Source of the DNA: Methylophilus methylotrophus DSM 46235 = ATCC 53528 | GTDB taxonomy: Bacteria; Pseudomonadota; Gammaproteobacteria; Burkholderiales; Methylophilaceae | Assembly (NCBI RefSeq): GCF_000378225.1 | Contig: NZ_KB905141.1 | Coordinates: 1,131,326 to 1,195,325, forward strand | DNA: 64,000 bases | Reading direction: 5' to 3' | In this document: piece after piece, positions 1-64,000 of the stretch | Layout: each line of letters starts with the position of its first letter | Numbering within the stretch: the first letter of the stretch is position 1 | The notes under the pieces: generated by a model | The model's database searches: none | What the model saw: the letters and a program-made list of their open reading frames with translations, nothing else | What the model was told of the DNA's origin: nothing | Made by a program: the position numbers and the translations under genes

Positions 1-562
1 CTACGACCGTGAAAAACTGCAAGAGCGCGTGGCCAAACTGGCTGGTGGTGTTGCAGTGATCAAGGTGGGTGCTGCGACTGAGGTTGAAATGAAAGAGAAA
101 AAAGCACGCGTTGAAGATGCATTGCACGCGACTCGCGCTGCGGTTGAAGAAGGTATCGTGGCGGGTGGCGGTGTTGCATTGATCCGTGCTCGTGACGCGA
201 TTGCTAAAGTCAAAGGCGAAAACGCTGATCAGGATGCTGGTATCAAGATCGTTCTGCGTGCGGTTGAAGAACCACTGCGCCAGATCGTTTCTAACGCCGG
301 TGCTGAACCATCTGTGGTTGTCAGCAACGTTGCTGCTGGTAAAGGTAACTACGGTTACAACGCTGCCAACGAAACCTATGGCGACATGGTTGAAATGGGC
401 GTACTGGATCCAACCAAAGTGACACGTTCTGCCTTGACTAACGCAGCTTCTGTCGCTGGCCTGATGCTGACGACTGACTGCATGGTCGCAGAACTGCCTA
501 AAGAAGATGCACCTGCTGCGCCGGATATGGGCGGGATGGGTGGCATGGGCGGTATGATGTAA
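1..562 (+). CDS. groEL: Chaperonin GroEL, C-terminal part (5' end outside window)
   Basis: About 186 C-terminal residues of the 60-kDa chaperonin are present, read in the frame that starts at base 2; the start lies upstream of the window. GroEL forms the double-ring ATP-dependent folding chamber in the cytoplasm together with GroES. The segment carries the family hallmarks: the [20 protein letters not shown] stretch, the GGGVAL motif of the equatorial domain, and the flexible C-terminal tail of Gly-Gly-Met repeats ([10 protein letters not shown]) before TAA at 560-562. A long hairpin (575-659) and a strong terminator (693-724) follow, so transcription of the groE operon very likely ends here. 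Identification is certain; only the missing N-terminal part limits it. Confidence 0.98.
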
Positions 563-574
563 TTTCAACGTCGC

Positions 575-659
575 TAAAGCGGGGATTGCTGCGTTGCTTT
601 ATCCTTGCCGTACTTAATTGTACTGTCTGCGGATAAAGCGCCTTGCACTCCCCGCTTTA
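575..659. repeat. Nested intergenic hairpin downstream of groEL (box-type element 1)
   Basis: The outer arms TAAAGCGGGG (575-584) and CCCCGCTTTA (650-659) pair perfectly. The inner arms GCTTTATCC (596-604) and GGATAAAGC (631-639) also pair perfectly, and the apex has GTAC-TTAATT-GTAC. Between the outer arms sit the boxes GCGTTG (591-596) and CGCCTTG (639-645), which recur with unrelated arms in the 2471-2683 structures and, in weaker form, at 43805-43898. The element is too long and lacks a T-run to be a simple terminator. It may stabilise the groE mRNA 3' end or be a dispersed repeat. Confidence 0.7.
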
Positions 660-692
660 TCTTGTTGAAATGCGCTCATTAGCATCTCATAT

Positions 693-724
693 AAAACAAA
701 ACCCGCTTTGGCGGGTTTTGTTTT
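693..724. terminator. Rho-independent terminator after groEL
   Basis: A perfect 14-bp stem, AAAACAAAACCCGC (693-706) and GCGGGTTTTGTTTT (711-724), has a TTTG loop. The A-rich 5' flank and T-rich 3' flank give a strong intrinsic terminator that can work in both directions. It separates groEL from the FKBP isomerase gene. Confidence 0.9.
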
Positions 725-801
725 ATCTGGCGTTCTCGGCCATAATGACGGATTGCGCCATTTAAACGCAATCTATTCAAATTACGAAAGAACTTACCAT
801 T

Positions 802-1428
802 ATGGCAAATCAGTTAGATACTTTAATCCAGCGCTTGAGTTATATCGTTGGTGAAAACATGGCGCACCAGCTTAGAAACGACGGCCTGGATATTGATCCA
901 ACGGCGTTGGCGCTGGCGATTTCCGATGTGATGTCAGGCACCCCTTCACGTTTATCTGATGCTGATAAACGCAGTACGATCGAAGAGGTACAAAAATATA
1001 GCCAGGAAAAACAGCGCGCCGCCCATGCTGAAAAATCAGCTAAAAACCAGGCTGAAGGCGCCGCGTACCTGGCAGAGAATGCTAAAAAAGAAGGGGTGAG
1101 CACGACAGCAAGTGGCTTGCAGTACAAGCAACTGGTGGCAGGCAATGGGGCCAAACCCACCACTCAAGACCGCGTTAAAGTCCATTACCACGGCACCCTG
1201 ACAGACGGTACCGTGTTTGACAGTTCTTACGAGCGTGGCGAGCCTATCGTGTTCCCGGTAACAGGCGTGATTGCAGGCTGGGTAGAAGGCTTACAGTTGA
1301 TGAATGTAGGCAGCAAATTTGAATTGACCATTCCATCCAACCTGGCTTACGGCGTGAATGGCAGCGGTCCGGTGATTGGCCCGGATGCCACCCTGGTGTT
1401 TCAAGTTGAGTTATTGGCGATTGAATAA
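802..1428 (+). CDS. FKBP-type peptidyl-prolyl cis-trans isomerase (FklB/FKBP22-like)
   Basis: This 208-residue protein should catalyse proline cis-trans isomerisation. Residues about 1-105 are a helical, charged region matching the FKBP N-terminal dimerisation domain. Residues about 110-208 are the FK506-binding domain, with the typical VHYHGTLTDGTVFDSSYERG segment and the VIAGWVEGLQLM and IPSNLAYG motifs. There is no signal peptide, which favours a cytoplasmic FklB-like enzyme over the exported FkpA/Mip type. The start is the ATG at 802 behind a modest GAAAGAA sequence. The gene stands alone between two intrinsic terminators, next to groEL, so a folding-related role fits its context. Confidence 0.93.
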   Translation: MANQLDTLIQRLSYIVGENMAHQLRNDGLDIDPTALALAISDVMSGTPSRLSDADKRSTIEEVQKYSQEKQRAAHAEKSAKNQAEGAAYLAENAKKEGVSTTASGLQYKQLVAGNGAKPTTQDRVKVHYHGTLTDGTVFDSSYERGEPIVFPVTGVIAGWVEGLQLMNVGSKFELTIPSNLAYGVNGSGPVIGPDATLVFQVELLAIE

Positions 1429-1455
1429 GGCTGAAACTCTATTCAGCAATACCAA

Positions 1456-1484
1456 TAAAAACCCGCTTCGGCGGGTTTCTTGTT
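1456..1484. terminator. Bidirectional terminator between convergent genes
   Basis: The stem AAACCCGC (1459-1466) / GCGGGTTT (1471-1478) has a TTCG tetraloop, A-rich on the left and T-rich on the right. It sits between the converging FKBP isomerase gene and the SdiA-regulated-family gene, and can terminate both. Confidence 0.85.
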
Positions 1485-1486
1485 AT

Positions 1487-2407
1487 TTAAACTGGTCGCT
1501 TGGACTGCGGCTTGAACACATAAAAGAGGTTGGGCTCGCTGACGACGTAAATATTTCCTGCGTCATCCAAAGTGACGCCTTCAGGTTGCGGTATGCTCTT
1601 ATGCAGTCCATGAAACCCTTGCCACAACGCCAGCGACCCCATAGGCTGGCCTGATTCGTCAAACTGCTTTAGCAGTTTTGATTCGTCACTGAGCAGAAAC
1701 AGGTGCCCTGACTGTGCGTGGTGCGACACTTCTGACAAGTCACGCAGCACCCATTTGATCGCCTGATCATACTGAGGCATGCGTTCAACCACGACCCTAT
1801 TCAGCTGCGCTTGATCCGGATGATACAGGCCACTGACTGAAATAACGTATTTTGGATCCCGCTCTTTGACGACAATCAGGCGATGATGCAAGCTATCCCA
1901 GGACACGCCTTCAAAATTCTTATTTCCCCGTTCGTTCAGCCCCAAGCGAAATAATTTGGCATTGTTGATCGACACTTCCCTCGTTTCCGGGCCAAGCTGC
2001 AATAGCAAAAGTTGACTTTCCCGCTCGTCTGCGACCACAAAGTAATCTTTCTCTATATGCGTAATTCCCTCAAGGTCATCGACACCTTGGACACTGATCT
2101 CGCGCAAAGGTACACCACCGGTGGTTAACTCAATAATCTTACCCATATCGTTCAAGACGGCGAAAAGGGTGCCGGTTTCACGATTAAATGTAATTCCAGA
2201 TAAGTTTTTATAGCCAGAAAGCGGCTTCGCCTCTATCGAGACTTGATAATGTGCCAGATCAAGACCGTGATGATCTGTCGGATGCAATTGATGCCATACA
2301 TGCCACACCAGCGCCTCGCCTTTGATCATGTAAAGCGTCGCAAGCAGGCCTGCCAGTAAACTGAATGCCAAACCGGCTTTTGCCATGCGCTGCCTTAGAG
2401 ACTTCAT
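1487..2407 (-). CDS. Membrane-anchored SdiA-regulated family (YjiK-like) beta-propeller protein
   Basis: The 306-residue protein has one N-terminal hydrophobic segment (LAFSLLAGLLATLYMI) acting as signal anchor, followed by a domain like the SdiA-regulated/YjiK family: LSGITFNRETGTLFAVLND, DDLEGITH, FEGVSWD and the closing PEGVTLDDAGNIYVVSEPNLFYVF. These repeated 'G(V/I)(S/T)(W/F/L)D' strands are typical of a six-bladed propeller outside the cytoplasmic membrane. The biochemical role of the family is not established. I chose ATG 2407; an in-frame GTG at 2437 would add ten residues but abuts the large palindrome starting at 2441. Confidence 0.8.
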   Translation of the reverse strand: MKSLRQRMAKAGLAFSLLAGLLATLYMIKGEALVWHVWHQLHPTDHHGLDLAHYQVSIEAKPLSGYKNLSGITFNRETGTLFAVLNDMGKIIELTTGGVPLREISVQGVDDLEGITHIEKDYFVVADERESQLLLLQLGPETREVSINNAKLFRLGLNERGNKNFEGVSWDSLHHRLIVVKERDPKYVISVSGLYHPDQAQLNRVVVERMPQYDQAIKWVLRDLSEVSHHAQSGHLFLLSDESKLLKQFDESGQPMGSLALWQGFHGLHKSIPQPEGVTLDDAGNIYVVSEPNLFYVFKPQSKRPV

Positions 2408-2440
2408 AAGAGGACTACCTATAAGAGAGTTAACCACTAT

Positions 2441-2716
2441 GGCCTGTTAACGCTATTTCAGTTGCCGCTGCTGGAGAGCATTTATTCGTTACGCAAGGCG
2501 GAAAGAGTCGCAGGAATAGATTTGGCGCAGCTGGCTACATAAGCGATAGACAACGTAGCGAAGCGAATAAATGACTCCAGCCCGTAGGATTACCTCTGTC
2601 ATCAGCGGTCTCCGCGTTGTTCGGCGCTTGTTGGGAATAACCAAACTGCGCTTCTCACGCCTTGATACCACTGATGACAGAGGCAACATCGACAATTGAA
2701 ATAGCGTTAACAGGCC
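2441..2716. repeat. 276-bp nested inverted repeat with two internal hairpins
   Basis: The outer arms 2441-2464 and 2693-2716 are 24 bp with one mismatch. Inside lie two independent hairpins. Hairpin A (2471-2580) has arms CTGGAG-ag-CATTTATTCG and CGAATAAATG-a-CTCCAG. Hairpin B (2592-2683) has 17-bp arms around CCTCTGTCATCAGCGGT with one mismatch. Each contains the box pair (A/G)CGTTG and CGCCTTG: hairpin B at 2614-2619 and 2658-2664, hairpin A on the minus strand at 2551-2556 and 2494-2500. No gene is evident; apparent reading frames here are short and symmetric. The structure accounts for most of the gap between the YjiK-like gene and gpsA. Confidence 0.85.
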
Positions 2717-2802
2717 CTAGACAGACTGAATATATGCAAGCAAGTTCCGAAAATCGGCTAAAGAGATGCCGCTACTCGACTCAGGGGTGTTGGGAAGGAT
2801 GG

Positions 2803-3795
2803 TTAAACAGATTCTTGACGCTGACCGCGGCCGAGCAAGGCACTGACAGCTTCTTGCGCAGTCTTTTGGTTGGTCAATAACTGATTGACTTCAAAGGTAA
2901 TCGGCATTTCAACATGGATGGTTTCTGCGCGACGCATGACTTCACGCGCCGTATTCACGCCTTCTGCCACATGGCCCAAACCGGCGAGGATGCTTTCAAG
3001 AGACTTGCCTGAAGCGAGTTGCAAGCCGACTTCACGATTACGCGAATATTGACCGGTACAGGTCAGGATCAGGTCACCTGCCCCAGCCAGCCCCATAAAG
3101 GTCTCTGCCTTGGCGCCGAGTGCCATGCCAAAGCGGGTGATTTCTGCCAGCCCGCGCGTGATCATCGCAGCACGTGCATTGTTGCCAAAACCCATGCCGT
3201 CTGAGATCCCGGCGGCAATCGCCATCACGTTTTTCACCGCACCGCCTACAGAAGCGCCCACCACATCGGTGCTATCGTAGACGCGCAGACAGCCACCGTG
3301 AATCAGCTGTGCCGCTTGCTGCGCCAGCTCGCGGTGATTGGCAGCGAGCGTAATCGCCGTCGGCAAGCCACGTACCAGCTCAGCGGCAAAGCTGGGGCCG
3401 CTTAATACGCCCCACGGATATTCGCTACCCAATTCATCTTGCGCGACTTCAAAAGGCAGCTTGGCCGTTTGGGGTTCCAGGCCTTTATTGGCCCAGATCA
3501 ATGGCTGTGTAATGCCCAAAGCTTTGAGCTGTTGCAAGATAGGCCGGAAACCAGCGGTAGGCACCACAGATAAAATCAAATCGGCACCCTCAATGGCAGC
3601 CGCCAGATCATCTTCTACCGAAAGTTTTTCAGGGAATGCAAAGTCGCCGAGGTAAAGCGGGTTGGAGCGTGCTTTGCGCATGCCGGAAACATGTCCGCTG
3701 TTACGCGCCCACAGCACAACCTCGTGCTGTAGCGCGATATGCATGGCGAGAGCAGTGCCCCAGGCACCGGCTCCAAGAACTGCGACCTTACTCAT
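2803..3795 (-). CDS. gpsA: NAD(P)+-dependent glycerol-3-phosphate dehydrogenase
   Basis: This enzyme reduces dihydroxyacetone phosphate to sn-glycerol 3-phosphate for phospholipid synthesis in the cytoplasm. The 330 residues match the family length. The Rossmann motif LGAGAWGTALAMHIA lies at residues 6-20, and ANKG, LSGPSFA and the GASVGGAVKNVMAIAAGISDG active-site segment (with the catalytic Lys) follow. The C-terminal domain has LAGAGDLILTC and the substrate-binding SRNREVG. It is first of a leftward series after secB, grxC and a rhodanese gene, an order (rhodanese-grxC-secB-gpsA) that is common in proteobacteria. Start at ATG 3795. Confidence 0.97.
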   Translation of the reverse strand: MSKVAVLGAGAWGTALAMHIALQHEVVLWARNSGHVSGMRKARSNPLYLGDFAFPEKLSVEDDLAAAIEGADLILSVVPTAGFRPILQQLKALGITQPLIWANKGLEPQTAKLPFEVAQDELGSEYPWGVLSGPSFAAELVRGLPTAITLAANHRELAQQAAQLIHGGCLRVYDSTDVVGASVGGAVKNVMAIAAGISDGMGFGNNARAAMITRGLAEITRFGMALGAKAETFMGLAGAGDLILTCTGQYSRNREVGLQLASGKSLESILAGLGHVAEGVNTAREVMRRAETIHVEMPITFEVNQLLTNQKTAQEAVSALLGRGQRQESV

Positions 3796-3852
3796 TTGGC
3801 TTTATCCAGACACATCACCAGCGTGACTAGCGATGTCCTTGATTTGAATAAA

Positions 3853-4329
3853 TTAGTTAGGTGCACCAGCGGCTTGTGCAGCTTGCTGTTGCTGTTGCAG
3901 GTACAGCGCTTCGAAGTTGATCGGGTTCAACAATACCGGCATAAAGCCTGCGCGGGTCACCATATCGGAAATCGCTTCACGGGCATATGGAAACAGGATA
4001 TTCGGACAAGCCACGGCCAGGATAGGCTCCATGTTTTCTTGCGGCACATTGCGGATGGCAAAAATGCCGGACTGGTTCACTTCCACCAGGAATGCAGTCT
4101 TGTCTTCGATTTTGGCAGTCACGGTCACTTTGATAGACACGTTGAAAATGCCGTCTTCGATCTGCTGCGCGCTGTTGCCCAGCTCCACATTGATTTGCGG
4201 TGTGGTACGCTCAGTGAAAATGGCAGGCGCATTAGGCACTTCAATCGAAGCGTCATGTACGTACAGTTTTTCAATGCTGAAAATGGGCGCTGCGTTTTGT
4301 TCTGTTTGGTTCTGTGAATCCTGAGCCAT
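3853..4329 (-). CDS. secB: Protein-export chaperone SecB
   Basis: SecB is the cytoplasmic tetrameric chaperone that holds preproteins unfolded and delivers them to SecA. The 158-residue product has the conserved core: [17 protein letters not shown] near the N terminus, [10 protein letters not shown] in the middle, and the [19 protein letters not shown] segment, then the [11 protein letters not shown] tail. The C terminus is Gln/Ala-rich, as is usual. A clear AAGGAT ribosome site precedes ATG 4329. It lies between grxC (upstream) and gpsA (downstream) on the same strand and is probably co-transcribed. Confidence 0.98.
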
Positions 4330-4423
4330 GAATTATCCTTAATTGATCAATACACAAAGCCGCTATTCTAACCGGACACGTGCAGCATGACTATGTGTTT
4401 TTTGTGACAAAAGCAAGAGGTAT

Positions 4424-4681
4424 CTATGCGGCCAGCAATGGATCCAGCCCACCCTGCACATCCAGCGCATGCAGGTCATCAAAGCCGCCCACATGATGGT
4501 CACCGATAAATATCTGCGGTACCGTGCGGCGGCCAGTTTTTTCCATCATTTCAGCTCGTAGCTCTGGCTGTAAATCAACACGGATTTTTTCAATCTCGGT
4601 CACGCCCTTGTTTTTGAGCAAGCGCTCCGCATTCATGCAGTATGGGCAGACTGCAGAGGTATACATTACGACTTTAGCCAT
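4424..4681 (-). CDS. grxC: Glutaredoxin 3
   Basis: A dithiol glutaredoxin of 85 residues with the CPYC redox motif at residues 12-15, the cis-Pro TVPQIFIG motif, and the glutathione-binding HVGGFDDL segment. It reduces disulfides and glutathione adducts in the cytoplasm. A good AAGGAT ribosome site lies ahead of ATG 4681. It sits directly between the rhodanese gene and secB, as in many proteobacteria. Confidence 0.97.
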   Translation of the reverse strand: MAKVVMYTSAVCPYCMNAERLLKNKGVTEIEKIRVDLQPELRAEMMEKTGRRTVPQIFIGDHHVGGFDDLHALDVQGGLDPLLAA

Positions 4682-4703
4682 GATGATCCTTTAAAGTAAT
4701 TGC

Positions 4704-5114
4704 TTATTTGCCAGTGGGCATGTTGGCTTCCTGCCAGGCCTGCATGCCGCCTTTCAATACATTCAATGCACTGAAATTTTGCGCTTTGAGTAACTTGGCC
4801 GCTTTGCTGGCACGGCTGCCACGCTGGCAGACAATCAATACGGGTTTGTCACGAAACTTTTCCAGTTCCTTGCTGCGCGCATCCAGTTGCGAGAGCGGTA
4901 TGTTGCGGGCACCCTGCAAATGGCCTTGCGCAAACTCGCCTGCGTCACGCACATCCAGCACCAAAGCAGATTTTCGGTTCATGAGCACGACGGCTTCTGT
5001 GACCGAGAGCACAGTTGCTCCAGCTGATGAACGATTCAGCATGGGCCACAACAGGGCCAGTCCGGAGCCGATTGCCAAACCGATCAACAATACATTTTGC
5101 TTAAAAAAATCCAC
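4704..5114 (-). CDS. Membrane-anchored rhodanese-domain protein
   Basis: A single N-terminal transmembrane segment (VLLIGLAIGSGLALLWPML) precedes one rhodanese domain. The domain contains ALVLDVRDAGEFAQGHLQGARNIPL and the active-site loop VCQRGSRAS with its catalytic Cys, so sulfurtransferase chemistry or sulfur-carrier function is plausible. This resembles the YibN-like proteins found beside grxC and secB. I prefer the GTG start at 5114, which has an AGGTAAAA-type site upstream; another GTG at 5135 would add seven residues. The gene is transcribed first in the group, divergent from gpmI. Confidence 0.88.
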   Translation of the reverse strand: MDFFKQNVLLIGLAIGSGLALLWPMLNRSSAGATVLSVTEAVVLMNRKSALVLDVRDAGEFAQGHLQGARNIPLSQLDARSKELEKFRDKPVLIVCQRGSRASKAAKLLKAQNFSALNVLKGGMQAWQEANMPTGK

Positions 5115-5245
5115 TTGTTTTACCTGCCTATTCACTTTATGTTTTCACAGTCCTGCGCCCTTCGGGTAGGCGTCACCTGCGGTTGCGATTATAATAGACG
5201 AATCATTCATTTGACATTGCGTCACCACTTTAAAGATTCTTAGCC

Positions 5246-6796
5246 ATGCCTATCAAACCTGTTATTTTGCTGATTCTCGATGGTTTTGGTCACAGCGAGA
5301 CCGTTGAATTCAATGCCGTCCTGCAAGCGAACACCCCCAACCTGGACAGACTTAGAGCGACGTACCCGCATAGCTTGATCAATGCCTCTGAACACTACGT
5401 TGGCCTGCCGGACGGACAGATGGGCAACTCAGAAGTGGGCCACTTGAATATTGGGGCGGGACGTATCGTCTTTCAAGACTTCGAGCGCATTAATAACAGC
5501 ATACACACCGGTGAGTTTTTCCAGTTACCCGCACTGGTGAATGCCATGCAAGACCTCAAAGCCAACGACAAAGCCCTGCACATCCTGGGCCTGCTGTCTG
5601 ACGGTGGCGTACACAGCTACCAGCCACACATTCACGCCATGCTCGATATGGCCAAACAGCAAGGCCTGAACAAAGTGTATGTGCATGCCTTCCTAGATGG
5701 CCGTGACACACCGCCAAAGAGCGCGCAACCTTACCTGCAAGCACTCGAAGATCACCTGAAAACCCTTGGCGTAGGCAAAGTGGCCTCTGTGGGTGGCCGT
5801 TTCTATGGCATGGACAGGGACAAACGCTGGGAGCGCGTTTCGGTCGCGTATGAGTTACTGGTCAATGGCATTGCAGACCATGTTGCACCCGATAGCCTCA
5901 CCGCATTACTACAGGCTTATGCGCGTGATGAGAGTGACGAGTTTGTCAAATGCACCGCCATCCGCGCCGCCAATGACGCCCCGATCCGGATGGAGGACGG
6001 TGACTGCCTGGTGTTTATGAACTTCAGGAGTGATCGCGCCCGCCAATTGACTGACGCCTTGCTCAACCAGCAATTTACCGGTTTTTCCCGTAGCCGCATC
6101 CCTCACTTCAGTCACTACTTTACGCTGACCCAGTATGACAAAAACCAGACGCTGGCTGAACCGATTTTTGCCCCCTACACGGTTCCTAACACGTTTGGTG
6201 AGTACGTCTCCAAGCTTGGCCTCAAACAACTACGTATCGCCGAGACCGAGAAATATCCGCACGTGACATTTTTCTTCAATGGCGGTGAAGAAACGGTATT
6301 TGATGGTGAAGACCGTATCCTGGTCCCTTCGCCTAAAGTCGCCACTTACGACTTGCAACCTGAAATGAGCGCACCTGAAGTCACCGACAAACTGGTGGCC
6401 GCAATTGAGTCTGGGCAATACCAGGCGGTGATATGCAACTATGCCAATGGCGACATGGTCGGCCATACCGGCAACCTGCAGGCGGCGATTAAAGCTGTGG
6501 AAACACTGGATACCTGTATTGGCCGTGTGGTAGCCGCTGCGCAGAAAATGGGTGCAGAAGTGATTATTACCGCAGACCACGGCAATGCAGAAAGCATGTT
6601 TGACCATGCCAGCGATCAGGCACACACGCAGCACACCACCAACCTGGTGCCGTTTATTTATATTGGCCGCCCAGGGAGCATTGCTGCAGGTGGTGCGCTT
6701 TCTGATATTGCGCCGACGTTGCTGTCACTGATGGGCATTCCCCAACCTTCAGAAATGACAGGCAAGAACTTGATCACCCTCAATGCAATGGCTTAA
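5246..6796 (+). CDS. gpmI: 2,3-bisphosphoglycerate-independent phosphoglycerate mutase
   Basis: This glycolytic/gluconeogenic enzyme interconverts 3- and 2-phosphoglycerate using two Mn ions and a phosphoserine. The 516 residues match the family. The N-terminal metal motif ILDGFGHSE and the catalytic serine in MGNSEVGHLNIGAGR (Ser62) are present, as are FLDGRDTPP, GRFYGMDRDKRWERV, FNGGEE and the C-terminal metal ligands ICNYANGDMVGHTG and TADHGNAE. The gene is followed 17 bp later by an EnvC-like gene, a neighbour pairing also seen in other proteobacteria. It is transcribed divergently from the rhodanese gene. Confidence 0.98.
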   Translation: MPIKPVILLILDGFGHSETVEFNAVLQANTPNLDRLRATYPHSLINASEHYVGLPDGQMGNSEVGHLNIGAGRIVFQDFERINNSIHTGEFFQLPALVNAMQDLKANDKALHILGLLSDGGVHSYQPHIHAMLDMAKQQGLNKVYVHAFLDGRDTPPKSAQPYLQALEDHLKTLGVGKVASVGGRFYGMDRDKRWERVSVAYELLVNGIADHVAPDSLTALLQAYARDESDEFVKCTAIRAANDAPIRMEDGDCLVFMNFRSDRARQLTDALLNQQFTGFSRSRIPHFSHYFTLTQYDKNQTLAEPIFAPYTVPNTFGEYVSKLGLKQLRIAETEKYPHVTFFFNGGEETVFDGEDRILVPSPKVATYDLQPEMSAPEVTDKLVAAIESGQYQAVICNYANGDMVGHTGNLQAAIKAVETLDTCIGRVVAAAQKMGAEVIITADHGNAESMFDHASDQAHTQHTTNLVPFIYIGRPGSIAAGGALSDIAPTLLSLMGIPQPSEMTGKNLITLNAMA

Positions 6797-6813
6797 GCCG
6801 CTAAGCCTGATGC

Positions 6814-8205
6814 ATGTCTGAGTTCAGCATTTTCGCCCTATCCAAGCAGTCCTCAAGATGGACCTCCTGCTGCACTGTTTGCCTCTGTCTATGGCTGGGC
6901 ACTTTAGCCCTGCCTGCGAGTGCCGCAGCAAATGACAAAGCGGAGACGACTAAAGGCGACCTGGAGCAGGTCAAAGAAAAAATACAGCAACTAGCCAACG
7001 CGCTCAAGGCTTCTCGCGTCGCCAAGCAGGATGCACACGAGGCCTTGAAAGCCTCTGAAACGGCGATCAGCGCCTCTCGCAAAAAACTGCGTGAGATCCA
7101 GGATGCACAACAAGAAAACCGCAGCAAACTGCAGGACCTGCAAAAGCAGTTATCTCTGCTGCAGCGCCAGGTCAACCAGCAACGCAACACGCTGAGTGAG
7201 CAACTTAACCAGCAATACCGCCACGGCAACAACAGCCCATTGCAAATGCTGTTGCAACAGCAGGACCCTGCCAACACCACACGCAACCTCAAATATCTGG
7301 GTTACCTGACCGCAGCACACCAGCAACAAATTCAATCACTGCAAGACAACCAGGAAGCCATCGCCCGTGTCCGTGCAGCCACGACCGAACAGCTGCATGA
7401 AACCGAACGCCTGGCGAACCAATATAGCGAAACGACGCAAAAGTTAGAAGGCGAGAAATCGCGTCGTACGGAAGCACTCAACGAACTGTCCAAACAGATT
7501 GAAACGCAAGAGCAACAGATGGTGCGCCTGAAAAAAGACGAAGAGGCGTTGTCACAACTGTTCCAGCGCTTGCTTGCGGAAGCGAAAAAGCGTGAACAGG
7601 AAGCGCTGGCAAAAGCCAAACGCGAAAAAGCAGCAGCAGCGAAACTTGCCGCCCAACGTGCAGCAGAACAGGCCCGCAAGAAAAAGTCTGCTGGTCGTAC
7701 ATTTGAGCGCTCACCGCAAACCAATGTCGAGGACAGCGAAAGTAGCTCCTCCAGCACCGTCATCGCCAAAAATGAAACCTTGCCTGAATACAGCGCCAGC
7801 AAAGAAAACTTTGCCCAACTGCGCGGACGCTTGCGTTTGCCGGTGCGTGGCGATGTGATTAACCGTTTTGGGACCGCACGCGCCGACACGGGCGTCAGCT
7901 GGAAAGGCATTTTTATCCGTGCCAAAGAAGGTAGCGAGGTGAAATCCGTGGCTGGCGGCCAGGTGGTATTTGCTGACTGGATGCGTGGGTTTGGCAACCT
8001 GATTGTGATTGACCATGGCAATGGCTACATGAGCTTGTATGGCAATAACGAAGCCTTGTACAAATCCTCAGGTCAAGCCGTCAAAACCGGAGACACCATT
8101 GCAGCCGTGGGTAACAGCGGCGGTAACGCAGAAAATGGCGTTTATTATGAATTACGCCGTAACAGCGTCCCGTTTGATCCCTTGCAGTGGAGCACTGTCA
8201 AATAA
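6814..8205 (+). CDS. envC: EnvC-like murein hydrolase activator (coiled coil plus degenerate LytM domain)
   Basis: The 463-residue exported protein has a signal peptide ending near ASAAAN, a long coiled coil (about residues 45-270, rich in Gln, Lys, Glu and Ala) and a C-terminal M23/LytM fold (about 345-463). EnvC proteins activate periplasmic amidases that split septal peptidoglycan. In the LytM domain the zinc ligands are lost: TGVSWKG replaces the H..G.D motif, SLYGNNEAL lacks the usual His, and VYYELRRNS replaces the H-x-H motif. That matches an activator rather than an active peptidase. ATG 6814 has only a weak ribosome site and lies 17 bp after gpmI, so the two are probably co-transcribed. 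Confidence 0.88.
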   Translation: MSEFSIFALSKQSSRWTSCCTVCLCLWLGTLALPASAAANDKAETTKGDLEQVKEKIQQLANALKASRVAKQDAHEALKASETAISASRKKLREIQDAQQENRSKLQDLQKQLSLLQRQVNQQRNTLSEQLNQQYRHGNNSPLQMLLQQQDPANTTRNLKYLGYLTAAHQQQIQSLQDNQEAIARVRAATTEQLHETERLANQYSETTQKLEGEKSRRTEALNELSKQIETQEQQMVRLKKDEEALSQLFQRLLAEAKKREQEALAKAKREKAAAAKLAAQRAAEQARKKKSAGRTFERSPQTNVEDSESSSSSTVIAKNETLPEYSASKENFAQLRGRLRLPVRGDVINRFGTARADTGVSWKGIFIRAKEGSEVKSVAGGQVVFADWMRGFGNLIVIDHGNGYMSLYGNNEALYKSSGQAVKTGDTIAAVGNSGGNAENGVYYELRRNSVPFDPLQWSTVK

Positions 8206-8282
8206 AACCAGAAAACCGTGACTGGCGCGAGAAAAAAGTGAGACAAGGACGTTGATTCACGCCCTTGATAACAGACTAAAGA

Positions 8283-8570
8283 CTATTTCTCAGAGGATGA
8301 CTCACCTGGAATGTCAGGCATAGGCGTGTTTGCAAGCGCTTCTGCATTCTGTTTATCAATCTCTTCCTGAGACATGGTAATACCCGGCACACGCTCATCT
8401 GCTGTCGGCTCATAACCACCTCCGCCAGATGATTTTGTGGGTGCAGGGGTCTCCTGGGCTGCCGGTTCAGCCGCTGGTGCAGTTTCCGGAACAGGCATTT
8501 CCTCTTCCTTGCTGCAAGAGATCAGCCCCAATGCCAGGAATATCGTTAACAAACATGTGATCCACTTCAT
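8283..8570 (-). CDS. Small Pro/Ala/Glu-rich lipoprotein of unknown function
   Basis: The 95-residue product starts at ATG 8570, which has an ideally spaced AGAGGAG site; the ATG two codons upstream is too close to that site. A lipoprotein signal peptide ends at LISC (Cys19). The mature part is low-complexity: Glu-rich, then Pro/Ala/Thr repeats, a Gly run, and a short conserved-looking tail (DERVPGITMSQEEIDKQNAE). No enzymatic domain is visible. It probably sits in the outer membrane or periplasm. Confidence 0.75.
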   Translation of the reverse strand: MKWITCLLTIFLALGLISCSKEEEMPVPETAPAAEPAAQETPAPTKSSGGGGYEPTADERVPGITMSQEEIDKQNAEALANTPMPDIPGESSSEK

Positions 8571-8615
8571 ACGCATCTCCTCTTTTGTGTTTTACTAAGT
8601 TATAAAAATCTGGGT

Positions 8616-9035
8616 TTACTCACCCATCACATGCATAAGCAACCGCCTGCGAGCAGCCAAATGCCTGTGCTCAAACAGAAAGATGCCTTGCCACTGGCCC
8701 AGCGCTACCCGCCCCTGCAAAACAGGGATAGACAGACTGGTTTGCGTCAATGCCGTGCGCACATGCGCCGGCATATCGTCAGGCCCTTCCACGGTATGAA
8801 TAAACAAATCATCCCCGTCAGGGACCAGGCGATTGAAAAAGGCTTCCATATCTACCAGCACATCGCGATCATAATTTTCATTGATCAACAGGCTGGCAGA
8901 AGTGTGTTGAATATAAAGCGTCAGCAAACCGGTTTGGATGCCTGACTGCTGTACCCACTGCAGGACTTGCGGCGTAATATCATACAGTCGCCGACCCTGT
9001 GCATTAATCGAAAGTGTTTCGTGCTGTTGTCGCAT
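8616..9035 (-). CDS. YjbQ/UPF0047 family protein (secondary thiamine-phosphate synthase type)
   Basis: A 139-residue protein matching the compact UPF0047 family, with the diagnostic LYIQHTSASLLINENYDRDVLVDME segment (His and Asn-Glu-Asn active-site-like residues), HTVEGPDDMPAHVRTAL and the closing QGIFLFEHR. Some homologues have weak thiamine-phosphate synthase activity, but the physiological role is unsettled. It lies between two lipoprotein genes on the same strand with small gaps; no functional link is evident. Confidence 0.9.
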   Translation of the reverse strand: MRQQHETLSINAQGRRLYDITPQVLQWVQQSGIQTGLLTLYIQHTSASLLINENYDRDVLVDMEAFFNRLVPDGDDLFIHTVEGPDDMPAHVRTALTQTSLSIPVLQGRVALGQWQGIFLFEHRHLAARRRLLMHVMGE

Positions 9036-9087
9036 GCAAGATTCTCAACCCAAAAAACCGGCTTATCGCGTGAACCGCTAGCCTGGA

Positions 9088-9597
9088 TTACCAGTAACGC
9101 CAGCCACCACCCCAATAAGGACGGTATCCCCATGGGCCGCCATAAAAGCCGGGGCCATAAAACCATGGATCCATACTACGCAACCTGGCGGCATCCCGTT
9201 CACGCTTGAGCTTGGTTTCATTTTCAACGCGTGCTTTTTCGCGTTTGTTGATTTCATCGGCAATGGCATTTTGCTCGGCCAGCGCGTTGGCCTGCTGCAT
9301 ATAATCCAGCACACCTTTGGAAATACCCTTTTGATGCCATGACAAGACTTGTGAAGGCGTCAATACATAGCGGGATTGTGACTGCTTGATCGCTTCTATT
9401 ATCTCGGCATCCGTCTTGCCCTGCTTGCTCATGGTGACAATTTCTTCCAGCGTCAAAGTTGACTGCGGTGGTGGCACGAGCGCAGCAAGTTGCTCAGGGG
9501 AGATGCGTTCAATTTGCACAGGTTGTGGCGCTTGGGTGGCACAACCAGCCAACAAAGCCAACACAACCATTAAAGCAACGTAATTTGAAGAGTGCAT
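9088..9597 (-). CDS. Lipoprotein of unknown function with aromatic-Gly C terminus
   Basis: Starting at ATG 9597 the product is 169 residues with a lipobox LAGC (Cys19). Residues about 40-100 contain a helical segment TLEEIVTMSKQGKTDAEIIEAI and VLSWHQKGISKGVLDYM, which looks like a small helical protein-binding domain. A charged coiled-coil stretch (KREKARVENETKLKRERDA) follows, then a Trp/Tyr/Gly-rich tail (FYGPGFYGGPWGYRPYWGGG). Similar lipoproteins occur in other betaproteobacteria, but I know no function. A longer frame starting at 9660 is unlikely because it would bury the signal peptide. Confidence 0.75.
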   Translation of the reverse strand: MHSSNYVALMVVLALLAGCATQAPQPVQIERISPEQLAALVPPPQSTLTLEEIVTMSKQGKTDAEIIEAIKQSQSRYVLTPSQVLSWHQKGISKGVLDYMQQANALAEQNAIADEINKREKARVENETKLKRERDAARLRSMDPWFYGPGFYGGPWGYRPYWGGGWRYW

Positions 9598-9679
9598 AAG
9601 GGTCCATTCTACCCGATAAAGCAAAGGGTCATACGAGTACGACCCTTTGCGCTGGTTCAAGGTTCAGTCACCGCCTGTG

Positions 9680-12262
9680 TCAGCCTTTGCGGAATTGCAT
9701 CTTTCCGGCCTGGAAATCAACACGGATCGTGTCTTTGGCTGCAAATTGTCCAGCCAGGATTTCCCTTGCCAGCGGATTCTCAATCTCGCTCTGGATGGCA
9801 CGTTTGAGCGGACGCGCGCCATACACCGGATCAAACCCGGCATTGGCAATCTCGGCCAGTGCCGCATCACTGATGTCCAACTGCATATCCATCGCTGCCA
9901 GGCGTTTGGCCAGCAACTGCAACTGGATATTGGCAATCGATTTCACATGCGCCTCACCCAGTGAATGGAATACCACCACTTCATCAATCCGGTTAATAAA
10001 TTCCGGCCTGAAATGCGTTTTTACCTCACCCATCACGGCCAGTTTCACCACCTGGTAATCCTGGTCTGCCATGCTTTGTATCATCTGGCTACCCAGGTTC
10101 GAGGTCATGATAATCACGGTATTTTTAAAGTCTACCGTACGGCCCTGACCATCGGTTAGACGGCCATCATCCAGCACTTGCAGCAACACGTTAAACACAT
10201 CTGGATGCGCTTTCTCCACCTCGTCCAGCAATACCACCGAATAAGGTTTGCGGCGCACGGCCTCGGTCAGGGTGCCCCCTTCTTCATAGCCAACATAGCC
10301 CGGTGGCGCACCGATCAGGCGGGAGACGGAGTGCTTCTCCATGAACTCGCTCATATCAATGCGCACCAAGTGCTCTTCACTATCAAACAGGAAGCTGGCC
10401 AGCGCCTTGCACAACTCGGTTTTACCCACACCCGTTGGGCCCAGGAACAGGAAGCTGCCATACGGACGGTTAGGGTCACTCAAGCCGCTACGCGAGCGGC
10501 GGATGGCGTCCGACACCAGGCGCACGGCCTCATCCTGGCCCACTACGCGCTCATGCAAGCGGCTTTCCATATTAAGTAGTTTTTCACGCTCACCCGTCAT
10601 CATCTTGCTGACAGGAATCCCTGTGGCACGGCTCACCACTTCAGCAATCTCGTCGGCACCCACCTCGGTACGCAACATTTTATGTTTGACCGCGCCATGG
10701 GCTTCAGCCGAAGAAGCATGCTTCAACTGTGCTTCCAGCTGTGGCAATTTGCCATACTGCAGCTCAGAGACTTTTTGCCAATCGCCCTTGCGTTTGGCTG
10801 CTTCCATATCCAGCTTGATTTTCTCAATCGCCTCCTTGACGCCCGCAGACCCCTGCACAGCTGCTTTTTCGGCCTTCCAGACTTCTTCGAGGTCGGCATA
10901 TTCTTTTTCCAGCTTGGCGATTTCATCTTCAATCAGGCTAAATCGTTTCTGGCTGGCTTCGTCTTTTTCGCGGCGTACGGCTTCCCGTTCGATCTTGAGC
11001 TGAATCAGGCGTCGGTCCAGCTTGTCCATCACTTCCGGTTTCGAGTCAATTTCCATCTTGATGCGTGAGGCTGCCTCGTCGATCAGGTCGATGGCTTTAT
11101 CGGGCAAAAAGCGGTCTGTGATGTAGCGGTTGGACAATTCAGCGGCCGCAACAATCGCCGGGTCGGTAATTTCCACGCCATGGTGCAATTCGTACTTCTC
11201 CTGCAAACCGCGCAAAATGGCAATGGTGGCTTCGACACTGGGCTCGTCCACCAGCACTTTCTGGAAGCGGCGCTCCAGCGCTGCATCTTTTTCGATGTAC
11301 TTGCGGTATTCATCCAGTGTGGTCGCACCTACACAATGAAGCTCACCGCGCGCCAGGGCCGGTTTGAGCATATTGCCCGCGTCCATCGCACCCTCAGACT
11401 TACCCGCACCCACCATGGTATGAATTTCGTCAATAAAAACGATAGTCTGGCCTTCATCTTGCGCCAGCTCTTTAAGTACCGCTTTCAAGCGCTCTTCAAA
11501 TTCGCCACGGTATTTGGCACCAGCCAGCAACGCGGCCATATCCAGACTCAATACTTTTTTGTTCTTGAGCGAGTCAGGCACTTCGCCATTCACAATCCGC
11601 TGGGCCAGACCTTCCACAATAGCCGTTTTACCCACGCCAGGCTCACCAATCAGTACCGGGTTGTTTTTGGTACGGCGTTGCAGCACCTGGATCGCACGGC
11701 GGATTTCATCATCACGGCCAATCACAGGATCCAACTTGCCTGCACGCGCACGCTCGGTCAGATCCAGCGTGTATTTTTTCAATGCTTCACGCTGGCCTTC
11801 GGCTTCCTGGCTATTGACGGACTCATTGCCACGCACAGCTTTGATAGCCTGCTCCAGCGCTGATTTGTTTACGCCATGTTGCTTGAGCAGTTTGCCGGTA
11901 TGGCCTTTGTCATCAGCCAATGCCAGCAAAAACATTTCGCTGGCGATGTAGCTATCGCCACTCTTCTGTGCGAGTTTATCAGTGACATTCAGCAGGTTAT
12001 TGAGATCGCGCGAAATGCTGACATCTCCACTGTTTTCACTGACCTTCGGCAAGTCATCAATGGCCTGTTGCAGGCTGGTTTTAAGCGCACTTACCTGCGC
12101 ACCGGCACGTGACAAGAGCGCAGCAACACTGCTGTCGTCCTGGTTTAGCATGGCCAGTAACAAATGTGGTGCTTCTATGGTGGGATGATCGGCACCCACG
12201 GCCATGCTCTGGGCATCGGCGAGTGCCTGCTGGAATTTGGTTGTGAGTTTATCAAAACGCAT
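9680..12262 (-). CDS. clpB: ATP-dependent disaggregase ClpB
   Basis: ClpB is the hexameric AAA+ disaggregase that works with DnaK to rescue aggregated proteins. Starting at ATG 12262 (AAAGGG ribosome site, family-typical [19 protein letters not shown]), the product is 860 residues, the normal length. The N domain, the first AAA+ module (GEPGVGKT Walker A, FIDEIHT Walker B), the long coiled-coil middle domain (about residues 400-525) and the second AAA+ module ([20 protein letters not shown]) are all present. A heat-shock-type promoter lies just upstream. An in-frame ATG 27 bp further up is unlikely to be used. Confidence 0.98.
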
Positions 12263-12316
12263 TGCAAACCCTTTCATTATTAAAGTCATGCCGCACCCTT
12301 GCGGCTGGATAACCCT

Positions 12317-12344
12317 ATAATGCGGCGGGTTTTAGCGTTTTCAA
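12317..12344 (-). promoter_or_regulatory. Candidate sigma-32 (heat-shock) promoter of clpB
   Basis: On the minus strand ATTGAAA (12344-12338) is followed after 12 bp by CCGCATTAT (12325-12317). This resembles the sigma-32 consensus CTTGAAA / CCCCATnTA at nearly the right spacing, and lies about 55 bp before the clpB start. ClpB is a classical RpoH target. A weaker sigma-70 reading (TTGAAA with CATTAT) overlaps the same sequence. Confidence 0.55.
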
Positions 12345-12378
12345 TAGATATAGATCAAATTTGTAAGATTTTGTATTG

Positions 12379-13611
12379 CTATTGAGTCAAAGGAACGAGT
12401 TGCAGCCCTTTATCCACAGTGTTCACTGCCAGCATCACTTTGCCTTGCAGATTTAACCATTGCGGATAGTCAAGCTTGGTAGCACTGTGCAACAAGACGG
12501 TCGCGGAGCCCCAGGTCCGGCCACCATCCAGTGAAGCCATGGCCCAGACTTCGTACCCTCCTGTGTCACGTTCTAGCCAAGCCAGCCAGACTTTATCGCC
12601 GATACTCAACAAGGCCGGATGACCGGCATTTCTTTTAGCGTCGCCGATGCGCCTTGGCGGTGAGGTTACCCATGCATGGTCATCCATGCGGACGATACGC
12701 AATCCCGGTTTATCTCCTGCGCCATCAAAATAAGCGAGGTGATAGCCAAAGCCCTCCCCAACGGCAATCGCCGCCCCATGGTGCGGACAGCCATCCACTT
12801 GCCAGTGGCCATAACTGGCACGCACCAGCACCGGCTTGCCCGATGAGCCAATTTCAGCCATGGCGTGATCTCGCTCACTCCCTTCAAACACATGCCGCCA
12901 GAGCACCGCTACCGTCCCATCCGGCTTGCTGGTCATGGCAATCCGGCAACATTCGCAACTGCTATCCGCCAACTTTTGTTCTGGCGCAAAAGTTTTGCCG
13001 TGATCAGTTGAAACCGCGTAGTAAATCGCTGCACCGTCATAAGCTTTACCTGCCGCCTTGGCTGCCAGCAAATCCCGCTTATCGATCCAGGCCACGGTAA
13101 TGGTGCCATTGGCCGCAACCTGCAAGCTGTCAAAACGATGGGTGATCTCATCGCGGTGCTGATGCACGATATATGGCGCCTCAAAGCTTTTGCCACCATC
13201 GACTGAGCGCGCAAACCAGATGTATCCCCCATAGGGTTTTTTCAGGGATTCGGTCCAGGTAACATAAAGGTTACCGTTGGGCGCGACCGCGATTTTAGGG
13301 CGGGCTTCGCCATCCGCAGCCACTTTCATTGCCACCGGATTAACCACTATCTCTCGGCCAAGCAACTTACCATTGGCATCCAGCGATGCCACCCAAACCT
13401 GCCCTTGCCTGCTTTGTGCCAGCCAGATCCGGCCTGCAGCATCAGAGGCCACGCTGACCGACAGCGCTGTGGACGGCGCTTCAGCATGTCCATGATGCCC
13501 TTCATGGGCGTGTGCACAATCCAGCCACGCTGTCACCAGCAGAAACAGGCTCAAAAACACGTTTAAACTCAGCCTGTGCAGGCTACTGTTACCGATAAGA
13601 TTGACGTTCAT
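12379..13611 (-). CDS. Secreted sialidase-like (BNR/Asp-box) beta-propeller protein
   Basis: From ATG 13611 the product is about 410 residues: a signal peptide, a His-rich start to the mature protein (HAHEGHHGHAEAP), and a propeller with Asp-box repeats (SVDGGKSFEAP, STDHGKTFAP, SLDGGRTWGS). These boxes are structural and occur in many non-sialidase proteins; I see no evidence for sugar hydrolysis. A Cys cluster SSCECCRIA follows the second box, and another Cys/His pair (DGCPHHG) comes later, which suggests metal or redox ligands. Metal handling is an inference only. It is divergent from the GGDEF-EAL gene at 13708. Confidence 0.75.
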   Translation of the reverse strand: MNVNLIGNSSLHRLSLNVFLSLFLLVTAWLDCAHAHEGHHGHAEAPSTALSVSVASDAAGRIWLAQSRQGQVWVASLDANGKLLGREIVVNPVAMKVAADGEARPKIAVAPNGNLYVTWTESLKKPYGGYIWFARSVDGGKSFEAPYIVHQHRDEITHRFDSLQVAANGTITVAWIDKRDLLAAKAAGKAYDGAAIYYAVSTDHGKTFAPEQKLADSSCECCRIAMTSKPDGTVAVLWRHVFEGSERDHAMAEIGSSGKPVLVRASYGHWQVDGCPHHGAAIAVGEGFGYHLAYFDGAGDKPGLRIVRMDDHAWVTSPPRRIGDAKRNAGHPALLSIGDKVWLAWLERDTGGYEVWAMASLDGGRTWGSATVLLHSATKLDYPQWLNLQGKVMLAVNTVDKGLQLVPLTQ

Positions 13612-13707
13612 TAACACAAGTGAAACTCGCTAAAGTTTAGCGCCAATTGCGCCGTTAACCCACTTAACTGTGCCAACACTCACATTGCAGCAAAGCAGAT
13701 TTTAATT

Positions 13708-16650
13708 ATGTCATTACCAACAGCTTTTGATCATCATAGCACAGCATGGTTGCAGCCCCTGGCCGCAACCATGCCTGAGATGCCTATGCTGGCGCTTAAT
13801 CGCCGGGCACACTGCATTGCGGCCAGCACCGCTGCCCAGGCGCTATTGGGAGAAAGTAATGGGGCATTACCCAAGGAAACTTGCCAGCTGTTGGTTCAAG
13901 CCATGCGCGAAGGCCGTACTGAACTCAGTATCACCCTCGTGATTCATGGTTTAAAGCGAGATTTCAAATGCCGCCTGTTTTATCCCACATCTGACCGACG
14001 TGCCGTCGGCCTAATGCTTGAGGAAAAAGAGCATACCCTAGCTGACCAGCTGGTACACATGCAATCCATCGTGCGCTCGTTGATTGAGATGAGTCCGGAC
14101 CTGATTTGTATCAAGGACCATGAAAATCGCTGGATGATGGCCAATCAGCAGATGCTCAACACTTTCCAGATGGATAGTTTTGACTTTGAGTTTCTGAATA
14201 ATCTGCAAATTGCAGACACTTTACACCCAGTCTTCCGTAACAGTTTTGAACACCACGAAAAGTCTGACCAGCAGGTCTGGCAGTCCAGACAGGCTTACCA
14301 CAACGAGGAGCTGGTACATTTGCCGCAAGGTGGCTACAAAACCCTGGAAGTGAACAAGGTTGCCTACCACGACCAGAAAGATCAACCCAGCCACCTGATT
14401 ACTGTGGCACGCGATGTCAGTGAACAGAAGTTCATTGAAACCCAGTTACAAAACCGTAGTGCAGTCCTGGACACCCTGATTTCGTGCGACTGGATGTTGC
14501 ACTCGGCAGAACGCTGGCAAAGCGTGGCAGAAAATGTGCTACAGCAATGCTGCCTGTCTTTCCGCTTCAGCCGCGCGGTATTGTTACAACACGAAACCAT
14601 TACTACGCGTAAAAAAACTGAAATCCGCTCAAAAGCACTGTTCCACTGGGCGATCAACGGCTTCCATCACACTTACCAGCATTGGGAAAAGATTTCATTC
14701 CTGTCGCCCGAGCTGCAGCGCTGGTATGCCCTGCTCTCGAAAGGGCAACCTGTGATGTGTGATGCGCTCATGCTACCCGAAACAGAGCGGGCCTTGCTCA
14801 AATCACACGACACCGTCAACCTGGTGATTGTGCCGCTCATGATAGACGATGAGTGGTGGGGCTCCGTGGTCATCGAGCGCTGTTTCGATGCCGAGAATAC
14901 CAGCTCACAGGAGCTGGGCTCACTGATGGCCATTGGCCGTACACTGAGTGTTGCGATTGACCGTGAGCGTACCGGCAAGCACCTCAAGCTGGCAAAGATC
15001 GCTTTCGACAGCACCACAGAAGGCATTATGATCGTCAATCCGGCGGGCGAACTGGTTGGGATCAATCAGGGTTACACGTTAATCACCGGCTTCGAAGAGT
15101 CAGAAGTGCTGGGTACAAAACCACAAATTTTCAAGCAGCGTCCACGCGGTTTATTTGGCGCATTGAAACGCGATGGTAAATGGTCAGGCGAAATTGAGAA
15201 CATCCGCAAGAATGGCGACAGCTATACCGAGTGGATGACCATTACTGCAGTACGCAACCACGCCAATGTGATTACCAATTACGTGGGCGTGTTTGCAGAT
15301 ATCAGTGAAATGAAGCGATCACAAAAGCAGCTGAACTCACTGGTCAACCATGATCCATTGACCGGGTTACCCAACCGCCGCCTGATTAATCATTTGTTTA
15401 CGCATGCGATCCAGCGTGCCAACCGCAATGCACAACAAGCCGCCGTGTTGTTTATCGACCTGGACCGCTTTAAAAACATCAATGACAGCCTGGGGCATTA
15501 CTCTGGCGACCAGCTCCTGCTGGGGGTGACCGAGCGTTTGCGCGCCTCCCTGCGCGAATCGGACATTGTTGGCCGACTCGGTGGAGACGAATTTATTGTC
15601 TTGCTGGAAAACCTGCACGGCAAATCTGATGCAGCCCAAAAAGCCCATGATATCCTGGATGCCCTCAGGCGCGAGTTCTTGATAGACCATCATGAGATTT
15701 TTGTCGGCGCCAGTATCGGCATTTCCATGTATCCGCAGGATGGCCAGGATGTAGAAAGCCTGATCAAAGCGGCTGACCTGGCCATGTACCATGTCAAGAA
15801 TAATGGTAAAAACCATGTGTCGTTTTACGACGCCTCCTTAAGTCGCGATGCGGTTGAACACTTCCAGCTGGAAACTGAGTTACGCCAGGCACTGACGAAA
15901 AATCAGCTCAAAATGTTCTACCAGGCACAGATTGACTTGAAGACCGGCATGATTATCGGTGCTGAAGCCTTGATCCGCTGGCAGCATCCTACCCAAGGCA
16001 TGATTTCGCCCGCCAAATTTATCCCGCTGGCCGAAGAAACCGGGCTGATTCTAAGCATAGGCGAATGGGCCTTGACCCAGGCCGTACGCCAAGCCCATAC
16101 CTGGCATAAACAGCATCCTGAGTTCAGGAAGATCGCCATTAATGTGTCTGGCGTGCAAATCATGAAAAGCAAATTTGCTGACACCGTCTATGGCATCTTG
16201 ATGGACAGCGAATGTGACCCTTCCATCATTGAGCTGGAAATCACTGAAAGTACGCTGATGCAGCATACCCAGCACGTGGTGAGTACCTTTAACCAGCTCA
16301 AGCTGCTGGGAGTGACCATTGCCATTGATGATTTTGGCACTGGCTACTCCTCATTGTCCCACCTGAAACGTTTGCCGCTGGACCAGATCAAGATCGACCG
16401 CAGTTTTGTCAAAGACTTGCCTGATGACAAAGATGATGCGGCCATCACCAGTGCTATCTACGCGATGGCAACGCAATTGGGATTCAGCGTGGTTGCCGAG
16501 GGTGTCGAAACCGAAGAACAGGAAAAGTTTTTACAGAAACTGGGGTGCCAGACAGCGCAAGGTTACCTCTATGCTTATCCGGTCAATGCCGAGGATTTTC
16601 TGCAGTTATTAGTCTTAAACAATCAAAGAAAAATAAAACGCCATGCCTAA
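13708..16650 (+). CDS. PAS-GAF-PAS sensor with GGDEF and EAL domains
   Basis: The 980-residue cytoplasmic protein has no clear transmembrane segment. Its order is a short N-terminal region, PAS (about 125-245), GAF-like (about 250-425), PAS (about 430-550), GGDEF (about 555-715) and EAL (about 730-970). The diguanylate cyclase motif GGDEF (625-629) is intact. In the phosphodiesterase domain the EAL triplet (753-755) and the DDFGTGYSS loop are present. It could therefore make or hydrolyse c-di-GMP depending on signals. The last 8 bp overlap the start of the HD-GYP gene, so the two are translationally coupled and likely act together on c-di-GMP. Confidence 0.92.
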   Translation: MSLPTAFDHHSTAWLQPLAATMPEMPMLALNRRAHCIAASTAAQALLGESNGALPKETCQLLVQAMREGRTELSITLVIHGLKRDFKCRLFYPTSDRRAVGLMLEEKEHTLADQLVHMQSIVRSLIEMSPDLICIKDHENRWMMANQQMLNTFQMDSFDFEFLNNLQIADTLHPVFRNSFEHHEKSDQQVWQSRQAYHNEELVHLPQGGYKTLEVNKVAYHDQKDQPSHLITVARDVSEQKFIETQLQNRSAVLDTLISCDWMLHSAERWQSVAENVLQQCCLSFRFSRAVLLQHETITTRKKTEIRSKALFHWAINGFHHTYQHWEKISFLSPELQRWYALLSKGQPVMCDALMLPETERALLKSHDTVNLVIVPLMIDDEWWGSVVIERCFDAENTSSQELGSLMAIGRTLSVAIDRERTGKHLKLAKIAFDSTTEGIMIVNPAGELVGINQGYTLITGFEESEVLGTKPQIFKQRPRGLFGALKRDGKWSGEIENIRKNGDSYTEWMTITAVRNHANVITNYVGVFADISEMKRSQKQLNSLVNHDPLTGLPNRRLINHLFTHAIQRANRNAQQAAVLFIDLDRFKNINDSLGHYSGDQLLLGVTERLRASLRESDIVGRLGGDEFIVLLENLHGKSDAAQKAHDILDALRREFLIDHHEIFVGASIGISMYPQDGQDVESLIKAADLAMYHVKNNGKNHVSFYDASLSRDAVEHFQLETELRQALTKNQLKMFYQAQIDLKTGMIIGAEALIRWQHPTQGMISPAKFIPLAEETGLILSIGEWALTQAVRQAHTWHKQHPEFRKIAINVSGVQIMKSKFADTVYGILMDSECDPSIIELEITESTLMQHTQHVVSTFNQLKLLGVTIAIDDFGTGYSSLSHLKRLPLDQIKIDRSFVKDLPDDKDDAAITSAIYAMATQLGFSVVAEGVETEEQEKFLQKLGCQTAQGYLYAYPVNAEDFLQLLVLNNQRKIKRHA

Positions 16651-17926
16651 TCAAGCCTCCGACACCTTTTACATAGACATAGACCAGCTGCAGGTTGGTC
16701 TATACATCCATCTCGACCTGGGTTGGATGGATCATCCTTTTTCGGTGAGTAACTTCAAGATCACGGATGACTCGCAAATTGAGACCATTAAATCCCTCGG
16801 ACTAAAACAACTACGTTATGACCCAAGACGCAGCTCCAATACCCCGCTCAGGCATGCTGCTTACCAGAATGTGGTTGAATTCCCGCTGAGGAAAGCAGCC
16901 TCACCAAAAATTGAGATCATTGATGATGCGCCGGAATTAAGCCCGTCGCAAAAGAAACAGCTGGCACTCAGGCAAGCAATTGCGGAAAGTGAACAGAAGT
17001 TCATGAAGACCAGCGCTGAAGTCAAAACCATCCAGAAATTATCAACCGAGCGCCCGGAGCAGGCTTATGGCATGGCGTCCAAGCTGGTTGAAGACCTGGT
17101 CAGCAGCACGCTGACAGAGGGTGATGTGGCGATTCACGCCATGAATGGCCACCGTATTGGTGACCAGCACTTCCAGCATGAATTGAACACCCTGGTGGTG
17201 GCGATGTTACTGGCGAAGAACCTGGATATCACGGACGACGACGCAGTGGTGCTGGGCATGGCAGCTATTTTGCATGATATCGGCAAGCGCCAGATCAGTG
17301 ACAAGATCCTGCTTAAGAAAGATCCACTCAGTGTACGTGAAACCGCGATTTATCAGACCCATGTCCTGCTTGGCCTGAATATGCTGCGCGACGTGGCCGT
17401 GCCAAGAAGGATACTGACGCTGATTTCACAGCACCATGAGTTTGCAGATGGTAGCGGCTACCCAAAAGGGCTGCATTGCGACCAGATTGATCCGTTATCC
17501 CACATCCTGATTATTGCCAACATGTACGACAACTTGTGCAATCCCTCTAATCCGGCATTGACCAAAACCCCCTATGAAGCGCTGAGCGTCATGTTTGCGC
17601 AACAACGCCACCAGTTTGACCAGTCTATCCTGCGCCGGTTTATCAAGTGCCTGGGTATTTACCCGCCCGGTAGCGTCGTGCGCCTATCTGACCAGAAACT
17701 GGCCACGGTGCTCTCCACCAATCCGCAACAACCTTTGCGCCCATTTATCCAGATGCTGAGTGATGACCGCGAGGAAGAAGGGGAAATTATCGACCTCAGG
17801 CAAGCATTGGATATCAATATTATTCAATGCCTGAAACCTGAACAGCTACCAAATGCCCTGCAGAGCATGTTAAGGTTGAAACAGCGTACCAGTTACTTCC
17901 TGGACAAGATTTACGCATCCTCTTAA
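16643..17926 (+). CDS. HD-GYP domain protein (probable c-di-GMP phosphodiesterase)
   Basis: A 427-residue protein with an N-terminal DUF3391-like region (about 1-120, starting FYIDIDQLQVGLYIHLDLGWMDHPF) and an HD-GYP domain (about 170-345). The metal motif ILHDIGKRQISD carries His211-Asp212, and HHEFADGSGYPKGL carries the GYP triplet at 272-274. HD-GYP proteins linearise c-di-GMP to pGpG or GMP. The start overlaps the end of the GGDEF-EAL gene by 8 bp, which points to coupled expression. Confidence 0.93.
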   Translation: MPNQASDTFYIDIDQLQVGLYIHLDLGWMDHPFSVSNFKITDDSQIETIKSLGLKQLRYDPRRSSNTPLRHAAYQNVVEFPLRKAASPKIEIIDDAPELSPSQKKQLALRQAIAESEQKFMKTSAEVKTIQKLSTERPEQAYGMASKLVEDLVSSTLTEGDVAIHAMNGHRIGDQHFQHELNTLVVAMLLAKNLDITDDDAVVLGMAAILHDIGKRQISDKILLKKDPLSVRETAIYQTHVLLGLNMLRDVAVPRRILTLISQHHEFADGSGYPKGLHCDQIDPLSHILIIANMYDNLCNPSNPALTKTPYEALSVMFAQQRHQFDQSILRRFIKCLGIYPPGSVVRLSDQKLATVLSTNPQQPLRPFIQMLSDDREEEGEIIDLRQALDINIIQCLKPEQLPNALQSMLRLKQRTSYFLDKIYASS

Positions 17927-18010
17927 CCTAACTCTGTCTTATGTAAGGCCATGCTGCGCATGACTGCATGACCTTGCAACCGACCATCACGCTAACTTAA
18001 TTCAGCTTCG

Positions 18011-19438
18011 TTAAGTCGTCCTGGCTGGCAATCCCAGAAACTGGGCAACTTTAGGCAAGTACACCAGCACCAAGCGTTCAACCATCAGTACCGCAATCAG
18101 CGACAGCCCCAAAAATGGCAACAATATCGCCAATAGCACCGTTGCCACCACTGTTGCTACTGGCATACGCGTGTTTAGTCTGGTTTGCGCAAACGGCGCC
18201 CCTAATGTACTGGCCTGGCGCCTGCGCAACCACATGACCACACCACTGACCACGACAGCCACCAGCCCCAACGCCGTGAGTAAGCCCAATAGTTGATTAA
18301 ACCAGCCAAACAGCTGACCTTCGTGCACTGCGACGCCATAGCCAACCACCCGGTCAAGCATGGGTTTGTCTTCAAAATTGGTGCGCGACAAAATCGCGCC
18401 ATTTTGTGGGTCAAGGTTTACGGTGACGCGCGAGGGCCGATGCTGAGTATCCGACTTACCTACCCAGCCAGCATTGCGTCTGGAAGGTGCGGCGATCATC
18501 ACTGGGGGGGGTAATTGCAGCCCGGCCACATTCCTGACCATGGTATCGAGTGAGGCTGGCAAGACGGTTTGTTCAGGGATATCTGCAGTGAGCTGCCGGT
18601 CATGTCGGTGATGCGCATGCTCCTCACCTGGCGCAAGCATGCTGTTGGCCTCCTGCAATTCCTTCTGGCTGGTGAACCAGTCTTGTTTGATTTGCGTCTG
18701 GCTCGTTGCACCAAACTGGCGGACCTCTTTTAATAACCCACCCCAGGATTTGGTCCACGGCAAGCCAGAAATCAATAAAAACAAGACAAACAAAGCAATC
18801 CAAAAGCCGATGACTGCGTGCAGGTCGCGCCAGAATATACGCCGGGCAACCTTGCCAGATAGGGGCTGACCACTTGCAATGTGCAAGCGTGGATACAGCA
18901 CGCCAGCCAGCCCTTTTGCATCGCGCGGCCACCACAAAAACAACCCGGTCACTATCATTACAATCGCCCAGGAGGCAGCTAGTTCAACGAGATACGAGCC
19001 TTTATCCCCCATCAGCAACCGCCCATGCAGGCGATGAATCCATGGCATAAACCTGTCTTCCTCAGTGGCGACATTCATCACTTGCAACGTATATGGGTTG
19101 ACCAGCACCCGCCTGAGTTCACCCTGGTATATGAGCATGACGTGGGCCGGAGATTGAGGGCTCGCTGGCAATTGGTAGGCATTAAATTGCGCATGTGGCA
19201 AAACCTTTACGGCGGCCAGCGCCTGTGAAGTGACAGACTGCGGGACTTTTTCATTGGCCTTTACCTGATAAGCCGCCTCTTGATACGCCTCGAACTGCGG
19301 TTTAAACAGGTAAATGGCACCCGTGACCGCTAACAATACAATAAACGGCATGCAAAACAGACCTGCATAAAAATGCCAGCGCCATACTGTGTTGTATCCC
19401 AGCCATGGCGATTTTATGAAATAGCTTTTCGTGATCAA
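18011..19438 (-). CDS. PepSY-associated transmembrane protein
   Basis: This 475-residue inner-membrane protein has an N-terminal helix WHFYAGLFCMPFIVLLAVTGAIYLF, further helices near residues 150, 200, 370 and 430, and PepSY-type periplasmic domains. It resembles the PepSY_TM family that accompanies siderophore and copper receptors, where some members act as reductases. A His-rich stretch (EEHAHHRHDRQ) lies in the large periplasmic loop. It is the last gene of the leftward metal-uptake block, 25 bp after the TonB-dependent receptor. The metal it handles cannot be read from the sequence. Confidence 0.85.
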   Translation of the reverse strand: MITKSYFIKSPWLGYNTVWRWHFYAGLFCMPFIVLLAVTGAIYLFKPQFEAYQEAAYQVKANEKVPQSVTSQALAAVKVLPHAQFNAYQLPASPQSPAHVMLIYQGELRRVLVNPYTLQVMNVATEEDRFMPWIHRLHGRLLMGDKGSYLVELAASWAIVMIVTGLFLWWPRDAKGLAGVLYPRLHIASGQPLSGKVARRIFWRDLHAVIGFWIALFVLFLLISGLPWTKSWGGLLKEVRQFGATSQTQIKQDWFTSQKELQEANSMLAPGEEHAHHRHDRQLTADIPEQTVLPASLDTMVRNVAGLQLPPPVMIAAPSRRNAGWVGKSDTQHRPSRVTVNLDPQNGAILSRTNFEDKPMLDRVVGYGVAVHEGQLFGWFNQLLGLLTALGLVAVVVSGVVMWLRRRQASTLGAPFAQTRLNTRMPVATVVATVLLAILLPFLGLSLIAVLMVERLVLVYLPKVAQFLGLPARTT

Positions 19439-19463
19439 TCCTTACCAATAGTCTCGTGTTGCC

Positions 19464-21782
19464 CTAGTAATCAAACTTCAATTGCACGTAACCCGTGCGC
19501 TGCGGATAAGGGTGGAACACATACGCTTTGTAGTTGTTCAGGTTATCCACGCCCACACTCGCGGTGAACCTGTCTGTCAGCTTGTAATTGACTTTTACAT
19601 CGACAAAAAAGAACTTGCTGGTGCCGCCAAAGGTATCCGGGTGACTGTCACTATTATCCAGCGTGTTGTACTGCCTGCCGCTGTACCGCGCGCCAAGTGA
19701 ATATGTCAGGTTTGGGGTTTGATGATAGGTGGCCGCCAGCTTGTATTGCTGTTTGGGGATACGTAATGGTTTGTTGCCCTGCGTCGTTGGTGCGAGGTCG
19801 TTTTGCAGTATTTCAGCGTCTGTCAACGTGGCATTTGCCAACAGGTCCAATCCGTTGATTAAGACGTCTTCCCAAACGGATGAAATTTCAATGCCATTGG
19901 TACGCACGTGATCTACATTCTGGATAAAGCTGCACCCAGCCGCAGCGGTACAAGTCCCGGTGCCAAAAGGAATCGCTGCACCATTAATTGCGGTTTGGCT
20001 CACCAGCGCATCCAGCTTGGTTTCGTGGAAAAGGCTGGCACGAATCAGGCCATTCGAAAAGCGGCGTTCAACACTAAACTCACCAGAAATCACTTGTTCT
20101 GTTTTTAAATTGGGGTTGTTTTCTATGAGGGTGTTACCCTGGCTCAATTGCTGGTACAGCTCTGAGACTGTAGGAAAACGGTAAGCTTTACCGACTGACG
20201 CACGGAAGCCCCACTCCGGCTGTGGTTCAAAACTTAATGATAGTTTGGGTGAAAACTTGGTTTCAGACTGCGTGTCATAACTGACCGTTCTAAGACTGCC
20301 GCCCAAGGTTGCCTGATTGCGACCATCCTCTGCTTGCCAGTGTTCTGCACGGCCACCCAGTGTTAGTGCCCAGTGCGGATCCATCTGCCATTTATCCTGC
20401 ACATACACCGCCTGTGTTTGCGTTTGGCCGCGCGAGGAACCGAATAATGCGCCTCTGGTGCTACTGCTCCAATCCGCCGTATCATTGGTTTTGCTACGCA
20501 ACTCGTAATCATCAATGTGATAGCCAAACTCAATGTGGTGATGTTCCGGGCGGAAAATACCTCGCACGTCCAGTGCCTTCCAACCCGTGCCTTCCAAATC
20601 GGTCAACCGTCCAGCGCGATTGATGTATGGATTGCCCGCCGCCGTCGCAATATTGCCATTTTGGGTTAAAAAAGAGTTATTGGTTTTATCTTTCTGGTAA
20701 TCGTAATCAGACAAAGTCACTTGCCAGTCAAAAAAACCCTTTGTATTACTTTTCAGATCAAACGCCTGCATCACATGCAAAGCACTGCCCCTGCCGGGCG
20801 TAAAACCACTGACATCATAATTCACTCCATTGGCTGACACCCTACCGTTGTATATGGCATTGCCCGCCGCATCACGGACATAACTTTTTACATCCACGCG
20901 GCTATCCAAATCCCACACGCCAACGGTGTATGCGGCCTTTAAGTTGGGGGTGATGTCATATGCCAGTTTAATTTTGGTGGTCAGCTGGGTACTATCATCC
21001 AGTCCCGTTGCCCCAAAAGTCACGCGATTCCTGCCTAGCGGGTCAGTATCCCTAAACGCGCCTGTGACGCCAGTACGGCCACCCGCCGCGGTACCAGCAC
21101 TCACCGCATTGGCAAACTGCATGGGCTGGCTCTGGTTCTCAAGCCTGTCCACGTCTATCCAGAAACTGAAATCGTTAATTTTATTGCCCATAGACGCGGT
21201 TTCGTGATTGCCTCTAAAAGTCGAGTCCGTGCCATATCGCTTAAAACTTTGCGCAAAGGACTGCACGCTTGCATGCGACTCAAACTTGGAGGGCATACGC
21301 GTGTTCAGGTTAATCACCCCGCCCATTGAGTTGCCCGCATACAGCGCTGAAAATGGACCATACAAAATGCTCACACTTTCAATCTCCTCAGGGCTCACCA
21401 AGCCCCAACGTGGCGGAAAACTAAATGAATTCCCCAGCAAATTAGAGAGCAGCACCCCATCTGCATATAATAAAGTTTGCGCACTTGACAGCGTCCCTGT
21501 GGTCCTCGTGGCAATGGGCCCGTTTCTATCGCCGATATAACGCTCACGCACCTGGAAACTTGGCAGGTATTTTAATGTTTGCTGCGCAGTTGTCGCATTT
21601 ACCGTCTCTTGAATCTGTTTGCGGCTATAGGTTTCCACGGCAGCGGGGTGATTGGTAATGCGGCTATCCAATGGTGCCGCCGTTACCTCAACTTCATCGA
21701 GTTCGATTGGCTTGTCGTGATCGGCATATGCCAGCCAGGGCATTGCAGATACGATGACCAATGCGATTTTTGTTTTGTTCAT
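19464..21782 (-). CDS. TonB-dependent outer-membrane receptor
   Basis: The 772-residue product has a signal peptide (ending AYADHD), a TonB-box-like ELDEVEVTAAPLD, a plug domain (RTTGTLSSAQTLLYADGVLL, SVSILYGPFSALYAGNSMGGVINLNT) and a 22-strand barrel ending in the C-terminal aromatic YVQLKFDY. Such receptors import iron-siderophore, haem or other metal complexes using TonB energy. It lies 45 bp after the copper-receptor-like gene and just before a PepSY protein. Substrate is unknown; metal uptake is inferred from the neighbours. Confidence 0.9.
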   Translation of the reverse strand: MNKTKIALVIVSAMPWLAYADHDKPIELDEVEVTAAPLDSRITNHPAAVETYSRKQIQETVNATTAQQTLKYLPSFQVRERYIGDRNGPIATRTTGTLSSAQTLLYADGVLLSNLLGNSFSFPPRWGLVSPEEIESVSILYGPFSALYAGNSMGGVINLNTRMPSKFESHASVQSFAQSFKRYGTDSTFRGNHETASMGNKINDFSFWIDVDRLENQSQPMQFANAVSAGTAAGGRTGVTGAFRDTDPLGRNRVTFGATGLDDSTQLTTKIKLAYDITPNLKAAYTVGVWDLDSRVDVKSYVRDAAGNAIYNGRVSANGVNYDVSGFTPGRGSALHVMQAFDLKSNTKGFFDWQVTLSDYDYQKDKTNNSFLTQNGNIATAAGNPYINRAGRLTDLEGTGWKALDVRGIFRPEHHHIEFGYHIDDYELRSKTNDTADWSSSTRGALFGSSRGQTQTQAVYVQDKWQMDPHWALTLGGRAEHWQAEDGRNQATLGGSLRTVSYDTQSETKFSPKLSLSFEPQPEWGFRASVGKAYRFPTVSELYQQLSQGNTLIENNPNLKTEQVISGEFSVERRFSNGLIRASLFHETKLDALVSQTAINGAAIPFGTGTCTAAAGCSFIQNVDHVRTNGIEISSVWEDVLINGLDLLANATLTDAEILQNDLAPTTQGNKPLRIPKQQYKLAATYHQTPNLTYSLGARYSGRQYNTLDNSDSHPDTFGGTSKFFFVDVKVNYKLTDRFTASVGVDNLNNYKAYVFHPYPQRTGYVQLKFDY

Positions 21783-21827
21783 TGTGACCCTCCCTGGGTA
21801 AATCGGACGCCTGATGTCATCATGTTT

Positions 21828-23999
21828 TTAGTAAAAGAATGTGACTGCGATATTTACCGAACGTCCCCAGCCAGGCACCTGCAAACCTTGGCGTATGGTT
21901 GCAACCATGGTTGCCCCTTGTCCTAGATAGGCGCCTCCTGTCGGATCAAAGTAAAGTTTATCCAGTAAGTTTTCCAGCCCTAAATCCAATCGCGCTTTTT
22001 TCCACTCATAGCTGGTGTATATGTCCAGTAACATATAACCAGGCGTTTCGTTTTCATTACGGATTGCTTGAACACGAGACTTGTTGCTGAACATACGTGT
22101 TTGAACCCGGTTTTTCCAAGCGCCATCAGCATGCAGCAAAGCTAACTTGGCATTGAGTGGCATGATGGCGTAGAGGTCATCATTGCTGACCGTGTTTTTG
22201 CCGCGCACATAATTCACATCCAGTTGCAGACCCAGACTCCCCCATGCACTGTCTGCCACCAATGTTTTTTTGGCGTTTAAATCAACACCAAACATCCTTG
22301 CGTTTTGATTGCTCAGTGTCAGGTTGGAAAAGCCGTCGGTACGTGTAGCACAAGTAACGCCTACACTGGCACAGGTAGCGGCGTCGATATAGTCATGCAC
22401 ATAGCGGTAGAATGGTGTCACTTTCACTTGCCAGTTCCGACGTTCAGCATCATGCCAGTCCGCCGTGAGTTGCAAGGTGTGCGACTTTTCAGGGGCCAGA
22501 TTGAGATTGCCCACATAACCGTTACCATCCCCAAACCAATTGTTCATGTTCATGACCATGGTGTTGGTATTTGCCCAGGTATAGCGTTCATAAAGATTGG
22601 GAGAACGCATTTTGAGGGCGTAGCCAAACTCATAGTGTTGGATAGCATCCGGGTTGTATCTGGCGAGCAGGGTGCTGTCCACATTGTTGTCGGTCTGGCT
22701 TTTATCATTGGCATTAAAAATAGCTGCCGCCGCACCATAACCAGCCATGCCGGCCAATGTGGGGTTATAACCTTGCACATTGTCTGCATCTGATTTCACC
22801 TGACTCAAACGCAGACCTGCTTGCGTCCACCATTGCGATGACCATGTAGCCTCCCATTCGGCATAGATATCATTACGATCACGTTTGCCATTGTTGATAT
22901 TTTGAAAGGTATTGGGCGCCATCATCATGCCGGTACCTGAGGGTGGCCAATCATCCTCCAGTCCATAGCGCTGCAGGTCCAGTCCAAGTCGCAGGGTGTC
23001 GCGCGGGCTGAATAGCCAGTCCAACTGGGTATTAAAGCCAGTGGTGTTGCCACGGGCATTCATCGGCATGCCTGGGGCATTGCCATACCAGAATTGTTTA
23101 TCGGCACCAAAATTCATGGTATGCCGTGTGTGCTCATAATACAGACGACTTTGCCATGTTCCCCAGTCATATTTGGCCTCGTGCCGGAGCTGATATTGCT
23201 CGCTACGGTTACCTGTCATATCCATGCGCTGGTTAGGAAAGCCTTGCTTGCCGATATCTTGCAGACCCAATTTAAATTCGAACAAATGGTTGTCGACTTG
23301 AAATCCCAAGGCCAGGGCATGATTGGTTGACCGGTATGCAGTCGAGCCAATCTCGTCCGCATCCAGCCACCCTCGGCCAGTCGCTGCCAGACCAGCGGAC
23401 TTGAATGCGCCTCCTGCACGTGCATTATTTGCATCAACGGTTGCACCGGTATAACGCAAATACATTTGCTGGTTAGCGACAGATGCAGAGGCATTGACGC
23501 CAAATGCGTCGTTATTGCTGCGATAAAACGTATTCAGGCTGGCATGCTTCAATAGCTGATCATCCATAGCAAATTCGGGTGCAGCCGAGTTGACAATGAT
23601 GCTACCTGCAATGCTGTCACCACCGACACTGACGGGGGCGAGGCCTTTATAAACCTTCGCATCAGCAATATTGGTCGGCGCAATGTAAGAAAGTGCCGGA
23701 TTCATGTGATTGGCACAACTCGAAATCAAATCCATGCCATCCACCTTGATGCGAATACGGTCATCAGCCAATCCCTGCATCATGGGTACACTCGAAACAC
23801 CGCCATTACGGCGCAACTGCAAACCAAACAGGTCGCTTAACACGCTGGCGCTGTCCCCGCCTGCTTGGGCTGCATTTTGTTGTTGTACAGAGGCTGTGTG
23901 TTTGGTCGCAGTGACTTCAATTTTCTCAATGTCTATGGACTCGGCATGTGCCATCATGGGCAAGGCCATTAAAACAGGCAAATATAGTTTGGATTGCAT
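21828..23999 (-). CDS. TonB-dependent copper receptor, OprC/NosA-like
   Basis: A 723-residue outer-membrane receptor with signal peptide (ending AHAES), TonB box IEKIEVTATK, plug and barrel ending VNIAVTFFY. The plug segment DGMDLISSCANHMNPALSYI contains C95-A-N-H-M99. A Cys-x3-Met pair at this place is the copper-binding feature known from Pseudomonas OprC, and the surrounding plug sequence resembles OprC/NosA. This makes copper the likely ligand. The barrel is unusually rich in Met (for example MMMAPNTF and TMVMNMNNW). It is preceded by a small helix-turn-helix gene and followed by a second receptor and a PepSY protein. Confidence 0.88.
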   Translation of the reverse strand: MQSKLYLPVLMALPMMAHAESIDIEKIEVTATKHTASVQQQNAAQAGGDSASVLSDLFGLQLRRNGGVSSVPMMQGLADDRIRIKVDGMDLISSCANHMNPALSYIAPTNIADAKVYKGLAPVSVGGDSIAGSIIVNSAAPEFAMDDQLLKHASLNTFYRSNNDAFGVNASASVANQQMYLRYTGATVDANNARAGGAFKSAGLAATGRGWLDADEIGSTAYRSTNHALALGFQVDNHLFEFKLGLQDIGKQGFPNQRMDMTGNRSEQYQLRHEAKYDWGTWQSRLYYEHTRHTMNFGADKQFWYGNAPGMPMNARGNTTGFNTQLDWLFSPRDTLRLGLDLQRYGLEDDWPPSGTGMMMAPNTFQNINNGKRDRNDIYAEWEATWSSQWWTQAGLRLSQVKSDADNVQGYNPTLAGMAGYGAAAAIFNANDKSQTDNNVDSTLLARYNPDAIQHYEFGYALKMRSPNLYERYTWANTNTMVMNMNNWFGDGNGYVGNLNLAPEKSHTLQLTADWHDAERRNWQVKVTPFYRYVHDYIDAATCASVGVTCATRTDGFSNLTLSNQNARMFGVDLNAKKTLVADSAWGSLGLQLDVNYVRGKNTVSNDDLYAIMPLNAKLALLHADGAWKNRVQTRMFSNKSRVQAIRNENETPGYMLLDIYTSYEWKKARLDLGLENLLDKLYFDPTGGAYLGQGATMVATIRQGLQVPGWGRSVNIAVTFFY

Positions 24000-24074
24000 A
24001 CAAACTCCCGGAGCGCCACAGTCATGGATAGGCTGCGGCTGAACTCTCTTTTAATTATTTTGGTGTTGACTTCG

Positions 24075-24323
24075 TCATGCTGCGAAGACTTGCCTGGTAT
24101 CCGCTTCAGGCTGCCAACGTATCAATGCACTGATATCACAGGAAAAATAGGTGCATAGCTTGCCCAGATGCTCGGTACATGCGTTGTAGGTAGGATTTTT
24201 GATCATGCGGTGCAGGGTCATACGGCTGATGCCGGTAGCGTCAGCGACTTCTTTGAGGGTGATGTGGCGTTTCCACTCCACCTGTTTGGCAAATATCATT
24301 GCCTGTAGATTGATAATAATCAT
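24075..24323 (-). CDS. Small Cro/CI-type helix-turn-helix regulator
   Basis: The 82-residue product contains a helix-turn-helix (TLKEVADATGISRMTLHRMIKN, about residues 22-43) followed by LGKLCTYFSCDISALIRW, the usual 'low-copy regulator' pattern of XRE-family proteins. A GGAG ribosome site precedes ATG 24323. It lies 75 bp upstream of the copper-receptor-like gene on the same strand, so it may regulate that block. Two Cys residues (Cys48 and Cys63 approximately) and a third could bind metal, but that is speculation. Confidence 0.75.
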   Translation of the reverse strand: MIIINLQAMIFAKQVEWKRHITLKEVADATGISRMTLHRMIKNPTYNACTEHLGKLCTYFSCDISALIRWQPEADTRQVFAA

Positions 24324-24327
24324 GAGA

Positions 24328-24407
24328 TGACTCCATCATTGCCTGAGTTGCAGGCAGACTCATAAGCCGTCAGATCACCTGACGGAACTAGACTGAGTGT
24401 GGAGTCA
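24328..24407. repeat. Nested inverted repeats upstream of the helix-turn-helix gene
   Basis: The outer arms TGACTCCA (24328-24335) and TGGAGTCA (24400-24407) enclose a CCGTCAG-ATCAC-CTGACGG hairpin (24367-24385) and a GCCT...AGGC pair. The region spans the 3' end of the DUF2946-like gene and the leader of the regulator gene. There is no T-run, so it is either an RNA structure between the two cistrons or an operator; I cannot tell which. Confidence 0.5.
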
Positions 24408-24822
24408 ATGGGGGAGCGCGTGAAAGATGCGCAGTAGGATAAAAACTGGCAACAACAGGCGCCTGATACTCGCTTAAGGCGATTGTTGCCTGTGTTTTCT
24501 GAAACAGAATATATGCAGGGCTATGGGCTGGGATAGTCACCTGATCCAGCGCCATCTGGCAAAACGGGCAATGATTAAGATGATGACTCAATGACACCGG
24601 TTTTTGCGAAGGCTGGTAATCAATCAGGGTGGAGCGCAGCTTGCCCTCTGTGGTAATGACCTGAATGAAGAGTTTGTTGCCCTGTGAAGAACACACTTCC
24701 TGCACAAAAGTTTTACCACTTTGCATGGGGAAAGCCACAGTCAATGTTGGCATAAGTGAGGCCAGCATGATTGCCATCAAGGCCATGTGCGCCATCCAAC
24801 GTTGAAATTTGACTGTTACCAT
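24388..24822 (-). CDS. DUF2946-like secreted protein, possibly copper related
   Basis: The 144-residue protein begins with a hydrophobic segment (MAHMALMAIMLASLMPTLTVAF) acting as signal or anchor. The mature part has one early Cys (QEVCSSQG), a HHLNHCPFCQMAL motif with paired Cys and three His in the centre, and a short RAPP motif near the C terminus. This arrangement is typical of DUF2946 proteins, which often sit beside copper-uptake receptors. It is first in the leftward block that leads into the helix-turn-helix and copper-receptor genes. Confidence 0.75.
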   Translation of the reverse strand: MVTVKFQRWMAHMALMAIMLASLMPTLTVAFPMQSGKTFVQEVCSSQGNKLFIQVITTEGKLRSTLIDYQPSQKPVSLSHHLNHCPFCQMALDQVTIPAHSPAYILFQKTQATIALSEYQAPVVASFYPTAHLSRAPPLTPHSV

Positions 24823-24884
24823 CCGGGCATTTTAACGACAATCCTTTAGAATAGACAAGCGTTTCAATTGACACAGGACAAACC

Positions 24885-25781
24885 ATGGCCGGATCCAGCT
24901 TACTGGCATTACTTGATGACATCACCACCATGCTCGATGATGTATCGGTCATGAGCCAACTGGCTGCCAAGAAAACCGCGGGCGTGCTGGGGGATGACCT
25001 GGCCCTCAATGCTCAACAGGTGACAGGGATTGCGTCAAAAAGGGAGCTTCCGGTGGTGTGGGCGGTGGCACGTGGTTCGTTCATCAACAAACTGATTTTA
25101 GTGCCTGCCGCTTTATTGATCAGCGCCTTTTTACCCTGGCTGATTACGCCCTTACTCATGCTGGGTGGTGCTTTTTTGTGTTTTGAAGGTTTTGAAAAGA
25201 TCTGGCATAAATTGCGTCATGACAAAGAAGAGGATGCGCATACACAGGCCGTGCATAGCGCAATGCTGCAGCCAGCCACTGATTTAGTGAGCCTGGAAAA
25301 TGAAAAAATAAAGGGGGCAGTGCGTACTGACTTTATCCTTTCAGCCGAAATTATTGTGATTGCCCTGGGGGTTGTGGCCGAAGCAGCGTTGACGCAGCGC
25401 ATCCTGGTGCTTTCCTTGATTGCGATCCTCATGACCATAGGGGTCTATGGCCTCGTTGCCCTTATCGTCAAAATGGACGATATCGGCCTGTGGCTCATGC
25501 AGCGTCAAGGCCAAAGTGTGATGTCACAAGCCACACGCAAATTCGGCTGGGGGTTGGTGCAAGCGGTCCCTTACCTGATGCGCCTGCTGAGCGTGTTAGG
25601 CACGGCTGCCATGTTTCTGGTAGGCGGCGGCATTATCGTCCACGGCATCCATCCGTTACACACATTCGTTGAGCAGTTTCCCCAATGGTCTTTGCTTTTG
25701 AATATGACTGTTGGCGTGCTTGTGGGTGCAATTCTTACGTGCTTAATAAATATCGTTAAGTTAATTATTAACAAGCACTAG
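24885..25781 (+). CDS. DUF808/YedI family inner-membrane protein
   Basis: A 298-residue membrane protein of the DUF808 family: N-terminal [20 protein letters not shown], the [49 protein letters not shown] segment broken into two helices, and further helices at about residues 145-200 and 230-295. Function is unknown; its E. coli homologue is YedI. It starts at ATG 24885 behind AGGAC and is divergent from the DUF2946-like gene, 62 bp apart. Confidence 0.9.
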
Positions 25782-25827
25782 TTTTTTTCTAACCCCTTGT
25801 TAGAATTAACAAAAACAAGGGGGCTTC

Positions 25828-28149
25828 ATGACACTTTCTCGTCAAGTCATTGTTGTTGCATTATCCGTTTCATGCATTTGCCTGCTGGCAACCTTCAATG
25901 CAACACCCGAAACTGTGCTGTGGCTGGATAATATCCACTGGTTTGCAACGATTACCGCCTGCCTGACGCTGGCCACTTTGGGTTATTTCCGTGCCAATCC
26001 GGCGCATCGCCCCTGTAAACGCTGGTTTGTCATTGGCACATTCGTCTATTTTACTGGCGGCCTGTTATGGATATTTGAAGTACTCAGCGATCAAACTACC
26101 TTCCCGGCCCATTCTGATATCTTTTACCCACTGATGGGCCCCTGTCTCATCGTCGGCTTCGTCGTTGCCTTGCGTAGCCAACTCTCTCGCGCTAAAACAC
26201 TGGCTTTTACAATTGATGCACTATCTTTTAGTGTGGCCGTCATCGGGTATATATTGATTTCTTATTTGCCCAAGGCCACAGAAGTCAGTGCGCTGGAATT
26301 AACGGTCCTCACCGCATATCCTGCCAGTATGCTCAGCGCGGCCCTGGTGTCACTTTTGCTGATCCCGTATTTAAGGCCCACTGGTTTGCGGCCCTGGTTG
26401 ATGCTGAGTGCCGGGCTCTCGCTGCTGGGCATCTGCTGGATGCAATGGAACCTGAATGCACTCAACCACACGCCACAGACCAGTTTGTGGATTAATTACG
26501 GCTTTTCTGCCGCTGACATACTCATAGGCGCAGGCCTGTATGGCTGGCAGGTGCGTATCGCCAAAAACGTCAGTTATCACCGGCAGTGCCGCAGGCTCCG
26601 CAGCTGGATCCCGGTGCTTGCTTTTGTCTTTAGCATCAGTTCATTAATGCTCATCTGGTGGCAAAGTGGCCCACATCCTTATGCCTATCACATTGCCATC
26701 GGTTCGGTGACAGCCATCCTGATTTTTGCAACAATCAGGCAAAGTATCCTGCTGCGTGAAAGTGAGCGGTTATTGCATGCCGAGAAGCGCCTGGCCGAAA
26801 AGGAGTTGGAGTACCAGCAGCTGTCTCGGCATGACCCTCTGACCCACCTGCCTAACCGGCTTGCCATGCTGAATTTGCTCGAACATGCCATTATTGGTGC
26901 AGCCAGTGAGAGCGGCATGGTGGCCTTGATGATGATAGACCTGAAGCATTTCCAGAGCATTAACGACAGTTTTGGCCACAAAACCGGCGATCTTTTCTTG
27001 ATTGAGACTGCCCATCGCCTGCAATATATTGCGCATGACTGCGGTGAACTGGGACGCGTACACGGCGATAAATTTGCCCTCATTATCACCCGACGCAAAA
27101 CCGATGCGGAGTTAGTCCACCTGGCCCATAACCTATGCAAAATCGTGCATAAACCTGTGATGATCGAAAATCACGAGCTCATGCTGGATGCGTGTATAGG
27201 AATCAGCCTGTATCCACGCGATGGCAACAACAGCGAACAGCTCGCACGCAATGCCAATACCGCCCTCTCGCATGCCAAACGCTCAAGCCAGCATCTGTTT
27301 CTTTTTTACAGCAAAGAGCAAACCAAGCAGGCGCAAAACCGCTTCAAGCTGGATGTGCAATTGCGCAAAGCTATTCGCAGACAAGAGTTTTTCCTGCAGT
27401 TCCAGCCTATTTTCTGCCTGGATAAGCAAACACCCCGCATGGTTAAAATTGAAGCGCTTATTCGCTGGCGAAACTACAAGGGAGATATCATCCCTCCTGC
27501 TGAATTCATTCCTTATGCAGAGCAATCGGGCTTGATTCTGCCACTGGGAGAATGGCTGATTGCCGAAGCCTTCCGTCGTTTGTCAGACCTCACCAATCAC
27601 GGAGCCCAATCAGTGGGGCTTTCCATCAACATTTCCCCCAGACAATTCCGAGACCATGGCCTGCCATTAAGGATTGCCCAGCAATTAAAACAACATGCCA
27701 TTTCACCTGCCCGCATTACCCTCGAAATCACCGAAAGCGCAGTGTTTGAACATGAGGAGCAGGCATTGGAAATGCTTAAACAGCTAAAAGCGATTGGGGT
27801 ACGGATATCTCTGGATGACTTTGGCGTGGGCAACTCGTCACTGTTTAAACTCAAACACTTGCCGATTGATGAACTCAAGATAGACCGTGCATTTATGGTG
27901 GATGTCCCAGAGAGCAGTGCTGATAGTGAAATAGTCAGCACCATCGTCAAAACTGCCGGTATTCTGGGAATTTCAGTCGTGGTTGAAGGCGTAGAAACCC
28001 AGGCTCAACTCGACTTCTTGCGCCAAACTGGTTGTGACTGCATTCAAGGCTTCCTGCTCGGCAAGCCTATGCATATTGAAGACATCCACGCCTTGTTGCC
28101 TGATGCCATGACGACTGACCGGCCAGCTACCAAAGAAGCGTTAATGTAA
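25828..28149 (+). CDS. Membrane GGDEF-EAL protein with degenerate GGDEF motif
   Basis: The 773-residue protein has an N-terminal membrane domain of about eight helices (residues 1-300), a short coiled linker, a GGDEF-like domain (about 325-485) and an EAL domain (about 500-755). The cyclase signature is changed to HGDKF (412-416) and should be inactive. The EAL triplet (542-544), the N.SPRQF segment and DDFGVGNSS/KIDRAF are kept, so the likely activity is c-di-GMP hydrolysis with the GGDEF domain perhaps binding GTP. A strong AAGGGGG ribosome site precedes ATG 25828. Its 3' end overlaps the convergent DUF1905 gene by 23 bp. Confidence 0.9.
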   Translation: MTLSRQVIVVALSVSCICLLATFNATPETVLWLDNIHWFATITACLTLATLGYFRANPAHRPCKRWFVIGTFVYFTGGLLWIFEVLSDQTTFPAHSDIFYPLMGPCLIVGFVVALRSQLSRAKTLAFTIDALSFSVAVIGYILISYLPKATEVSALELTVLTAYPASMLSAALVSLLLIPYLRPTGLRPWLMLSAGLSLLGICWMQWNLNALNHTPQTSLWINYGFSAADILIGAGLYGWQVRIAKNVSYHRQCRRLRSWIPVLAFVFSISSLMLIWWQSGPHPYAYHIAIGSVTAILIFATIRQSILLRESERLLHAEKRLAEKELEYQQLSRHDPLTHLPNRLAMLNLLEHAIIGAASESGMVALMMIDLKHFQSINDSFGHKTGDLFLIETAHRLQYIAHDCGELGRVHGDKFALIITRRKTDAELVHLAHNLCKIVHKPVMIENHELMLDACIGISLYPRDGNNSEQLARNANTALSHAKRSSQHLFLFYSKEQTKQAQNRFKLDVQLRKAIRRQEFFLQFQPIFCLDKQTPRMVKIEALIRWRNYKGDIIPPAEFIPYAEQSGLILPLGEWLIAEAFRRLSDLTNHGAQSVGLSINISPRQFRDHGLPLRIAQQLKQHAISPARITLEITESAVFEHEEQALEMLKQLKAIGVRISLDDFGVGNSSLFKLKHLPIDELKIDRAFMVDVPESSADSEIVSTIVKTAGILGISVVVEGVETQAQLDFLRQTGCDCIQGFLLGKPMHIEDIHALLPDAMTTDRPATKEALM

Positions 28150-28444
28150 CGGCGATTTCGCTACCAGCAGCAACCCCCAACTGCTTACGTATGTCAGCCT
28201 TGAGAAACAAGGCATAGCGGCCATATTCAAAGGCCGGGAATATAGATGTCTGCCATTGCTGGCCTTGCACCGTAACGTCCACCTTCACCGCTCCCCATCC
28301 GCGACGTTTGGTTTGATGGTATTGGCTCAGCGTATGGATTTCATCAGACATCGCCTGTGGCAGACTGACATAGTGCCAAGTGCTTTTGCTCCCCACCCAT
28401 CGTTTGATGACATCGTTAAAGCTGTAACTCAGTCCATCCATCAC
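28127..28444 (-). CDS. DUF1905 domain protein
   Basis: A 105-residue protein with the layout of the DUF1905 family: KSTWHYVSLPQAMSDEI near the start, GWGAVKVDVTVQGQQWQTSIFP in the middle, and YALFLKADIRKQLGVAAGSEIAVTL at the end. This is a small beta-barrel-like fold of unknown biochemical role. The last 23 bp overlap the end of the GGDEF-EAL gene coming from the other strand. Confidence 0.82.
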   Translation of the reverse strand: MMDGLSYSFNDVIKRWVGSKSTWHYVSLPQAMSDEIHTLSQYHQTKRRGWGAVKVDVTVQGQQWQTSIFPAFEYGRYALFLKADIRKQLGVAAGSEIAVTLTLLW

Positions 28445-28490
28445 ATTTCCCTTTTCTGAGGTCGGCTGCCAGGAAAAATTGGGGGAGTTT

Positions 28491-28973
28491 TCAGGGAGAT
28501 GTATCAGGTTGCTTAAAACTATCCAGCATCAGCAAACCGACGCCAACACAAATAGCACTGTCTGCCACATTAAACGCAGGCCAGGCCCATTGCTGGTAAT
28601 AAAATAGCAAAAAATCCACCACGTAGCCCAGCGTCAACCGGTCATATAAATTACCCAAGGCGCCACCTAACACCAGGGAGATCCCAAAACAGAACAGTTT
28701 TTTTTGCGGGTGCTTGACCAGCAGATAGACCATCACAGCAGAAGCCACTGTGGACACCGCTGTAAAAAAGCCATGCTGCCAGCCACCGGCGTCAGCCAGA
28801 AAACTGAAGGCCGCGCCGGTATTGTGATAACGCACCAGGTCAAAAAAACCTGTCACCGGCGCATGCTCGCCATATACAAACGATTGCTGGATCAGATGTT
28901 TGGTGTACAGATCGAGCACGATCACGATCGCGCTCAACACCAGCCAGGGCAAAGCCGAACGGACATTACGCAT
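28491..28973 (-). CDS. lspA: Lipoprotein signal peptidase (signal peptidase II)
   Basis: LspA is the inner-membrane aspartyl protease that removes signal peptides from diacylglyceryl prolipoproteins. From ATG 28973 the protein is 160 residues with four membrane helices. The conserved segments are present: [39 protein letters not shown] (catalytic Asp) and the second catalytic Asp in [11 protein letters not shown]. The start overlaps the end of ileS by 8 bp, the classical ileS-lspA arrangement, implying translational coupling. A longer upstream reading frame is an extension through ileS and is not used. Confidence 0.96.
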
Positions 28974-31821
28974 ATTTGCGCACTTCACCTTTGCCAAACA
29001 GATTGCTGACGCAACGTCCACAAATGGTCGGATGCGCGGCATCACTGCCGACATCGGCACGGTAATGCCAGCAGCGGTCACATTTTGTATGTGTGCTTGA
29101 CTTAACGTCTACACTCACACCAGCACCAACTTGCTTGTAAACATTCGCGCGCGAGGTAATCAAAGCGAATTTCAAATCTTCTCCGAAACGACTGAGTGAA
29201 TCATACATTTTGTCATCTGCATGAATATCCAGTTCAGCCTGCAATGAAGAACCCACCACACCTTCACCACGCTTTTCCTCTATTTTCTTGTTGGCGATAT
29301 CCCGGAAATGGCGCAGATTTTCCCAGTCATCCAATAAGGATTGACTTAAACCATGTGCCGGTAACTCATACCAATCCTCTTCAAACACTGTCGCCACATT
29401 ATCCAGACCCAATGTCTGCCAGATTTCATCGGCAGTAAAGCTCAGAATAGGCGCCATCAAACGCATCATGGCATGCGTGATTTGATGCAAGGCACTTTGT
29501 GCTGCGCGGCGTGCATGCGAAGTTTCACCGCTCGTGTACAAACGGTCTTTAAGGATATCGAGGTAAAAACCACCCAAGTCTTCAGAGCAGAAACTCACAA
29601 ATTTCTGCACTGCCAGATGGAATTCGTATTTGTCGTAATCGGCCAGAATACCCGCTTGCAATTGCTGTGTCAGATGCAGCGCGTAACGGTCAATTTCCAG
29701 CCACTGATCAACTGGCAGCAAATCTTTGCTAGCGTCAAAGTCAGCAAGGTTGGAGAGCAAAAAGCGCAACGTATTACGGATACGGCGGTAACCATCGGCC
29801 ACGCGCTTAAGGATTTCATCACTGATGGTGAGCTCGCCGGAATAATCGGTAGAAGCCACCCACAAGCGCAGAATATCCGCGCCATAGGTATCCATGACCT
29901 TTTGTGGCGCAACCACGTTGCCTTTAGACTTACTCATTTTGTGGCCAGCACCATCCACCACAAAACCATGCGTCAGCAGAGCCTTGTATGGCGCATTGCC
30001 GTCGATGGCACAACCGGTCAACAAGCTGGACTGAAACCAACCACGGTGCTGGTCTGAGCCTTCAAGGTACAAGTCGGCCACCGGCTGGTGCTCGGCTTCA
30101 CGCACATTTGCCGCAGCGGACAAGCTCGGATGTTGTGCTGAGCGAACCACCGCGTAATGCGTGGCACCAGAATCAAACCAAACGTCTAAAGTATCGGTCA
30201 CTTTTTTGTATTGCTCGGCATTTTCAGGCGCATGTTGCGCGAGGAAAGTGGCACCATCCAGGCTAAACCAGGCTTCAATGCCCTGCTGCTCAACCTGTTT
30301 GCAAACAGTTTCCAGCAATTGCATGGTCTGTGGATGTGGATCACCAGTTTCTTTGTGCACAAAGAATGGCATAGGTACGCCCCAGTTACGCTGGCGTGAG
30401 ACACACCAGTCTGGACGATTCTTGATCATGGCTTCCAGGCGTGCACGGCCCCAGCTCGGGAAGAACTGCGTCGCATCCACTGCTGTGTTTGCATGCTCAC
30501 GCAAGGCCTTGCCATCTTTACCAACAGAATTCATACCGATAAACCACTGGTGCGTCGCCAATTGCATGAGTGGTGTTTTATGGCGCCAGCAATGCGGGAA
30601 ACTGTGATTCAAACGCGCAGAAGCGAACAATACGCCGTTTTCCTGCAATTTACCCAGGATCACTTTATTCGCATCTTGGCGGCTTAATCCACGGATCTCG
30701 GCCAGCTCAACCAGTTCGCTGCTAAAGAATTTGCCATCGCCACCAATGAGTACACGTGGTTTCTCGTTAGGGAAATTAGCACGCATGACCAGCCAGTCAT
30801 CGTTACCGTGCGCTGCGGCCGTGTGGACCAAACCGGTACCGGCATCAGTCGTGACGTGGTCGCCAGTGATCACAGGCACCTGACGGTTGTCGAATGGATG
30901 TTGCAACAATAAGCCGCGCAAGGCTTCGCCTTTGCAGCTGGCAACGACAGAAGTATTTTCTTCAGCGTATCTGGCCAAGGTTTTTTCTGCCAAGTCACGT
31001 ACCAGGATCAACAATCCTTTGCTGGTCTGAATCAAATCGTACTCTAACTCAGCATTGACACTTACCGCCTGGTTAGCAGGCAAAGTCCATGGCGTGGTGG
31101 TCCAGATCACGGCATACGCATCGCCGCTCACTGTTGTGCCAAAAGCCTTACCCAACGCAGCGCTATCCACCACCTTGAAACCCACATCAATGGCCAGTGA
31201 ATTCACGTCTTCATATTCGACCTCGGCCTCAGCCAGCGCAGAGCCACAATCCACACACCAGTGTACGGGCTTGGAGCCTTGGTACAGATATCCATTCTGG
31301 TAGATTTCACCCAGGGCGCGCATGATATCGGCCTCGGTATTAAACGCCATGGTCAGGTAAGGTTGATCCCAGTCACCCAGTACACCCAGGCGGATAAAGT
31401 CTTTCTTTTGCTTTTCGACCTGCTCTGCCGCATAGGTGCGGCATAGCTCACGAAACTTGGCTGGATCAATATTTTTGCCGTGATTTTTTTCGACAACGAG
31501 CTCGATAGGAAGGCCATGGCAATCCCAGCCCGGCACATAAGGTGCGTCAAAACCACTCATGGTTTTGGCCTTGATGATGATGTCTTTGAGGATTTTATTG
31601 ACCGCGTGACCAATGTGGATGTCACCGTTAGCATACGGCGGGCCATCATGCAGGATGAACGCTGGCGCGCCTTTACGCTTAGCACGGATACGCTCGTATA
31701 CCTTGCGCTCTTGCCAGCTTTTCAACCAGGCGGGTTCGCGCTTGGAAAGATCTCCGCGCATGGGAAAAGTGGTTTCCGGTAAATTCAGTTTGTATTTTGA
31801 ATCTTTGCTTTGGTCAGTCAT
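28966..31821 (-). CDS. ileS: Isoleucyl-tRNA synthetase
   Basis: The 951-residue class I synthetase charges tRNA-Ile. It has the signature HIGH (residues 69-72, in NGDIHIGH), the editing domain ([31 protein letters not shown]), the KMSKSKGN loop ([10 protein letters not shown]), and a C-terminal zinc finger with [12 protein letters not shown] and CGRC. GGAT precedes ATG 31821. It lies between ribF and lspA in the conserved murJ-ribF-ileS-lspA order. Confidence 0.98.
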
Positions 31822-31872
31822 TTAAATATCCAAAAAAATCAGCCACAGATGATAGCTGATCAATGTTCAGCG

Positions 31873-32772
31873 TTATCCGTGGCTAAAATATTGTTTCGCC
31901 TGCAAGGCATCCAGCGCAATCTGCGCTTTTAATGCATCCAACCCGGCAAACTTTTGTTCGTCACGCAGCTTATGAAAAAACTGCACATGCACATGCTGAT
32001 CATACAGATCACCATTAAAATCAAACACATGCACTTCGAGCTTGAGTTTGGGAATACCTTGGAGCGTGGGCCGGTTACCTAAATTGGCTACTGCCGGTAA
32101 ACTGTTCAATTTTACCGCATAAACCCCGGTCAGTGCAGGCCGTTCGTGGCGCATATGCACATTAGCGGTTGGAAAACCAAGCTGGCGGCCAAGTTTGGCA
32201 CCATGTACCACTTTACCGCTAATGCTATAAGGGCGCCCAAGCAATGCATGTGCCTTGACCAATTCGCCCGCAGCCAGCGCATCACGTACCAGTGTGCTGG
32301 AAACACGCTCGCCATGCAGCTGCACTTCGGGTAAAGGAATGACATTAAAACCGTTTTCAATCAGGGTTTGCACCGACCCCGCCCGCTTGGCGCCAAAGCA
32401 GAAATCCTCACCAACCATGACTACATTAGCATTGAGCCGCTCCCGCAGCACTTGCATAAACGTGGCCGGGCTTTGTGCCGCAAACGCCTGGTTAAAGCGC
32501 TGCACATAGACATGCTGCACGCCGCACTCGGCAAAATATTCCAGCTTTTCGCGCATGGAAGCCAACCGCGCAGGCGCATTTTGTGGCATGAAAAATTCGC
32601 GCGGATGCGGCTCAAACGTCATCACTGCCGGGGTAATTTTATAAGTTTGCGTAAAGGCAATCAGTTGACGTAATAAGGCCTGATGGCCGAGGTGCATACC
32701 GTCAAAATTGCCGATAGCAATTGCCTGCGGTGTTGATGTGTCTGGGAAATGCCGAAATATCTGCATGACCAT
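31873..32772 (-). CDS. ribF: Bifunctional riboflavin kinase / FAD synthetase
   Basis: RibF makes FMN and then FAD in the cytoplasm. The N-terminal adenylyltransferase part has GNFDGMHLGHQALL and the FEPHPREFF motif. The C-terminal flavokinase part has GRPYSISGKVVHGAKLGRQLGFPTAN cut into its usual G-rich loop, then GVYAVKL and the EVHVFDFNGDLYDQ segment. Length (299 residues) is normal. The ATG at 32772 shares one base with the murJ stop codon; the ATG two codons later is an alternative start. Confidence 0.97.
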   Translation of the reverse strand: MVMQIFRHFPDTSTPQAIAIGNFDGMHLGHQALLRQLIAFTQTYKITPAVMTFEPHPREFFMPQNAPARLASMREKLEYFAECGVQHVYVQRFNQAFAAQSPATFMQVLRERLNANVVMVGEDFCFGAKRAGSVQTLIENGFNVIPLPEVQLHGERVSSTLVRDALAAGELVKAHALLGRPYSISGKVVHGAKLGRQLGFPTANVHMRHERPALTGVYAVKLNSLPAVANLGNRPTLQGIPKLKLEVHVFDFNGDLYDQHVHVQFFHKLRDEQKFAGLDALKAQIALDALQAKQYFSHG

Positions 32773-34316
32773 TATTTAGCTACCCGTTTCATAAAGTCCC
32801 TAGGCCTAAAACCCAACAATCCAAGAGACACAAAGTAAACACTCATGCCCAGCACGACGATACTTGCAAGATGCAGTATGCGGCTCAACGTAGTCATCGC
32901 CAGCCAGTCACCAGACCAGGTGGCAGCGATATGAAGTGCCAACGCCATGATTGTCACGGCAATTAACAGCTTAAAAAGGAAAACTAACCAACCTGTTTGG
33001 GGCTGGAAAGCGCCCGTTTTTTGCAAGGTAAGCCAAAGCAGGGTGGCATTCAGGCAAGCGCCCAGTCCAACGGCGAGCGCCAGCCCGGCATGCTGCAACG
33101 AGGTAAACAGGAGGAAACATACATTCATTAACTGCGTCATCACCAGTGTAAAAATGGCAATTTTGACCGGCGTTTTGACATTTTGACGCGCATAAAAACC
33201 TGGAGCCAAGACCTTCACCATAATCAGGCCTAGCAAGCTCAAGCTGTAGGCGATCAATGCGCGCTCGGTTTGTGCCACATCCACAGCGGTGAACTTGCCA
33301 TAATAAAACAAGCTGGCGACCAAAGGTTTGGAGAGAACGGCCATGGCGACGGCTGCAGGAATTGCCAGCATAAAGGTCAGCCGCAAGCCCCAGTCCAGCA
33401 ATTGGGAAAACTCTGCGCTGGATTTATCCACGTGCGCCTTGGATAAGCTAGGCAACAAAATGGTCCCCAGCGCAACCCCCAACACGCCGGTCGGGAACTC
33501 CATCAGACGATCAGCGTAATAGAGCCAGGAGACGCTACCAGTGGGCATAAACGAGGCAAAAATGTTATTCAACACAATCGAAATCTGGGCGACAGACACA
33601 CCGAAGATCGCTGGGCCCATCAATTTGAGAATTCGACGCACGCCTTCATCCTGCAAGTTGAGTTCGTAACGCGGCAACATGCCGATTTTCCGCAGATAAG
33701 GGAGTTGATAGAGCAACTGGATAATGCCACCGACAAATACTGCCCAAGCCAACACGTACACGGAGTTATTAAAATATGGCGCGATAAACAAGGCAGCCGT
33801 GATAAAACTTAGATTAAGCCAGACGGGCGTAAACGCCGGGACCTGAAACTTGCTGAACGCATTGAGCACGCCACCCGCCATAGAAACCAGTGAAATAAAC
33901 AGGATATAAGGAAAGGTAATACGCAGTAGCTCGGTCGTCAGCGCAAACTTGGCCGGGTCATGCACAAAACCTGGTGAGGTCAGGCGTACGATAAGTGGCG
34001 CTGCCAGCATACCAACAATGGTAATCGCCACCAGAAATAAACCTAGCAAACTGGAGACATGGTTAATCAGTGCCTTGGTAGCCTCTGGCGTGCGCTGTTT
34101 GCGATACTCGGAAAGAATAGGCACGAAGGCCTGACTGAAAGCGCCCTCCCCGGAAATACGGCGTAGCAGGTTTGGGATTTTAAACGCGACAAAGAAAGCA
34201 TCGGTCGCCATGCCGGCACCAAAAATACGCGCAATCAGTGTGTCACGGACAAATCCCAGCAAGCGCGAGATAAACGTCATGCCACCTACGGTAGCCAGTG
34301 CTTTGAGCAAATTCAT
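32772..34316 (-). CDS. murJ: Lipid II flippase MurJ
   Basis: MurJ is the MOP-superfamily flippase that moves lipid II across the inner membrane for peptidoglycan synthesis. From ATG 34316 it is 514 residues with about 14 helices. It starts with the typical MNLLKALATVGGMTFISRLLGFVRD, then AFFVAFKIPNLLRRISGEGAFSQAF, and later LGVALGTILLPSLSK. The longer reading frame upstream to 34418 is not expected to be used. It ends one base into the ribF start, so the two are coupled. Confidence 0.96.
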   Translation of the reverse strand: MNLLKALATVGGMTFISRLLGFVRDTLIARIFGAGMATDAFFVAFKIPNLLRRISGEGAFSQAFVPILSEYRKQRTPEATKALINHVSSLLGLFLVAITIVGMLAAPLIVRLTSPGFVHDPAKFALTTELLRITFPYILFISLVSMAGGVLNAFSKFQVPAFTPVWLNLSFITAALFIAPYFNNSVYVLAWAVFVGGIIQLLYQLPYLRKIGMLPRYELNLQDEGVRRILKLMGPAIFGVSVAQISIVLNNIFASFMPTGSVSWLYYADRLMEFPTGVLGVALGTILLPSLSKAHVDKSSAEFSQLLDWGLRLTFMLAIPAAVAMAVLSKPLVASLFYYGKFTAVDVAQTERALIAYSLSLLGLIMVKVLAPGFYARQNVKTPVKIAIFTLVMTQLMNVCFLLFTSLQHAGLALAVGLGACLNATLLWLTLQKTGAFQPQTGWLVFLFKLLIAVTIMALALHIAATWSGDWLAMTTLSRILHLASIVVLGMSVYFVSLGLLGFRPRDFMKRVAK

Positions 34317-34445
34317 AAATGGTGGAAAATATGCGCCTTGCGTTGTTTTTGACTGCTTGCCAACGACTGTCGGTGCCAGCAGATTAAAAAGTTGGCCGAT
34401 TTTACCATGCAGCCACAATCAATCGACGAAAATGCGTTTTTAATC

Positions 34446-34474
34446 TTGCAAAAACAAAGCAAAAACAGTATGAT
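34446..34474 (+). promoter_or_regulatory. Sigma-70-type promoter of rpsT
   Basis: TTGCAA (34446-34451) and TATGAT (34469-34474) are separated by exactly 17 bp, close to consensus, about 48 bp before the rpsT start. The A-rich spacer and upstream DNA fit a strong ribosomal-protein promoter. It lies in the divergent gap between murJ and rpsT. Confidence 0.7.
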
Positions 34475-34522
34475 GCACGGTTTCGTATTACACCCCTTTT
34501 GAAAGTGACAGGATAAACGTAT

Positions 34523-34924
34523 ATGGCAAATACCGCACAAGCACGCAAACGCGCGCGCCAATCCGTCAAAGTAAATGCGCACAATGCTGCGTTGCGTTCT
34601 ACTTTGCGTACTGCGATTAAAAAAGTAATCAAAGCAATTCAAACTGGTGACAAGGCTGCTGCTGTGGCTTCTTACCAGGAAAACGTGAGCGTGATTGACC
34701 GTATCGCTGACAAAAAAATCATTCACAAAAACAAAGCTGCACGTCATAAGAGCCGTTTGACTGCTGCTATTAAAGCATTGTCCGGTGACGCACCTGTGAC
34801 TTTGGCTTCTGTGAAAAAAGCAGCTGCCCCTAAAGCAGCTCCGAAAAAAGCTGCTGCTAAAGCCGAAGCTGCTCCAGCCAAAAAAGCTGCTGCCAAGCCT
34901 CGCGCGAAAAAAGCCGCTGAATAA
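34523..34924 (+). CDS. rpsT: 30S ribosomal protein S20 with long Ala/Lys-rich tail
   Basis: The first ~88 residues are a normal S20: [20 protein letters not shown], then [17 protein letters not shown] and the [17 protein letters not shown] helix. S20 binds 16S rRNA during early 30S assembly. The protein then continues for about 45 more residues made almost only of Ala, Lys and Pro (for example [16 protein letters not shown]), giving 133 residues instead of the usual 86-90. This tail resembles histone-H1-like nucleic-acid-binding tails. AGGA precedes ATG 34523, and a strong terminator follows, so the frame and end are secure. Confidence 0.96.
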
Positions 34925-34944
34925 TTTCAGTAGGGGTGCATACT

Positions 34945-34976
34945 AAAAAAACCGGACAATGTCCGGTTTTTTTATT
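34945..34976. terminator. Terminator after rpsT
   Basis: The stem ACCGGAC-AAT-GTCCGGT is flanked by A-run and T-run (AAAAAA before, TTTTTTT after). It is a strong intrinsic terminator 20 bp after the rpsT stop codon. Confidence 0.9.
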
Positions 34977-35127
34977 GTCATTAGCCACACCTCGGCTTGG
35001 CCCAGTCATGAATATTCAAGGCCTAGACTGTTGCATTTCTGACAACCTTCCCCTTAGGCCAGCATCCGCGTGTTTAAATTGTGTAAATTGAAACAGTGCG
35101 GCTTCCTTTTCATTTTAGACTTTACAC

Positions 35128-36120
35128 ATGATAAGAACTCCTCTTTTTCTTATATGTGTGCTGACATTCGCGTTAGTCACACTAGGCTGTACCAAGCAAC
35201 CAATCCATCCGTTAAGAGTTTCCGCCCACGATTGGCCGGGTTACGAATTGTTGTATCTGGCAAGCTCGCTCAATTTTTATGATCGCGGAAATATCCGCTT
35301 TATTGACTCTCCTTCGGCAAGCGAAACGTCCAGAGCATTGAGAAACGGGACTATAGAAGCAGGGGCCGTGACACTGGATGAAGCGTTGACACTACTTCAG
35401 GACAATGTGGATATACGGGTAGCGATGGTCTTTGACGCCTCTCATGGTGCAGATGTACTGATTACCCGTAATCATATCTTGCACCTCGCTGACTTGAAGG
35501 GAAAACGAATTGGTGCCGAGGTCAATGCTGTAGGCGCATACATGCTGGATGCCGCACTGAGGAAAGCAGGCTTGACAGTCAACGATATTACTTTGATACC
35601 AATCAATGCAGACAGTCATCTGCAAGCCTGGAAAACTTTCGCATTGGATGGCATTGTCACGTTTGAGCCGGTCAAAAGTGCATTGCTTTTTCAAAAAAAC
35701 CATGTCTTATTTGATAGCCGTGGATTGCCACTCCCCCTGCTGGATGTGCTGGTCATACGTAAAGAAGCACTTGATAGCCATGCAGAAGCGGTTAAGGATC
35801 TGATGACAGGTTACTATAAAGCACTTAAGGTATGGCAAGCACAACCCGAACGTGCCAACCGCATGATGGCAGAACGGCTCCAATTGCCTGAAAGAGAAGT
35901 CGTTGCCTTATTCGAGGGAATAAAGCTTTATACTCTGGCGGATAATACGGCTATGTTCAAGGGCCATCAAATAGCATGCGACCAACTGATGGCGGTTGCC
36001 ACACCACTGCAGGCGCTGATGGTAAAACGCAATCTGTTGCAGAAAGAGAGCGATTTAAGCCATTTGTGCGCCCCGGAGACGTTGCTGACAATCGCTCAAC
36101 CCTCTTATGCGAACTTATAA
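35128..36120 (+). CDS. NMT1/SsuA-type periplasmic substrate-binding lipoprotein
   Basis: The 330-residue product has a lipoprotein signal (TLGC, Cys21) and an ABC-type binding-protein fold like the NMT1/THI5 (nitrate/sulfonate/pyrimidine) family: LRVSAHDWPGYELLYLASSL, GTIEAGAVTLDEAL, LKGKRIGAEVNAVGAYMLDAALRKAGL cut by its usual loop, and TFEPVKSALL. No permease or ATPase gene is adjacent. Instead its last 14 bp overlap the start of a membrane PAS/GGDEF/EAL gene. I infer that it delivers a ligand signal to that protein rather than, or as well as, a transporter. The ribosome site is weak. Confidence 0.85.
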   Translation: MIRTPLFLICVLTFALVTLGCTKQPIHPLRVSAHDWPGYELLYLASSLNFYDRGNIRFIDSPSASETSRALRNGTIEAGAVTLDEALTLLQDNVDIRVAMVFDASHGADVLITRNHILHLADLKGKRIGAEVNAVGAYMLDAALRKAGLTVNDITLIPINADSHLQAWKTFALDGIVTFEPVKSALLFQKNHVLFDSRGLPLPLLDVLVIRKEALDSHAEAVKDLMTGYYKALKVWQAQPERANRMMAERLQLPEREVVALFEGIKLYTLADNTAMFKGHQIACDQLMAVATPLQALMVKRNLLQKESDLSHLCAPETLLTIAQPSYANL

Positions 36121-39100
36121 CCTGCGCTCCATCCTGCCTTTGTTTATCATGGCCAGCTTTGCTGTCTGGCTGGTGATTTTTTTTAGTTACGAGAAATATC
36201 AGCTTGAACAACAGCTCACCGCGCAAACCCGCTCCATGCTTGGCGAGCGCTTGGCCAATGCGCAACGGCAAATTGAACACCTGCTTACGGAAAACAAAGT
36301 CATGTCTGCCCGGACGGAGATTATGCATTTGCATACCGTGGACAATATTGATGAAGTATCAATACTGGATCATCGTCAACATGTGCTTTTCTCATCGAAC
36401 CGCGAGTGGGTAGGCCAGCCCGCTTCGCAGATCCACAAACTATTTAATGCCTCCCTTGCTGAAGAGAGCCTCATCAACCGTCGACAGATTTTGCATTTGT
36501 GTGAAGACGGGAACGCATTGCTAGGATTGCAACCGATTCAGTTTCCCGCCACTCGCAACCAAATTCGTTCACAGCAAACTGGCCTATTGTTCGTTAAATA
36601 CAATTTACAGCCCAAAAGAGCCAATATCTGGCTCGATTTAGTCAATAATAGCCTATTCATTGTGTTGAGCGCCATTGTGTTCATCTTGTGCCTCAACTAT
36701 TTCCTCATCCAATCACTCTCGCGCCCGCTATCCCATTTATTGCAGGTGATCCAACGTTTAAAAAATGGCGATATGCTGGCACGCGCGGATGTGAGCGGTG
36801 ACGGCGAATTGGCGATACTTGGCAATGCATTCAATGCCATGCAGGCATCACTGTCGAAAGCGATGAGCCAGGTTGCTGACAGCGAAGAAAAGCTCGCTGT
36901 GACTTTGTACTCTATTGGTGACGCAGTGATTGCGACAGACACTGAGGGCAAAGTAACGTTGCTGAATGGCGTCGCTCACCGCCTGACAGGGTGGGGACAG
37001 GCAGAAGCGATTGGCAGACCATTAAAAGAGGTTTTTGTCATTGTTAATGCACATACCCGCTTGCCGGCCCCAGACCCCGTGGAGCATGTTTTGCGCACCG
37101 GTGAAGTAGTGGGTTTGGCAAACAGCACGCTATTGCTGACGCGCGATGGCAAAGAATATCAGATTGCAGATTCTGCGGCCCCCATACGTAAACAGCATGG
37201 TGAAGTGTTTGGCGTGGTACTTGTATTTCGAGATGTCACTGCCGAATATGCCTTGCAAGAAAAGCTGGAAATCAACGAGGAACGTTTACGGCTGGGTCAG
37301 GCATATGCAGAAATTGGCACTTGGGATGCAGACCTCCTCAGCGGCAAACAATATTGGTCAGAAGAAATTTACCAGCTGACAAAATTCCCGCGTATTGAAA
37401 ACCCGACATGGCAGGATTTTCTCAATATCGTCTTCGAAGAAGATCGTGCATTGATTGAGCAGGCGACCGCACAACACCTGACAGCCGGTGAAAAGTATGA
37501 TGTCGAGTATCGCATCATAGATGCCACCGGCGAGCTACGCTGGATGCGCTCGCTCGGCAAGGCGGAACTGGATGCCTCTGGCCAACCCATACGGATGTGC
37601 GGCATCGTACAAGATATCACACTGCGTAAACAACAAGAGCTGGACTTGCTGGAAACGCAGTCGGCTCTCAAAGCCACTATCAATGCAATTCCAGACTTAT
37701 TATTTGTGATGAATCGCGAAGGCATTTATCTCGATTTCCACACGCCCAAAATCTCCCTTCTGGCAGTACCACCGGAACAGATTCTGGGTAACAGCATCCA
37801 TCATCTGCTCCCGTCATCTGTGGCCGAGGTTATCCTGTCGGCCATACGGGAGGCCGATGCTCATCACTACTCTCACGGAAAATATTATCCCCTTGACCTG
37901 CCTGATGGCAGACACTGGTTTGAACTCTCAGTGAGTAAAAAAAATGGCGAAAAAAACGAGGACAAATTTGTCATTCTGGCGCGAGACATTACCGAGCGCT
38001 TTGAAACTCGAGGACAATTAGAAATTGCCGCCAGGGTTTTTGAACAGAGCGCAGAAGCGTTTATGGTCACCGATGAATCAGACAACATCCTTCTGGTCAA
38101 TCAGTCCTTCAGCAAAATCACAGGTTACAGCAGTTCTGAAGTGGTCGGCGATTCCGCTCACATTCTGCGTTCTGAGAAGCATGAGTCTCGGTTTTATGCA
38201 GACATTTCTGCAACACTTGAAACGCAAGGCCATTGGCAAGGCGAAATCTGGAACCGAAAAAAAGATGGCACGCTTTTTCCGGCATTGGTCTCTGTAAGTC
38301 AGGTACAACTGCCGCAGGATGGCAGCAATGCCTATGTGACTACTTTAATCGATATCAGCAAACAAAAAGAATCAGAAGAACGCATTTATCGCATGGCACA
38401 TTATGATGGACTGACAGGACTCCCTAACCGGACATTATTTGCCGAACATATCGAACAGGCAATTCAGGCGACTGCAACGCAGTCCGCGAGTTTTGCCCTA
38501 CTTTTTCTTGATCTCGACCGCTTTAAGAATATTAACGATACGTTGGGCCATGGCATTGGTGATCGCCTGTTAATTGAAGTGGCCAGCAGAATTCGTACTT
38601 TGCTTCGCGAAGAAGATATTGTTGCGCGTTTTGGAGGAGATGAGTTTTTCATCAAAATACAACATGCCAAGCATGATGAAGCGCAACGTGCCGCTGAAAC
38701 TTTGCTGCAGAGTATCTCTCAACCGTTTCACATAGAAAACCACGAACTGCATATCACCCCATCCATTGGTATCACGCTATTTCCTCAAGACGGACAAGAC
38801 ATGGAATCCCTATACAAAGCAGCGGATACAGCCATGTATCAAGCCAAAGCCAATTTCAGAAACACTTACCGTTTTTATACGCGTGAATTACAAAACACTT
38901 CTGAGCGACGCTCGATGATTGAACAATCGCTACGACGTGCAATAGATACCAACCAGCTCGAATTGTATTATCAACCCCAGCTATGCCTTCATCAGCACAG
39001 GCTGATTGGGGCAGAAGCACTTATTCGCTGGCAACATCCGCAAATAGGTACGATTTCACCGCTCGAGTTGATTTCTGTCGCAGAAGAAACAGGACAGATT

Positions 39101-39697
39101 TTAGATTTGGGTGAATGGGTCATTCGCAACGCTTTGCGGCAAGCAAATGCATGGCGTCTGAAAGGACTGCCAGAGATGAATATTGCGATCAACATCTCGA
39201 CCTTGCAATTCAGGCAGCGTAATCTGGCTGAAGTGATGGCTAAATACCTCGAAGAAACACAAATGCCTGCGCATCTCATAGAAATCGAAATTACAGAAAG
39301 CGCATCAATGAACGAGCAGGATCATGCCATTGCCACCATTGACAGACTGAATGATCTTGGAATTCGTATTGCCATTGATGATTTTGGTACTGGCTACTCT
39401 TCATTGAGCTATCTGAAAAGATTGCGGGTGAACAAGATCAAAATCGACCGTTCATTTGTCAGTGATATAGTGCATAGCAAAGATGACGAAGCCATTGTAA
39501 GCGCGATTATCAGCATGGCAAAAAGCCTTGGACTAAAAACACTTGCAGAAGGCGTTGAAAGCGACCAACAATTAGCGTTTCTGAAGGATCAGGGCTGCGA
39601 TGAAGCGCAAGGATATTTCTACAGCAAACCGCTGTCTGCGACACTATTTGAACACTATGCACTGACCTATCTGCATGAAAAAGTGGCACCCGTATAA
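36107..39697 (+). CDS. Membrane HAMP-PAS-GGDEF-EAL c-di-GMP protein
   Basis: At 1196 residues this is the largest protein in the window. It has an N-terminal helix (LPLFIMASFAVWLVIFFSY), a periplasmic sensor (about 30-180), a second helix (LFIVLSAIVFILCLNYFLI), HAMP (about 205-260), several PAS domains (about 265-770), GGDEF (about 775-935) and EAL (about 945-1190). Both catalytic signatures are intact: GGDEF at 843-847 and EAL at 970-972, with DDFGTGYSS and KIDRSF. It overlaps the substrate-binding lipoprotein gene by 14 bp, so the periplasmic domain may read that protein's ligand state. Confidence 0.93.
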   Translation: MRTYNLRSILPLFIMASFAVWLVIFFSYEKYQLEQQLTAQTRSMLGERLANAQRQIEHLLTENKVMSARTEIMHLHTVDNIDEVSILDHRQHVLFSSNREWVGQPASQIHKLFNASLAEESLINRRQILHLCEDGNALLGLQPIQFPATRNQIRSQQTGLLFVKYNLQPKRANIWLDLVNNSLFIVLSAIVFILCLNYFLIQSLSRPLSHLLQVIQRLKNGDMLARADVSGDGELAILGNAFNAMQASLSKAMSQVADSEEKLAVTLYSIGDAVIATDTEGKVTLLNGVAHRLTGWGQAEAIGRPLKEVFVIVNAHTRLPAPDPVEHVLRTGEVVGLANSTLLLTRDGKEYQIADSAAPIRKQHGEVFGVVLVFRDVTAEYALQEKLEINEERLRLGQAYAEIGTWDADLLSGKQYWSEEIYQLTKFPRIENPTWQDFLNIVFEEDRALIEQATAQHLTAGEKYDVEYRIIDATGELRWMRSLGKAELDASGQPIRMCGIVQDITLRKQQELDLLETQSALKATINAIPDLLFVMNREGIYLDFHTPKISLLAVPPEQILGNSIHHLLPSSVAEVILSAIREADAHHYSHGKYYPLDLPDGRHWFELSVSKKNGEKNEDKFVILARDITERFETRGQLEIAARVFEQSAEAFMVTDESDNILLVNQSFSKITGYSSSEVVGDSAHILRSEKHESRFYADISATLETQGHWQGEIWNRKKDGTLFPALVSVSQVQLPQDGSNAYVTTLIDISKQKESEERIYRMAHYDGLTGLPNRTLFAEHIEQAIQATATQSASFALLFLDLDRFKNINDTLGHGIGDRLLIEVASRIRTLLREEDIVARFGGDEFFIKIQHAKHDEAQRAAETLLQSISQPFHIENHELHITPSIGITLFPQDGQDMESLYKAADTAMYQAKANFRNTYRFYTRELQNTSERRSMIEQSLRRAIDTNQLELYYQPQLCLHQHRLIGAEALIRWQHPQIGTISPLELISVAEETGQILDLGEWVIRNALRQANAWRLKGLPEMNIAINISTLQFRQRNLAEVMAKYLEETQMPAHLIEIEITESASMNEQDHAIATIDRLNDLGIRIAIDDFGTGYSSLSYLKRLRVNKIKIDRSFVSDIVHSKDDEAIVSAIISMAKSLGLKTLAEGVESDQQLAFLKDQGCDEAQGYFYSKPLSATLFEHYALTYLHEKVAPV

Positions 39698-39724
39698 AAG
39701 GATGTACACGGGCTAGTTTCGCTG

Positions 39725-40873
39725 TTATTCACCGATATGCAACTCACTGCGTGCTATCTTGGCGGCATTGAGGACAGTCTTTGCGTCGTTCCCAATCACG
39801 GTGAAATGACCCATTTTACGACCTTTGCGGGGTTCGTGTTTGCCGTATAAATGCATTTTCAAATGATCATGTGCAAGCGCGATATGCCATGCTGGTTCCA
39901 CTTGTTTTCCACTGTATAGCCAGCTATCCCCAAGGATATTGACCATCACCGCATGGCTATGCAGGCGCGGACTGCCCAAGGCCTGACCGGTAATGACGCG
40001 CACCTGCTGTTCAAACTGGTTGGTCACGCAGGCATCAATGGTGTAATGGCCGGAGTTATGCGGGCGCGGCGCGATTTCATTAACCAGCAACTGGTTACCG
40101 ACCACAAAAAATTCCACGCCCAATACACCTACATAATTAAGCTTGGTTGCCAGCTTCTTCGCCAGTTCCTGGGCATTCGCCTTGATCACTTCAGCACAAC
40201 GTGCCGGTGCGATGCTGATATCGAGAATACCATTCAAATGGCTGTTCTCTGCCGTGGGAAACGCGGCGATATTGCCATGCACATCCCGCGCCAACACGAC
40301 TGAGACTTCCAAGTCTAAGGGCAGCATCTTTTCCAGCACGCAGACTTCCTGCTTGAATCCCTGGAAGGCAGCCACCGCCTGCTCGCGGTTGGCAACACGC
40401 GCCTGGCCTTTGCCGTCGTAACCAAAACGGGCTACTTTGAGCACGGCCGGATAGATGTCGCCATCCGCTGGCAAGTCACTCTCAGCGGTGACCGGCACAA
40501 ATGGCCCAATCGGCAAACCAGCCTCCTTGAAGAAGGTTTTTTCTTTGACTCTGTGCTGCGCAATGGCGACGGCATCGGCACTCGGATGCACGATCGTAGA
40601 TTTTGCCAAGGTTGCCAGCGTTTCTGCGGGCACGTTTTCAAATTCGGTAGAAATCGCCTGACAGGTTTCCGCCATCGTTTTTAAAGCAGAGGCATCATCG
40701 TAGGCAGCACACAAATGTACATCGGCAATCATGCCCGCCGGACTGTTTTTGTCAGGGTCCAGCACTGTCACCTTATAGCCCATCTCATGGGCTGCAATCA
40801 CAAAAAAGCGACCCAGCTGGCCGCCGCCCAACATGCCCAACATGGCAGGAGGTTGAATCACAGTGGTTGTCAT
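39725..40873 (-). CDS. purK: N5-carboxyaminoimidazole ribonucleotide synthase
   Basis: PurK is the ATP-grasp enzyme that carboxylates AIR with bicarbonate in purine synthesis. The 382 residues show the typical start [35 protein letters not shown], the ATP-grasp [15 protein letters not shown] and the C-terminal [19 protein letters not shown]. Its start overlaps the purE stop by 4 bp (ATGA type), so the two are coupled and work in sequence. Confidence 0.98.
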
Positions 40874-41364
40874 GGTTTTTCGCTCAACTCCATTGCGTGT
40901 ACTTTTTCGGTCTGCTTCTTACGGAAGCTAGCCAACTTGTCAGCCAGCGCCTGGTCCTGATTTGCCAACATGGCAACTGCAAACAAGCCAGCGTTAGCGG
41001 CACCGGCATCTCCAATCGCAAACGTCGCCACCGGAATACCTTTAGGCATTTGCACGATAGATAACAGGGAATCCTGCCCTTGCAGATGTTTGGAAGGCAC
41101 AGGCACGCCCAACACTGGCAATGTGGTTTTTGCCGCTACCATGCCTGGCAAATGCGCTGCACCACCGGCACCGGCGATAATCACCTGAAAGCCATTGCTG
41201 GCAGCAGACTCTGCAAATTGGAACATCAGGTCAGGTGTACGGTGGGCAGAAATCACACGCGCTTCGTAAGCCACGCCAAAATCGGCCAGCATTTGCGCGG
41301 CATTTCTCATCACCGGCCAGTCACTGTCCGACCCCATAATAATAGCCACCAAAGGTTTACTCAT
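40870..41364 (-). CDS. purE: N5-carboxyaminoimidazole ribonucleotide mutase
   Basis: PurE converts the PurK product N5-CAIR into CAIR. The 164 residues contain [23 protein letters not shown], and [27 protein letters not shown] split across the active-site loops, the standard class I PurE layout. It lies upstream of and overlaps purK. The DNA between purE and proB contains a tandem 77-bp repeat. Confidence 0.98.
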
Positions 41365-41431
41365 ACTATTGCCTTTTTATTGAATTTGTCTGCCTAAACA
41401 ACAGGACGCTCATGCGTCGTCATCATGTTCA

Positions 41432-41576
41432 GATTGTGGCTTCGGCCACTTCGCTTAACTTGCTTTGCAAGTTAGCCTACGCCGCAATTTTACGTTGCTT
41501 CTTGTGCCGATTGTGGCTTCGGCCACTTCGCCTAACTTGCTTTGCAAGTTAGCCTACGCCGCAATTTTACGTTGCT
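41432..41576. repeat. Two tandem copies of a 77-bp period repeat with paired hairpins
   Basis: Two 68-bp copies, 41432-41499 and 41509-41576, are identical except for about one base and are offset by 77 bp. Each has a GTGGC-TTCG-GCCAC tetraloop hairpin followed by a TAACTTGC-TTT-GCAAGTTA hairpin and a shared GCCGCAATTTTACGTTGCT end. The second copy runs into the last codon and stop of proB (stop at 41575-41577 on the minus strand). There is no gene in the rest of this gap. Confidence 0.9.
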
Positions 41577-42696
41577 AAAGCAACACAAGATTGTCCCTGT
41601 GAATCAATTCTTTTTCTTCTACGTAACCCAGCGTCTGCTCAATCTCACTACTTGGTTTACGCTTGATCCGGCGTACTTCGTTAGCATTGTAATTGACAAT
41701 ACCACGCGCCCACTCTTTACCCTGCGCATCAATGCACGCCACCACGTCACCACGCTCAAACTGACCCAAGACGTCAACCACGCCGATTGGCAGCAAACTC
41801 TTGCCATCCTTGGTGAGTACATTGACCGCACCATCATCAAGCACCAATTTACCACCCACGCGCAAATGATCTGCAAGCCATTGTTTTTTGGCCAGTATTT
41901 TCATTTTTCCCGCTTTTAAGTGCGTCCCAATTGCTTCGCCCTGACTCAGGCGAGCAAGTACATTGGGTTCACGACCAGAAGCTATCACCGTATGCGCACC
42001 ACTATTCGCAGCACGTTTGGCAGCCAGAATCTTGGTCAGCATACCGCCGGTACCAACAGCACTACCAGCACCACCAGCCATCGCTTCTAGCTCAGGATTA
42101 CCGGCAGTTTCAAAATTAACAAATACGGCATCAGGATTTTTACGAGGATCCGCGGAATACAAGCCTTGCTGATCGGTCAGGATAATCAGCGCGTCGGCCT
42201 CAATGAGGTTTGCAACGAGCGCCCCCAGGGTGTCGTTGTCACCAAAGCGGATTTCTTCAGTGACCACGGTATCGTTCTCATTAATGATTGGGATGACTTT
42301 CAGGTCAAGCAAGGTACGTAATGTTGTGCGTGCATTGAGGTAGCGCTTGCGGTCAGCCAGATCCTCGTGCGTCAACAGTAATTGCGCCGTGTGCAAGCCA
42401 TGCTGGGCAAAACATTGCTCATACATTTGCACCAGCCCCATTTGACCAACAGCCGCCGCCGCTTGTAGCTCATTGATCTCGACAGGGCGCTTTTTCCAGC
42501 CCAAGCGCTGCATGCCTTCAGCCACCGCTCCACTGGAAACAAGCACGATTTGCCGCCCCTGTTTAACCAGGGCACTGATTTGCTCAGCCCAGGCAGCAAT
42601 GGCAGTTTTATCCAGTCCCTGACCATCATTGGTCACCAGACTGGAGCCAACTTTGACAATCAGGGTTTTGCTGCCTTGAATTAAAGAAACACTCAT
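41575..42696 (-). CDS. proB: Glutamate 5-kinase (kinase plus PUA domain)
   Basis: ProB phosphorylates glutamate in the first step of proline synthesis. The 373-residue product has the kinase core ([58 protein letters not shown]) and a C-terminal PUA domain (residues about 280-365). Start at ATG 42696; a TTG nine bases upstream is less likely. The stop codon lies inside the second copy of the 77-bp repeat, so the final residue or two may have been set by the repeat's insertion. It is downstream of obgE on the same strand. Confidence 0.96.
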
Positions 42697-42738
42697 ACCT
42701 GCCAAGAAATTCTTAAAATGAATGCGTTTTTATAATGA

Positions 42739-43914
<1,176 letters not shown>

Positions 43915-43964
43915 ACAAATCCAAGGCACAACCATACAAGGCTACAATCTGATAACTATAAAGT

Positions 43965-43996
43965 AAAAAGCCCCGTCAAGCGACAGGGCTTTTTTC
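43965..43996. terminator. Terminator after rpmA
   Basis: On the minus strand the stem AAAAAGCCCTGTC / GACGGGGCTTTTT (a few mismatches) is followed by a T-rich run. It lies 13 bp after the rpmA stop codon and can also stop rightward transcription. Confidence 0.85.
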
Positions 43997-44008
43997 ATAA
44001 AAGTGCGA

Positions 44009-44266
44009 TTAGACCGCTTCAATGCTCACGGTATGACGCTTTAATGCGCCTTTAACAGCAAATTTCACTTTGCCATCTACCAATGCATACAGGGTGTGAT
44101 CTTTACCCATGCCAACGTTTTCGCCAGCGTGCATTTTAGTACCGCGTTGGCGAACAATGATGCTGCCAGCGTTAACTACTGTTTCACCGAAAGCTTTAAC
44201 GCCCAGGCGCTTGGCTTGTGAGTCGCGACCGTTACGTGAACTACCGCCTGCTTTTTTGTGTGCCAT
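44009..44266 (-). CDS. rpmA: 50S ribosomal protein L27
   Basis: The 85-residue product has the L27 signature [24 protein letters not shown] and [26 protein letters not shown] cut by the usual loop. L27 reaches the peptidyl-transferase centre. It follows rplU by 47 bp and is probably co-transcribed with it from the promoter at 44666-44693. Confidence 0.98.
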
Positions 44267-44313
44267 GATTGATTCCTTATTCTAGCAATCTGCTCTACTC
44301 AAGCAGAACGTGC

Positions 44314-44628
44314 TTATTTTGCTGAAATAGTGTCGATTTGAATTTCTGTGTAGCTCTGACGATGACCTTGAGTCTTGCGGTAGTGCTTACGACGACGCAT
44401 TTTGAAAATCATCACTTTGTCGCCACGGCCATGTGATACCACAGTGGCATTCACTTTTGCACCAGCTACCAAAGGTGCACCGATCGTAGTTGTTTCGCCG
44501 TCAGCAATCAACAATACTTTGTCGATCACTACTGTGGAGCCCACGTCGCCAGTCAATTTCTCAACTTTTACTTTGTCACCAGCGGCTACTTTGTACTGTT
44601 TGCCACCTGTTTTAATCACTGCGTACAT
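44314..44628 (-). CDS. rplU: 50S ribosomal protein L21
   Basis: The 104 residues match L21: [20 protein letters not shown] at the start and the basic [21 protein letters not shown] segment near the end. L21 binds 23S rRNA. It is first gene of the rplU-rpmA unit. Confidence 0.98.
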
Positions 44629-44665
44629 AATAATGCCTTAAACATCGCCTTTTAAAGAACCCGCA

Positions 44666-44693
44666 ATTATACGCAATTTATTCGAGAATGCAA
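44666..44693 (-). promoter_or_regulatory. Sigma-70-type promoter of rplU-rpmA
   Basis: On the minus strand TTGCAT (44693-44688) and TATAAT (44671-44666) are separated by 16 bp, 38 bp before the rplU start. The perfect -10 and near-perfect -35 fit a strong ribosomal-protein promoter. Confidence 0.7.
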
Positions 44694-44749
44694 ATATATT
44701 TGCGCATGTTTTTACCTGGCCTAGAGGCGCTCATTAGTCACACAAGTGC

Positions 44750-45091
44750 TTATATTACCTTTTGTCGCCACGAACGGATACTGCCATTAGTGTAATAGGC
44801 ATAGATCGCAACCACGGTCTCCAGCAATGGCTGGCAACCGTGCAAATCTTCACCCTCACCATCTTGAAATGCGGCTAATTTATACACGGGCTGCATTTCA
44901 GGATTATTCAATGAACTCAACGGCTGGAAGGTTGCTTTTGCGATAGGCCTGCCAGCATGCGTGACTTGCACATTAAACATATCCACCACCAGTTCCAGGT
45001 GCTGCCCATCAGTCAGTGATGCCTGGTAACGTTTTTTATTCCACTGCATCACGCTCAGCACCTCGTTTTCAGTGACTGCTTTTGAAACCAT
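44750..45091 (-). CDS. Unknown small protein divergent from a MocR-type regulator
   Basis: The 113-residue product starts at ATG 45091 behind a well-spaced GGGAG site. It has no signal peptide or membrane segment. The middle contains VVDMFNVQVTHAGRPIAKATFQPLSS, and the C-terminal part YKLAAFQDGEGEDLHGCQPLLETVVAIYAY is acidic. I do not recognise a family. It faces the MocR-type gene across a 95-bp gap that holds two TTTGCAT direct repeats, so it may be that regulator's target. Confidence 0.7.
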   Translation of the reverse strand: MVSKAVTENEVLSVMQWNKKRYQASLTDGQHLELVVDMFNVQVTHAGRPIAKATFQPLSSLNNPEMQPVYKLAAFQDGEGEDLHGCQPLLETVVAIYAYYTNGSIRSWRQKVI

Positions 45092-45136
45092 CTGCAACTC
45101 CCTAATTTAGTTAAGGGCAGCTTAATGGATGAGCGA

Positions 45137-45161
45137 TTTGCATAACAGCTGCAGTTTGCAT
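45137..45161. promoter_or_regulatory. Direct repeats TTTGCAT, candidate MocR operator
   Basis: TTTGCAT at 45137-45143 and at 45155-45161, 18 bp start to start, lie in the 95-bp gap between the unknown gene and the MocR-type regulator. A CAGCTG palindrome lies between them. MocR/PdxR-type regulators usually bind direct repeats near their own start. This is a positional and motif argument only. Confidence 0.45.
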
Positions 45162-45185
45162 TAAATTAACCATATCAGATACTTA

Positions 45186-46607
45186 ATGGACGATCACTTG
45201 AAGAAATACGAAGTTATTGCTGAAGAAATCGCCAGCGCCATTCAACAAGGCCTACTTAAGCGTGGTGACAAGCTGCCTTCTATCCGCCAGATACAGGCCA
45301 GCAAACAGGTCAATGCATCCACTGTCTTCCAAGCCTATTATTTATTAGAGGCGCGTGGCCTGATTGTGACGCGGCCACGCTCTGGCTATTACGTGGCCGG
45401 ACCTTTGCGAAACGAGCGTTTGGTACCACATACCGCAGAAGATGACGGCATCCCCACCACCCTGCAAGTGAGTGACCTGGTGTTTAACTTACTTGAACGC
45501 ATCAAGGATCCGCAGCATGTTCCTTTTGGCTCGGCCTTTCCCAGCCCGTACTTGTTTCCACTGCCTAAACTGGCAGATCACATGGCTAGCGCCGTGCGGC
45601 ATATGCAGCCGCAGGATACGGTCAGTGATATCGGCCAGGGGGATCTCGAACTCAGGCGACAAATTGCCTTGCGTTACCAACTGGATGGCAAGCAAACCGA
45701 TCTGGATGAGATTGTGATTACCAATGGCGCCCTGGAAGCGCTTAACCTTTGCCTGGCAGCAGTGACCCAGCCTGGCGATAGCGTGATTATTGAATGCCCC
45801 AGTTTTTATGCCGCCTTGCAGGCGATTGAGCGCTTGGGGCTAAAAGCAATAGAAGTCCCCAGCCACCCAGAGCTGGGTATAGATCTGGCAGCACTTGAGC
45901 GCGCGATTATTCAGCATAGACCTAAAGCCTGCTGGCTTATGACCAACTTCCAGAACCCAACAGGCAGCCTGATGCCAGAAGACAAAAAGCGGGCACTGAT
46001 TGCGCTCATCACGCGTTACCAGCTCCCCTTGATCGAAGATGATGTCTACCGGGAATTGTATTTTGGCAAGCAGCGCCCTCTGCCAGCCAAGACTTGGGAC
46101 AGCGACGGTTGGGTCATGCATTGCAGCTCCTTTTCGAAAACACTGGCGCCTGGCTACCGTGTCGGCTGGGTCTCTGCCGGGCGCTTTAGCGAAAAAATTA
46201 CACGCCTGAAAATCTCCACCACGCTCGCCACCTCTATTCCAGCGCAACAGGCACTGGCCAGTTACCTGGTCAAAGGCGGCTACGACAAGCATTTACGCCA
46301 GCTTAGACACCAGCTCATGTTGCAACAATTGCAATTTTCGCAAGCCATCCACCAGCACTTGCCAGCAGAAGTACGTTTTACCCTGCCGCAAGGAGGTTAT
46401 TTCTTATGGCTGCAATTACCAGCGCAAAAAGACGGCCTGAAACTATTCCAGCAGGCCATCGCCCACAATATCAGCCTGGCACCAGGCCATATGTTCTCTT
46501 CACAACAGCAATATGCATGTTACATCCGGCTCAATTACGGCCACCCTTTCACTGCGGCCAATCAACACGCGATTGAGACGCTAGGTCAACTCATTCGCCG
46601 CGACTGA
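45186..46607 (+). CDS. MocR-type GntR regulator with aminotransferase-like domain
   Basis: A 473-residue fusion: GntR-type winged helix at residues about 1-75 (YEVIAEEIASAIQQGLLKRGDKLPSIRQ cut by the helix, and the NASTVFQAYYLLEARGLI recognition helix) and a fold-type I PLP domain (about 110-470). The PLP lysine lies in SSFSKTLAPGYRVGW, with NFQNPTGSLMP and IEDDVYRELYF also present. MocR regulators sense PLP or PLP-amino-acid adducts. It is divergent from an unknown 113-residue gene, with direct repeats between them. The ribosome site before ATG 45186 is weak. Confidence 0.92.
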   Translation: MDDHLKKYEVIAEEIASAIQQGLLKRGDKLPSIRQIQASKQVNASTVFQAYYLLEARGLIVTRPRSGYYVAGPLRNERLVPHTAEDDGIPTTLQVSDLVFNLLERIKDPQHVPFGSAFPSPYLFPLPKLADHMASAVRHMQPQDTVSDIGQGDLELRRQIALRYQLDGKQTDLDEIVITNGALEALNLCLAAVTQPGDSVIIECPSFYAALQAIERLGLKAIEVPSHPELGIDLAALERAIIQHRPKACWLMTNFQNPTGSLMPEDKKRALIALITRYQLPLIEDDVYRELYFGKQRPLPAKTWDSDGWVMHCSSFSKTLAPGYRVGWVSAGRFSEKITRLKISTTLATSIPAQQALASYLVKGGYDKHLRQLRHQLMLQQLQFSQAIHQHLPAEVRFTLPQGGYFLWLQLPAQKDGLKLFQQAIAHNISLAPGHMFSSQQQYACYIRLNYGHPFTAANQHAIETLGQLIRRD

Positions 46608-46719
46608 ACAGTCCATACGACAATGCACATCTGATATGGTTTTTTAATTAAAAACTGAATCTGTTTTAAACGCACCCCTTCTTCTAAACTGCTCGCAATC
46701 TGATTGATTCGAGCGTCTT

Positions 46720-48129
46720 ATGTCATCCACACGCAGCAAACCAGTGATTCCGATTGTGGCCGCCCCCATGGCCGAGCAAACCATTTCGCTTTACCAGAAA
46801 ACGCGCAAGGTATATCCGCGTTCTGTCAGTGGTTACTTCAAGAACTGGCGCTGGCTGATGATCTGGCTGACTCAATTGGTGTTCTACGGCATGCCATGGT
46901 TGCAATACGGTGGCCGCCAGGCATTTTTGCTGGACATTGATACGCATCGCTTTTACCTGTTCGGGCTGGTGATCTTTCCGCAGGATCTGTTTTACCTGGC
47001 CATGCTGCTCATCATTTGTGCGATCGGATTATTTTTGTTTACGGCGGTTGCAGGCCGACTGTGGTGCGGCTTCTCTTGCCCACAATCTGTGTATACCGAA
47101 ATTTTCTTGTGGATGGAACGCAGCATAGAGGGCGACCGCATGGCAAGACAGAAACTGGATGCCCAGCCCTGGGGGCCCCGCAAAGCCGGCATCAAACTGA
47201 GCAAACATGGTGTATGGCTGGCCTTCTCGCTGGTGACAGGATTCACCTTTGTCGGCTACTTCACACCCATACGTGAATTATTGGGTGATATCCAGCAATG
47301 GCAACTGGGTGGCTGGTCGTGCTTCTGGTTAGGCTTTTACAGCCTGGCGACTTATGGCAATGCCGGTTTTTTACGCGAGCAGGTCTGCAAGCACATGTGT
47401 CCTTACGCACGTTTCCAGAGTGCAATGTTTGATAATCACACATTAATTGTGGCTTATGACAGTGCGCGGGGCGAACCCCGCGGTGGCCGCAGCAAAAATC
47501 AAGACTACCAGGCACAAGGTTTGGGATCATGCATAGATTGCAATATCTGCGTGCAGGTATGCCCGGTCGGCATTGATATTCGCAATGGCCTGCAATACGA
47601 ATGCATCAGCTGCGGATTGTGTATTGATGCCTGCAATGACGTCATGGATAAAATGCGATATCCGCGCGACCTGATCCGCTTCTCTGCCGCAGGCCAGAGT
47701 GGAAAACACAAATTGCGCCAGCACCTGCTGCGTCCGCGCGTCTTGATTTACAGCGCATTATTTGCGCTCATGCTGGCGTGGCTGGGTTATGGCTTATTAC
47801 ACAAGCCCGACTTTAAGGTGGATGTGATACGTGACCGCAATATCATGTACCGGGAAACCAGCCATGGCGTCGAGAACCTGTATCAGCTACACCTGACCAA
47901 TGCCACCGAGCAGGGACAACGCTACCGGGTACAGGCCAGAGGTCTTAGCGGCCTACGTATAGAAAGTGAGCAAACACTAACTGCCGGCCCGACCGAGGAA
48001 GTATTGCTGCCGTTAAGTTTGTCACTGCCCTCTAGCGAGCAACGTGGTAGCCAGCGCATCAAAATCGAAGTGATGCAAATCTCTAGCGGCGAAACAGTCC
48101 CAACGGACAGTACATTCTACCTGCCCTGA
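46720..48129 (+). CDS. ccoG: Cytochrome c oxidase accessory protein CcoG (FixG/RdxA)
   Basis: The 469-residue membrane protein has five or so helices in residues 45-230 and about 345-365, two ferredoxin-type clusters (CIDCNICVQVCPVGID and CISCGLCIDACNDVMDK) and an N-terminal SCPQSVYTE-type motif within CGFSCPQSVYTEIF. The C-terminal third is the FixG immunoglobulin-like domain. CcoG helps assemble cbb3 oxidase by reducing copper. No ccoNOP genes are in this window. It is convergent with the DnaQ/GIY-YIG nuclease gene. Confidence 0.94.
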   Translation: MSSTRSKPVIPIVAAPMAEQTISLYQKTRKVYPRSVSGYFKNWRWLMIWLTQLVFYGMPWLQYGGRQAFLLDIDTHRFYLFGLVIFPQDLFYLAMLLIICAIGLFLFTAVAGRLWCGFSCPQSVYTEIFLWMERSIEGDRMARQKLDAQPWGPRKAGIKLSKHGVWLAFSLVTGFTFVGYFTPIRELLGDIQQWQLGGWSCFWLGFYSLATYGNAGFLREQVCKHMCPYARFQSAMFDNHTLIVAYDSARGEPRGGRSKNQDYQAQGLGSCIDCNICVQVCPVGIDIRNGLQYECISCGLCIDACNDVMDKMRYPRDLIRFSAAGQSGKHKLRQHLLRPRVLIYSALFALMLAWLGYGLLHKPDFKVDVIRDRNIMYRETSHGVENLYQLHLTNATEQGQRYRVQARGLSGLRIESEQTLTAGPTEEVLLPLSLSLPSSEQRGSQRIKIEVMQISSGETVPTDSTFYLP

Positions 48130-48148
48130 TTGAACAACTACTCCTTGT

Positions 48149-48219
48149 CCCGCGTGTTCTGGCAGGTTGAAGTTTAGGTTGACCAACCTTGATTCAACCC
48201 GCCAGGTCGAGCACGCGGG
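48149..48219. terminator. Nested hairpin between ccoG and the nuclease gene
   Basis: CCCGCGTG (48149-48156) pairs with CACGCGGG (48212-48219), with further imperfect pairing inward, and an inner perfect AGGTTG-AC-CAACCT (48176-48189). The right arm lies inside the last codons of the minus-strand nuclease gene, which ends at 48194. No long T-run is present; it probably serves as a transcription stop between convergent genes. Confidence 0.5.
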
Positions 48220-49591
48220 TCTTTTTTTGCGCCAGCATTTTCAATAATAACTTGTAGGTATCCAGATCAAACTTGAGCGCTGTTTTTTGCGTCCTTAGTT
48301 CCTGCAAACTGTCATCATCCACCGCTACACCGAGATACACCCAATGTTCAAAGACATGAATCTGGCGCAAATCATTTTCGAGGTTATATTCCTCAATCCC
48401 AATCTTGCCAGGATATGGCCAGATTTTGAGTTTATGCGCAATCAATGCCTGCTGTACGCGTAAAGCATGCATTTCAGCCGATTCCTGACCACAACACACG
48501 CCTTTGCAACGTTTTAACTGATAGGCAAAACACGGGCCATTGCGCCCTGGCTCCAACCCCAGCGCTTTGACACACAAATGACTCATTTCAGCAATCTTAC
48601 GCAAGGTTTCCACCGCCTGGCGCTTGCTTTTAAAGGTGCCGAACAGTTGAGTCAACCGGCTGGGGTCAATTTCGTCTTCATGCACAAGTGTGAGTAAGGG
48701 CTGCGGCGTATCGCCTAACGCCAAGCGCCAGCTGCATAATTGGCGCTCACGCCGCAACTGCCGGTTATAGATGGGCAGACGCTCCTTGACCAACCGCGAC
48801 TCCAGCAGCAAAGCGCTGAATTCGCCTGCAGTCGGGATCCACTCAAAACGCTTCATTTCTTGACTCATGCGCATTTCTTTGCTGGAAGCAGGATCGCTAC
48901 TAAAGTGCGACAGCACACGAGCCCTCAGATTAATGCTTTTACCGATATACAGCGGTAAATCGTTCTCACCGTAGAACAGATAGACCCCGGGCGCCTCCGG
49001 CAGCTCACCCACCAGACTGGCGTCGATATGAGGTGGCAACGTAGGCGCTGACATTAGCTTGAGCGCGGCTGCACGTACTAGCTCTTCGCCCAGGTCACGC
49101 CTGGCGTCATTGAGCATGATGAGAATCGCCTCCACATCGCCCATGGCACGGTGGCGTGCTAAGCCCGTGATCCGGTGGCGCTCAACAATCGCATCAATAC
49201 CGTGGCTGTAATACTGCGGATATAACAGGCGTGACAATTTGACTGTGCATAGGACTTTGGTGCGAAAATTGAAGCCTATCCGCTTGAATTCAGACTTAAG
49301 GAAACCATGATCAAAGCGCACATTATGCGCGGCCAGCACAGAACCCTCCAGTAAAGCCAGCAACTTGTCCGCCACTTCGGCAAACGTCGGGGCATCGGCC
49401 ACCATGGCATCATTAATCCCGGTCAGTGACTGGATAAAAGGCGGGATAGGTTGCTGCGGATTGATCAGTGTTTGCCAGCGCAGAGTTTCCACACCATCGT
49501 CAAACCTTACCAAAGCAATCTCTGTAATACGGTCTCTTAAAGGGGTTGCCCCGGTGGTTTCGAGGTCAAGAAAAGTCACGGAAGGCAACAT
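48194..49591 (-). CDS. DnaQ-like 3'-5' exonuclease fused to a GIY-YIG nuclease domain
   Basis: From ATG 49591 the protein is 465 residues. Residues about 1-170 are a DEDDh exonuclease (FLDLETTGATPL, NVRFDHGFL, HRAMGDVEA). Residues about 185-270 are a GIY-YIG domain (PEAPGVYLFYGENDLPLYIGKSINLRARVLSH cut by a loop) and the rest includes a Cys-containing segment (PCFAYQLKRCKGVC) typical of UvrC-like/Cho proteins. Such fusions are annotated as PolIII epsilon-like plus excision-nuclease; a DNA-repair role is likely. A 9-codon longer start at 49618 is less supported. Confidence 0.9.
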   Translation of the reverse strand: MLPSVTFLDLETTGATPLRDRITEIALVRFDDGVETLRWQTLINPQQPIPPFIQSLTGINDAMVADAPTFAEVADKLLALLEGSVLAAHNVRFDHGFLKSEFKRIGFNFRTKVLCTVKLSRLLYPQYYSHGIDAIVERHRITGLARHRAMGDVEAILIMLNDARRDLGEELVRAAALKLMSAPTLPPHIDASLVGELPEAPGVYLFYGENDLPLYIGKSINLRARVLSHFSSDPASSKEMRMSQEMKRFEWIPTAGEFSALLLESRLVKERLPIYNRQLRRERQLCSWRLALGDTPQPLLTLVHEDEIDPSRLTQLFGTFKSKRQAVETLRKIAEMSHLCVKALGLEPGRNGPCFAYQLKRCKGVCCGQESAEMHALRVQQALIAHKLKIWPYPGKIGIEEYNLENDLRQIHVFEHWVYLGVAVDDDSLQELRTQKTALKFDLDTYKLLLKMLAQKKTRVLDLAG

Positions 49592-49811
49592 TACGCGGAA
49601 AGGCTTTCTACGGCACACAATTTGGCTGGGATAGACGTGATTTTATCGTACTTTAATCATTTCATGACGTTCAAAGAAATAGCGCCAAAACCCTACTTCA
49701 GCGAGAAGATTTGCTATTAACCAGCAAATTCTTATATGTGATATTTCATATCTTATACAAAACCAGTGTTTCTCCTACAAAACACCTATAGACACCCTCC
49801 TCAATTGATGC

Positions 49812-49828
49812 TGTAATTATCAATTACA
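49812..49828. promoter_or_regulatory. Palindrome upstream of ohrR-like gene, candidate operator
   Basis: TGTAATT-ATC-AATTACA (49812-49828) is a perfect 7-3-7 palindrome, 27 bp before the OhrR-like start and next to the TATAAT at 49840-49845. AT-rich palindromes are bound by OhrR-type MarR regulators, so autoregulation is plausible. Confidence 0.5.
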
Positions 49829-49855
49829 TATTAATGACAATATAATTTTAACTTC

Positions 49856-50296
49856 ATGCCTAACTTATATCTGGAAAACCAGTTGTGCTTTTCGCTTTAC
49901 TCGGCTACCCATGCATTACTGCGTTCTTACAAGCCTGATCTGGACAAACTAAACCTGACCTATCCACAATACCTGGTATTGGTCGCACTCTGGCAATACA
50001 AGCAGCTTTCGATTAAAGATATTGCCGAAAAGTTAATGCTGGAACCTGCCACCATTACCCCGGTCGTCAAACGTCTGGAAGCAAAAAAACTGACCAAGCG
50101 TACACGACAGAAGGATGATGAGCGCGTGGTGATTGTCAGCCTGACTGAAGAAGGACAAGCCTTGCGTAGCAAGCTTTCTGATGTGCAAAAGCGCGTCGCT
50201 TGCGATACAGGTCTGAACAGTGCCGCCTTTGATAACCTGAACAAAACGCTGAATGTGCTAACCAAAAGCGTGACAGCAAAAATTCCAAGCTATTAA
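49856..50296 (+). CDS. OhrR-like MarR-family peroxide regulator
   Basis: The 146-residue winged-helix protein begins YLENQLCFSLYSATHALLRSYKPDLD. The Cys11 in NQLCFSLYS is the reactive cysteine position of OhrR, the organic-hydroperoxide sensor. The wing region KLMLEPATITPVVKRLEAK and RVVIVSLTEEG follow. A second conserved-type Cys lies at about residue 120. No ohr gene is adjacent; it may control itself and a distant target. It ends with a strong terminator. Confidence 0.88.
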   Translation: MPNLYLENQLCFSLYSATHALLRSYKPDLDKLNLTYPQYLVLVALWQYKQLSIKDIAEKLMLEPATITPVVKRLEAKKLTKRTRQKDDERVVIVSLTEEGQALRSKLSDVQKRVACDTGLNSAAFDNLNKTLNVLTKSVTAKIPSY

Positions 50297-50347
50297 GTCA
50301 CCAAGAAAAACTTTAATCAACCGTCATCCTTGCAAGCAAATCCTATC

Positions 50348-50381
50348 AAACAAAAGAGGAGCTTATGCTCCTCTTTTGTTT
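50348..50381. terminator. Terminator after the OhrR-like gene
   Basis: A perfect 15-bp stem, AAACAAAAGAGGAGC (50348-50362) and GCTCCTCTTTTGTTT (50367-50381), with a TTAT loop and flanking A/T. It can serve the OhrR-like gene and the leftward small-protein operon ending at 50444. Confidence 0.9.
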
Positions 50382-50443
50382 TAGCAGTGCCTGCCATCTA
50401 TTGATCGCAGATGCCTGTGAGCATTTCTCACAACAGGTCCAAA

Positions 50444-50686
50444 TCAATCAGGCATATTCAATTGCCGCATAAATGCCCTAAAAGAGCCTCTGGTCGCATG
50501 CAGAGCCTGCAATTTAGTCACGGACTCATCTAGGGCATCACTCAATAGCTCCAGCGCATCTTCATCCAGCCGCAAGCTCATGGCGCCAATTTCCAGCTCT
50601 ATGGTACGGTGTGTCTCGCAGTAATGCACACGGAATCCGGCCTGGCCAGACAAGAGAATCTTTTTACACATAGCTTTCTCATTCAC
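50444..50686 (-). CDS. Small protein of unknown function, third gene of Fur-box operon
   Basis: The 80-residue product starts at GTG 50686 behind a GAGGGA site. It resembles the 70-residue product encoded at 50992-51204: both have a KK.LLSG..A..V.Y start, an ELEIG or ELEVG strand, and an L(R/K)(L/F)D.D segment followed by a helix. It is otherwise unlike any family I know. It has one Cys pair (Cys7 and Cys23 approximately). It is co-transcribed with the two genes upstream from a Fur-controlled promoter. Confidence 0.7.
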   Translation of the reverse strand: MNEKAMCKKILLSGQAGFRVHYCETHRTIELEIGAMSLRLDEDALELLSDALDESVTKLQALHATRGSFRAFMRQLNMPD

Positions 50687-50707
50687 AATTTATCCCTCGT
50701 TTTATTG

Positions 50708-50977
50708 TTATGCGCGCAGCTGGGTGGTGGTCTGCTCATGTTCGTTGACCAGTAAGGTCCATTGCACGCACATGCGCCGAGAAACGCTGCAAATCAGTTC
50801 CGAATCGGCATACTCTGGTGCCGTCAGGGTTTCGGCCAAGCGCAATGCCTGTTTGGCCAAGTCATAGGTTGGCTTTTTGATATAGAGCGTCGCGACATAC
50901 AGCAATGACGCCATCACAGACTCGGCATCAGGCAGACTGGGATCGTAACGTATGGGATGGATATTCATGGTATTCAT
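50708..50977 (-). CDS. Small protein of unknown function, second gene of Fur-box operon
   Basis: An 89-residue cytoplasmic protein with AAAGG ahead of ATG 50977. It is mainly helical: SVMASLLYVATLYIKKPTYDLAKQALRLAETL, split in two helices, then DSELICSVSRRMCVQWTLL. There is no signal peptide or known motif. It lies between two paralogous small genes with gaps of 14 and 21 bp, so all three form one operon. Confidence 0.7.
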   Translation of the reverse strand: MNTMNIHPIRYDPSLPDAESVMASLLYVATLYIKKPTYDLAKQALRLAETLTAPEYADSELICSVSRRMCVQWTLLVNEHEQTTTQLRA

Positions 50978-50991
50978 GGCAGCCTTTCTTT

Positions 50992-51204
50992 TTAAACAAT
51001 CATCTCAATTTCGGTTTGCATCACAATGCGCGCCGCGGCCTTGCGCAACATTTCATTGATCACAATAAAGTGATCGGCGTCAAACTTGAGTGTGGTACCG
51101 CCAACCTCCAGTTCCACCATGTCCGAAGACTGATGGTAAAGCACCTTGCAGGCAGTCTTTCCAGCCAACATCGTTTTTCCAACCACTGTTTGACGTTTCA
51201 TCAT
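50992..51204 (-). CDS. Small protein of unknown function, first gene of Fur-box operon
   Basis: A 70-residue product behind an excellent AAAGGAG site and ATG 51204. The pattern GKTMLAGKTACKVLYHQSS then VELEVGGTTLKFDADHF and a C-terminal helix is shared with the third gene, so the two look like paralogues. The start is only about 24 bp downstream of a perfect 25-bp Fur-type palindrome inside a consensus promoter, so it should be iron regulated. Confidence 0.75.
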   Translation of the reverse strand: MMKRQTVVGKTMLAGKTACKVLYHQSSDMVELEVGGTTLKFDADHFIVINEMLRKAAARIVMQTEIEMIV

Positions 51205-51227
51205 GACGCTCCTTTGCTAAACCTTCA

Positions 51228-51260
51228 GTAAATGATAATAATTATCATTTACATTGTCAA
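51228..51260 (-). promoter_or_regulatory. Fur box overlapping a consensus promoter
   Basis: A perfect 12-1-12 palindrome (51228-51252; arms GTAAATGATAAT and ATTATCATTTAC) matches the Fur-box core. On the minus strand TTGACA (51260-51255) and TATCAT (51237-51232) are separated by exactly 17 bp, so the Fur box covers the spacer and -10. This is a textbook iron-repressed promoter for the operon at 50444-51204. Confidence 0.85.
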
Positions 51261-51328
51261 GCGGATTTACATTGCTAGTAAGAGGAGAAAAGAAGCGATA
51301 GATATAGCGGTTGAATTGAATCCTGAGG

Positions 51329-53965
51329 TCAGGGCACAGCAGGTGGAACATATGACAGCAAGAATGCCGTCGCATCGTCACTGTTCAGAGGCTTGCTGAG
51401 CAGGTAGCCCTGCATTTCGTCACAGCTCTGTGCCTGCAAGAATGCTTTCTGCTCGGGCGTTTCCACCCCTTCAGCGATGGTCTTGAGCCCCAGACTGCGG
51501 GCCAGCTGGATAATCGCAATGACAATCGCCTTGTCTTCATCGTCAGTACTGATATCGCGGACAAAGGTCTGGTCGACCTTGAGCTTGTAGACTTTAAATT
51601 TTTTCAGGTAGCTCAATGAAGAATACCCGGTCCCAAAATCGTCAATCGACAGGCGCACACCGAGTTTGTTTAAGGCATCCATCATGGCCACAGCCCCTTC
51701 CGGGTTTTCCAGTGCCACGCCTTCGGTAAGCTCCAGTTCCAGGCATTCTGGTGAAACGTTGTAACGCTCCAGGGTAGACTTCACCAGCGCAGGCAACTTA
51801 GGGTCGCGGAACTGGATACTGGATAAATTGACTGACACCGAGATACCGTGCAAGCCTGCCAGCCGCCAGGCATAAATTTGTTGTGTTGCTTGCTCCAGCA
51901 CCCAGCTGCCTATGGAAATAATCAGACCACTCGATTCTGCCAGCGGGATAAACTCAGCGGGTGAAATAAAACCGAGCTGGGGATGCTTCCAGCGCAGCAA
52001 GGCTTCCACACCTAGCAAACGGCCAGTATCCAGCGCCACTTGCGGCTGGTAGTACACTGCCAGTTGCCCCAGTGAAATCGCCTGGCGCAAGGCATTGACC
52101 AATTGCAAGTTACGCGCTGTTTGCACCTGCATATGATTGCTAAAAAAGCGGTAACTGTTGCGGCTCTCTTTTTTGGTGCGGTACATCGCCACATCGGCAT
52201 TGCGTTGCAGGCTTTCCATATCCAGGCCGTCATCAGGATAAATCGCCACCCCGATGGATGCCGTAATGGTGAGTTCATACTGGTCTATGACAAACGGCTG
52301 TTCAACAGCTTTCAACAAGCGTTCTACCACTTCCCTGGCAATCACATGGTCTGCTTCTGCCAGCAAAAACACAAATTCATCTCCACCCAGGCGGCAAATC
52401 GTATCCTGCGGCCGCACCAGGCTTTCAAAACGCTTGGTCAAGGCAATAAGCAAGTTATCGCCATAGCGATGCCCCAGGCTGTCATTTACATCCTTGAAAT
52501 GGTCAAGATCAAGGAACATCAACGCGAACTGGCCATCCTGGTCCCAGGCTTTTTCAATTTCAACCGTCACCCGTTCATTGAGCAAATTTCGGTTTGGCAA
52601 CCCAGTGAGGGTATCGTAATTTGCCAGTACACGGATACGCTCTTCCGCCTCTTTGCGCTTGGTAATGTCACGGATAAACGCACTGTAGTAATGTTCGTGA
52701 CCACGCTCAATTTCAACAATGGTTAACTCGATAGGAAATTCGCTGCCATCCCTGCGCAAAGCCTTAATCTCGATCAGCTTGCCCAACAGGCGGGACTGCC
52801 CTGTTTGTTGCAACCTGAGGATCCCTTGGTGATGTGCGTCTCGGTGCTCTGGCGGCACAATCAGGTCTTCGAGCCGGCGGCCTAACACTTCGGCGCGCGT
52901 ATAGCCGAAGATATGTGCCGCAGCCCGGTTCCATTCCACAATCAGGCCCTGCATATCAATATTCACAATCGCATCCAGTGCATTTTCCAGCACCAGTCGT
53001 GCTCGTTGCTCACTGTCTTGTAAATGGCTCTGGATCAGGCTACGCTGTGCCTGTACTTCAAAGCGGTCGAGGGCAAAGTCAATATTGGCCGCCATGCCTT
53101 GCAGCAAGCGCTGGGTGTCGGGCTCAAACGCATGAGTTTCTCCAGCATAGAGCGCCAAACAGCCAATCACTTTGCCCTCAATATGCAAGGGTAAAAAAGC
53201 GGCAGATTTCCAGACGAACTCCCTGGCTTTTTCGTGCCATAGGGCAGTCATAGGATTGGTTTGAAAGTCATGCACCCAGTAGGGATGGTCGGAAATCAGG
53301 CTTAAACCGCAAGGCCCTTTACCACTGGGCTGGGCCGGGTCAGCCGAGATCTCGACTTCATCCAGGTAATGAATGCCTGAACCATATGCGCTGAGGACGG
53401 TGATGCGCTTATGATCGGCACCCAGCTCGCCAATCCAGGCCATATTGGCATGGCCCAGGTTAACGATGATGCGACAAATTTGCTCAAAAAGGATATATTT
53501 ATCCTGGCTTTGCACAATCGCATGGTTACATTGGGATAATGCTAGGTAAAGCTGATTCAAATGCTGAGGATGCTGCCTGCCAGATGGGTCTAAGGCACTT
53601 AATTCCTGACTCTGGTCAAGCAATTGCTGCCAGCCGGCTTGCACGCTTTCCTCTTGCGCCGGGGAAAATTTGACCGGGGAAAACTCTTCACTGGAAAAAG
53701 CATGTGCCAGTACCTGGTTCAATGTTTGGAGATCGGCAGCCTGCCTGGCCAAGAGCAGGCGGCGCTGGCGCCAGGCGAGGACAGTCACCAGGCACCATAA
53801 GCCGATTCCAATCGCGAGCAGCACGATAGCGGCGAAATGCACTGGCGCAAACAGATCTGAGTAGATGAGCAATAACAGGCAAATCAACAGCGCAAACAGC
53901 ACCATCAGCCATAAATGTCTGATAAGCCTGTCCCGCCCTGCAGATGTGAATTGTTGTGCAGTCAT
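51329..53965 (-). CDS. Membrane GAF-PAS-GGDEF-EAL c-di-GMP protein
   Basis: The 878-residue protein has two N-terminal helices (LWLMVLFALLICLLLLIY and AIVLLAIGIGLWCLVTVLAW), GAF (about 150-310), PAS (about 320-440), GGDEF (about 450-615) and EAL (about 625-870). The cyclase motif GGDEF (527-531) and the EAL triplet (654-656) with DDFGTGYSS and KVDQTF are intact, so both activities are possible. A 24-bp palindrome (54001-54024) precedes its start. It runs in the same direction as the Fur-box operon, which has its own promoter. Confidence 0.92.
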   Translation of the reverse strand: MTAQQFTSAGRDRLIRHLWLMVLFALLICLLLLIYSDLFAPVHFAAIVLLAIGIGLWCLVTVLAWRQRRLLLARQAADLQTLNQVLAHAFSSEEFSPVKFSPAQEESVQAGWQQLLDQSQELSALDPSGRQHPQHLNQLYLALSQCNHAIVQSQDKYILFEQICRIIVNLGHANMAWIGELGADHKRITVLSAYGSGIHYLDEVEISADPAQPSGKGPCGLSLISDHPYWVHDFQTNPMTALWHEKAREFVWKSAAFLPLHIEGKVIGCLALYAGETHAFEPDTQRLLQGMAANIDFALDRFEVQAQRSLIQSHLQDSEQRARLVLENALDAIVNIDMQGLIVEWNRAAAHIFGYTRAEVLGRRLEDLIVPPEHRDAHHQGILRLQQTGQSRLLGKLIEIKALRRDGSEFPIELTIVEIERGHEHYYSAFIRDITKRKEAEERIRVLANYDTLTGLPNRNLLNERVTVEIEKAWDQDGQFALMFLDLDHFKDVNDSLGHRYGDNLLIALTKRFESLVRPQDTICRLGGDEFVFLLAEADHVIAREVVERLLKAVEQPFVIDQYELTITASIGVAIYPDDGLDMESLQRNADVAMYRTKKESRNSYRFFSNHMQVQTARNLQLVNALRQAISLGQLAVYYQPQVALDTGRLLGVEALLRWKHPQLGFISPAEFIPLAESSGLIISIGSWVLEQATQQIYAWRLAGLHGISVSVNLSSIQFRDPKLPALVKSTLERYNVSPECLELELTEGVALENPEGAVAMMDALNKLGVRLSIDDFGTGYSSLSYLKKFKVYKLKVDQTFVRDISTDDEDKAIVIAIIQLARSLGLKTIAEGVETPEQKAFLQAQSCDEMQGYLLSKPLNSDDATAFLLSYVPPAVP

Positions 53966-54000
53966 GGATGTTTAGCCTAAGCCCCCGTCCACTACTGTAA

Positions 54001-54024
54001 GGGATGTGATTGAAATCAAATCCC
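54001..54024. promoter_or_regulatory. Palindrome upstream of the GAF-PAS-GGDEF-EAL gene
   Basis: GGGATGTGATT-GA-AATCAAATCCC is an 11-2-11 palindrome with one mismatch, 36 bp before the start at 53965. It could be an operator or a short hairpin; it matches no consensus I know. Confidence 0.4.
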
Positions 54025-54170
54025 AAAACACGCATGCAAATCCCCGGTAAATTGGCTAATTTAGCCTGGATGTGCAACACAGTTACCGTCTATGACAAAC
54101 CACGGCAAGCTTGCTTGCGCAACGAATAAAATGCTCTCAGCAATGACAACTGAACAGTATGACCAGGTGC

Positions 54171-55322
54171 CTAACACTCGGGTGCCCAGGACATTTGTCC
54201 GCACCCCAGTAACTTGGCCTGGTACATGGCCTTGTCTGCGGCAGACAAAACTGCCTCTATCGCATCGCCCTCATGACACAAAGTTAACCCTATCGAGGTC
54301 CCCAGCTGGCAAATGTGATCAAGAATCTGGAATTCCCGTTCAAATACCCTCAGGCATTTCTGGGCCACCATTTCTACTGATGCCTTGCTCTGCGTGGGCA
54401 AATCAGAGAGCACCACCACAAATTCATCCCCTCCCACACGGGCCAGTGTATCGCTCCCGCGAATCACACTACTCAACCGCTGGGCCACTTCCACCAGGGC
54501 TAAATCCCCCGCTTCATGCCCCAACTGGTCATTCACCGCCTTAAAGCCATCCAGGTCGAGGTACAGAATAGCCGTCCCATTCTTTTTGGCCTTGGCCAAC
54601 TCCATCGCCTGCTGCAAACGTAAAGACAACAATTTGCGGTTAGGCAATCCCGTCAATGCATCATGATGCGCGACATGATTGAGTTCCTCGTTATGCAAAG
54701 AAATCTTGTGGTAAGCCTCTTTTAAAGAGCCAATCAAATCCTCGTTCTCAAAACTGATGCGTGCCGCCTGTCGTAAAGACTGGTTAAAACGGTAAGCCAC
54801 GCCTATCATCAACAGGTAAAAAATCACGCTAAACACTGCCATGATGAAACTCGACAGGTTTTCGCTGAATGAAAACACCAGCACGGTTGGCAGCATGGCT
54901 GGCAAACTAAAAGCAAAAAAAGCAGGGATACAGGAAGCCATCGTCACTACCCCACCCATTACCATGGCCTGGATAGCCGTGATGACAATAATCACCGTCA
55001 TGGGGGGTGCATCTTTTGCCAGGAAACCTAATGCTCCCCAGGCCAACCCCGAGAGCGCCAGGGTCAGGCAATATTGATAGGCCAGGGGATAACTGAACCC
55101 ATGTTTGGCCAGCATGTGTTTGCAGCGCTTGAGACAATAGACGCGGAAGATAATCACGATATACACAACTGCGCACCAGAGCAGGAACCAACGACTGTTT
55201 TCTGAGCCCAGCTGTGACAACGCAATAAGCAAACCACCAAATGCACTCCCCAGCAAAGGAATACGCGCCCCCGATAACAGTCGGTGAAATAGTGCTTCGT
55301 CAATCCGAGTTTGCAAACTCAT
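54171..55322 (-). CDS. Membrane diguanylate cyclase (GGDEF)
   Basis: The 383-residue protein has an N-terminal domain of about six helices (residues 20-185), a coiled linker and a GGDEF domain (about 215-375). The GGDEF motif (297-301, in ARVGGDEFVVVL) is intact and there is no EAL domain, so the likely role is c-di-GMP synthesis. It is the only plain GGDEF protein of the window and sits downstream of no obvious partner. Confidence 0.9.
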   Translation of the reverse strand: MSLQTRIDEALFHRLLSGARIPLLGSAFGGLLIALSQLGSENSRWFLLWCAVVYIVIIFRVYCLKRCKHMLAKHGFSYPLAYQYCLTLALSGLAWGALGFLAKDAPPMTVIIVITAIQAMVMGGVVTMASCIPAFFAFSLPAMLPTVLVFSFSENLSSFIMAVFSVIFYLLMIGVAYRFNQSLRQAARISFENEDLIGSLKEAYHKISLHNEELNHVAHHDALTGLPNRKLLSLRLQQAMELAKAKKNGTAILYLDLDGFKAVNDQLGHEAGDLALVEVAQRLSSVIRGSDTLARVGGDEFVVVLSDLPTQSKASVEMVAQKCLRVFEREFQILDHICQLGTSIGLTLCHEGDAIEAVLSAADKAMYQAKLLGCGQMSWAPEC

Positions 55323-55470
55323 GAGTCCAGACCTCTTCTTTTACATATAGCCTTAGCTACATTGTTTTAACTCATGCTAATACAAGCCTTTGAAAATAAC
55401 CAGTTAGAACAAAAGGGTTTTCAATTCATTACAATCGAATAAAAATCATATTGTCAGCCGCGGACCAGGC

Positions 55471-55929
55471 TTACCTCAGTCTGGATTGATGACGGGCCAG
55501 GAATTGATCCAGCTGCGCAGCAAACGTATGGCGATCAGAAGACTGCATGGCAGCAGGCCCCTGTGTATCGACGCCGCTGGCACGTAATGATTCCATAAAG
55601 TCGCGCATTGCCAGGCGCTCACGGATATTTTCAATCGAATAAAACTCACCGCGGGGATTCAAGGCATGACCAGCCTTGTCTATCACTTGCGCCGCTAGCG
55701 GAATATCCGCCGTGATCACAAGATCACCCGCCTCCAGCATGGCCACAATCGCGTTATCTGCCACATCAAAGCCTTTGGCCACTTGTATCGCCTTCAAGTA
55801 CATTGAAGGCGGCACATACAACAGCTTGTTGGCGACGAAAACGGTGGTGATTTTGGCGCGATCAGCGGCACGGAACAGGATTTCCTTAATCACCACCGGG
55901 CACGCATCGGCATCCACCAAAATCTGCAT
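55471..55929 (-). CDS. UPF0178 (YaiI/YqxD) family protein
   Basis: The 152-residue product has the family start [52 protein letters not shown] cut by loop, and a C-terminal [15 protein letters not shown]. It looks like a PIN-like nuclease fold without known activity. Its start shares one base with the stop of rhlE, so they are coupled. Confidence 0.9.
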
Positions 55930-57440
55930 CAGCGGGCTTTCGGTTTATGGCGGCTCTGACCTTGTGGCTGATGCTGCGAGGATGCGCCTGGCTTGGGCGC
56001 AAATAGCGCCCCTTGAGGACGATGCCCATTGGCAGGTGGATTGCTGCCCTTCGCAACCTTGTCACCATGGGATTGCGCCGGACGTGGGTTATTCACCTGC
56101 GGCTGACGCTGTTGCGATTGTGGGGCTTTTTGGCTGGCGGCATTTACTCCAGACTTCTGCGATGCGCCCTGTTGCTGACGAGCATTATTTTTTCCACGTG
56201 GATTCTGCCCACGTGGATTCTGCCCTCGCGGCTGCTGTCCACGCGGCGGACGGTCAGGCTGTTCACTACCCTTTTCCGGTGCCACAAACCCTTCTACCGG
56301 CACCTTGGGGATTTCCCGCTTGATCAAGCGCTCAATGTCTTTCAACAATTTGAGTTCCTCGCGATCCACGAGTGAAATCGCGGCGCCGCTGGCACCGGCA
56401 CGTCCGGTACGTCCTATGCGGTGTACATAGTCTTCCGGCACATTGGGCAATTCAAAATTCACCACTTGCGGCAACTGGTCTATATCAAGTCCTCTAGCGG
56501 CAATATCGGTCGCGACCAAGGCTGGAATCTCACCAGCTTTGAATTGTGCCAGTGCAGCGGTACGCGCATTCTGGCTCTTGTTGCCGTGAATCGCCATCGC
56601 CGGGATGCCGTCTTTCACCAGCTTTTCTGCCAGGCGGTTAGCGCCATGCTTGGTACGCGTAAAAATCAATACCTGCCTCCACTGGTTCTGCTTGATCAAG
56701 TGGCTGACCATGGCGCGCTTATGCGCCTGCGGCACCATATGCACACTCTGCTCAATCAGCGCGTTCGACGCATTCCGCCGGGCCACCTCCACCAGATCAG
56801 GCGTATTCAGCAGATTATCTGCCAGCTGCTTGATCTCGTCAGAGAATGTCGCCGAGAACAACAGGTTTTGCCGTTTTTTGGGCAGCAAGGCCAGCACTTT
56901 TTTAATGTCGTGGATAAAACCCATATCCAGCATACGGTCGGCTTCATCCAGTACCAGGATTTCAATGCCAGATAAATCCAGCGCTTTTTGCTGCACCAGG
57001 TCGAGCAAGCGGCCCGGCGTCGCCACCAGGATATCCAACGGTTTGCTCAAGCGGTTGATTTGCGGATTAATGCTGACGCCGCCAAACACCACCATGCTTT
57101 TCAATGGCAAATATTTGCCATAGGTGATCACTGACTCGCCAATTTGTGCCGCCAGCTCGCGGGTGGGCGACAAAATCAGGCAACGTGGCCTGCCTTTGGC
57201 CTGGTTGGTCAAAGGCGCTTCAGACAAGCGGTGCAAAATCGGCAAGGTGAAACCAGCGGTTTTACCGGTACCGGTTTGCGCCCCGGCGAGCAAATCACCA
57301 CCGCGTAATACATAAGGGATCGCCTGCGCCTGGATAGGCGTGGGTGAGGTATAGCCGGCATCGGCAATCGCGCGCTGCACAGGCGCGCATAAATTTAAAT
57401 CAGCAAACGTGACGTTTGCAGGTGTGTTTTCTTGTGACAA
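55929..57440 (-). CDS. rhlE: DEAD-box RNA helicase, RhlE-like
   Basis: The 503-residue helicase has the Q motif ([16 protein letters not shown]), Walker A AQTGTGKT, the DEAD box ([13 protein letters not shown]), SAT, and [10 protein letters not shown]; the C-terminal ~120 residues are Gln/Pro/Gly/Asn-rich and low complexity, as in RhlE. It unwinds RNA in ribosome assembly or decay. The only in-frame start is TTG at 57440 without a good ribosome site, since an upstream TGA closes the frame. Two hairpins lie in the leader. Confidence 0.94.
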
Positions 57441-57460
57441 GGTTGTTCAACTTATAGAGA

Positions 57461-57521
57461 TTGCATGAATTTTCATGCAATGAATTCATCGGGCGTTGGT
57501 CTGTTGCGTGAGCAACACCAA
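57461..57521. promoter_or_regulatory. Hairpins in the rhlE leader
   Basis: TTGCATGAA-TT-TTCATGCAA (57461-57480) is a perfect 9-bp inverted repeat. TTGG..TGTTGC-GTGA-GCAACA.CCAA (57496-57521) is a second hairpin with a GTGA tetraloop. Both lie just upstream of the TTG start. Cold-shock RNA helicases often have structured leaders, so post-transcriptional control is possible. Nothing else recognisable fills the DNA between here and 57825. Confidence 0.5.
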
Positions 57522-57824
57522 TCTGGACTAACGGGCAAATAATGAGGGGGAATTTCAGAACCGCTGCGCTGATTGGTAGTGCGCAGGGAAACGTTATTAT
57601 AACTCAAGCTGTTCAGCGTGTCTGAATCTTAAACTACAGACTCGCAACGCTCTATCGTCCCCTCACTCGTAGCACTATGCAAGCCCTGCAACTGGCGCTT
57701 GCGGGATTTTCTGACAGCACAATCAGCATGGTTCGGATAATGTCATGCGACCGTCACCTCTATCATTTATGTACTGAAAATCGGCTTAAGAGTGGAATAA
57801 AAGAAGGCAAACAAGGAGGCATTG

Positions 57825-57989
57825 ATGACCCGGGACATCTCTACGCAATCAGTCATCGTTTTGCAGCCTCCCAACGAGACCAAGCCGGCCGCTGTTAGCT
57901 TGGATAAATCAACTCCACCCTTTGGCAGTGGCATTATGGATGTTCCGACTGACACCCCTGAAAACTTTATTCCATTTGAAGAGCTTTAA
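57825..57989 (+). CDS. Small unknown protein with strong ribosome site
   Basis: A 54-residue product, MTRDISTQSVIVLQPPNETK at its start, Pro/Thr-rich and ending FIPFEEL. The near-perfect AAGGAGG (57813-57819) precedes ATG 57825 at a five-base distance, which is strong support for translation. There is no signal peptide, Cys or known motif. It is 38 bp upstream of the lipoprotein gene and on the same strand, so they may be one transcript. Confidence 0.6.
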   Translation: MTRDISTQSVIVLQPPNETKPAAVSLDKSTPPFGSGIMDVPTDTPENFIPFEEL

Positions 57990-58027
57990 TACCTGATGAC
58001 CAAAACGCATAACAAAAGGAGTCTGTA

Positions 58028-58471
58028 ATGAAAAAAACTTATCTCTATCTATACGCCATGATCGCTGGCCTGACGATTTTAAGCCTGGCCTCCTGCGACA
58101 AGCCACCGGAGAAAATTGCAGAGCAGTCCGCCGATCAACTGCACCAGGAGCAAACGCCCTTTGAAACTACAGCAAATGAGATCGCCAAAGAGTACGCCGA
58201 TAATCCTGTTGCCGCGGACAATAAATTTAAGGACGCAACTTTCAATGTCAGTGGCATCATTGCGGACACCAGCAAGAATTTCATCAAGGAGCCCTTCGTC
58301 AGCCTGGAGGGTGGCACAGAGCCTGGCAAGGAGCCACAGTTTGCATTTCAGCAAAGTGAAAAAGACCAAGCCGCGGAACTGCAACCAGGCCAAAGTATCC
58401 GCCTGCAATGCATAGGGCAAGGTAACATTTCGGAGATCCCCATGGCTGGGGAGTGCAAGATTCTGGAATAA
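58028..58471 (+). CDS. OB-fold (tRNA_anti-like) lipoprotein
   Basis: The 147-residue product has AAAAGGAG before ATG 58028, a lipoprotein signal (LASC, Cys23) and, from about residue 45, a domain with the pattern NEIAKEYADNPVAADNKFKD then ATFNVSGIIADTS and a C-terminal IRLQCIGQGN...AGECKIL. This looks like the tRNA_anti-like OB-fold family of secreted proteins, whose function is unknown. Two Cys near the C terminus may pair. Confidence 0.75.
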   Translation: MKKTYLYLYAMIAGLTILSLASCDKPPEKIAEQSADQLHQEQTPFETTANEIAKEYADNPVAADNKFKDATFNVSGIIADTSKNFIKEPFVSLEGGTEPGKEPQFAFQQSEKDQAAELQPGQSIRLQCIGQGNISEIPMAGECKILE

Positions 58472-58488
58472 AAACCGGGACAATGCAG

Positions 58489-58504
58489 AGCCAGTCAACT
58501 GGCT
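58489..58504. terminator. Hairpin after the OB-fold lipoprotein gene
   Basis: AGCCAGT-CA-ACTGGCT is a perfect 7-bp stem followed by TCTCTTTC. The weak T-run makes it a probable but not strong terminator between this gene and the convergent one ending at 58517. Confidence 0.6.
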
Positions 58505-58516
58505 TCTCTTTCAGCC

Positions 58517-58714
58517 TTAGGTTTGAGTGAACTTGTCATCCTCAAGCATCTCGCCCGGCCTGACTTGCGGTTCATTGCGCAAGTCCACAATTTTTCTAAT
58601 TGGCTTGGGAGGGCTTCCTACCTCGCCATCAATCACTGCTTTTTGATGTGCATCTATTTGTTGATCTCGTAGCCGCTTATCCAATCGGTGAACAGTCTTC
58701 CTGTTTATCGCCAT
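58517..58714 (-). CDS. Small charged protein of unknown function
   Basis: A 65-residue protein starting at ATG 58714 behind TAGGAGA. The first half is basic (INRKTVHRLDKRLRDQQ) and the second acidic with prolines (SPPKPIRKIVDL and VRPGEMLEDDK). No family recognised. It is 46 bp downstream of another small gene on the same strand (58761-58940), so the pair may be an operon. Confidence 0.6.
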   Translation of the reverse strand: MAINRKTVHRLDKRLRDQQIDAHQKAVIDGEVGSPPKPIRKIVDLRNEPQVRPGEMLEDDKFTQT

Positions 58715-58760
58715 ATTGATCTCCTATGACTATCACTTCCACCCTTAACTAAATAGTTGT

Positions 58761-58940
58761 CTACAACTCAATATTGGGGCGGCCACTCAAATCGTTTCTG
58801 GAAATATCGCTAGGTTTCATTTTCTGCTCCACTTGAACATCCCCGATATTGGTATCTTGAATTCTGTTCGGACTGAACACCAAGTATTCACTCTGGTCAA
58901 CAGGCTGTTCATTGGAGCCGAGTATTACGCCAGTAGTCAT
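58761..58940 (-). CDS. Small unknown protein
   Basis: An open frame of 59 residues from ATG 58940, with AGGTGA about eight bases upstream, ending at TAG 58761-58763. It begins MTTGVILGSNEQ and contains the segment EYLVFSPNRI and an Asn/Asp-rich end (SRNDLSGRPNIEL). No signal peptide or known domain. A competing frame on the other strand over 58833-59024 lacks a good ribosome site, so I prefer this one. Confidence 0.5.
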   Translation of the reverse strand: MTTGVILGSNEQPVDQSEYLVFSPNRIQDTNIGDVQVEQKMKPSDISRNDLSGRPNIEL

Positions 58941-59256
58941 CGCATTTCACCTTTCACCGTTCCTTTGATCGTTCACCCTGATCATAGAGAGATAGACAAG
59001 CAGGGATTATCAGAATATGGCTGATTGCATTGTAAGACGATGACTCACTTCTAAAGTGAGCTAGCTTTGCCACTATTCATCGCTGCCGTTAACCAAGAAA
59101 TTCCGACAGCGCTATAGGATTCTTCTGATAAACAAGCTTGGTCAACCACGCTATCTTCAATATTCAGGAAATTTGACCGTGGCTTTTCAGTCCAGCCAGA
59201 TAAGGCACCCGATGTGCCGAGTTTAAATGGATGATCATTGCCGATATGAGGAGAAA

Positions 59257-59427
59257 ATGATGGAAAACATGACCGAGGATAAATTGTTAGCAGAAACCGA
59301 GCAGGAAGTTGTGCGATTAAAAGCTGAAATCACGCATAAAGAAAACGAATTAAACGATCTTAGGCTTGAGCTAGGCAAGGCCGTGATCAAGCTTGAAAAT
59401 CACAAATATACCGACAAAACCCACTAA
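59257..59427 (+). CDS. Small coiled-coil protein
   Basis: The 56-residue product begins at ATG 59257 right after GAGGAG (59247-59252). Most of it is one predicted coiled coil with heptad-like LLAETEQEVVRLKAEITHKE and LRLELGKAVIKL. It is similar in style to small phage or regulator proteins, but I recognise no family. An in-frame ATG further upstream (59227) has a weaker site. Confidence 0.55.
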   Translation: MMENMTEDKLLAETEQEVVRLKAEITHKENELNDLRLELGKAVIKLENHKYTDKTH

Positions 59428-59626
59428 GCAACTTGCCGCCTTGGCAAATACAAAATATTGCCGCAATACCTCCAGCATGGCGTCTATAGAACTCATTGAG
59501 ACCGACTGGTGCTTACTTTTTGCTTGCTTGGGAAGCCAACAGACATGCCTGGTCTGACATTAGAGTCAAATCAACATGCCTATTTTTGATTGATGCCAGC
59601 CAAGTTTAATCTTCATACTACATAGT

Positions 59627-59660
59627 AAAAAAACGGCTTGCCATGCGTCAGGCCGTTTTT
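59627..59660. terminator. Bidirectional terminator between a small gene and the His-rich gene
   Basis: AAAAACGGC and GCCGTTTTT arms (59627-59660 region) with a short loop end both the rightward coiled-coil gene and the leftward His-rich gene. The rest of the DNA between 59428 and 59700 shows no gene. Confidence 0.75.
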
Positions 59661-59723
59661 AATACCTCAATTTATTACACAAGTGTGCCCCTGCTACAAC
59701 CCAACCAAACTGACAGCGCTGAC

Positions 59724-60059
59724 TTACTTACCAGTCTTGTGATGATGCTCATGTGACTCATCTTTGCTACCCGCCCCATGGTGATGTTCATGCTCATCAG
59801 CATGGCCATCTTTTCCATGATGATGCTCGTGTTCGTTGGCGTGGCCGTCGTTACCGTGATGATGCTCATGCTCGTCTTTATGACCATCCTTGCCGTGATG
59901 ATGCTCGTGCTCGTCGGCATGACCATCTTTCCCATGATGGTGTTCATGTTCGTCTACATGGCCATCCGCCCATTTATCTTCAGCAATCACGCTGGTTGAG
60001 GCACCCAAATAAAGCGCACCAAAGAATAAAACTGAAACTATTCGTTTATTAATCGCCAT
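59724..60059 (-). CDS. Secreted histidine-repeat protein (probable metal binding)
   Basis: The 111-residue protein has a signal peptide (ending STSVIAED) and then five tandem 13-residue repeats of the form D-G-H-x-(D/N)-E-H-E-H-H-H-G-(K/N/A), spanning residues 32-96, followed by a short ESHEHHHKTGK tail. About one third of the mature protein is His. Such proteins bind Ni, Zn, Cu or Co in the periplasm. GAGGTGAC precedes ATG 60059. The 39-bp DNA repeats make the frame easy to see on the minus strand; other frames here are shadows. Confidence 0.85.
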   Translation of the reverse strand: MAINKRIVSVLFFGALYLGASTSVIAEDKWADGHVDEHEHHHGKDGHADEHEHHHGKDGHKDEHEHHHGNDGHANEHEHHHGKDGHADEHEHHHGAGSKDESHEHHHKTGK

Positions 60060-60242
60060 GTTGTCACCTCGAGATACTCGGAAAATTCATTCTAGTGATA
60101 AAGGTAGGCTAAAGCAATCGTGCATTGGATCATTGCCGGTTATTCAACTATATCTTTGGCAACGTCCATGCTTTTGAGGGCTGCACTCATTCAGCTGACG
60201 AGTCTTAAGCAGTTCCACAACATAGTTACCCATTGCAACCTC

Positions 60243-60311
60243 AAAACAAAAAATGACCCAAGGCGTTAACCTGAGTCTTTCACGATGTACTGCCCATCTA
60301 ACAAGCGGAAC
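60243..60311. repeat. Degenerate direct repeat, left copy
   Basis: Shares about 65 bp, with scattered differences, with 61519-61584: both have A-rich start, GACCCA(A/C)GGCGTTAACC, a GACTCT/GAGTCT-like segment and a final GAAC. The pair flanks the two leftward genes at 60571-61456, close to tRNA-Lys. Confidence 0.55.
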
Positions 60312-60327
60312 TAAGCATCAACACTAA

Positions 60328-60513
60328 AACTACCGCCTCGAAAAATACGACTTCCCACGCCAAGCCAACATAATGGTCAACGATTGTCACTAGGATTATC
60401 GTCGTATCATCCAGCCACTGATTGCTTGGCTATGGCTCAAGGCGCGCGAGTTTGGGCAGGGTTTGTGGCTTCGAAGTGGTGAGTTTCAGAAAATTGGGCT
60501 AGTTGCGGCTTGA
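60328..60513 (+). pseudogene. Decayed reading frame remnant
   Basis: An open frame of about 60 codons with one internal stop codon (after NIMVNDCH) gives coherent protein-like sequence (NYRLEKYDFPRQAN, then RRIIQPLIAWLWLKAREFG and GLWLRSGEFQKIGL). There is no start codon or ribosome site. It may be the remains of an old mobile or host gene; I cannot name it. The surrounding gap 60060-60570 holds nothing else recognisable apart from the repeat at 60243. Confidence 0.3.
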
Positions 60514-60570
60514 GAACCCGACGAAATATTGCCGTGAATTTTTAGAGACTAAGTTATCAGGGGGGTGGTT

Positions 60571-60807
60571 TTATTTAACAAAACTCAATGCAAACATTGC
60601 AATAACAACAAAAATGTTCATGTATGAAAGAAAGTAAACAAAATTCCCTAAAAGAGTATTTTCTTTCTTTATATTTCTCATTACTTCTATATAGGAACCT
60701 TGTTTGAAGTAGTCCCTCTTGTTGAAAGGAATACAACATAGTAATTGCAGAATAATCCCTATCGCAGCAATACTGAATAGAACTGTTGTTAAATCTTTAA
60801 TATTCAT
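60571..60807 (-). CDS. Small two-helix membrane protein of unknown function
   Basis: Starting at ATG 60807 the product is 78 residues: a helix TTVLFSIAAIGIILQLLCCIPF, a charged loop with KRDYFKQGSY, and a second helix FVYFLSYMNIFVVIAMFALSF. A TTG start at 60825 would repeat similar codons (MNIKEH then MNIKD). The DNA is AT-rich compared with the core genes. It follows the interrupted gene at 60827 by 19 bp and may share its transcript. Confidence 0.55.
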   Translation of the reverse strand: MNIKDLTTVLFSIAAIGIILQLLCCIPFNKRDYFKQGSYIEVMRNIKKENTLLGNFVYFLSYMNIFVVIAMFALSFVK

Positions 60808-60826
60808 ATGTTCTTTGATATTCAAA

Positions 60827-61456
60827 TTAGTTAAATCGTAACTCGGGCATTATGTCTTGATAGCTTAACTGTAAATTCTTGACAAAATTCACGTCATCTT
60901 TGCTCTGTTTAATTCTTGCCAAAACCATCGCCGCCATCAAATTAAGAGCGTTTGAATTTCTGATAATTTGAATTACCAATTTTTCAGGGTAGCTATTAAC
61001 ATGACGTGAGAGAGCTAAATAACCATTATGGATATGATTATTCATACCCTTCCATGCAATATCTTTGAACTCTTCAAGAGTTTCTCCTGGACCTTTAACA
61101 CCACACTTTTTTATTTTCGCTATCATCTCTGCAACTGAAGGAAATTCCTTTGGTGGATTATCAACAAAAATGCTTCCTGCATAGCTTTCAATGAAGCTAT
61201 TCGGCGCCGAGAAATGAAGCCACACCATCCTAACGACTGACTCAAACTGCATCCGCAGTATTGCTGTAGCAGTCCCATCCAGCTCTAAATCATACTAAAC
61301 GCGTAATGATTTGGCATGCTGAAAGGAAAGATCACTACAGATTTGTGTGATTTGATCTTTATTATTTGTAGACTTGTATGGTGTAAATCTAGAAATAATC
61401 TCTCCATCAAGTTGCTCAGATCGTTTTAAAACAAGGTGCACATGACTATCTGACAT
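60827..61456 (-). pseudogene. Gene interrupted by an in-frame amber codon
   Basis: From ATG 61456 (AGAGG site upstream) the frame runs 53 codons to a TAG at 61297-61295, and then continues unbroken in the same frame for 155 codons to a TAA at 60827. The two parts join into one sensible protein: ...SFQHAKSLRV stop YDLELDGTATAILRMQFESV, with the LRMQFESVVRMVWLHF signature of DUF6988-like proteins. A Leu-to-stop change (TTG to TAG) would explain it. An in-frame ATG at 61252 would give a C-terminal 141-residue product. Either a recent pseudogene or a readthrough gene. Confidence 0.65.
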
Positions 61457-61518
61457 TATCAGCCTCTTCTGAACTTTTGCTAACGATGCATTAAATTGAT
61501 GCCTTCAACAAGCACTAC

Positions 61519-61584
61519 AAAACAAAAGAGACCCACGGCGTTAACCTTGACTCTCATCATTAAGTGGCCCTCTATGAGTCGAAC
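61519..61584. repeat. Degenerate direct repeat, right copy
   Basis: Right-hand partner of the repeat at 60243-60311 (shared GACCCACGGCGTTAACC core and closing GAAC). It lies between the interrupted gene and the tRNA-Lys terminator. Confidence 0.55.
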
Positions 61585-61635
61585 ACAGTACCAACGGACA
61601 ATCAGTCCGCGCTGTGTTTAATCATTCGGAATAGA

Positions 61636-61676
61636 GAAAAGAAAAAACGGCTCACATTCCTGCAAGCCGTCTTTTA
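61636..61676 (-). terminator. Terminator after tRNA-Lys
   Basis: On the minus strand ACGGCT and AGCCGT arms (61652-61647 and 61670-61665) with a T-rich tail follow the tRNA-Lys 3' end by about 10 bp. Confidence 0.75.
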
Positions 61677-61681
61677 TAATT

Positions 61682-61757
61682 TGGTAGGGTGTGCGGGGAT
61701 CGAACCCACGACAAACGGATTAAAAGTCCGCTGCTCTACCAGCTGAGCTAACACCCC
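61682..61757 (-). tRNA. tRNA-Lys (anticodon TTT)
   Basis: A 76-nt tRNA with encoded CCA. On the minus strand the acceptor stem GGGGTGT pairs with ACACCCT (with a G-U at the first pair), the D arm contains AGCTCAGCTGGTAGAGC, the anticodon loop is CTTTTAA, so the anticodon is TTT, and the T arm is GTGGG-TTCGATC-CCCGC. It lies between ffh and the accessory region, a common integration point. Confidence 0.97.
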
Positions 61758-61896
61758 ATCTGTTTCTTGTTTGCCGCTGTGTTTTGCGTCAAATTTGAAA
61801 GAACGCGATTATGGGGGATGAATTAAATTTGGTCAATGCTGTTTTGGCTTTTTTTGTATAAAAAGTTTATTTTTTTATTCATCCCGTTTTGCCGCT

Positions 61897-63258
61897 TTAC
61901 ATTCCGGGGAATTTTCCACCCATCATGCCGCCCATGCCTCGCATGAGTTTTGCCATCCCGCCTTTGCTGAACATCTTCATCATTTTTTGGGTTTCTTCAA
62001 ACTGGTTGAGCAATCGGTTTACATCCTGCACTTGCACACCGCTGCCGGCGGCAATGCGTTTTTTACGTGTGGCCTTAATCAACTCCGGTTTGCGGCGTTC
62101 TTCTGGCGTCATGCTATTAATAATGCCTTCGATACGGCGCATGGATTTATCAACATCATCGGTGTTAATTTTTTGTGCCATGCCAGAAATCTGGCTGGGC
62201 ATTTTATCCATGAGTGAGGCCATGCCCCCCATTTTGCGCATTTGCAGCATTTGCGCCTTGAAGTCTTCGAGGTCAAACTTGGCACCGGACTTGATTTTGT
62301 CGGCGACTTTTTGCGCCTCAGCCATGTCAACTTTTTTATGCGCTTCTTCAATCAGGCTGAGCACGTCACCCATGCCGAGAATACGGCCGGCCATGCGGTC
62401 AGGGTGGAATGGTTCCAGGCCATCCACTTTTTCGCTCACGCCAATAAATTTGATCGGTTTGCCTGTGACGTGGCGCACGGAAAGTGCTGCACCGCCACGC
62501 GCATCACCATCGAGCTTGGTGACGATCACACCTGTCAGTGGCAAAGTCTCACCAAAGGCTTTGGCGGTGTTGACGGCATCCTGGCCTTGCATGGCATCTA
62601 CCACAAACAGGGTTTCGGTGGGCTTGAGGTAGTTATGCAGATCTTTGATCTCGGCCATCATGGCTTCATCAATGGCTAAGCGACCGGCCGTATCGAAAAT
62701 CACCACATCGTAGTAATTCTTTTTGGCCTGGCCCATGACTTGCGCAGCGATTTCTAGTGGCTTTTGCTGCGGGTTAGAGTCAAAGCAGTCTATTTCAAGC
62801 TGCTTGGCCAGGGTTTGCAGCTGGGTGATCGCGGCCGGGCGGTACACGTCAGCACTGGCAAGCAATACTTTTTTCTTTTGCTCTTTGAGCAATTTGGCCA
62901 GTTTGCCCGAGGTGGTGGTCTTACCGGCCCCTTGCAAACCTGCCATCAAAATCACCACAGGTGGCACCGCAGCCAGGTTGAGGCCTTCATTGGCTTTACC
63001 CATGAGCTCGGTGAGTTCTTCATTCACCACTTCAATGACGGCCTGGCCTGGCGTCAGGCTTTGCAGCACATCACGGCCATTGGCGCGCTCTTTGACGCGG
63101 GCAATAAATTCTTTCACCACGGGCAACGCCACATCGGCTTCCAGTAGCGCCATACGCACTTCGCGCATGGCGTCAGCAATGTTGTCTTCGGTCAGTCGTG
63201 CCTGGCCGCGCAGGTTTTTAATAACGCCCTGCAAACGGCCGGTCAGGTTTTCCAGCAT
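61897..63258 (-). CDS. ffh: Signal recognition particle protein Ffh
   Basis: Ffh binds 4.5S RNA and signal sequences and targets membrane proteins co-translationally. From ATG 63258 it is 453 residues: N domain (MLENLTGRLQGVIKNLRGQA), GTPase G domain (GLQGAGKTTTSGKLA, DTAGR, TKLDG), and the Met-rich M domain (MRKMGGMASLMDKMP, and the tail GGMMGGKFPGM). An in-frame ATG 18 bp further up has a poorer site. It is divergent from the ypjD-like gene, a common pair. Confidence 0.97.
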   Translation of the reverse strand: MLENLTGRLQGVIKNLRGQARLTEDNIADAMREVRMALLEADVALPVVKEFIARVKERANGRDVLQSLTPGQAVIEVVNEELTELMGKANEGLNLAAVPPVVILMAGLQGAGKTTTSGKLAKLLKEQKKKVLLASADVYRPAAITQLQTLAKQLEIDCFDSNPQQKPLEIAAQVMGQAKKNYYDVVIFDTAGRLAIDEAMMAEIKDLHNYLKPTETLFVVDAMQGQDAVNTAKAFGETLPLTGVIVTKLDGDARGGAALSVRHVTGKPIKFIGVSEKVDGLEPFHPDRMAGRILGMGDVLSLIEEAHKKVDMAEAQKVADKIKSGAKFDLEDFKAQMLQMRKMGGMASLMDKMPSQISGMAQKINTDDVDKSMRRIEGIINSMTPEERRKPELIKATRKKRIAAGSGVQVQDVNRLLNQFEETQKMMKMFSKGGMAKLMRGMGGMMGGKFPGM

Positions 63259-63407
63259 GGAATGCCTTTCTTTCACAATTCATGAATAGGTAATGGCTTG
63301 AATTTTACCTCATGCAAGCCCATCCCTAAAATAAAGTCATGGCAATCATTCGCAAGACCTTGGCGACGTGCTGGTCGAATGCGGCGAGTTTTGCCATAAT
63401 GCCAGGC

Positions 63408-64000
63408 ATGACTCAACACCTGCTTCCTTACCTGATTGTCGCGTTTGTTTATATGGCCGTGGCGCTCGACTACTGGCGCATTGCCACACAGGGCAAACCG
63501 GTGGATGAAAATTCGTTTCCGTTTCAATTACACAGTGCCATGGTGGCATTGGGCCTGGTCATGCATGGCGGCTTGCTGTACCGCGATATTTTTGCCATCG
63601 GCTCACTGAACCTGGGTGTTTTTTATGCACTCTCGGCTATTTTATGGCTGACGGTGCTGATTTACTGGCTAGCCGACTTAAAACACTCTCTACGTAGCCT
63701 GCAAGCTTTTGTATTACCACCTGCAGCCTTATTCGTACTCATGCCGGGCTTTGCGGTCAAAGACTATTATGTAGACACACACGGCTTCACCTTGTTCAAC
63801 CTGCACATATTGATTGCTATGGTCGCCTACAGCCTTTTTACTTTCGCCGCCCTGCACGCCTGCCTCATGCGCATGGCCGAGCAAGCACTGCACAAGAAAA
63901 ACAGCTGGTTGGCTTTGCCAGAATTTCCGCCACTGATGGTGTTGGAGTCTTTGCTATTTAAAGTATTGCATGTTGGCTTTGTCTTGCTGACCATTACCCT
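63408..64000 (+). CDS. Cytochrome c assembly-type inner-membrane protein (YpjD-like), truncated by window end
   Basis: The first 197 residues are present; the gene continues past base 64000. The protein has six or so helices, including LPYLIVAFVYMAVALDYW, MVALGLVMHGGLLY, NLGVFYALSAILWLTVLIYWL and LHILIAMVAYSLFTFAALHACL. The conserved layout of the CcmC/CcsA-HemX-like YpjD family fits, and ypjD is often next to ffh in proteobacteria. The ATG at 63408 has only a short AGG upstream, so the start is likely but not certain. Confidence 0.85.
   Translation, partial: MTQHLLPYLIVAFVYMAVALDYWRIATQGKPVDENSFPFQLHSAMVALGLVMHGGLLYRDIFAIGSLNLGVFYALSAILWLTVLIYWLADLKHSLRSLQAFVLPPAALFVLMPGFAVKDYYVDTHGFTLFNLHILIAMVAYSLFTFAALHACLMRMAEQALHKKNSWLALPEFPPLMVLESLLFKVLHVGFVLLTIT

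Follow-up and report, generated by a model that had tools for sequence, protein, structure and literature searches.

Three small genes of the methanol-using bacterium Methylophilus methylotrophus (Methylophilaceae), here called A, B and C, very probably serve the cell during iron starvation in connection with haem and TonB-dependent uptake. They lie on the reverse strand of the window (the stretch of 64,000 nucleotides that was analysed), behind a promoter whose -10 hexamer is covered by a Fur-type palindrome, and comparison of the sequences gives strong support to control by Fur and to a role in iron starvation. With moderate confidence, we posit that the three genes form an accessory module of haem/TonB iron uptake under Fur repression, comprising a metal-binding C, a metal-less A and a helical B. 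The Fur box, the genes, the paralogy of A and C, the linkage to hemP-tonB-exbBD and the ligand pattern of C come from comparison; the folds are predicted. An iron-starvation function had been suggested by the first-pass annotation from the promoter. That suggestion is borne out by boxes in relatives, by iron genes that share the core of the box and by linkage to hemP, tonB, exbB and exbD, and it was incomplete: the haem/TonB linkage, the metal-ligand pattern and the wider family lay beyond what the earlier reading had to hand.

The promoter, the Fur box and the genes

The promoter scan placed a -35 hexamer, TTGACA, at 51255-51260 and a -10 hexamer, TATCAT, at 51232-51237, both on the reverse strand; with its 17-nt spacer the promoter (51260-51232) agrees with the consensus at 11 of 12 positions. 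We base the call on this agreement, on the position and on the conservation of TTGAC in genus-mates, and not on the number of sites, given that the scan found 2 promoter-like sites in the stretch versus 1.5 in shuffles. The core search and a symmetry count put the Fur box at 51228-51252 on the same strand. It is a 12+1+12 bp palindrome, GTAAATGATAATTATTATCATTTAC, that spans the whole -10 and most of the spacer, and it is symmetric throughout (24 of 25 positions) except for the centre base, which in a palindrome of odd length is unable to pair. The earlier description of a 25-bp Fur-type palindrome in the spacer and -10 of this promoter is thereby confirmed.

The box agrees with the classical 19-bp Fur consensus at 16 of 19 positions. 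That consensus gave no match within 2 mismatches in the whole genome, so the core of the window box, ATGATAATNATTATCAT, was used as the genome query instead. In the window, the core has a single match at ≤3 mismatches, which is exact (shuffle mean, 0.35 at ≤3 mismatches). Genome-wide, 11 sites match at ≤2 mismatches and none matches the reversed-pattern control. All 11 were inspected, and besides the window box, 6 of the 10 others are iron linked. The second exact site lies directly upstream of the Bfd-type ferredoxin gene bfd (PF04324), and on its other side is a gene that we take to encode bacterioferritin. Sites with 1 or 2 mismatches precede a TonB receptor gene and a second TonB receptor gene at the end of a haem cluster, and further sites precede an ECF sigma factor gene, the PNPOx-type/HemS-type genes of the haem cluster and, provided that the B paralogue starts at an internal ATG of a long open reading frame (ORF), an operon of B paralogue, S4, hemP and tonB. 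Four of the 11 are without an obvious iron link, three of these lying inside ORFs with 2 mismatches. A 1-mismatch site on contig C8 (G000:C8:36501; L069 3002) has as its nearest gene, judged by eye, one for a putative secreted protein. The genome encodes two proteins that match the FUR family, with scores of 158.9 and 37 bits. Since the same box stands before known iron genes in a genome that encodes Fur, the A-B-C box would appear to belong to a Fur regulon.

Gene A (50992-51204, 70 amino acids [aa]) starts at the ATG at 51204, or it may start at a second ATG at 51201. It is followed after 14 bp by B (50708-50977, 89 aa) and, after another 21 bp, by C (50444-50686, 80 aa), which has a GTG start; all three are on the reverse strand. 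The three-gene operon described in the first-pass annotation is thus present, and its extent of 50444-51260 was drawn slightly short, as a 15-bp terminator-like hairpin on the reverse strand reaches 50348 (50348-50381). This hairpin, between C and a convergent marR-type gene, has a folding energy of -23.1 kcal/mol and a z-score of -6.95; none of 200 shuffles was equally stable, and it is not among the sites of the consensus scan. Compared with seven genus-mates, A, B and C have dN/dS values of 0.02 to 0.12 in 13 of 21 comparisons, at a dS of 0.97 to 2.45 that is itself near saturation; in the remaining 8, dS is saturated and dN is 0.06 to 0.28. Based on this purifying selection where dS could be estimated, we regard A, B and C as real genes.

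As for the flanks, the convergent gene (49856-50296, forward strand) encodes a MarR-type regulator whose nearest NCBIfam model is OhrR of Vibrio (147.9 bits; cut-off, 200), and a similar gene adjoins the operon in several genus-mates. Directly upstream, a gene for a GAF-PAS-GGDEF-EAL protein (51329-53965, reverse strand) ends 68 bp before the -35 hexamer, and a second GGDEF-like ORF was seen by eye at 54171-55322.

Neighbourhoods in the family and beyond

The combined A and C profile has matches in 83 of 187 genomes of the Methylophilaceae, in 15 of 24 genera. We mapped 80 of the 83, with 90 loci, leaving out G165 and G097 (no ORF above thresholds) and G186 (E = 0.0085). In the window's genus, most genomes have the order Fur box-A-B-C, so that the module is there a unit of its own outside the haem operon. 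The longest arrangement is Fur box-A-B-S4-hemP-C-Fur box-hemP-tonB-exbB-exbD; others are Fur box-B-S4-hemP-C-tonB-exbB-exbD, Fur box-hemP-C-tonB, Fur box-A-C and a lone A or C with a box. HemP/HmuP proteins are small regulators of haem-uptake operons, and C adjoins hemP and/or tonB in 32 of the 71 genomes that have C, as judged by text patterns. In the other 39 it was not found near either gene, and loci with a box and A or C alone are common, which argues that the proteins need not act directly with the haem system in every genome. The S4, TonB, ExbB, ExbD and HemS-type proteins were confirmed with Pfam in the window's own genome, as were S4 and TonB in L083 and S4 in L085; elsewhere they were called by text patterns, which miss some TonB genes. 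Among the 21 pairs in which tonB was recognised behind C, 18 have a possible tonB start inside the end of C, each time with the same 11-base overlap, which suggests translational coupling. Although haem operons under Fur control are a well-studied subject, two protein families without a curated name accompany hemP and tonB across much of the Methylophilaceae.

Does the box travel with the genes? Counted in the 250 bp upstream and the first 30 bp of the first gene, a box is present at ≤2 mismatches before 76 of 90 first genes and at ≤3 mismatches before 86 of 90 (80 family genomes; two first genes at contig edges were excluded). As controls, a box turned up in 5.8% of 4,500 random 280-bp segments drawn from the same loci (the true boxes among them) and in 2 of 8,800 mononucleotide shuffles made from 280-bp pieces of these loci. 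Four of the 90 are without a near box, with 5 mismatches in G005 and G171 and 7 in G204 and G206. In G005, the longest ORF was used as A, and the locus map contains a 1-mismatch box; in G171, B is in two pieces; in G204, hemP comes first, with a 2-mismatch box; and G206 has none. Among individual loci, L141 and L142 lie about 143 kb apart in one genome and carry a duplicated S4-C-tonB-exbB-exbD segment. In three genomes (L092 2306-2557, L096 2597-2896 and L026), a lone C with a Fur-like box converges with a gene for an aminotransferase (PF00202 in L096), presumably hemL of haem synthesis.

The window's own genome also has a haem-uptake cluster, with a B paralogue, an S4 paralogue, hemP (a PF10636 match), tonB, exbB, exbD, a gene for a HemS-type protein and a TonB receptor gene. 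The B paralogue (L066 14179-14634, reverse strand) stands at its head and matches B at E = 2.2e-21; there is no C between hemP and tonB, and A and C of the window are the sole A/C-family matches in the genome. With the B paralogue present and C absent in the cluster, the window operon has the look of a segment of the haem operon that has become a Fur unit of its own, or of a second copy. The S4 paralogue of the cluster (L066 13504-14121, reverse strand; similar genes at L083 2933-3550 and L085 878-1495) is complete, with 205 aa and both PF00163 and PF01479, and in many genomes of the family it sits in the Fur-boxed haem operon between B and hemP/C. Its occurrence there poses a separate question, that of ribosomes when metal is scarce; in the open-licence literature, the matches listed for an rpsD paralogue with a Fur box, iron limitation or hemP looked unrelated.

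Beyond the family, 368 other genomes of the class were searched with the family-only profile (A1), which matched 12 of them at E ≤ 0.05 and 6 of these at ≤2.6e-4. The matches are G346, G329 and G238 (6.8e-10, 1.1e-8 and 7.9e-10, in the order listed), G456 (2.2e-6), G212 (9.6e-5), G370 (2.6e-4) and G343 (0.019), and five more at 0.028 to 0.047 look like chance. A wide profile (A3) matched 12 of 368 at E = 0.01; it contains C of those seven genomes, so that A1 is the independent test. All seven have a box of at least 14/19, a loose threshold, upstream and B or a B-like gene in between. The distant B of G329 was the one found with a family-only profile (E = 2.5e-6); in G238, G346, G456 and G343, B was assigned by position and eye and then added to profile A4. 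G370 and G212 have an additional gene of about 60 aa in first place. In G301 and G551, no box of 14/19 or better accompanies C in the stretch examined, and in G551 C lies side by side with hemP; G485 and G502 look like chance matches, and in G384, C is broken into frames. Sparse as they are, relatives in the class keep the box, B and C together. In two related distant genomes (L121 1986-2171 and L123 2015-2206, reverse strand), a gene for another protein, of 61 to 63 aa, lies after the Fur-like box and ahead of the B-like gene, and in L136 (2944-4053, reverse strand) a B-like gene is followed by a frame-broken C and then by a peroxiredoxin-like sequence.

The three proteins

A and C are true paralogues, as the first-pass annotation had read from shared motifs. 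A search with A alone retrieved C of the same genome at E = 1.7e-3, C of genus-mates at down to 6.1e-8 and C of other genera at down to 1.7e-7. In a tree of 123 rows and 82 columns, for which the program warned of few columns and long branches, all A proteins fall on one side of one branch with support of 100/100, consistent with a single split of A from C.

The two paralogues differ in a set of candidate metal ligands. Among 77 distinct C proteins, position 7 is cysteine in 62 and histidine in 12, position 23 is cysteine in 75, position 26 is cysteine in 56 and histidine in 17, and position 30 is glutamate in 76; the window's C has C7, C23, H26 and E30, and in seven aligned distant relatives the same columns hold Cys, Cys, Cys and His. 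The exchange of cysteine and histidine at two positions points to metal binding rather than a disulfide, and we consider it probable that C binds metal. This conserved Cys/His/Glu set is found in C and not in A: among A proteins (39 distinct sequences), asparagine (22) or histidine (13) stands in the column of C23, and the columns of 7 and 26 show no residue in 60%, with cysteine or histidine in less than 30%. A helix motif, RKA[AV]A--VMQT, is near-invariant in A, which retains the sequence signature of the fold but not the ligands.

The AlphaFold2 model of C has four strands (9-15, 18-23, 28-33 and 36-40) and a helix (42-76), a predicted beta4-alpha protein, with a pLDDT of 85.6 from a shallow input alignment of 4 sequences; the five models range from 69.9 to 85.6, with a pTM of 0.56. 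Should the strands form a simple meander, residues 7, 23 and 26 would lie at one end of the sheet. B is predicted to form three helices (pLDDT, 84.3; 2 sequences in the input alignment). C has a pI of 5.9 and a net charge of -2 (median over 82 C proteins, -1), and A is about neutral; B has a pI of 5.5, and the median net charge of 48 B proteins is -4.

The first-pass annotation recognised no known protein among the three, and this stands at curated cut-offs: neither Pfam nor NCBIfam gave a match above them for A, B or C, the nearest thing being DUF6686, to which distant relatives of C are weakly linked, as discussed below. Foldseek searches with the C and B models gave no significant structural match (best E, 0.32 and 0.71), and the profiles of C and B against the sequences of solved structures gave best E-values of 0.19 and 0.42, again not significant. 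A alone has a weak UreE match (NCBIfam E = 0.0098), and two loci from the A search (L027 and L028) have surroundings that look by eye like urease operons; these matches are far below the cut-off, and we set UreE kinship aside. In the open-licence literature, no paper on the A, B or C families was found among the matches listed, and none on Methylophilus together with Fur, iron, TonB and heme.

Possible roles and known systems

How might such a module work? In our model, iron-loaded Fur on the box over the -10 hexamer would block RNA polymerase, and as iron falls, A, B and C would be made together. C would be a small cytosolic beta4-alpha protein that holds one Fe(II) or Zn via Cys/His at 7, Cys at 23, Cys/His at 26 and probably Glu at 30. 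A, with the fold of C and without its ligands, would probably be a partner or competitor of C, perhaps in mixed A-C dimers, and B would be a helical partner. The set would most likely tune haem/iron import or the use of imported iron, like HemP from the same operons. A regulatory or adaptor role is a tentative proposal that we put forward with low confidence. More doubtfully still, we speculate that the module could be a post-Fur checkpoint on haem/TonB import, with a cytosolic metal-sensing C, a metal-blind A and a helical B, and with C translationally coupled to TonB in many relatives. If so, such a checkpoint would span much of the Methylophilaceae, with Fur-box B-C units scattered in the class, and a ligand-bearing and a ligand-less paralogue in one operon would be a concrete design for an iron-responsive partner switch.

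Is C a regulator at all? It might be an iron-storage, iron-delivery or haem-binding chaperone, with A as an apo-form competitor. The Cys/His/Glu pattern, the possible coupling to tonB and the haem-handling neighbours would all suit such a role; there is, however, one possible metal site per chain and no match to known iron or haem chaperones, and we think this reading rather unlikely. Somewhat less probable again is that A and C are PC4/Whirly-like nucleic-acid-binding coactivators, helix-swapped beta4-alpha dimers that regulate haem/iron genes, as HemP reportedly does. The order of secondary structure elements in the C model is compatible with that fold class, the top Foldseek matches of C include 2nvn, 2it9 and MoSub1 4bhm (the last of which we take to be of PC4 type and the other two to share its SCOP fold of ssDNA-binding regulators), and hemP, itself a gene for a small regulator, is linked. 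These matches are nonetheless not significant (E, 0.32 to 1.9; query TM, 0.43 to 0.58), C is acidic and A about neutral, and to our knowledge a Cys/His site is not part of PC4. At the sequence level PC4 finds no support: neither A and C, scanned with Pfam as far as E = 10, nor distant C relatives gave a PC4 match, and PF02229 matched none of 134 genomes at E = 0.001, although the Lactococcus lactis control matched.

Two further readings fare worse. That the module aids translation or ribosomes under metal starvation, together with the S4 paralogue, is quite improbable: the S4 gene (PF00163, PF01479) lies directly behind B in many loci and the non-significant matches of the B model include small ribosomal chains, which we take to be bS20, but B is acidic, unlike an rRNA-binding protein, its Foldseek matches are at E = 0.71 or worse, and the window unit and many others are without S4. 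Finally, the short, unannotated proteins could be ordinary hypothetical ORFs beside a chance palindrome, an explanation that we give almost no credence, as it is contradicted by the purifying selection, the conserved boxes and the homologues in 83 of 187 family genomes.

Which known systems come closest? DUF6686 (PF20391) is the nearest curated family to C, and the link is weak. A scan of five distant C relatives gave two matches to it (E = 7.5e-4 and 4.1e-3), and its best match across 369 genomes is a C gene, that of a distant relative, at 21.9 bits. All matches nevertheless fall below the gathering score of 23.9, a C gene was the one matched in just 2 of 17 matching genomes, 2 of 14 control genomes also match below the cut-off, and the Pfam scan found no match to DUF6686 in A or C of the window; no paper on DUF6686 was found in the open-licence literature. 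HemP/HmuP (PF10636) resembles the module in context, as these are likewise tiny proteins of Fur-boxed haem/TonB operons and are often direct neighbours of C. In sequence they differ: hhalign of A3, which holds C and A, against an 8-row HemP alignment gave a probability of 0.1%, and neither the C-terminal HemP motif KLxLTK nor a PF10636 match occurs in A, B or C. This profile comparison rules out A/C as members of the HemP family.

A comparison by operon layout is offered by Stenotrophomonas maltophilia, for which one report describes a Fur-controlled operon, hemP-hemA-smlt0796-smlt0797, whose last two genes are small and of unknown function (PMC9241770). Deletion of either smlt0796 or smlt0797 gave no haemin phenotype in that report, which by analogy would count against a role of our module, the two being likened by layout. 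The same text differs from our picture of a cytosolic C in that the products of smlt0796 and smlt0797 are predicted to be periplasmic, one of them with a predicted signal peptide (PMC9241770). The likeness is one of operon layout: in L071, hemP is followed by a receptor fragment, B and C.
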